Below are positions 1 through 24,656 of a stretch of 24,656 bases of DNA, piece by piece. The notes under the pieces were generated by a model. The model did not search any database. It had not been told where the DNA came from and saw only the letters and a list, made by a program, of their open reading frames with translations. This DNA comes from Dyadobacter fermentans (GTDB taxonomy: Bacteria > Bacteroidota > Bacteroidia > Cytophagales > Spirosomataceae). The position numbers were made by a program, and so were the translations under genes. How positions within the stretch are numbered: position 1 is the first letter of the stretch; every line of letters starts with the position of its first letter. The stretch is taken from assembly GCF_019924045.1 (NCBI RefSeq), contig NZ_JAHXBN010000003.1, positions 1 to 24,656 of the forward strand, written 5' to 3'.

Positions 1-4
1 AAAA

Positions 5-155
5 TTGACCACAGACGGCCGACGACTGACCGCCGAGTGCCTTAGGCTATGGTCTATGATAAGACCGAAGGCCAAGGTAATCGGCGGTCAGCGGTCGGCC
101 GTCGGTGGTCAACACTTCAACCATCGGCGGTCGGCCGTCAGCGGTCGGCGGTCAC
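5..155. repeat. Palindromic repeat: 32-bp inverted arms plus an extra direct copy
   Basis: Positions 5-36 and 81-112 are inverted copies of one 32-bp unit (29/32 matching after reverse complementing). A third copy, in the same orientation as the second, lies at 124-155 (about 26/32). The 44-nt loop between the arms contains nested pairings: GCCTT 39-43 with AAGGC 68-72, and GGTCT 51-55 with AGACC 62-66. The block could therefore fold into one long hairpin. It looks like a dispersed intergenic palindrome that reaches the 5' end of truB. It may continue upstream of the window. Confidence 0.75.
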
Positions 156-168
156 AAATTCCCAACAT

Positions 169-870
169 TTGAACCAACAAGAAAACATACCCGACGAAGG
201 CGAGGTCATTTTGATTGACAAACCTTTGACGTGGACTTCATTTGATGTGGCCAACAAGCTCAAAAGGGCTTGCAAGTTCAAGAAAATAGGCCATGCGGGG
301 ACATTGGACCCGCTGGCTACCGGGTTGCTTATCCTTTGTACTGGTAAAAAAACCAAGCAGATCGATAGCTTTCAGGCGCAGGAAAAAGAGTATACCGGCA
401 CGTTGGTGTTAGGTAAAACGACACCTTCCATTGACCTCGAAAGCGATTTCGACGCCGAATACCCTATTGACCACATAACACCGGAAGTACTCGAAAATGC
501 GCGCCGGCAGCTTACTGGTCATATCGAGCAGATTCCCCCGCTCTTTTCCGCCATTAAAATCGACGGCGTGCGTGCGTACAAGCTCGCGCGGCGCGGCGAG
601 GAGGCCGAGATCAAGAAGCGCCCTGTGGAGATCAAGCTGTTTGAAATTGACGCTACCCATTTTCCTTCCATCGATTTTAGGATCATTTGTTCAAAAGGTA
701 CTTATATTCGCAGTATGGTTCGCGATTTCGGCGAGCTGGCGGGCAGCGGCGCTTACATGAGCAAGCTGTGCAGGACCAGGATCGGGGATTTCGAACTGAA
801 AGATGCATGGGAGCTGACGGCTTTCATCCATCAGAAACGAGTAGCGTTGAATTTGGAAGTTGACGAATGA
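169..870 (+). CDS. truB: tRNA pseudouridine(55) synthase TruB
   Basis: TruB converts U55 of the T-psi-C loop of tRNAs to pseudouridine in the cytoplasm. The N-terminal stretch GEVILIDKPLTWTSFDV, the catalytic motif HAGTLDPLATG and the later KGTYIRSMVRDFGE motif are diagnostic. The open frame begins at an ATG at 49, but that codon lies in the loop of a palindromic repeat, and the first 40 residues it would add are repeat-encoded (Arg/Ser/Ala/Val-rich). Starting at TTG 169 gives 233 residues and puts the catalytic Asp at position 47, close to Asp48 of the E. coli enzyme, so I prefer that start. No ribosome-binding site decides the matter. The 3' end overlaps ribF by 4 nt (ATGA), indicating translational coupling. 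Function is certain; the start is not. Confidence 0.93.
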   Translation: MNQQENIPDEGEVILIDKPLTWTSFDVANKLKRACKFKKIGHAGTLDPLATGLLILCTGKKTKQIDSFQAQEKEYTGTLVLGKTTPSIDLESDFDAEYPIDHITPEVLENARRQLTGHIEQIPPLFSAIKIDGVRAYKLARRGEEAEIKKRPVEIKLFEIDATHFPSIDFRIICSKGTYIRSMVRDFGELAGSGAYMSKLCRTRIGDFELKDAWELTAFIHQKRVALNLEVDE

Positions 871-1793
871 ACATTTATCATAGCCTGGATTCCTTTCAAA
901 AACTGGAATATGGCGTCGTAACCAGTGGCACTTTCGACGGGGTGCATCTGGGACATCAAAAAATACTGGCCCGTCTGAAAGAAATTTCCGGGCAATCGGG
1001 TGGCGAATCGGTAGTATTGACTTTCTGGCCGCATCCGCGCACGGTGGTGTCGGAGGACAGCCAGGACCTGCAATTGCTTTCCACGATCGAGGAGAAAATA
1101 GAGCTGTTTGCCAAACTGGGCATTCAGCACCTGGCGATCATCCCTTTCACCCGTTCTTTTTCCGAACTCACTTCCGATGCGTTTATTAAGCAGATCCTGG
1201 TGGAAAAAATCGGGACCAAAAAGCTCGTGATCGGGTACGACCACCGGTTTGGCCGCAACCGGGAAGGCAGTTTCGAGTTCTTGCAGAAAAACTGCTCGGA
1301 GTACGGTTTTGAAGTGGAAGAAATTCCCAGGGAAGATATCGAACACACGGCGATCAGCTCTTCGCGCATTCGCAAAGCCTTGATTACCGGGCATATCCAT
1401 GAAGCCAACGAACTGCTGGGCCGCCCCTATTCGCTTTCGGGAACTGTGGTAAAAGGGAAACAGCTCGGCCGTACAATCGGCTTTCCTACGGCCAACCTGT
1501 ACGTGCATGAGCCTTACAAACTGATCCCGATGAACGGTGTGTACGTGATCCACGCGGTTTACGAAGGGCAGGTGTTCAAAGGTATGCTTAATATTGGGGT
1601 GCGGCCCACCGTGGACGGCACCATCCGGACAATCGAAGCGAACCTGTTCGACTTTGACAAAGAAATTTACGGCGAAGACCTCAAATTGGAATTGCTTCAT
1701 TATCTTCGTCCGGAACAGAAATTCGAGGGGCTCGATATGCTCGTCAAGCAGATCGGAATAGACAAGGAGAATACCCTCGCCTATTTCGGCTGA
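867..1793 (+). CDS. ribF: Bifunctional riboflavin kinase / FAD synthetase RibF
   Basis: The 308-residue protein makes FMN from riboflavin and then FAD from FMN. The N-terminal nucleotidyltransferase domain has SGTFDGVHLGHQ (HxGH type, residues 20-31), GYDHRFGRNREG and the SSSRIRKAL motif. The C-terminal riboflavin-kinase domain has GRTIGFPTANL, NIGVRPTVDG and a candidate catalytic Glu in TIEANLFDFDKEIYG. Length matches bacterial bifunctional RibF. The start overlaps the truB stop by 4 nt (ATGA), and the truB-ribF pairing is common in bacteria. A strong terminator follows at 1838-1865. The long antisense frame across this gene is a shadow. Confidence 0.96.
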   Translation: MNIYHSLDSFQKLEYGVVTSGTFDGVHLGHQKILARLKEISGQSGGESVVLTFWPHPRTVVSEDSQDLQLLSTIEEKIELFAKLGIQHLAIIPFTRSFSELTSDAFIKQILVEKIGTKKLVIGYDHRFGRNREGSFEFLQKNCSEYGFEVEEIPREDIEHTAISSSRIRKALITGHIHEANELLGRPYSLSGTVVKGKQLGRTIGFPTANLYVHEPYKLIPMNGVYVIHAVYEGQVFKGMLNIGVRPTVDGTIRTIEANLFDFDKEIYGEDLKLELLHYLRPEQKFEGLDMLVKQIGIDKENTLAYFG

Positions 1794-1837
1794 TCCATCC
1801 GAACTCTTTTTTCCTACTCATACAGTTTGCTTTTGCG

Positions 1838-1865
1838 AAAAGCGTGCCCTACCCGGCACGCTTTT
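1838..1865 (+). terminator. Rho-independent terminator after ribF
   Basis: A perfect 11-bp stem (AAAAGCGTGCC 1838-1848 with GGCACGCTTTT 1855-1865) encloses a 6-nt loop and ends in a T run. It closes the truB-ribF unit. It also shows that the ATG at 1827 is not the start of the next gene. Confidence 0.88.
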
Positions 1866-1937
1866 ATTATGCCTATACGTAAAATCCGGGTCGGAATTGC
1901 TTTCTGTTACAGGTTCCGACTGCCAATCCTTTCCCTT

Positions 1938-3317
1938 ATGAGACATTACGACGCTATTGTAATCGGTGCGGGCCAGGCGGGCACGCCGCTTTGCCGCAAA
2001 CTGGCCGAATCAGGTTTGAAAACGGCTTTAATTGAAAAAAGATGGGTCGGCGGGACCTGCGTGAACGACGGCTGCTCTCCCACCAAAGCCATGGTGGCGT
2101 CCGCAAAAGCGGCATGGTCGGCCCGGCATAATGAAACCCTGGGCGTGAGTGTAGGAGGCATCACGATCGATTTCGACGAGATCATCGACCGCAAAAACAG
2201 CATTGTACAAACCATGCGCGGCAACTCCGAAAACCGTATCCTTAACACCGCCGGCCTCGACCTGATTTACGGTACCGCCCGGTTCACTGGTCGAAAGGAG
2301 GTTACAGTTTCATTAAAGGACGGTGGCAGCGAAACGTTCACGGCAGACAAATTTTTCATCAACACTGGCCTCCAACCCGTTATACCCGACATCGAGGGCA
2401 TTCACAGCATCCGATATCTCACTTCCACCACCATAATGGAACTGTCCGAGATCCCCGAGCATCTGCTCATTCTTGGCAGCGGGTACATTGCGCTGGAATT
2501 CGGGCAAATGTTTGCACGCTTCGGCAGCAAAGTGACGATCGTTGAGCGTTCCAAAAGGATTTTGAAAAAAGAGGATGAAGATATCGCCGAAGAAGTCGTG
2601 AAAATCCTTGCCCGGGAGGACATTGAAATACTCACCAATACGGAGGCGGTTCAATTCGCTCAAAGCGGGCATATTATCGCCGTCGCGCTTGAAAATGAGG
2701 GGCGCAGAAGCCAGCGCTCGTGCACGCATGTACTCCTAGCCGCAGGACGCAGGCCGCAACTACATGAGCTTGGGCTGGAAGCAGCAGGCGTTACGCTCGA
2801 TAAAAAAGGTTATATCCAGGTAAATGAGCAGCTCCAAACCACAGCGGAAGGTGTTTACGCATTAGGTGATGTGAAAGGCGGCCCGGCTTTTACCCATGTT
2901 TCCTATGATGATTACCGGTTGATCATTCAGCATGTTGTTGAGCAAAAACAAATCAGTATTGCGGACCGGCTGGTCCCATATTGCATGTTCATGGACCCGC
3001 AGCTCGGTCGCGTGGGTATTACCGAACAGGAGGCGCGGGAAAAAGGGTTCGATATAAAAGTAGCGATATTGAAAAACGACAGCGTGGCCAGGTCGATCGA
3101 AACCGGGGACGAACGGGGCATGATGAAGGCGATTGTGGATGCTCAAACCGGCAAAATCCTCGGTGCGGCGGTACTTGCAGAGCAAGGCGGCGAGATCGTG
3201 ACGATCCTGCAAATGGCGATGATCGGGGGAATCCCTTACCAGCAGATCCGGAATGGCGTATTCGCTCATCCGACGTACGCAGAGTCGTTGAACAACCTTT
3301 TCATGACGCTCGATTAA
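1938..3317 (+). CDS. FAD-dependent pyridine nucleotide-disulphide oxidoreductase, mercuric-reductase-like
   Basis: A 459-residue class I flavoprotein disulphide reductase. It has an N-terminal FAD-binding motif (VIGAGQAG, residues 8-15), the redox-active pair in GGTCVNDGC (Cys41 and Cys46), an NAD(P)-binding motif ILGSGYIALEFG, a second FAD contact ALGDVKGG and the C-terminal dimerisation motif HPTYAESLNN with the His-Glu pair. The family includes MerA, dihydrolipoamide dehydrogenase and glutathione reductase. There is no N-terminal HMA domain and no C-terminal Cys pair as in true MerA, and no mer genes are nearby, so mercury reduction is not supported; the substrate is unknown. An upstream in-frame ATG at 1827 lies inside the ribF terminator stem-loop region, so ATG 1938 (MRHYDAIVIGAG) is the start. 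Confidence 0.9.
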   Translation: MRHYDAIVIGAGQAGTPLCRKLAESGLKTALIEKRWVGGTCVNDGCSPTKAMVASAKAAWSARHNETLGVSVGGITIDFDEIIDRKNSIVQTMRGNSENRILNTAGLDLIYGTARFTGRKEVTVSLKDGGSETFTADKFFINTGLQPVIPDIEGIHSIRYLTSTTIMELSEIPEHLLILGSGYIALEFGQMFARFGSKVTIVERSKRILKKEDEDIAEEVVKILAREDIEILTNTEAVQFAQSGHIIAVALENEGRRSQRSCTHVLLAAGRRPQLHELGLEAAGVTLDKKGYIQVNEQLQTTAEGVYALGDVKGGPAFTHVSYDDYRLIIQHVVEQKQISIADRLVPYCMFMDPQLGRVGITEQEAREKGFDIKVAILKNDSVARSIETGDERGMMKAIVDAQTGKILGAAVLAEQGGEIVTILQMAMIGGIPYQQIRNGVFAHPTYAESLNNLFMTLD

Positions 3318-3434
3318 TGGTCGGCTTTTTTCCTTTTTTTGCTAAAAATGGATCGTTTTCCGGCTGATTTACGTACAAAAAGAATATGCAAATCGATTTT
3401 GCAGACCTGAACCACGTACCTGTTAGCAAACATC

Positions 3435-4196
3435 ATGATCATTGCCGACCACATCAGCAAGCATTTTAATGGTATTGAGGCTGTTAGGGATGTTTCCTTC
3501 CGGGTGGGCGAAGGCGAAACCATGGTACTGCTGGGCACGAGCGGCTGCGGGAAAACAACGACGCTCAAAATGCTCAACCGGCTGATAGAACCCACTTCCG
3601 GCCGGATCGAGATTTCGGGCAAAAACATATCCGAAGAAAAGCCGGAAATGCTGCGCAGGTCGATTGGGTATGTTTCTCAAAACAATGGACTTTTCCCGCA
3701 CTACACGGTGGCAGAAAACATTGCAGTTGTGCCGAAATTGCTCAACTGGCGACCCGGTGATATTCAGGAGCATACTTTGCGCTGGCTCGAACAGCTGAAA
3801 CTTCCTGCACATTTTAAAAACAAATATCCGGGCGAATTGAGCGGCGGGCAACAGCAGCGGGTCACCATTGCGCGTGCATTGATAGCCGACCCACCGGTAT
3901 TGCTTCTCGACGAACCCTTTGGCGCGCTCGATCCCGTGACACGCACCAGCGTGCGAAAGGATTTCGCGGAGTTGCCCGCACTGAAACGGAAGACCGTCGT
4001 GCTCGTCACCCACGACGTGCAGGAAGCGCTTCAAATGGGCGACCATATTTGCCTGATGGACAAGGGCAGCATTGTACAGCAAGGCAAGCCGGGCGATCTG
4101 CTGCTCAGGCCGGTAAACGAGTTTGTACACGCTTTCCTGGGCCAGCAACTCGACGATATTTCCCGCATTTACGAACGTATCAGAGCACAGGGGTAA
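3435..4196 (+). CDS. ABC transporter ATP-binding protein, OpuCA/ProV/EgtV type
   Basis: A 253-residue ATPase subunit of an osmoprotectant/quaternary-amine-type importer. Seen in order: Walker A GTSGCGKTT (residues 34-42), Q-loop YVSQNNGLFP, signature LSGGQQQR, Walker B VLLLDEP, D-loop GALDP and the switch His in THDVQEAL. It lacks the C-terminal CBS domains typical of osmosensing OpuCA. The stop codon overlaps the ATG of the fused permease/binding protein by 1 nt (TAATG), so the two are coupled. The EgtB and EgtD genes follow directly. In EgtUV systems of Firmicutes and Helicobacter an ATPase of this type pairs with a permease/binding fusion to import ergothioneine; the same role is inferred here from context. 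Glycine betaine or choline transport remains possible. Confidence 0.88.
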   Translation: MIIADHISKHFNGIEAVRDVSFRVGEGETMVLLGTSGCGKTTTLKMLNRLIEPTSGRIEISGKNISEEKPEMLRRSIGYVSQNNGLFPHYTVAENIAVVPKLLNWRPGDIQEHTLRWLEQLKLPAHFKNKYPGELSGGQQQRVTIARALIADPPVLLLDEPFGALDPVTRTSVRKDFAELPALKRKTVVLVTHDVQEALQMGDHICLMDKGSIVQQGKPGDLLLRPVNEFVHAFLGQQLDDISRIYERIRAQG

Positions 4197-5773
4197 TGGA
4201 AGAGCAACAATCACTTTGGGGTTTTATGGCGCAGCAGTCGGGCAAGCTGTGGAGCCAGACTGTGGCCCATATCGGTCTCACCTGCATTTCGCTGCTCATT
4301 GCGATTGCCGTAGGGTTACCGCTGGGAATCTGGATCGCGCGGCGGAAAAAAGCTGCGTGGCTGGTACTTGGCATTGCCGGTGTGCTGCAAACCATTCCGA
4401 GCATTGCATTGCTGGGTTTTATGATCCCGCTACTGGGTATTGGCGCCCTACCCGCCATTACCGCGCTGTTTCTCTACGCATTACTACCCATTATCCGCAA
4501 TACCTACACCGGCATCACGGGTGTTGATCCGGCCATTACCGAATCCGCAAGAGGCATGGGAATGAACCCGTGGCAGATACTGGCGAGTGTGGAGCTGCCG
4601 CTCGCGATGCCCGTCATTCTCGCGGGAATCCGTACCGCCACGGTCATCAATGTAGGCGTCGCGACACTGGCTGCGTACATTGCGGCAGGTGGTTTGGGCG
4701 AATTCATTTTCGGAGGTATTGCGCTGAATAATACGCAAATGATCCTGGCCGGGGCCATTCCGGCCGCATTGCTGGCTGTTTTGTTCGACTTCCTGTTATC
4801 ATTACTTCAAAAGTCAGGTTTGAAAAGCATGCGCAAAATACCAGCCTTGCTGCCTCTTTTGCTGCTATTACTCTCCTCCTTTTACCTGATCCCTTACACG
4901 AAAGGCAATCTGCTCGCCGGTTTTACACCCGAATTCATGGGCCGGGAAGATGGCTATTTAGGTTTAAAATCGAAGTACGGGCTGGATGTTCCAACTGTCG
5001 TGATCAGCGACGCCGTGATGTACAAGGCCGCATTTGAAGAAAAACTGGACGTAATCAGCGGATACAGTACCGACGGCCGGTTGAAAGCATTCGACCTCGT
5101 AACACTGCATGACGACCAGCATATTTTTCCGCCTTACTATGCCGCGCCGGTAGTGAGGAGCGAAGTGCTCCGGCAATACCCGGAATTGCAGCCGGTTTTG
5201 GAGCAATTATCCGGCTACATCAACGATTCTGTTATGACAGAGCTGAACTACCGGGTCGATTACCTCAAACAGGCCCCGGACCGCGTCGCGCATGATTTTC
5301 TGATATCCAAAAAACTCTACCAACCGCCCGGCAAAGGCAGTAAAGGCACCGTACGGCTCGGTTCGAAGATTTTTGCAGAGCAGTACATTCTCATTCAAAT
5401 GTACAAGGAGCTGATTGAAGGCAATACCGACCTGAAAGCCATCACCAAAACCGGGCTCGGCGGCACGAAAATTTGTTTCGACGCATTGACCAACGGCGAA
5501 ATCGACTTGTACCCCGAGTACACAGGCACGGGTTTGCTTGCGATCCTCAAACCAGGTCGCGAACAACTGGCAAAGCTCGGCGGCGATCGCGACCGGGTTT
5601 ATGATTATGTTAAAAATGAATTTTTAAACCAATACAGGCTGCAATGGCTCCGGCCTATCGGCTTCAATAATGCCTACGCGCTGATGATGCGTCGTGTGCA
5701 GGCACAATCCTTGAATATCCAAACCATCACCGATCTGAAAAACTATGCAACTAATGGAAGCCACCGGCATTAG
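4196..5773 (+). CDS. Fused ABC permease / substrate-binding protein (EgtU/OpuC type) with apparently permuted binding domain
   Basis: A 525-residue fusion. Residues 1-205 form a permease with about five membrane segments and the EAA-type loop (ESARGMG...ELPLAMPVILAG, about 116-144). Residues 215-234 are a further membrane segment. The rest is an OpuAC-type quaternary-amine-binding domain facing the periplasm. Its two halves are in reversed order. The block normally found last (EFMGREDGYLGLKSKYGL, GYSTDGR, LHDDQHIFPPYYAAPVV, about 241-372) comes first. A Gly/Lys-rich linker (about 376-386) follows, and then the block normally found first (RLGSKIFAEQYIL, LGGT, GEIDLYPEYTGTG, GFNNAYALMMRR, TITDLKNY, about 387-517). 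ATG 4196 overlaps the ATPase stop; a longer frame from 4049 is an artefact. The 3' end overlaps egtB by up to 29 nt. Context suggests ergothioneine or a betaine precursor as ligand (inference). Confidence 0.87.
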   Translation: MEEQQSLWGFMAQQSGKLWSQTVAHIGLTCISLLIAIAVGLPLGIWIARRKKAAWLVLGIAGVLQTIPSIALLGFMIPLLGIGALPAITALFLYALLPIIRNTYTGITGVDPAITESARGMGMNPWQILASVELPLAMPVILAGIRTATVINVGVATLAAYIAAGGLGEFIFGGIALNNTQMILAGAIPAALLAVLFDFLLSLLQKSGLKSMRKIPALLPLLLLLLSSFYLIPYTKGNLLAGFTPEFMGREDGYLGLKSKYGLDVPTVVISDAVMYKAAFEEKLDVISGYSTDGRLKAFDLVTLHDDQHIFPPYYAAPVVRSEVLRQYPELQPVLEQLSGYINDSVMTELNYRVDYLKQAPDRVAHDFLISKKLYQPPGKGSKGTVRLGSKIFAEQYILIQMYKELIEGNTDLKAITKTGLGGTKICFDALTNGEIDLYPEYTGTGLLAILKPGREQLAKLGGDRDRVYDYVKNEFLNQYRLQWLRPIGFNNAYALMMRRVQAQSLNIQTITDLKNYATNGSHRH

Positions 5774-6911
5774 GGAAGCATTTCACAATGTCAGAAAGCA
5801 TTCGGAACACATTTGCGCCCCACTGGAAACGGAAGACTATGTGCCGCAACCCGTCGCGTTCGTAAGCCCGCCCAAGTGGCACCTGGCGCACTCGACGTGG
5901 TTTTTTGAAACCTTCATCCTCAAACCCCATGTGCCCGGCTATCAAGTTTACGATCCCGATTTCAATTACCTGTTCAATAGCTACTACAACAACGTAGGTG
6001 GACGTACGCTCCGTACCGACCGCGGAAATGTGACGCGCCCCACTACCAAGGCTGTTTACGCTTACCGCCGGTACGTCGACGAGCAAATGGACGCCTTCCT
6101 TGAAGACCTCTCCGACCCGGAGATCCTGGCGTTGGTAGAGCTTGGCCTGCATCACGAACAGCAGCACCAGGAGCTTTTGATCACCGACATCAAATACATT
6201 CTCGGCCATAACCCGCTCTTTCCGGTTTACCGCGCGGGGCAGAATATGGTCAACGGCCGCAATACTGAAAACGGCTTCCTTGCCATTCCCGAAGGCGTTT
6301 ACGACATCGGGCATCACGGCGAAAGTTTTTGTTTCGACAATGAGCTGGGCAGGCACAAGGTGTATCTGCACGACTTCGAAATCGCGAAAGGGCTCGTTAC
6401 CAACGGCGAATACATTGAATTTATGGAAGCCGGCGGTTATCAGGATTTCAACCTCTGGCTGGATGAGGGCTGGTCGTGGGTAAATCAAAACCACATCACC
6501 GTCCCGATGTACTGGCACCTGATCGACGGTGAATGGCATTATTTTACATTGGATGGCTTGCAAAAAGTGGATCTCGAAGCTACTCTGAGCCACATCAGCT
6601 TTTTCGAAGCCTCCGCATTTGCACAATGGAGAGGAATGCGGTTACCTACCGAATTCGAATGGGAAATTGCATCGGCCAACCTCGACTGGGGCCAGCGCTG
6701 GGAATGGACCAACAGCGCCTACCTGCCCTACCCGGGCTTTTCCAAAGCACCCGGCGCCGTGGGCGAGTACAATGGCAAATTTATGGTGAACCAGATGGTA
6801 CTCCGCGGTGCATCGGTGGCTACTTCGCCCGGACACGCCCGTAAAACGTACCGTAATTTCTTTCACACACACGAGCGCTGGCAATACACGGGCATCCGGC
6901 TGGCGCGATAA
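5745..6911 (+). CDS. egtB: EgtB-type sulfoxide synthase (ergothioneine biosynthesis)
   Basis: A 388-residue non-haem iron enzyme that forms the C-S bond between hercynine (N-alpha-trimethylhistidine) and a thiol in ergothioneine synthesis. The N-terminal DinB_2-like domain supplies the three iron ligands: His49 in HLAHSTWFFE, and His137/His141 in the HxxxHxE motif (HEQQHQE). The C-terminal FGE-sulfatase-like domain shows GLVTNGEYIEFMEAGGY, HISFFEASAFAQWRG, MRLPTEFEWE, WEWTNS and the terminal RWQYTGIRLAR. Start ATG 5745 or ATG 5754 is possible; both lie inside the end of the upstream transporter gene. egtD follows after 10 nt. No egtA or egtC is present, so whether the thiol donor is cysteine or gamma-glutamylcysteine cannot be read from the window. 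OvoA is less likely because it is usually fused to a methyltransferase. Confidence 0.9.
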   Translation: MQLMEATGIREAFHNVRKHSEHICAPLETEDYVPQPVAFVSPPKWHLAHSTWFFETFILKPHVPGYQVYDPDFNYLFNSYYNNVGGRTLRTDRGNVTRPTTKAVYAYRRYVDEQMDAFLEDLSDPEILALVELGLHHEQQHQELLITDIKYILGHNPLFPVYRAGQNMVNGRNTENGFLAIPEGVYDIGHHGESFCFDNELGRHKVYLHDFEIAKGLVTNGEYIEFMEAGGYQDFNLWLDEGWSWVNQNHITVPMYWHLIDGEWHYFTLDGLQKVDLEATLSHISFFEASAFAQWRGMRLPTEFEWEIASANLDWGQRWEWTNSAYLPYPGFSKAPGAVGEYNGKFMVNQMVLRGASVATSPGHARKTYRNFFHTHERWQYTGIRLAR

Positions 6912-6921
6912 ATCAATAGTT

Positions 6922-7866
6922 ATGACAGACGTACAAACTTTTGCCAGAGACATCCACAAGGGATTGTCCGCACCACGAAAACACATTTCGAGCAAGTATT
7001 TTTACGACGATATCGGCAGCGGGATTTTCCAGGACATCATGAAAATGCCGGAGTATTACCCTACGCCGTGCGAATTCGAAATCTTATCGCTGCAAGGGGA
7101 AAATATTATCGGAAAACTCGCATTCAACGGACCATTCCAAATTGTGGAATTCGGTGCGGGGGATGGCATCAAAACACGGCAGTTACTGAAAAAACTGGTC
7201 GGGCGGCAGGTTGATTTCACGTACGTGCCTATCGACATTTCTTCCAAAGCCATTGAGGAGCTAACGGCCAATATGCATGCCCATTTGCCTGGTTTGAAGA
7301 TCAGCCCGATGATCGGCAACTATTTTTCGATGATGGAAGAGCTGGCCGCATCGGGTGTGCCGAGTCTGCTGCTTTTTCTGGGCGGCAACATCGGCAACTA
7401 TGAAGCACACGAGGTCAATAGCCTGCTTACCGATTTCCGCAAATGCATGAGCCCGGGCGATTACCTGCTCACGGGCTTCGATTTACAAAAGAACCCGGCC
7501 ACCGTCCGCTGCGCTTACGATGACCCCAAAGGAATCACCAAAGCATTTAATATCAATTTATTACACCGAATCAACCGCGAATTGGGCGGCAGTTTCAAAA
7601 CTAACCAGTTCGACTTCTACTCGCATTACAATCCCGTCAATGGCGAGGTAAGGAGCTATCTCGTAAGCCTGGTGCCGCAAAAAGTACACGTGCGGTACAC
7701 CGACAAATGCTACGATTTTGACCGCAACGAGTTGATATGGACCGAGCTTTCCAAGAAATATACATTATCCGAAATTGAAGAGGTGGCCGCGGCCAACGGC
7801 TTCCGGGTAGTGGAGCATTTTCAGGATTGCAAGGCCTATTTCACGGACAGCCTCTGGACCATATAA
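6922..7866 (+). CDS. egtD: L-histidine N-alpha-methyltransferase EgtD
   Basis: EgtD trimethylates the alpha-amino group of histidine with SAM to give hercynine, the substrate of EgtB. The 314-residue protein (family about 320) has the SAM motif VEFGAGDGIKT (75-85), PIDIS (103-107), LGGNIGNY (153-160; Asn159 corresponds to the histidine-binding Asn166 of the mycobacterial enzyme), DLQKNP, and WTELSKKY (273-280; Glu275/Ser277 correspond to the substrate-binding Glu282/Ser284). The frame is open further upstream, into egtB, but ATG 6922, 10 nt after the egtB stop, gives the family-typical start MTDVQTFARDIHKGL. It is the last gene of the operon; a strong hairpin lies at its stop codon. Confidence 0.93.
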   Translation: MTDVQTFARDIHKGLSAPRKHISSKYFYDDIGSGIFQDIMKMPEYYPTPCEFEILSLQGENIIGKLAFNGPFQIVEFGAGDGIKTRQLLKKLVGRQVDFTYVPIDISSKAIEELTANMHAHLPGLKISPMIGNYFSMMEELAASGVPSLLLFLGGNIGNYEAHEVNSLLTDFRKCMSPGDYLLTGFDLQKNPATVRCAYDDPKGITKAFNINLLHRINRELGGSFKTNQFDFYSHYNPVNGEVRSYLVSLVPQKVHVRYTDKCYDFDRNELIWTELSKKYTLSEIEEVAAANGFRVVEHFQDCKAYFTDSLWTI

Positions 7867-7901
7867 AAACGGCCGGGATTTATGAATGTCCCGGCCGTTT
7901 T
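7866..7901. terminator. Bidirectional terminator between egtD and the minus-strand KA-rich gene
   Basis: A perfect 13-bp stem (AAAACGGCCGGGA 7866-7878 with TCCCGGCCGTTTT 7889-7901) and 10-nt loop, flanked by A and T runs on both strands. It starts at the last base of the egtD stop codon and lies 31 nt from the stop of the converging gene, so it probably serves both. Confidence 0.9.
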
Positions 7902-7931
7902 CCATTAAATGTGTGAGCAACCCGGTATCCG

Positions 7932-8573
7932 TTAGTTGCTCGACACAAACTTGTTGAAGCGGCTTTCTTTGCCATCAGCCGTTTTTTCCTGGTATAAAAA
8001 TTCCAGTTTGCTTTCGTCGAATTTCCGGAAAAATTCTTCCCAGCTGATTTCCTCCAACGAATCCTCACCGCTGTATCCTGGAAAATCGATGCGTAGGATG
8101 CCGCCTCCATCTTTTTTCTTCGCGGTTCCCTTCACCACCGAAGGTACCCCGCCTCGCTGCTCCACCCACGCCCTGATCGTGTCGTGATCGCGCGTCGAAG
8201 TATTGGATTGGGAACTACCTGACGATTTTTTCGAACCGGTAGATTTGCTATCCGACGTCTTACCGCCGGACTTCGAACCGGCCGGTTTAGGGCTTGCAGA
8301 TTTTGCATTCGCTGATTTCGTGCTATCTGATTTGGTACCGCCCGATTTAGATTCGGATCCCGCTCCCGTTGACGCCTTTTTACCCGCAGCACGCGCGGCG
8401 GCTGTCGTTTCGGCGGCTGATTTTTTAGCCGCGGGAGCCTTTGAAGGCGTCGATTTTGTAGTGCCCTTGGTAGCCTTAGTGGCTGTACTTTTCGTGGAAG
8501 CGCTTTTTTCCGAAGCGCCCGATTTCGTTTTAGAAGCGGTTTCTTTGGTATTGCCCTTTGTTGTAGTAGCCAT
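7932..8573 (-). CDS. Histone-H1-like Lys/Ser/Thr/Ala-rich tail fused to a small acidic conserved domain
   Basis: A 213-residue protein with two distinct parts. Residues 1-126 are low complexity, made almost wholly of Lys, Ser, Thr, Ala and Gly, with repeats such as TKSTATKATKGTTKS; this is strongly basic and probably disordered, like H1-type or KA-rich nucleoid-binding tails. Residues 127-213 form a compact domain beginning RDHDTIRAWVEQRGG, with LRIDFPG, SLEEISWEEFFRKFDES, LEFLYQEKT and ending RFNKFVSS. I recognise this domain as a widespread short stand-alone protein of unknown function. A function in DNA binding is only suggested by the tail. The gene is convergent with egtD. An upstream GNAT gene on the same strand ends 69 nt away. 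Confidence 0.85.
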   Translation of the reverse strand: MATTTKGNTKETASKTKSGASEKSASTKSTATKATKGTTKSTPSKAPAAKKSAAETTAAARAAGKKASTGAGSESKSGGTKSDSTKSANAKSASPKPAGSKSGGKTSDSKSTGSKKSSGSSQSNTSTRDHDTIRAWVEQRGGVPSVVKGTAKKKDGGGILRIDFPGYSGEDSLEEISWEEFFRKFDESKLEFLYQEKTADGKESRFNKFVSSN

Positions 8574-8642
8574 GGTTTCAGTTGTTTGATTTGAAACCCA
8601 TTAGCTTCAAAAAGCGTGCCGTGCGTCGCAGGCTGAAACTTC

Positions 8643-9389
8643 TCAATCTTCCAAAACCCGTATTGCCCCTTTCAGCCGGAAACCACACACCCGCATACCG
8701 GCCTTCTCCAAAGTGGCTTGGGAAATGCGGTTACCGATATTGCAGCGCGCGGCGGGCACGCGGCCCATCCGGTATGCGATGCGTTTCAGCTCCTGCACAA
8801 TATAGGTCGCATAGCCTTTTTCGCGGTGCGTTTCGCGTGTCTGCATATAAATGTCGGCATAAGGAATGTTGTAATTGAGCATCAGGCCACCGCTGGCGAC
8901 GATCTCGCCATTCGCCTCGACCACGTATTCACTATCGTCGCCATTCATCGGGTCGTGCTCGGAGCGTTTGCGGAAAATGGCGCCCGGCATTTCGAAGGAA
9001 GTCTGGAAACCGTCTTCAAAAAGAATGGCTTCCGCAAAAGAGTTTTCGCAGAAACGATAGAGCATTGTGGTCAGGAAAATGTCGTTGCTCTGGCTTTCGA
9101 TCCATATCGCTTTGCAATGCAATTGAAATTCCTCAAATACAATGCTGGCATGTTTTCGGTAAGGCGGCAGCAGATAAAATTCGAAGATCGTGTCGCGGTC
9201 CTGCCGGCGATCGGTACCCCAAACGGAGCCATAACCTACGCGGACATTGTCGATCCGGAACAGCCAGGTATCGGCCCAGCCATAGTCGTGGCACTTGTTG
9301 CAGACAAACTGGAAGTGATTTTCATGCAGGAACATCGTGCGCAAATCCCTGATCCCATCCAGCCCGATTTTGGAAATACTAACTCGCAT
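8643..9389 (-). CDS. GNAT-family N-acetyltransferase
   Basis: A 248-residue protein. The C-terminal half is a recognisable GNAT domain with the acetyl-CoA pyrophosphate-binding motif THREKGYATYIVQELKR and the following CNIGNRISQATLEKAGM (motif B; Asn and the ILGNxxS-like pattern). The N-terminal half has a short GYGSVWG strand and FEFYLLPPYRKH, which resemble strands 2-5 of a second, degenerate GNAT fold; a tandem arrangement is an inference. The frame is open further upstream (to 9518), but ATG 9389 (MRVSISKIGLDGIRDLR) gives a normal start and leaves space for divergent promoters with the GH95 gene. The acceptor substrate is unknown. Confidence 0.82.
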   Translation of the reverse strand: MRVSISKIGLDGIRDLRTMFLHENHFQFVCNKCHDYGWADTWLFRIDNVRVGYGSVWGTDRRQDRDTIFEFYLLPPYRKHASIVFEEFQLHCKAIWIESQSNDIFLTTMLYRFCENSFAEAILFEDGFQTSFEMPGAIFRKRSEHDPMNGDDSEYVVEANGEIVASGGLMLNYNIPYADIYMQTRETHREKGYATYIVQELKRIAYRMGRVPAARCNIGNRISQATLEKAGMRVCGFRLKGAIRVLED

Positions 9390-9584
9390 AGTGTGGCACG
9401 CAAAGTGTGGGGTAAGCGGGTAATAAGGTAGTATAATGGTATGAAAAAAACTAGTTGCGTTGCAGGAAATACGGTGCTTCACCGGCCTTTTTTGTACGGG
9501 CAATACAGCCAAAAACACGTCAGCAAGGCAGCGGCGGTGCTTTTTGTTAAACCGACATTTCTATTCACTATATCCAAAACCGGC

Positions 9585-11888
9585 ATGAAGCCTTTAATTC
9601 AGACCGTTACCTTACTTACATTCATTATCATCCAATGCCACGCGCAAGGTAATAGCAACACCAAGCTTTGGTATAAACAACCCGCGAAGCAATGGGAAGA
9701 AGCTCTACCGATCGGTAACGGCGCGTTAGCGGCCATGATCTTCGGCGGCGTGGAAACCGAGCAGATCCAGTTTAACGAAGAAACCCTGTGGACGGGCGAG
9801 CCAAGAAGTTACGCGCACAAGGGTGCTTCGGCGCATCTGGGCGAGATACGCCGGCTTTTGAACGAGGGCAAACAAAAAGAAGCCGAAACACTGGCGAATG
9901 CGGAATTCATGAGCCAGCCCATGCGCCAAATGGCGTATCAGGCTTTTGGGGATGTGTATTTAGACTTTCCGGGTCACGCGCAACATACTGCATATGTGCG
10001 CGAACTCGACCTCCGGGACGCCACTGTAAAAAGCAGTTATGAATCGGGCGGCATCCGCTATACGCGCGAGGCATTCGCCAGTTATCCTGCGAAAGCGATC
10101 TATTACCAAATCAGCAGCTCACAGAAAGGCAAACTGGATTTTACCGTACGGATGGACGCTATTCACGCAAAAAAAGAAGTGAATATGGGTGAAAAACAGC
10201 TTGAACTGGAAGTGTACGTTGACAAAGGTGCGTTGTTCGGCATTGCCAAACTGAAAGTAATAACCGACGGAACAGTAAAACAAGCTGACGGAAAACTGAT
10301 GATTTCTGATGCAACGAATGCCACGCTGGTACTCTCTGCGGCAACGAACTATATCGATTACAAAAATACAGGCGGTGATCCCGGTGCAAAAACGGCCGAA
10401 GCGCTTCGCAATGCACCCGCATTTGAGAAAGCATTCGCCGCGCATTCAGCCGACTACCAAAAACTTTACAACCGCTTCGATTTAACATTGCCTCCAAGCC
10501 ATGCTTCGGCCCTGCCTACCGACGAGCGCCTGAGCCAGTTCAAGAAAAATCCCGACGACCCGGCGTTGCTCGCACTGTACGTCCAGTTCGCCCGATACCT
10601 GCTCATCGCGAGCAGCCGGCCGGGAACGCATCCCGCCAATTTGCAAGGCAAATGGAACCACAAGCTCAATCCATCGTGGGATAGCAAGTACACCGTGAAC
10701 ATCAACACCGAAATGAACTACTGGCCGGTAGAAATGACGAACCTCAGCGAATGCCACGAACCGCTGTTTCAAATGGTGAAAGAAGTTTCCCAAACGGGAA
10801 CAGAAGTAGCCAAAGAGCATTATAACGCAAAAGGCTGGGTTTTGCACCACAATACCGATGTGTGGCGCGGCGCGGCGCCCATTAATGCATCGAATCATGG
10901 TATTTGGGTAACGGGTGGTGCTTGGCTTAGCCTGCATTTGTGGGAGCGCTATCGGTTCACGCAGGACAAGGTTTTCCTGCAAAACACGGCCTACCCACTC
11001 ATGCGAGGGGCCGCAGAGTTCTTCCTCGATTTTTTGGTGAAAGATCCTAAAACAGGCCTCTTAATAAGCTCTCCATCCAATTCCCCGGAAAACGGTGGGC
11101 TGGTTGCAGGTCCGACAATGGACCATCAGATTATCCGTGCGTTGTTCAAGGCTTGCATTGAGACGGCTGATATTCTGAAAACGGATGCCCCATTTGCCCA
11201 AAAACTGGCTGAAACCAGCCGGCAAATCGCACCGAACCACATTGGCCGCTACGGACAGTTGCAAGAATGGATGACCGACATCGACGATACAACAAGCCAT
11301 CACCGCCATGTTTCGCATTTATGGGCTGTGTACCCCGGTGAAGAGATCACGCCAACCGCAACTCCCGAGCTGCTCAAAGCGGCTATAAAATCGCTCCGTT
11401 ACCGTGGCGACGATGGTACCGGATGGAGCCTGGCATGGAAAATCAACTACTGGGCGCGGTTCCTGGATGGAGAGCACGCCTACACCATGATCCGCAAGCT
11501 TTTCAACCCGGTGTATGACGCCGGCCAGAAAATGAGCGGCGGAGGCTCCTACCCCAACCTCTTCGACGCCCACCCGCCTTTCCAGATAGACGGCAACTTC
11601 GGCGGTGCTGCCGGTATCCTCGAAACATTGGTTCAAAGTCACCTGAGAGAGATCAATTTGCTTCCTGCTCTGCCCGGGGCATTACCGGAGGGCCGCATCA
11701 GCGGGCTATGCGCGCGGGGCGGTTTTGAAATGGATATGGAATGGAAAAAAGGCAGACTTACCGCCCTCACCGTCCGCTCAAAAGCCGGTAACGCTTGCAA
11801 ACTGCGCTATGGAAACAAGGTGGTATCGGTGAATACCACCAAGGGCAAAACGTACCGTTTCGGGCCGGATTTGAAGATTTTGAAATAA
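9585..11888 (+). CDS. Exported glycoside hydrolase family 95 (alpha-L-fucosidase/galactosidase type)
   Basis: A 767-residue protein after choosing ATG 9585, which begins a signal peptide (MKPLIQTVTLLTFIIIQCHAQ). An in-frame ATG at 9441 would put 48 extra residues before the signal. The mature N-terminus LWYKQPAKQWEEALPIGNGALAAMIFG is typical of GH95. Catalytic landmarks are present: HHNTDVWRG with Asn423, the SPSNSPEN motif with the candidate acid Glu502, HRHVSHLWAVYPG, and QIDGNFGG with the candidate base-assisting Asp669. These correspond to Asn/Glu/Asp residues of Bifidobacterium AfcA. GH95 enzymes invert alpha-1,2-L-fucosyl or alpha-L-galactosyl linkages. The signal ends in CHAQ, so type I cleavage is likely; lipidation is not excluded. 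No SusC/SusD or fucose genes lie beside it. Confidence 0.92.
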   Translation: MKPLIQTVTLLTFIIIQCHAQGNSNTKLWYKQPAKQWEEALPIGNGALAAMIFGGVETEQIQFNEETLWTGEPRSYAHKGASAHLGEIRRLLNEGKQKEAETLANAEFMSQPMRQMAYQAFGDVYLDFPGHAQHTAYVRELDLRDATVKSSYESGGIRYTREAFASYPAKAIYYQISSSQKGKLDFTVRMDAIHAKKEVNMGEKQLELEVYVDKGALFGIAKLKVITDGTVKQADGKLMISDATNATLVLSAATNYIDYKNTGGDPGAKTAEALRNAPAFEKAFAAHSADYQKLYNRFDLTLPPSHASALPTDERLSQFKKNPDDPALLALYVQFARYLLIASSRPGTHPANLQGKWNHKLNPSWDSKYTVNINTEMNYWPVEMTNLSECHEPLFQMVKEVSQTGTEVAKEHYNAKGWVLHHNTDVWRGAAPINASNHGIWVTGGAWLSLHLWERYRFTQDKVFLQNTAYPLMRGAAEFFLDFLVKDPKTGLLISSPSNSPENGGLVAGPTMDHQIIRALFKACIETADILKTDAPFAQKLAETSRQIAPNHIGRYGQLQEWMTDIDDTTSHHRHVSHLWAVYPGEEITPTATPELLKAAIKSLRYRGDDGTGWSLAWKINYWARFLDGEHAYTMIRKLFNPVYDAGQKMSGGGSYPNLFDAHPPFQIDGNFGGAAGILETLVQSHLREINLLPALPGALPEGRISGLCARGGFEMDMEWKKGRLTALTVRSKAGNACKLRYGNKVVSVNTTKGKTYRFGPDLKILK

Positions 11889-11921
11889 AATCAACTTTTT
11901 TCGGCGACGCGAAAATGCTGC

Positions 11922-11937
11922 TGACATACTGCTGTCA
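11922..11937. promoter_or_regulatory. Inverted repeat TGACA-N6-TGTCA upstream of DinB gene
   Basis: TGACATACTGCTGTCA is a perfect 5+5 inverted repeat with a 6-bp spacer, 57 bp before the DinB start at 11994. A TTTAGTTTGT stretch (about 11948-11957), which resembles a Bacteroidota -7 element, follows. It could be an operator; no regulator gene is adjacent. Confidence 0.35.
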
Positions 11938-11993
11938 CTCGGCGATGTTTAGTTTGTCATGTAATCAAACAATAAACTTTAAAAACCTTTGAC

Positions 11994-12512
11994 ATGGAAA
12001 CTAACAACACCGCACAAGAACTGGCAGCTCCCACAACCGTTATTACTGCTGAGGCACTTCTGGAACATTGGCAGGGCCACCGTCGCGTCAGCCGGAAGGT
12101 TATCGAGGCATTTCCTGAGGATCAGTTTTATACTTTTTCGATCGGCGGCATGCGTACTTACGCCCAGCTCACCATGGAGATGATCGGCCTGGCTGCTCCC
12201 GGTATCCGCGGTATCGCGTTTGGCGACTGGACATTCAGCGACCCGGTGCTCGATCACTCGACTCCCGCTCCGGCCACCAAAGCGGAAGTGCTCAACCTGT
12301 GGGACCTGGTAACCGAGTACATTAACACGCTGTGGCCGCAAATTCCTGCGCAACGCTTCAACGAGGTAGAAGCTGCCTTTGGGATGTACGAAAACACGAT
12401 CTATAACACGATCCTTTACCTGATCGACAACGAGGTTCATCACCGTGCGCAAGGCTACGTGTACCTGCGTGCGCTTGGCGTGGAGCCGCCGTTCTTCTGG
12501 GACCGCGCCTAA
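11994..12512 (+). CDS. DinB-family protein
   Basis: A 172-residue four-helix-bundle protein of the DinB/YfiT-like superfamily (putative metal-dependent enzymes, some thiol S-transferases). The helix-1 region has LLEHWQGHRRVSRKVIEAFP, and the C-terminal helix has NEVHHRAQGYVYLRALGVEPPFFWDR, where HHRAQ supplies the usual metal-ligand His before the conserved RALG end. It stands alone between the GH95 gene (105 nt upstream) and a hairpin terminator. The inverted repeat at 11922 may control it. One of three DinB-like genes in the window. The substrate cannot be assigned. Confidence 0.85.
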   Translation: METNNTAQELAAPTTVITAEALLEHWQGHRRVSRKVIEAFPEDQFYTFSIGGMRTYAQLTMEMIGLAAPGIRGIAFGDWTFSDPVLDHSTPAPATKAEVLNLWDLVTEYINTLWPQIPAQRFNEVEAAFGMYENTIYNTILYLIDNEVHHRAQGYVYLRALGVEPPFFWDRA

Positions 12513-12527
12513 CAGCCGATACATTCC

Positions 12528-12590
12528 GCCCCATTTCACTTTTCCCGGATATGCACCAATGCATCCGGCAGGAAGGCGAAATGGGGCTTT
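12528..12590 (+). terminator. Long hairpin/terminator after the DinB gene
   Basis: GCCCCATTTC (12528-12537) pairs with GAAATGGGGC (12578-12587), followed by TTTGATTTT. An inner stem CCGGAT...ATCCGG with TGCA/TGCA pairing (12545-12568) makes a two-tier structure of about 60 nt. It probably terminates the DinB transcript. Confidence 0.7.
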
Positions 12591-12616
12591 GATTTTCATG
12601 GAATGGTTTTAGTACC

Positions 12617-12624
12617 TACCTTAG
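12617..12624 (+). promoter_or_regulatory. Possible -7 element TACCTTAG
   Basis: TACCTTAG resembles the Bacteroidota -7 consensus TAnnTTTG and lies 38-46 nt before the likely starts at 12654/12663. The nearest upstream TTG ends at 12591, slightly farther than the usual -33 spacing. If real, it makes the upstream in-frame ATG at 12603 impossible as a start. Confidence 0.35.
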
Positions 12625-12662
12625 CGCCATTGAAACAATTGAATTTGAGAACTATGCCGCAC

Positions 12663-13292
12663 ATGAAATCCAAAGTACTGACAGTAGCCGCCGCTGCGGG
12701 CCTGCTGTTTACCATGAACAATGTCAATGCGCAGGTAAGACAGCCCGCGCCAACGGGACAAGTCCCGAGAGCCTATTCAGGCGCTCAGTCTGCCCCTGCC
12801 GCTACTTTCAAACCCAAACCTACCGGCCAGATAGCACCTGAGGCACCCGGACAGCTCGGTACCATCGTACAGCCCGCTCCGGCCGTTGCGCCCGTTCAAA
12901 AAGTGTCGGAAGTGCAGGACCTGGGGTTTGAAGTGAACTCACGGCCTGTTACCCAGCAGGGAACGGTGCCCAAAGTGAATACTTCCCAAGACCCGCGGAC
13001 CATGCCCGAACGCTACCAACCTCAGGTGATCCAGCAGCAGTCAGCAGCTGCGCCCAGCCAGGTTCAGCAGGTACAAATGCAGCAGGTCCCTTCGAATGGG
13101 ACGCCCGGCGTGTCGACGCCCGCAGGAACATACGCACCCGCAACACAAACATCACCCGTGCAAGGCAGTACGCAACCCGTTACCGGGCAGGCTGTGCCGC
13201 AGCAAGGCCAGGTTAACACACAATCGACGGTGCCTCAACCGACCCAGTACAGCGCTCCCAAAGCCGCTCACCAGCGCGTGGATCCGAAATAG
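12663..13292 (+). CDS. Secreted Pro/Gln/Thr/Ala-rich low-complexity protein
   Basis: A 209-residue protein not assigned to a family. It begins with a signal peptide (MKSKVLTVAAAAGLLFTMNNVNAQ). The mature part is almost entirely Pro, Gln, Ala, Val, Thr and Ser, with short recurring elements such as PTGQ, VQQVQMQQV and QGxVNTQS. It has no Cys, no clear hydrophobic core and no visible domain, so it is probably disordered in the periplasm or cell envelope. ATG 12654, three codons earlier, is an equally possible start. A terminator follows 4 nt after the stop. The even three-base periodicity and signal peptide support a real gene; function unknown. Confidence 0.75.
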   Translation: MKSKVLTVAAAAGLLFTMNNVNAQVRQPAPTGQVPRAYSGAQSAPAATFKPKPTGQIAPEAPGQLGTIVQPAPAVAPVQKVSEVQDLGFEVNSRPVTQQGTVPKVNTSQDPRTMPERYQPQVIQQQSAAAPSQVQQVQMQQVPSNGTPGVSTPAGTYAPATQTSPVQGSTQPVTGQAVPQQGQVNTQSTVPQPTQYSAPKAAHQRVDPK

Positions 13293-13296
13293 CCCC

Positions 13297-13320
13297 AACC
13301 CCGGTCTTCCCGGGGTTTTT
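13297..13320 (+). terminator. Rho-independent terminator after the low-complexity protein gene
   Basis: AACCCCGG (13297-13304) pairs with CCGGGGTT (13310-13317) across a 5-nt loop, followed by a T run. It begins 4 nt after the stop codon at 13290-13292. Confidence 0.85.
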
Positions 13321-13354
13321 CATTTCTCCGGTATTTCATACCTGTTGCCAACAC

Positions 13355-13431
13355 CCTTTGGCACAATCACACCCTCAAATTGTCCTATACTCACCCCGGG
13401 AAAATGCCGGGCTGGCCGTATTTTTGTAACA
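13355..13431 (+). promoter_or_regulatory. Shared promoter/operator module upstream of the MFS cluster (copy 1)
   Basis: A 30-bp box at 13355-13384 begins CCTTTGnCACAATCAC and ends in TGTC. It is 25/30 identical without gaps to the box at 20414-20443. In both places TTTGTAACA starts exactly 68 nt after the first base of the box (here 13423-13431, preceded by TATT, giving the -7-like TATTTTTG at 13419-13426). The MFS start codon is 46 nt further on. The box is a likely regulator-binding site and the TTTG part a core promoter element; both are inferences from the duplicated arrangement. Confidence 0.6.
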
Positions 13432-13476
13432 ACACTTCGCAAGCCGGTGACAATCCGGTGATTAATCCATATCGTT

Positions 13477-14814
13477 ATGAAAACGTTTTATGCGGTTTTA
13501 GCCAACTCGCTGGCAGCCGCGCTTACGAATACGTTTGTCTGGTTTGCCGTCACTTTCTGGGTTTATCTCGAAACCCGGTCGGTACTCGCCACGTCGGTGA
13601 TGGCCGGGGTTTATCTTGCAACGGTGGCCGTTTCGGGCTTTTTTCTGGGCTCGATCGTCGACAGGTACCGGAAAAAGACTTCGATGATGCTCTCGGCGAC
13701 GCTCACTCTGGTGCTTTACATCATCGCCCTGATCATTTACGTCTCCACGCCCGAATCCGTTTTCAAAGACGATTCGAGTGTTAACCTTTGGCTTTTTATT
13801 ACGCTGTGCCTCTTCGGCGCCATCACCGGGAACATCCGCTCCATTGCATTATCCACCGTGGTGACGATCCTGATCGAGGAAGACAAGCGGGATAAGGCCA
13901 ACGGAATGGTCGGTACAGCAAACGGAGTGTCGTTTCTGATCGCGTCCATTTTCAGTGGGCTGGTGATCGGATACCTGGGCGTGTTATGGATGATGGTCCT
14001 CGCCGTGGGGCTGAGCGTCCTTGTGATCCTGCATTTACTTACGATCTCCATTCCCGAAAAAGAGGTCGTCCACGCCGAACCGCACATGCAGCACATCGAT
14101 ATCCGCGGCACCATTGCCGCCGTAGGCATGGTTCCGGGGCTTTTCGGACTGATTTTCTTCAACACATTCAATAACTTCCTGGGCGGGGTATTTATGTCGC
14201 TCATGGACGCCTACGGCCTGTCGCTCGTATCGGTACAAGCCTGGGGAATCCTGTGGGGCGTGCTGAGCCTCGGTTTCATCGTCGGCGGGCTGGTGGTAGC
14301 CAGGCGCGGACTGGGAAAAATGCCTTTGAAAACCTTGTTTACCGCCAACATTGTCATGTGGCTGATATGCATGGTTTTCCCCATTCAGTCGTCCATCGTA
14401 CTGCTGGGCATCGGGATGTTCGTTTATCTCTGCCTGATCCCGGTTGTGGAAGCGACCGAGCAGACGATCCTTCAAAAGGTTATCCCGCACGAGCGTCAGG
14501 GACGTGTGTTCGGGTTCGCGCAGAGCATTGAGCAGGCCGCTTCGCCGATTACCGCATTCATGATCGGGCCTATTGCCAAGTTCATTTTCATTCCCTTCAT
14601 GACCACCGGTGCGGGCGTACGCCTCATAGGTTCGTGGTTCGGGACGGGCACAGCACGCGGCCTGGCACTTTTGTTTATCGTAACGGGCATTGTGGGCCTC
14701 ATTGTGACGCTGTTAGCCATGCAATCGGCAGCGTACCGGAAATTATCGCTCGTTTATCAGAAACCCGCGCCCGAATACGATACCGACGACGTCCCCGTCA
14801 GCGAGGAGGCCTGA
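13477..14814 (+). CDS. MFS transporter (DHA3/MefA-like)
   Basis: A 445-residue inner-membrane protein with about twelve hydrophobic segments. The loop between segments 2 and 3 carries GSIVDRYRKK, the motif-A equivalent (GxxxDRxxRK) of the major facilitator superfamily. Segments 1-6 (to about residue 190) and 7-12 (from about 210) are separated by a charged cytoplasmic loop with EKEVVHAEPHMQHID. The C-terminus is a short acidic tail. Its overall pattern resembles the drug:H+ antiporter DHA3 subfamily (MefA-like), so drug or metabolite efflux is a reasonable guess, but the substrate is unknown. It is the first gene of a run (MFS, VOC, DinB-like, YjbQ; gaps of 25-51 nt), downstream of the shared regulatory module. 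Confidence 0.88.
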   Translation: MKTFYAVLANSLAAALTNTFVWFAVTFWVYLETRSVLATSVMAGVYLATVAVSGFFLGSIVDRYRKKTSMMLSATLTLVLYIIALIIYVSTPESVFKDDSSVNLWLFITLCLFGAITGNIRSIALSTVVTILIEEDKRDKANGMVGTANGVSFLIASIFSGLVIGYLGVLWMMVLAVGLSVLVILHLLTISIPEKEVVHAEPHMQHIDIRGTIAAVGMVPGLFGLIFFNTFNNFLGGVFMSLMDAYGLSLVSVQAWGILWGVLSLGFIVGGLVVARRGLGKMPLKTLFTANIVMWLICMVFPIQSSIVLLGIGMFVYLCLIPVVEATEQTILQKVIPHERQGRVFGFAQSIEQAASPITAFMIGPIAKFIFIPFMTTGAGVRLIGSWFGTGTARGLALLFIVTGIVGLIVTLLAMQSAAYRKLSLVYQKPAPEYDTDDVPVSEEA

Positions 14815-14854
14815 TCGTATTTTTATTTTCAATCAACAACTAACCTACACAGCT

Positions 14855-15241
14855 ATGTTTGGACAAACGAAAGCTTTCAGCGGATACTCGGTCGACGACC
14901 TGCGGAAAGCACAGCAATTTTACGGCGAGATACTAGGAATAGAAGTATCGCAGCAACAGGAAATGCCTGTACTCCACTTGCACATTCACGGAGGCTACGA
15001 GGTGATCCTGTACGAAAAACCGAACCACGAACCAGCGACCTTTACCGTCCTCAATTTCCCGGTGAAAAACATCGAAGAGGTCGTTAAAACACTCAAATCC
15101 AAGGGAGTGAAATTCGAAAGCTACGACTGGCCCGGGTTCAAGACGGACACCGACGATATCATGCGGGGCAACGGCCCCACCATCGCGTGGTTCACCGATC
15201 CGGCCGGCAATATCCTGTCGGTCATTGAAACTGAAAAATAA
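14855..15241 (+). CDS. VOC-family (glyoxalase/bleomycin-resistance fold) protein
   Basis: A 128-residue single VOC domain with two beta-alpha-beta-beta-beta modules. Module one has AFSGYSVDDLRKAQQFYGEILG and LHLHIHGGYEVILYEK; module two has FTVLNFPVKNIEEVVKTLKSKGVKF and AWFTDPAGNILSVIETE, the classic DPxGN ending. Members bind divalent metals and act on thiol conjugates, antibiotics or dioxygenase substrates; the specific role here is unknown. It lies 40 nt after the MFS gene and 25 nt before the DinB-like gene. Its leader contains ATCAACAACTAA (14832-14843), repeated identically before the DinB gene at 21872. Confidence 0.9.
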   Translation: MFGQTKAFSGYSVDDLRKAQQFYGEILGIEVSQQQEMPVLHLHIHGGYEVILYEKPNHEPATFTVLNFPVKNIEEVVKTLKSKGVKFESYDWPGFKTDTDDIMRGNGPTIAWFTDPAGNILSVIETEK

Positions 15242-15266
15242 TCATCCTTAACCTTCAACTGAAAAC

Positions 15267-15761
15267 ATGGAAAACACAGCAAGCACCAGAATGCAGGGTA
15301 TTGTAAGTATGTACAATTTACAAACGCCCTTTTTTGCATTTGTAACGGAGAATATCTCCCATGAAGACACACAAAAGCGCCTGGATACCAAAGCCAACCA
15401 CATCGGCTGGCTCGCGGGCGCGCTCGTGGAGCAACGCTTCGACCTCGCACGCCACCTCGGCTATGAGGGCCAGCAGCAGGCCAACGAGTTATTCAAAGAC
15501 TTCAAGGGTATTCAGGACGGTGTGGAATATCCGTCGATAGCGTCCTATCAGGAGGATTGGAATAAAATCACTCCTATCCTGAAAGACTTGTTGGGCAACG
15601 TGACCGATGAAGAACTGGAACGGCGCATCGATATGGGGCCGGAGTTCTCGTTGTCGCTCTATGAACTGGTCACGTTCTCGATCTACCGCGAAGCGAATAT
15701 CATCGGGCAACTCGCCCTTTGGCGGCGGTTGCTCGGATATCCGGGTATGCGATACATGTAA
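15267..15761 (+). CDS. DinB-like protein lacking C-terminal metal-ligand His
   Basis: A 164-residue DinB-superfamily four-helix protein. The N-terminal helices have KANHIGWLAGALVEQRFDLARHLG, which retains the first His of the family. The C-terminal helix FSIYREANIIGQLALWRRLLGYPG aligns with the usual HxxxHxGQIxxxRRxxG, but the His residues are replaced (IIGQ instead of HxGQ). Metal binding is therefore doubtful, and the protein may be a structural or regulatory paralogue. It lies between the VOC and YjbQ genes in a probable operon. The residue-loss claim rests on my alignment by eye. Confidence 0.82.
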   Translation: MENTASTRMQGIVSMYNLQTPFFAFVTENISHEDTQKRLDTKANHIGWLAGALVEQRFDLARHLGYEGQQQANELFKDFKGIQDGVEYPSIASYQEDWNKITPILKDLLGNVTDEELERRIDMGPEFSLSLYELVTFSIYREANIIGQLALWRRLLGYPGMRYM

Positions 15762-15812
15762 AAATAGGCGGAATTGTACTTTCTTGCGGGCCAATCAGCG
15801 ATCAGGCATTCT

Positions 15813-16235
15813 ATGAAAATGTTTCAGCAAGGCATTCAGCTCAGAGCAAGAAGCCGCGGTTTCCATCTCATTACCGGGGAAATACTTCATGCATTACCGT
15901 CGATCAGCGAAATCAAGGCCGGGATGTGCCAGGTATTTATCCAGCACACCTCGGCTTCGCTGACGATCAACGAAAACACGGACCCTACTGTGCGCATCGA
16001 TTTTGAGATGTATTTCAATAAATCGGTCCCCGAAAATGATCCCGATTATCAGCATGACTACGAAGGTTCCGACGACATGCCGGCGCACTTGAAAGCGTCG
16101 CTGCTGGGAAGTTCTGTGATGATCCCGGTACGGAACGGCCGGCTCGCGCTCGGCACCTGGCAGGGGATTTATCTCTGCGAGCACCGCGATTACGGCGGCC
16201 CGAGAAACCTCATGGTCACCGCCTGGGGCATTTAG
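15813..16235 (+). CDS. yjbQ: YjbQ-family protein (UPF0047)
   Basis: A 140-residue protein of the YjbQ/UPF0047 family, which is widespread in bacteria and archaea; weak thiamine-phosphate synthase activity has been described for E. coli YjbQ. Family landmarks are FHLITGEIL, CQVFIQHTSASLTINEN with the conserved His, DMPAHLKASLLGSS and the end motif LALGTWQGIYLCEHRD. ATG 15813 (MKMFQQGIQLRARSRGF) gives the family-typical length; an in-frame ATG at 15774 would add 13 atypical residues. It is the last gene of the MFS-VOC-DinB-YjbQ run. A small hairpin at 16261-16277 follows. Confidence 0.93.
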   Translation: MKMFQQGIQLRARSRGFHLITGEILHALPSISEIKAGMCQVFIQHTSASLTINENTDPTVRIDFEMYFNKSVPENDPDYQHDYEGSDDMPAHLKASLLGSSVMIPVRNGRLALGTWQGIYLCEHRDYGGPRNLMVTAWGI

Positions 16236-16260
16236 GCATTGGCGACTTCGGATACTTGTC

Positions 16261-16277
16261 ACGGCGTTTTCCGCCGT
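16261..16277. other. Small hairpin downstream of yjbQ
   Basis: ACGGCG (16261-16266) pairs with CGCCGT (16272-16277) over a 5-nt loop containing TTTT. It has no T run after it on the plus strand, so it is a weak terminator candidate at best. The rest of 16278-16455 shows no gene or clear motif. Confidence 0.35.
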
Positions 16278-16455
16278 CCTGGAAGCCATCAGTTAGTGCG
16301 GGACAAAGCCGGGATAGCCGAAAACGAAATTTGCACAAGCCATTCAAACAATACTAAAAGTATTTGACATATTATAAGTATCATACATTCTTCCTTGACC
16401 TAAATCTCCACGCCTCTTTTGGCGGGCGGCTGTCAAAAACAAGCGTGCAATCTAC

Positions 16456-17619
16456 TCAACGCCATTGTGTTATAGTTTCAGAACCAGGCCCATCGTTGGT
16501 CCAAACCTTGTCGCAGAGCGCAATCTGTTTCAAAAATGAATCTCTCGTTGGCGCAGTCAGGACATTTCCGCCGGAAAGGTATTGATAGCCTGTCAGCTGG
16601 TCCATACAGGAGACAACCATTTGCTTCTCGGCATTGCCCACAAAGTTGGCGTCGCATTGCAGCGCATATCTGAGCAAGTCGGTATCGAGAATTCCCGTCC
16701 GGAATGCGCCCTGATGCCCGTCCGGGCGGTTTGTTTCGTGCAGGTTGTTAATGAGTGAGACCGGATAGCTTTCTGCTGACATCCAGCCGTTTCCATGGCG
16801 GGTTTGGTAGGCCCTGGTCAGGTAGTAAACTGTTGCTCGCGCGTGCAAGCCATTGCGGCGCAGTATTTCGAATGCATTTTGGCTGGTTGTATTCGAGCGG
16901 GTCACATTTGGGAAAATACCGAAATCCATATCCAGCAGAATCCCCTGCCCGCCTTCGAAAATATAGTTTTCAAAACCCATTGCGAACAACCGGCTTTCTG
17001 TCAGCAGGCGAATCGTCCTGCGGGCGCTATCGACGTCACGCATAAACTGGTCCAGCCGCATAATTTCCAGCTCGAGCGCTTCCAGGCAACTTTCCAGCCC
17101 GCGTGCTTTGAACCTGATCCGGTAGTAGTCGCGAACCGCTTCGAGCTTGCGTTCCAAAACGGCCGAAAAAAACAGGTCCTGCGCATACAGCTTGAACGGC
17201 CCCTCGTTCCGCTCGATGGTCGCGCCAAAGCCCACGCCCACAGTACCGTGAGCGAGGTTGGCGCGGTCACTTAAATTATAGAATTTATCAAAAGGTGTTG
17301 TAACCATGGCCAGCGGGTCCACAAACAATACGGGGCTGACGCCCCATCGCTGCAATGCCCTGGATTCCCGAACAATGCCCGTCGGGTCGATCGTACAGAA
17401 CCGGGAGAAAAACACGGGTACCTTCCGGAAAGAGCCTGAACCAAAGTTCGAAAACACATGCAGCTGGCCGTCCGCGTGCATGACGGTGTGCCCGCATTGG
17501 TGCCCTCCATTGAACCTGACCACAACAGGATGGTCCAGCTTGGAGGAAAGGTAGTCGGTAAAAACGCCCTTTCCTTCATCACCATAACCCATCCCTAAAA
17601 TAATCTGAATGTTCCCCAT
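16456..17619 (-). CDS. Divergent adenylosuccinate synthetase (PurA) homologue
   Basis: A 387-residue PurA-fold protein (PurA itself is about 430). Retained: P-loop GYGDEGKG (11-18; catalytic Asp14 and Lys17), NGGHQCGHT (38-45, catalytic His44), the phosphate loop HGTVGVGFGATIER (124-137), EGGQGILLDMDFG (222-234) and AYQTRHGNG (270-278). Changed: the Trp before GDEGKG is Tyr; the aspartate-binding GATTGRRRRTG loop of PurA is DGHQGAFRTG here (300-309); the guanine-recognition TKxD is SCMD (337-340), having lost the Lys; and the C-terminal segment is shortened. It is probably an enzyme of the PurA type acting on another nucleotide, amino acid or phosphate donor, not the housekeeping PurA. It is the third gene of an operon, its ATG overlapping the VWA stop by 1 nt. 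Confidence 0.85.
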   Translation of the reverse strand: MGNIQIILGMGYGDEGKGVFTDYLSSKLDHPVVVRFNGGHQCGHTVMHADGQLHVFSNFGSGSFRKVPVFFSRFCTIDPTGIVRESRALQRWGVSPVLFVDPLAMVTTPFDKFYNLSDRANLAHGTVGVGFGATIERNEGPFKLYAQDLFFSAVLERKLEAVRDYYRIRFKARGLESCLEALELEIMRLDQFMRDVDSARRTIRLLTESRLFAMGFENYIFEGGQGILLDMDFGIFPNVTRSNTTSQNAFEILRRNGLHARATVYYLTRAYQTRHGNGWMSAESYPVSLINNLHETNRPDGHQGAFRTGILDTDLLRYALQCDANFVGNAEKQMVVSCMDQLTGYQYLSGGNVLTAPTRDSFLKQIALCDKVWTNDGPGSETITQWR

Positions 17620-18548
17620 TATAATGCGATAATGCCAGAGATGCCATGGTCACGGCGAACGAGTGAATCTTTGACGGCGACCAGCGCGTTGGAAACCGAT
17701 TGTCTTGTTCTGCTATCAAACCGGCTCATGGCATCATCCGCGTTAACCCCTTTTACCAACGCCACGGTGGTAGCAATGAGCTCGGCAATGTTGTTCTGGT
17801 CTTCAAGTACCAGAAAGCGCTCGCCGAGCAATGCTTTCCATTGAGAAAACACAAAATGATCGTTGTGATAGCTGGCTTCGTTGGCATGAATATGAAAAAC
17901 GAAATACGACCGGCAGGCTTCGTTCAGCAACGACGCCGCGTTGAGATTTTCCTTCCCGCGGTATCCGCATTTGGCCCGTAATAAATCGGCGGCCATTACG
18001 TCATGGAAGCCCTCGTCGCCGATTGTAAAAAGGAAACCCTTCTCCTGCCTTTTTTCGAAGGAATCAATGGAAGTGTGCCTTGCCGCGAAGTACCACGCCA
18101 ACGGATAACTTTCGCGGTTCTGCCCGCCTCCGCCCCGCTCGATGAAAATCCGGGAAAGGCAGGCATCCAGCTCCATTGTACCCGATTCGAACTGGCCTAC
18201 CTGCAAGGGATAATCGTCGGAAATATGGTCTCCCACCGCCATAAACATGATTTGCGGATCCAGAATACCATTGCTTATCAATGTGTTCATCAATGCGCCA
18301 AGTTTGTTCTTGATCAGGTTTTCGGGGATCGAGCCCATCGAACCGGTTACGTCCAGCGCTACGACGATCGGCACCGAATCAGGATGCAGATGCGAATCCC
18401 GCGACTCCCGGACGTCGACGCCCTCGGGGGATAGGTCGGGGTGGATCACGCCCAGCTTGTTTTGGGTGAAATTGTCGTCGATCGATTGCGTCCTGCGCAC
18501 ACGGCTCACGCTGTCGTAAGCATCGTCACTCCATGAGGAATAGCCCAT
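17619..18548 (-). CDS. VWA (von Willebrand factor A) domain protein
   Basis: A 309-residue soluble protein with no signal peptide or membrane segment. After a charged N-terminal part (1-58), the VWA domain starts at IVVALDVTGSMGS (61-73). This is the MIDAS metal motif in its DxTGS form (Asp66, Ser70), with Thr124 in ESGTMELD and the later FTIGDEGF aspartate completing the site. GGGGQNRESYPLAWYFAAR (139-157) is a glycine loop also common in TerY-like and other bacterial cytoplasmic VWA proteins. The end (about 255-309) is helical. It is the middle gene of the operon: 4 nt after the J-domain gene and overlapping the PurA-like gene by 1 nt (TAATG). VWA proteins often mediate metal-dependent complex assembly; the partners are probably its operon neighbours. 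Confidence 0.88.
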   Translation of the reverse strand: MGYSSWSDDAYDSVSRVRRTQSIDDNFTQNKLGVIHPDLSPEGVDVRESRDSHLHPDSVPIVVALDVTGSMGSIPENLIKNKLGALMNTLISNGILDPQIMFMAVGDHISDDYPLQVGQFESGTMELDACLSRIFIERGGGGQNRESYPLAWYFAARHTSIDSFEKRQEKGFLFTIGDEGFHDVMAADLLRAKCGYRGKENLNAASLLNEACRSYFVFHIHANEASYHNDHFVFSQWKALLGERFLVLEDQNNIAELIATTVALVKGVNADDAMSRFDSRTRQSVSNALVAVKDSLVRRDHGISGIIAL

Positions 18549-18552
18549 TGTT

Positions 18553-19407
18553 TTAAATATTTAAGTGTATGAATTGAGATGGAAAATTTCGGTCGAGCAT
18601 TTCGCGGTATTTTTCGTAGCACAGCAGCGAATCGTCGTCGGAGCTTAGAAGAAAATCCACAAACTCGCGATGGTGGGTTTTACGCAGCGCGGTACCAAGC
18701 CCGGAACGGTCGCCAAGGAGATAAGCGCCTATCCGTTTCGCCATTTCTAGGTCGGCATTTTCGGTAGCTTTTTTGTCTCTCAGCAGTTGTCCGGGATACC
18801 AATGCCGGTAGGCGCCCGATATGGTCCGGACTTTGCCGTTTAGCACTGCCAGGTGGTAAAAACCGGCTACGGCAATCCCGTGTGTTTCGGGCACGAGCAT
18901 TACGTGCGCGGGCGTCAGGCCCAGGTGCGCACGGCCCGTATGCCTGTGCAGCAGCATGCAGAATTCCAGCAACCGCGAAACGACCCAGTTCACATGCTCT
19001 TGTGGTAAAGTGAGGTTCACGAGCGGTACCGCCCGTTGGGAAAGCAAAAAACCGTCGTCAGTATCCCAGCTATAAGGCATATACCGTCTGAAATGCTCCG
19101 GGGCGGCGGCCGAGACTTCCTGCTGGTTCCACTTGGCCTGCGCCACGGCCTGTTTATCGCCCTGGAAGAGCACCCAATGGTTGTTGGTCAGGAACTTACC
19201 GGAATCGTCGGTAAAGGCAGAGCCGTTGCCAAAATGCCGGAACAATTCGATCAACCGGTTGGTAGCCTCCTGTGCGGAAGGATGGCTGCATTTATCGGGA
19301 TGGATGGCCTTCAACATGTCCCGGTATGTCATGGCCGTGCTTTCAGCCAATACCTGGTAATCGATGGCTTGCAACACCTGCCCGATCAATCCGCTGTCGT
19401 CTGTCAT
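18553..19407 (-). CDS. J-domain protein fused to a degenerate protein-kinase-like domain
   Basis: A 284-residue protein. The N-terminal J-domain contains the canonical HPDK (36-39) in YRDMLKAIHPDKCSHPSAQEA, needed to stimulate DnaK ATPase. The C-terminal part (about 120-284) resembles a protein-kinase C-lobe: LHRHTGRAHLGLTPAHVML (153-171) occupies the place of the HxDLKPxNILL catalytic loop, then VAGF (180-183) replaces DFG, then ADLEMAKRIGAYLLGD resembles helix F. The catalytic Asp (HLG instead of HxD), the metal-binding Asn (now His168) and the DFG Asp are absent, so a pseudokinase is inferred; no clear glycine loop or VAIK Lys is seen. An in-frame TTG at 19458 is open but ATG 19407 is preferred. 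It is the first gene of the J/pseudokinase-VWA-PurA operon. Confidence 0.78.
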   Translation of the reverse strand: MTDDSGLIGQVLQAIDYQVLAESTAMTYRDMLKAIHPDKCSHPSAQEATNRLIELFRHFGNGSAFTDDSGKFLTNNHWVLFQGDKQAVAQAKWNQQEVSAAAPEHFRRYMPYSWDTDDGFLLSQRAVPLVNLTLPQEHVNWVVSRLLEFCMLLHRHTGRAHLGLTPAHVMLVPETHGIAVAGFYHLAVLNGKVRTISGAYRHWYPGQLLRDKKATENADLEMAKRIGAYLLGDRSGLGTALRKTHHREFVDFLLSSDDDSLLCYEKYREMLDRNFPSQFIHLNI

Positions 19408-19615
19408 GACTCGTAATTTCCGTTTATGAATACCCACAAATAGTTGAGAGAATGCCAAGGTATTCGAAGTAACGGCACCAAGCCTACGCCATTGAGCATG
19501 TGAATGATATGGATTAGCAATCGGTGCAACGCAAGACGCGGCAACATGGAGTCGAACTTGGCAAAGCGATCACGAATGGGATGTAAAATATTTCGAAAGT
19601 AGGTGCTTCGCCTTT

Positions 19616-19667
19616 AAGTTGGGTGTAGTCTCAGACTACGTCCGAGCGCCCTGCGGTCTCCGACCGC
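19616..19667. repeat. Left REP-type repeat of the RAYT element
   Basis: Positions 19616-19660 are a 45-bp inverted copy (41/45) of 20276-20320. It contains two hairpins: GTAGTCT/AGACTAC around one base (19625-19639) and GCGGTC/GACCGC around three bases (19653-19667). It ends 12 nt before the transposase stop codon. Confidence 0.85.
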
Positions 19668-19679
19668 ACCAACCAAAGC

Positions 19680-20237
19680 CTAAACAAACGCAACCTCAAT
19701 TAACCCTCCTAACCCGGCATAACATCCGGCACTCGAATACAGATATTCTTCGGGCCGTTCCACCCAACCCGCCCGGACCGGGTTCATGTGGATGTAGTTC
19801 AATTTCTGCTTTATAAATTTGTTCGAAAACAACTCGACGGGATGGTTTTCGTGGGTCCAGAACTGATGAAAACTATTTCTCACATTTCTCCTTGCTGCGA
19901 ACTCAAACCGCTTCAACATCCAATCTCTGCGACTTTCCGGCTCGTTCCGAATGGTCTCGATAATCGTCCGGCCAGTAAATTTTTTAAATTCTCTTACGAC
20001 CTCTGAAAGATTTCCGTTGCCCGCGCGCCAGATTACGTGCACATGATTAGTCATGATCACGTAGGCGTAAATTTCCAGACCCATTTTCCGTTGACAGAAC
20101 TTCATGCTGTCGATCAGGATGTCGCGATAGATTTTTCTGGAAAAAGTATCTACCCAGTCAATGACCTGGAACGTCATGTAGTGCGCCGCGTCCTGATCTG
20201 CAATTTTGTAGGTTTGACTCATGGTTTTCTTTTCCAT
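19680..20237 (-). CDS. REP-associated tyrosine transposase (RAYT, Y1_Tnp)
   Basis: A 185-residue HUH-type single-strand DNA transposase. The metal-binding HUH motif is TNHVHVIW (His65, His67), and the likely catalytic Tyr148 is in KLNYIHMNPVRAGWVERPEEYLYSSA, the signature ending of RAYTs. REFKKFTGRTI and FWTHENHPVELFSN are further family features. RAYTs nick and rejoin REP hairpins and are usually vertically inherited rather than freely mobile. The gene is complete with no frameshift. Start ATG 20237 (MEKKTMSQTYKI) or ATG 20222 is possible. The 45-bp inverted repeats on both sides are its probable substrates. Confidence 0.92.
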   Translation of the reverse strand: MEKKTMSQTYKIADQDAAHYMTFQVIDWVDTFSRKIYRDILIDSMKFCQRKMGLEIYAYVIMTNHVHVIWRAGNGNLSEVVREFKKFTGRTIIETIRNEPESRRDWMLKRFEFAARRNVRNSFHQFWTHENHPVELFSNKFIKQKLNYIHMNPVRAGWVERPEEYLYSSAGCYAGLGGLIEVAFV

Positions 20238-20268
20238 TGATACGTTGAGTTTGCGATTTGGTAACAGA

Positions 20269-20335
20269 CCGGTCAGAGACCGGCAGGCGCTCGGACGTAG
20301 TCTGAGACTACGCCCAACTTAAAAGACTACGCCCG
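20269..20335. repeat. Right REP-type repeat of the RAYT element
   Basis: Positions 20276-20320 mirror the left repeat. They hold GTAGTCT/AGACTAC (20297-20311) around one base, and CCGGTC/GACCGG (20269-20283) around three bases. A partial extra copy, AGACTACGCCC, follows at about 20325-20335. It lies 31 nt upstream of the transposase start. Confidence 0.85.
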
Positions 20336-20413
20336 ATATCCATTTGTACTTGCTTGCGCTTGCCCCAAAAACATGTTCTTTCTAAACCTTTTGATGCTTC
20401 CGGGGTCCTGATT

Positions 20414-20490
20414 CCTTTGTCACAATCACCCCCTGACAATGTCGCAAATCACATCTGTTTTTCTTGACCGAACCCGCTTAGTTTGTAACA
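20414..20490 (+). promoter_or_regulatory. Shared promoter/operator module upstream of the 20545 cluster (copy 2)
   Basis: The box at 20414-20443 begins CCTTTGnCACAATCAC and is 25/30 identical to the one at 13355-13384. TTTGTAACA follows at 20482-20490, again exactly 68 nt from the first base of the box. This copy contains the inverted pair TTGTCA (20417-20422) and TGACAA (20434-20439), 11 nt apart. The start codon of the first gene lies 54 nt beyond. Regulator unknown. Confidence 0.6.
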
Positions 20491-20544
20491 TCGGAATAAT
20501 GCTAAACGGGCGGATCAAAACGCCTCCAAAACTGATCGGAACAA

Positions 20545-20823
20545 ATGGTAGAGGTATTCAAAACAACGGTAGAGAAGCAAAGCCAGGCGAGGTTGCTCAT
20601 CGATCTGATTTGCCTTGCATTCACAGGTTACCGGGCCACCTTCGATCTCGAAGATTGCGATAAGGTATTGCGGATCAGTTGCGACGGCACAGCGGTATGC
20701 CATGCCAGCGTCATAGGCCTGCTCGAAAGCTTCGGTTATGAGGCGGCCGTTCTGGAAGACACTTATTCCGAAAAGGAACACTCCGGCGGCATCGCGAGTC
20801 CTATCCATTCTATAACCATATAA
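20545..20823 (+). CDS. Small conserved protein, HMA/ferredoxin-like fold without Cys motif
   Basis: A 92-residue protein beginning MVEVFKTTVEKQSQARLLIDLI, with RATFDLEDCDKVLRISC and VIGLLESFGYEAAVLED. The beta-alpha-beta-beta-alpha-beta pattern resembles heavy-metal-associated domains, but the metal-binding CxxC is absent. I recognise it as a family of short proteins in Bacteroidota with no established function. It is the first gene behind the shared regulatory module and is 12 nt from the DoxX-like gene, so the two are probably co-transcribed. Confidence 0.72.
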   Translation: MVEVFKTTVEKQSQARLLIDLICLAFTGYRATFDLEDCDKVLRISCDGTAVCHASVIGLLESFGYEAAVLEDTYSEKEHSGGIASPIHSITI

Positions 20824-20835
20824 ACTACATCAACT

Positions 20836-21216
20836 ATGAAAAAGACAAGGATTATCTTCTGGGTCGTCACCGGCTTGCTGGCTGTCATGATCGGCATTGG
20901 GGCCGTGTACGATGCCATTTCGGCCCCGGAGGCAGTTGCGCACGTGACACGCATCGGCTATCCGGCATATATAGTGCCCTTCCTGGGCGTTGCCAAAATC
21001 CTGGGCGTCATTGCGATCCTCGTTCCGGGTTATCCGAGAATCAAGGAATGGGCTTATGCCGGTATTTTTTTCGATTTGTTCGGCGCATTCTACTCGCACA
21101 TTGCATTCGGCGACGGCCCCGATATGTGGGCACCTTTTATCATCGGGTTCGCGCTGATCGCCGTATCCTATATCTACTATCACAAATTGCAGCGCGAAAC
21201 TTTCGCAACCACTTAA
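20836..21216 (+). CDS. DoxX-like membrane protein
   Basis: A 126-residue four-helix membrane protein of the DoxX/DoxX-like family. Hydrophobic segments are at about 7-27, 45-65, 70-90 and 98-115. Family features are TRIGYPAYIVPFLGVAKILGVIAIL and EWAYAGIFFDLFGAFYSHIAFGD. Related proteins are linked to thiol/oxidative stress in other bacteria, but the role here is unknown. It follows the HMA-like gene by 12 nt and precedes the SRPBCC gene by 78 nt. Confidence 0.86.
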   Translation: MKKTRIIFWVVTGLLAVMIGIGAVYDAISAPEAVAHVTRIGYPAYIVPFLGVAKILGVIAILVPGYPRIKEWAYAGIFFDLFGAFYSHIAFGDGPDMWAPFIIGFALIAVSYIYYHKLQRETFATT

Positions 21217-21294
21217 CAGGGCTCACGGATTCCGGCGCTATCATGATTTTATAATCAACTTATTATCAATCCCATAACCTAAACATTTACAATA

Positions 21295-21828
21295 ATGAAG
21301 ATCATTAAGAAAATCCTGATTGTCATCGCAGGCATCATTGTACTCGCCCTGGTGGCCGCACTTTTTGTGAGCAAGGAATACAGCGTCAAACGGGAGATCA
21401 CCATCAACAAACCCAGCCAGGAAGTGTTCGACTATGTCAAATTCATTAAAAACCAGGAGCATTATAACAAATGGGTGATGATGGACCCGAATATGAAAAA
21501 GGATTACCAGGGTACCGACGGCACAGTGGGCTTTGTGTACGCCTGGGACAGCCAGAAGGACGACGTCGGCAAGGGGGAAGAAGAAATCAAAATGCTCGAA
21601 GAGGGTAAAAAAATCAATCTCGAAGTGCGGTTTATCAGGCCGTTCGAAGGACTTGCCATAACCGAAATGACGACCGAAGCGATTTCACCGACGCAAACCA
21701 GGGTATCGTGGGGAATGAGCGGAAGAAGTACCTATCCCATGAACCTGACGAACGCCATCATGGACAGCATGCTCGGCGCCGACCTGGAAGAAAGCCTAGG
21801 GACGCTGAAAGGCATTTTAGAGAAATAA
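21295..21828 (+). CDS. Membrane-anchored SRPBCC (START/Bet v1-like) protein
   Basis: A 177-residue protein: an N-terminal membrane anchor (about 5-25, IIKKILIVIAGIIVLALVAALF) followed by a single SRPBCC domain. The domain starts VKREITINKPSQEVFDYVKFIKNQEHYNKWV and has GFVYAWDSQKDDVGKGEEEI, RFIRPFEG and a final amphipathic helix with ESLGTLKGILEK. SRPBCC domains bind hydrophobic ligands; no ligand can be assigned. It belongs to the co-directional 20545-22973 run. Confidence 0.87.
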   Translation: MKIIKKILIVIAGIIVLALVAALFVSKEYSVKREITINKPSQEVFDYVKFIKNQEHYNKWVMMDPNMKKDYQGTDGTVGFVYAWDSQKDDVGKGEEEIKMLEEGKKINLEVRFIRPFEGLAITEMTTEAISPTQTRVSWGMSGRSTYPMNLTNAIMDSMLGADLEESLGTLKGILEK

Positions 21829-21871
21829 AATAAGTATAACTGATTCATCAACAACTAATCCGTCAAAAGCT

Positions 21872-22438
21872 ATGTCAATCATTTCATCATCTGCGGAAGC
21901 GAAAACAAACGAAACAGTGGACCGGAAACAGCTATTGCACGACCTCGACCAAACCGAGCAGGGTTTTTACGCGATCCTCGCCGCATTGACTCCCCGGCAG
22001 CTAAACATCGTCCCGTTTGAGGGCAGCTGGACAGCCGGTCAGGTGGCTGAACACATTCTCATGGCCGAATCCGGCATCCCGGAGACCGTGCTCGGCTCCA
22101 CCGAGCAAACCGACCGGCCGGTAGCGCAATATGTACCCGTCATCGAATCGATTTTCCTCGATTTTACGGCCAAATACCAGGCGCCCGAGTTCATTATCCC
22201 GTCGGCGGGCCCGCACCACCAGCAGCAATTGCTCGAAGCGTTTAAGGCCGAGCGCGCGGCGATCCGTGAGATCGCGGCTAATGAAGATCTCACGCTGACC
22301 TGTACGGATTTCGAATTCCCGCAAATAGCCAACCTCACCCGCTGGGAATGGCTGCAATTCGTACTCTGCCATTCGAAAAGGCATACCCGCCAGTTGCGCA
22401 ATATTTCGGAAAAAGTTAGCGGGGCATCCGACCTCTGA
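21872..22438 (+). CDS. DinB-family protein
   Basis: A 188-residue DinB-superfamily four-helix protein with intact candidate metal ligands: the His in GSWTAGQVAEHILMAES, and two in the C-terminal helix CHSKRHTRQLRNI (HxxxHxxQ). The N-terminal 20 residues are polar and unstructured. Such proteins are putative Zn/Ni-dependent enzymes or thiol transferases. It is 43 nt from the SRPBCC gene. Its leader carries ATCAACAACTAA (21847-21858), identical to that before the VOC gene at 14855. Confidence 0.88.
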   Translation: MSIISSSAEAKTNETVDRKQLLHDLDQTEQGFYAILAALTPRQLNIVPFEGSWTAGQVAEHILMAESGIPETVLGSTEQTDRPVAQYVPVIESIFLDFTAKYQAPEFIIPSAGPHHQQQLLEAFKAERAAIREIAANEDLTLTCTDFEFPQIANLTRWEWLQFVLCHSKRHTRQLRNISEKVSGASDL

Positions 22439-22487
22439 TATTTCAAAGATTGATAACTTGCGGACTCATTTTTACTATCTCAGTGCT

Positions 22488-22973
22488 ATGTTCCGTAAGT
22501 TATCATTCTTGTTATTATTGATGGTCGGCATGTCGAATGGCTATGCCCAGGTTGCCGCCAGCAGTAAGAAAATAGCCCCTTTTCAAATCAGGCTGGTAAA
22601 TGGCCAGCAGTACACGTCGTCGCAACTTGCGGCCGGGCCGGTGGTACTCATCTATTTTTCACCGGATTGCGAGCACTGCCAGAGCTTCACCAAAGATCTG
22701 CTGAAAAATTCCAGCGTGGTTGCCAATAAGCAGGTGGTCATGGTCACATTCCAGGCGATGGATATGCTGAAACCGTTTGTGAGCCAATACAGCCTCGGTA
22801 GTTACCCGAATTTCAAAGTGGGTACAGAGGGCACGTCGTACCTCGTGCAGCGCTATTACCAGATCCGCTCGTTCCCTTACATTGCCATTTACGACAAAAA
22901 AGGAAACCTGGTGAGGACATTCGAAGGCGAACAGCCGCACGCCGAGATCTTTAAGGCATTGAAGCAGATCTGA
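22488..22973 (+). CDS. Exported thioredoxin-fold protein
   Basis: A 161-residue periplasmic protein with a signal peptide (MFRKLSFLLLLMVGMSNGYAQ) and a thioredoxin/TlpA-like fold. IYFSPDCEHCQSF carries the redox CxxC (CEHC), and RSFPYIAIYDKKGNLVRTFEG contains the conserved cis-Pro. It is probably a thiol-disulphide reductase or redox carrier in the envelope. ATG 22488 is preferred over an upstream TTG at 22458, as it begins the signal peptide directly. It is the last gene of the plus-strand run and convergent with the enolase-family gene 8 nt away. No terminator is visible in that short gap. Confidence 0.88.
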   Translation: MFRKLSFLLLLMVGMSNGYAQVAASSKKIAPFQIRLVNGQQYTSSQLAAGPVVLIYFSPDCEHCQSFTKDLLKNSSVVANKQVVMVTFQAMDMLKPFVSQYSLGSYPNFKVGTEGTSYLVQRYYQIRSFPYIAIYDKKGNLVRTFEGEQPHAEIFKALKQI

Positions 22974-22981
22974 CTCGTATT

Positions 22982-24409
22982 TCAGCCGGCGAACATCGCT
23001 TCGTAATGTGCCGAAGGCGCTAGAATCCCGCCGCTTTCAGTGTAAAACGACTTATCGGTGAGATACACGCCCTTCTGCGTTTTCGTCCAGCTTCCATTCG
23101 CCATCGGGTGGAAAGCCGCGAGTTTGTCCCAGTTCTTATAGTATTGATGGCCGTTCGTTTCCTGCAAGCCTACCGACATTCCGGGGAAAGGCTGCAAACG
23201 GGCGGCCACATTTTTGTTCCAGTCGACCAGGATCGGGTTCACCGTGAGGTCGGCGCAGAAGCAGGGCACCTTTTTTTCGTAAGCCAGCTGCGTGATTTTC
23301 ATCGTCATACTCAGCGTTTTGGCAATGGCTTTCACCGCAATCGCCGAATACCCGAGCTCAATGCGGTGCGCGGCGTCTTCGACCGTGTGCGCGCTTTCGT
23401 CCGCGGCCACACGCACACCCAGGTCACCCACGAAAGCCTCGTTACTTTCCTCAAACGGCTCTTCGATCACGGCAATCTGATCGAATGCACCGATTTTTTT
23501 GGCGTGATCCAGAAAGCGGAGCAGTGTTTCCTTTTTTTCGTAACGGCCATTCGCATCGAAATAGTAAGGGATCTTGCCGTTTTGGGTATAGGGCGTTTCG
23601 TAGTGACCGATCGCCTTGTGCACGGCTGTCAGGAAAGCGATGTCCTTCTCGATCATCTCCTGCTGCGTTCCCGCTGCGCCGGTTTTGAGTTTTAATATAA
23701 AATAGCCTTCATCGGCGGCCTGCTTGATGCGCTCCGGCGAAGTACCCACGGCAAACGAAGGGATACTCGCCACTTTCTCATGGCGGTAGGAAAGTCCGGG
23801 CCGGTAGGCGGCAGGTACCATTTCATCAAACTGCTTCATGCCGTTCTCCTGCGCATAAAGCAGCCACGCGGCATTGTCCACGCAAACGAGGGCATTCAAT
23901 GCAAAGGTTTTCCGCAGATCCGGATTACCGGTGATTTTCTTGCCGTAAGCGAGTACTTCGGGTAACAGGTCGTCGAGCAATTGCACCGGATTGTTAAACG
24001 TCGTCCCTTTGATCATCTGCAAAGCGTGCTCGCTCATGGCATACATCAACGCATTACCGGCACTTTCGGAATGGGCGGCGAAAACCTTCGAATCCGACCA
24101 CAGCACGCCCTGCGTACCCAGGCCCACTTTGCGGATACCCGAATCCGATTCCAGCAAGGCAATAGCCTGCCAGCTGTCGGTAATGGCGCTGCCTTTGAAA
24201 CGATAGGGATTCAGCGGCTCCCGCTCAAAGTTGGAGCTGACGTTCTTGATGGTGATTTTCTTCACGGCTGGCTTCGAAAATGGGTTCGGGAATTGATTTT
24301 CAGGCGCAAACATACCGGCCGCAGCCAGCATACCCGCCCGGCGGGCAAATTCGCGTCGTGAGAAATGTTCAGATTTTCCGGAAATCATGGGTTTGGGAAT
24401 GTGTTTCAA
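22982..24409 (-). CDS. Tat-exported enolase-superfamily (mandelate racemase/MLE-like) protein
   Basis: A 475-residue protein. The N-terminal SRREFARRAGMLAAAGMF (17-34) is a twin-arginine signal, indicating export in folded form. The barrel carries enolase-superfamily landmarks: a KxK pair in FILKLKTG (Lys240, Lys242), metal ligands in YFDANGRY (Asp285), VIEEPFEE (Glu316/317) and AADESAH (Asp337/Glu338), and Lys360 in AVKAIAKT, so it is probably catalytic. Reactions in this group start with proton abstraction alpha to a carboxylate (racemases, epimerases, sugar-acid dehydratases). An upstream gene of the dihydrodipicolinate-synthase family on the same strand, 58 nt away, fits an acid-sugar or amino-acid-derivative pathway; the substrate is unknown. 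ATG 24388 is an alternative start that keeps the signal. Confidence 0.86.
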   Translation of the reverse strand: MKHIPKPMISGKSEHFSRREFARRAGMLAAAGMFAPENQFPNPFSKPAVKKITIKNVSSNFEREPLNPYRFKGSAITDSWQAIALLESDSGIRKVGLGTQGVLWSDSKVFAAHSESAGNALMYAMSEHALQMIKGTTFNNPVQLLDDLLPEVLAYGKKITGNPDLRKTFALNALVCVDNAAWLLYAQENGMKQFDEMVPAAYRPGLSYRHEKVASIPSFAVGTSPERIKQAADEGYFILKLKTGAAGTQQEMIEKDIAFLTAVHKAIGHYETPYTQNGKIPYYFDANGRYEKKETLLRFLDHAKKIGAFDQIAVIEEPFEESNEAFVGDLGVRVAADESAHTVEDAAHRIELGYSAIAVKAIAKTLSMTMKITQLAYEKKVPCFCADLTVNPILVDWNKNVAARLQPFPGMSVGLQETNGHQYYKNWDKLAAFHPMANGSWTKTQKGVYLTDKSFYTESGGILAPSAHYEAMFAG

Positions 24410-24467
24410 ATAGTCAGACTCGATATCAGGCGGCTACCCTGACCCAATATCCGAATTTTATTCCCCG

Positions 24468-24656
24468 TCAATGCACGTTCACTTCGTTTTCGAGAAAGCG
24501 TGCCACAAAAAAATCATCCACCAAATGAGGGTATGCCGCGATCACACGCGTAATTTCTTCGGCCTGGCCCGGCGAAAGCGTTTCTTTGGGGTTCAGCGTC
24601 CAGATGCCATCCATCAGTCCCTGGCGGCGCAGTACCTCGTGCACGCCGGTAATGCA
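24468..24656 (-). CDS. Dihydrodipicolinate synthase/N-acetylneuraminate lyase-family protein, C-terminal part
   Basis: Only the last 62 residues lie in the window; the gene continues past its right edge. The reading frame ends GVHEVLRRQGLMDGIW, ETLSPGQAEEITRVI and FVARFLENEVNVH, which I recognise as the C-terminus of a Bacteroidota subfamily of DapA/NanA-type class I aldolases. The catalytic Lys and the full barrel are outside the window. It lies upstream of, and probably in an operon with, the enolase-superfamily gene. Confidence 0.7.
   Translation of the reverse strand, partial: CITGVHEVLRRQGLMDGIWTLNPKETLSPGQAEEITRVIAAYPHLVDDFFVARFLENEVNVH

Follow-up and report, generated by a model that had tools for sequence, protein, structure and literature searches.

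The 24,656-nucleotide stretch of the Dyadobacter fermentans chromosome analysed here (the window) carries, on its minus strand at 16456-19407, an apparently undescribed three-gene module that encodes a fusion of a J-domain to a pseudokinase (JK), a VWA protein with a MIDAS and a PurA-like enzyme (PurAL). We tentatively favour, with a confidence slightly short of even, the reading that this is a conserved, mobile, cytosolic module in which an enzyme that descends from PurA and has acquired a new substrate would act, with its VWA partner and an Hsp70-recruiting JK scaffold, on purine- or NAD-linked nucleotides, and which would be exchanged between phages and their hosts. The parts of the module are arranged as follows:

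18553 to 19407, minus strand: JK, 284 aa, start ATG at 19407; J-domain at residues 1-61 (HPD at 36-38) and pseudokinase at 60-284
18549 to 18552, minus strand: JK/VWA junction, 4 nt
17619 to 18548, minus strand: VWA, 309 aa; integrin-like vWA domain with the MIDAS D66-x-T68-G-S70, and a disordered tail at 298-309
16456 to 17619, minus strand: PurAL, 387 aa; D14, K17 and H44 catalytic as in PurA, pocket remodelled

This gene content is as read in the first-pass annotation, as are the tight junctions: the 4-nt gap, and a 1-nt overlap of VWA and PurAL at 17619.

VWA and PurAL co-occur in every testable locus or genome. Relatives of VWA made up 6669 of the 8000 candidates scored, and the 172 VWA loci that were fetched, which include repeats of one place, form 81 clusters at 70% identity. 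Among the tabulated neighbours, PurAL recurs on the same strand as VWA in 168 of the 172 loci and JK recurs in 64, which bears out the earlier claim that the genes act jointly as a unit. JK is absent from the other 108 loci, and in most of these the third position, before VWA, is taken by a different small protein of ~114 aa; JK and this protein occur together in none of the 172. Four loci have no PurAL nearby: one ends at a contig edge (L065), and in three (L027, L030 and L031, the last two of which look related) PurAL lies elsewhere in the genome and carries N38Q, V273H and T301Q in 3/3 tested. Separate searches of 395 Bacteroidota genomes with VWA and with PurAL returned the same 15 genomes. 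Distance matrices correlate with r of 0.74-0.86, with 0/999 permutations as high, a correlation that shared descent alone could explain.

The full set or the VWA-PurAL core is found in Bacteroidota, actinobacteria, Chloroflexi, proteobacterial and myxobacterial MAGs, and phages (taxa as labelled in the records). Because it spans several phyla and phages, the module is not confined to clonal relatives of this strain, a restriction that the first-pass annotation had allowed for. Among 50,697 phage records, 207 encode VWA, and the genes there are named "hypothetical" or "PurA-like." Fifty-five of the 81 clusters are viral and 26 cellular, as drawn from two samples that were each capped at 80 loci, and a few others; therefore, phages themselves carry the module widely. 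Mycobacteriophage I3 gp270-273 has J-kinase, VWA and PurA-like genes in the order of the window, with a small ORF between VWA and the PurA-like gene, and these are annotated only singly, as "kinase," "hypothetical protein" and "2-aminooxy adenylosuccinate synthetase." The absence of any named system of this composition, as first noted, holds in the open literature searched; passages of PMC9503650, PMC7824862, PMC7159879, PMC4431377, PMC13174449 and PMC9476963 do not describe the combination. In Dyadobacter, the module occupies a single insertion site, bounded in the window by two genes:

15774 to 16235, plus strand: UPF0047 gene, left flank; homologue in 47 of 48 genomes searched in the genus
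20545 to 20823, plus strand: short ORF, right flank; present at all 13 of the further Dyadobacter sites compared, whether or not they carry the module

Four Dyadobacter relatives (L196, L198, L199 and L232) have 3.4-4.4 kb between UPF0047 and PurAL, with ORFs that look unrelated by eye, and L235 has other ORFs there. The window's flanking genes are ordinary (DinB, MFS, glyoxalase, DoxX, polyketide-cyclase-like, DinB, thioredoxin and enolase-like, and two without a match).

Judged by its residues, PurAL keeps the phosphoryl-transfer core of adenylosuccinate synthetase, whereas its nucleotide and amino-acid pocket differs family-wide. Like housekeeping PurA, it falls in Pfam family PF00709 and has the P-loop GDEGKG, D13, H41, Q224, T239 and D333; among 165 PurAL proteins (PurA numbering), D13, K16 and T239 are each kept in 163, and H41 and Q224 in all 165. 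Unlike PurA, PurAL has Q for N38 in 162, H for V273 in 165, Q for T301 in 163 and C for K331 in 152, with the first three changes together in 160, while R143 is retained in 2, R303 in 4 and R305 in none. None of the pocket changes is found in three reference PurAs or in four full-length PurAs of carrier genomes. We take T301, R303 and R305 to be the aspartate loop of PurA and R143 its IMP-phosphate contact; the PurAL family lacks this combination. The changed pocket residues of the window's protein are Q41, H275 and Q303 in its own numbering. Against the housekeeping PurA equivalog models NF002223 and TIGR00184, PurAL scores 122.2 and 95.5 bits, below both cut-offs (402 and 395.55). The PurA references include the matches in two "phage" records, AFYI01000007 and CAKLQF020000006, which are housekeeping purA genes on bacterial contigs. 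Because the pocket is altered across the family, the earlier idea that a modified nucleotide is involved appears strengthened.

Could PurAL instead be a PurZ-like phage synthetase, supplying phage DNA with a non-canonical deoxynucleotide, with VWA and JK as its chaperones? PurZ, of the 2-aminoadenine pathway of phages, is likewise a phage-borne PurA paralogue, and the predominance of viral clusters would fit, as would the label "2-aminooxy adenylosuccinate synthetase" given to PurAL in PHROGs and some phage records, and the anaerobic ribonucleotide reductase genes that lie ~4 kb from the module in Vibrio phage TDDLMA. However, the catalytic D13 is replaced in PurZ and the aspartate loop is required, whereas PurAL keeps D13 and has an altered loop. 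PurAL also reaches only 39 bits against the NCBIfam PurZ model NF038379 (cut-off 300), has other partners and occurs on bacterial chromosomes too; in the window, no phage gene was recognised among the scanned flank genes. We regard this reading as improbable.

The recurrent gene context of the module is NAD+/ADP-ribose metabolism, only in part of the lineages, where NADAR, PARG, macro, ARH, Tpt1, Sir2 and NAMPT genes recur. Such a neighbour is found in 5/21 class I cellular loci and 8/80 viral loci, or, by clusters, in 9/26 cellular and 8/55 viral, and is absent from most loci outside Flavobacteriia; Chryseobacterium and Flavobacterium make up 41 of the 80 cellular loci and are the source of much of the signal. 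ARH is present in 37/80 cellular and 0/80 viral loci. A Nudix/NrtR-cluster gene accompanies 10 of the 81 VWA clusters, 8 of the 10 cellular; NrtR_WHD itself has 23 matches in nine genomes (~53 Mb), Nudix genes of the plain type outnumber NrtR, and in Gordonia and Rhodococcus some "NrtR-cluster" genes are Nudix without the NrtR helix. In ARG-centred ADP-ribose systems, as described in PMC9503650, adjacent genes encode an NrtR-like Nudix regulator, ADP-ribosylglycohydrolase, NADAR, macro and vWA proteins, which resembles the neighbours at module loci; adenylosuccinate, PurA and DnaJ are all absent from its main text. In our module, unlike these systems, VWA-PurAL is the core and ARG is optional. 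In the window itself, the NAD/ADP-ribose neighbour genes are absent and no ADP-ribosylglycohydrolase, the ARG core gene, was recognised among the scanned genes; NADAR is absent from the Dyadobacter genome. No PurB-like lyase was found among the Pfam-checked neighbour clusters.

The first-pass annotation had suggested, by analogy with Ter/TerY-type systems, that the module could make or sense a modified nucleotide under stress or phage attack; on this reading it would be an anti-phage or stress system of the Ter/TerY kind that produces a signal nucleotide. Ter/TerY systems combine VWA, kinase-like and nucleotide-enzyme components, as does the module, and their partner kinase is active. In Rhizobium phage TM39, PRTase_3 and a gene annotated as a dehalogenase-like hydrolase lie a few kb upstream of the VWA-PurAL pair, which could point the same way. 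However, the module has a J-domain pseudokinase and a different enzyme, and the link to Ter is not supported: no ter family is present in the 22 neighbour clusters that recur most often, as judged by Pfam with one representative each (four of which, c22-c24 and c2, had no match). None of the three proteins matches a family in PADLOC-DB 2.0.0. A check for defence islands covered 78 of the 100 flank proteins listed for class I cellular loci; its PADLOC matches at E<=1e-10 are scattered, with raw counts of 1-2 members each (three Pycsar-cyclase models, PDC-S07, SspA, DndA, REase_II and three ZorB/MotB models). A Ter/TerY-type system therefore seems doubtful to us.

JK is predicted to join an HPD J-domain to a kinase fold that lacks the catalytic aspartate. 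The HPD is kept in 61/63 JK proteins, and in the AF2 model helices 28-35 and 45-61 flank HPD 36-38, as between J-domain helices II and III, while the match to Pfam DnaJ is 14.4 bits, below the gathering score of 27.8. The HRD aspartate is lost in 37/37 JK proteins, unlike in the active kinase of Ter/TerY. Because PDB sequence searches with VWA and JK returned nothing useful, both folds are taken from models; VWA has a vWA fold with the MIDAS DxTxS. Besides this motif, VWA has a conserved C-terminal end, which is modelled as disordered: the window's protein ends in Leu, and Leu is also the last residue in 30/41 VWAs of class I, 32/37 of class II and 8/19 of the others, compared with 85/1195 neighbouring ORFs.

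Given the HPD conservation, the module might be a folding or assembly unit, in which JK and VWA belong to an Hsp70 co-chaperone apparatus that has PurAL as its client or as a non-enzymatic subunit. PMC7824862 describes Ter components and, in jumbo phages, DnaJ and a different MoxR-vWA pair thought to help virion assembly. The near-invariant catalytic residues of PurAL, its dN/dS of 0.049-0.076 and the many VWA records without JK argue against this, as does the lack of any recognised virion gene among the scanned flank genes of the window's copy, and we give it only a small chance. That PurAL is a mere back-up PurA producing AMP, as the shared PF00709 might suggest, is highly improbable, since the aspartate loop, R143 and K331 are changed in almost all members and PurAL is additional to a normal purA in the window's genome and in all five other carrier genomes examined (split over two contigs in one).

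Based on these findings, we return to the reading of a mobile nucleotide module and propose how it may work. PurAL would use an NTP to phosphorylate the oxo group of a 6-oxopurine-type nucleotide other than plain IMP, and would couple the activated nucleotide to an amine other than aspartate; because of the gene context, the substrate may be an NAD- or ADP-ribose-related (di)nucleotide. VWA would be an obligate partner of PurAL that binds an acidic group through its MIDAS and Mg2+, and its C-terminal tail may be a route for docking or processing. JK would serve as a scaffold that recruits DnaK, by which the complex could be assembled, activated or dismantled. In phages, the module would preserve or remake purine/NAD nucleotides in infection, and in bacteria, it may be retained against nucleotide damage or ADP-ribose stress. 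We further consider it possible, if rather unlikely, that PurAL is a new adenylosuccinate-synthetase-derived enzyme class that, within the NAD+/ADP-ribose pool, makes or repairs a non-canonical purine (di)nucleotide (e.g., an inosine- or hypoxanthine-containing dinucleotide) or adds a nucleotide to the VWA C-terminal tail, with the Hsp70-recruiting pseudokinase in control, and that phages and bacteria trade the module for attack and counter-attack in NAD-based immunity.

In this module, a pseudokinase that would recruit Hsp70 is joined by a cytosolic, integrin-like MIDAS protein and by a PurA paralogue whose new pocket is near-invariant; the signature of this pocket puts the question of the substrate within direct experimental reach. 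If the NAD/ADP-ribose link is true, the module would be an unstudied arm of the phage-host conflict over NAD.

Three ORFs arranged head to tail make up the module:
19407-18553, minus strand, JK, a J-domain fused to a pseudokinase
18548-17619, minus strand, VWA, a MIDAS vWA protein lying between JK and PurAL
17619-16456, minus strand, PurAL, a PurA-like enzyme and the last of the three

A 4-nt gap separates JK from VWA, and VWA and PurAL overlap by 1 nt. In Pfam, PurAL matches PurA (147 bits), JK matches DnaJ below threshold and VWA has no match. None of the three matches any PADLOC entry, and all match phage families in PHROGs: phrog_1211 (5e-48), phrog_2971 (1.3e-47) and phrog_3043, "kinase" (3.3e-8). 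We found no description of the JK-VWA-PurAL combination in the open literature searched. ADP-ribose systems with vWA proteins in neighbouring genes have been described, in a main text that mentions no adenylosuccinate, PurA or DnaJ (PMC9503650). The gene list of a phage announcement includes genes 240, for a serine/threonine kinase, and 243, which is PurA-like, and does not link them (PMC9476963). Elsewhere in the window (5745-7866), two ORFs resemble, by eye only, the ergothioneine genes egtB and egtD.

The conservation pattern of PurAL suggests that the chemistry of PurA is retained while both substrate pockets are altered, which is our core inference. When 165 PurAL sequences were aligned to Salmonella PurA, whose numbering we use, D13, K16, T239 and D333 were kept in 163 each and H41, E221 and Q224 in all; in PurA, D13, H41 and Q224 carry out the 6-phosphoryl chemistry. 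N38 is replaced by Q in 162, V273 by H in 165 and T301 by Q in 163, all three changes occurring together in 160 of the 165; T129 is further changed to C or V in 164 and K331 to C in 152, and R305, R303 and R143 are retained in 0, 4 and 2, respectively. In PurA structures, N38, T129 and R143 contact the IMP 5'-phosphate, V273 and R303 the ribose, T301, R303 and R305 the aspartate, and K331 and D333 the guanine. The PurAL-type changes are absent from three reference PurAs and from four full-length PurAs of carrier genomes.

PurAL is tightly linked to VWA. VWA homologues numbered 6669 among 8000 scored candidates, and we sampled the 80 best loci from each of two sets, 543 confirmed cellular VWA loci and 183 VWA loci on viral contigs. 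With Dyadobacter and phage loci added to both, this gave 172 VWA records, which count some places twice or more (the window, L002 and L003; L005 and L015) and form 81 clusters at 70% identity. PurAL lies on the strand of VWA in 168 of the 172, mostly adjacent and at most 2.7 kb off, with L067 scored as positive despite overlapping ORF calls. The remaining four records lack an adjacent PurAL: L065 is cut by a contig edge; L027, L030 and L031, the last two of which look related, carry JK-VWA and have a PurAL with N38Q, V273H and T301Q elsewhere in the genome. When an even sample of 395 Bacteroidota genomes was searched with a profile of VWA (E<=1e-10) and with the PurAL protein (E<=1e-30), both matched the same 15, from four genera; the PurAL cut-off was chosen to exclude housekeeping PurA, and a very divergent lone PurAL could escape it. 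Within the phylum to which the Rhodococcus genome belongs, VWA occurs in just one of 198 genomes, the centre genome. Pairwise distances of VWA, PurAL and JK correlate (r 0.74-0.86), as shared descent alone could also yield. JK is present in 64 of the 172 records. Directly upstream of VWA in 86 loci, by clustering, is a protein of ~114 aa with no Pfam family (e.g., L140:5654-5995), found by HMM in 50/59 cellular and 41/47 viral loci lacking JK. It never occurs together with JK in the 172 records and appears to be an alternative third subunit.

In an early search, VWA was found in 7 of 59 genomes, the window's own included, all seven of its genus. In all 11 Dyadobacter carriers examined (the window and ten others, from part of 48 genus genomes; four came from fetching the most similar UPF0047 sites), the three genes occupy one site, with a UPF0047 gene on one side and a conserved short ORF on the other. 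Three non-carriers share these flanks and lack the module, the gap being 195 bp in L236. In L235, the PurAL match is partial, yet a 379-codon frame is open. Against five relatives, dN/dS was 0.080-0.125 for JK, 0.015-0.029 for VWA and 0.049-0.076 for PurAL (one comparison saturated for each of the latter two), values that are rough because dS is high. A Y1 (IS200-like) transposase (19680-20237) adjoins the module, as in 2 of 10 other carriers examined (L198, L201).

VWA is also found in 207 of 50,697 phage records, with hosts Mycobacterium (188), Mycolicibacterium (1), Rhizobium (10), Vibrio (6) and others (2); PurAL matches cover the same hosts in 226 records, housekeeping purA among them. 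Two loci of the phage collection (L013, L014) resemble bacterial chromosome pieces with housekeeping purA. Of three phage regions inspected, that of I3 has the order J-kinase, VWA, small ORF, PurAL, with HPD present, and those of RHph_TM39 and TDDLMA have VWA-PurAL with upstream proteins that differ from JK. On a 76-row VWA tree (branch support by SH-aLRT only; viral contigs as predicted in IMG/VR), virus and cell labels require 13 changes, the window's VWA groups with viral contig L097 (support 92) and that of I3 with three actinobacterial genes (support 98). These label changes and mixed groupings indicate repeated transfer of the module between phages and bacteria. In Rhizobium phage RHph_TM39 (L010:2642-4242), PRTase_3 and Nudix genes lie a few kb upstream of VWA-PurAL; the Nudix gene is labelled NMN adenylyltransferase/Nudix in its record and matches only Nudix in Pfam.

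Recurrent neighbour clusters, identified by Pfam from one representative each, include NrtR, NADAR, PARG, macro, ADP-ribosylglycohydrolase (ARH), Tpt1/KptA, Sir2, NAMPT, PRPP-synthetase-like, DUF4291, 2OG oxygenase, R2K ATP-grasp, HAD_SAK, DNA ligase, DUF1579, LysR and DJ-1. No ter family, of the kind from which the first-pass annotation had drawn an analogy, is among these representatives, four of which had no Pfam match. Counting DUF4291 and PRPP-synthetase-like genes, at least one NAD/ADP-ribose gene lies in the available flanks of 47/59 cellular loci lacking JK, a figure owed mainly to 27 Chryseobacterium and 14 Flavobacterium loci, versus 5/21 cellular JK loci; the viral figures are 4/33 with JK and 4/47 others. 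By clusters, with DUF4291 left out, such neighbours occur in 9/26 cellular and 8/55 viral. In Chryseobacterium and Flavobacterium loci (L033-L094), VWA-PurAL sits inside arrays of NrtR, NADAR, PARG, macro, ARH, Tpt1, Sir2, NAMPT and DUF4291 genes. The partner recurring across lineages is a Nudix/NrtR gene: Mucilaginibacter L017 reads NrtR, PRPP-synthetase-like, NAMPT, ARH, JK, VWA, PurAL; Bacteroidetes L028 has the partner too; in Actinoplanes L088, NrtR is directly upstream of JK; and in Gordonia L079 and Rhodococcus L084, a Nudix gene with no NrtR helix above threshold follows PurAL. Because nine such genomes (~53 Mb in total) contain 23 NrtR_WHD matches, the probability of NrtR proper lying in a 13-kb locus by chance is ~0.006, and higher for plain Nudix genes. 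Counting against an NAD/ADP-ribose reading, neighbours of this kind are absent from the window, and NADAR is absent from its 8.0-Mb Bacteroidota genome, whose five NrtR matches all lie away from the module. Downstream of PurAL in L028 (8148-10433) is a 762-aa protein with isochorismatase, TCAD9 and DSP-type phosphatase domains.

From the residues and gene neighbourhoods observed, we infer a substrate, partner contacts and a biological role for the module. In the mechanism we favour, PurAL would be a ligase or phosphotransferase that acts on a purine nucleotide linked to NAD/ADP-ribose and uses an acceptor other than aspartate, and VWA would be its obligate partner. JK would serve as a scaffold recruiting Hsp70, a place that the small ~114-aa protein may take.
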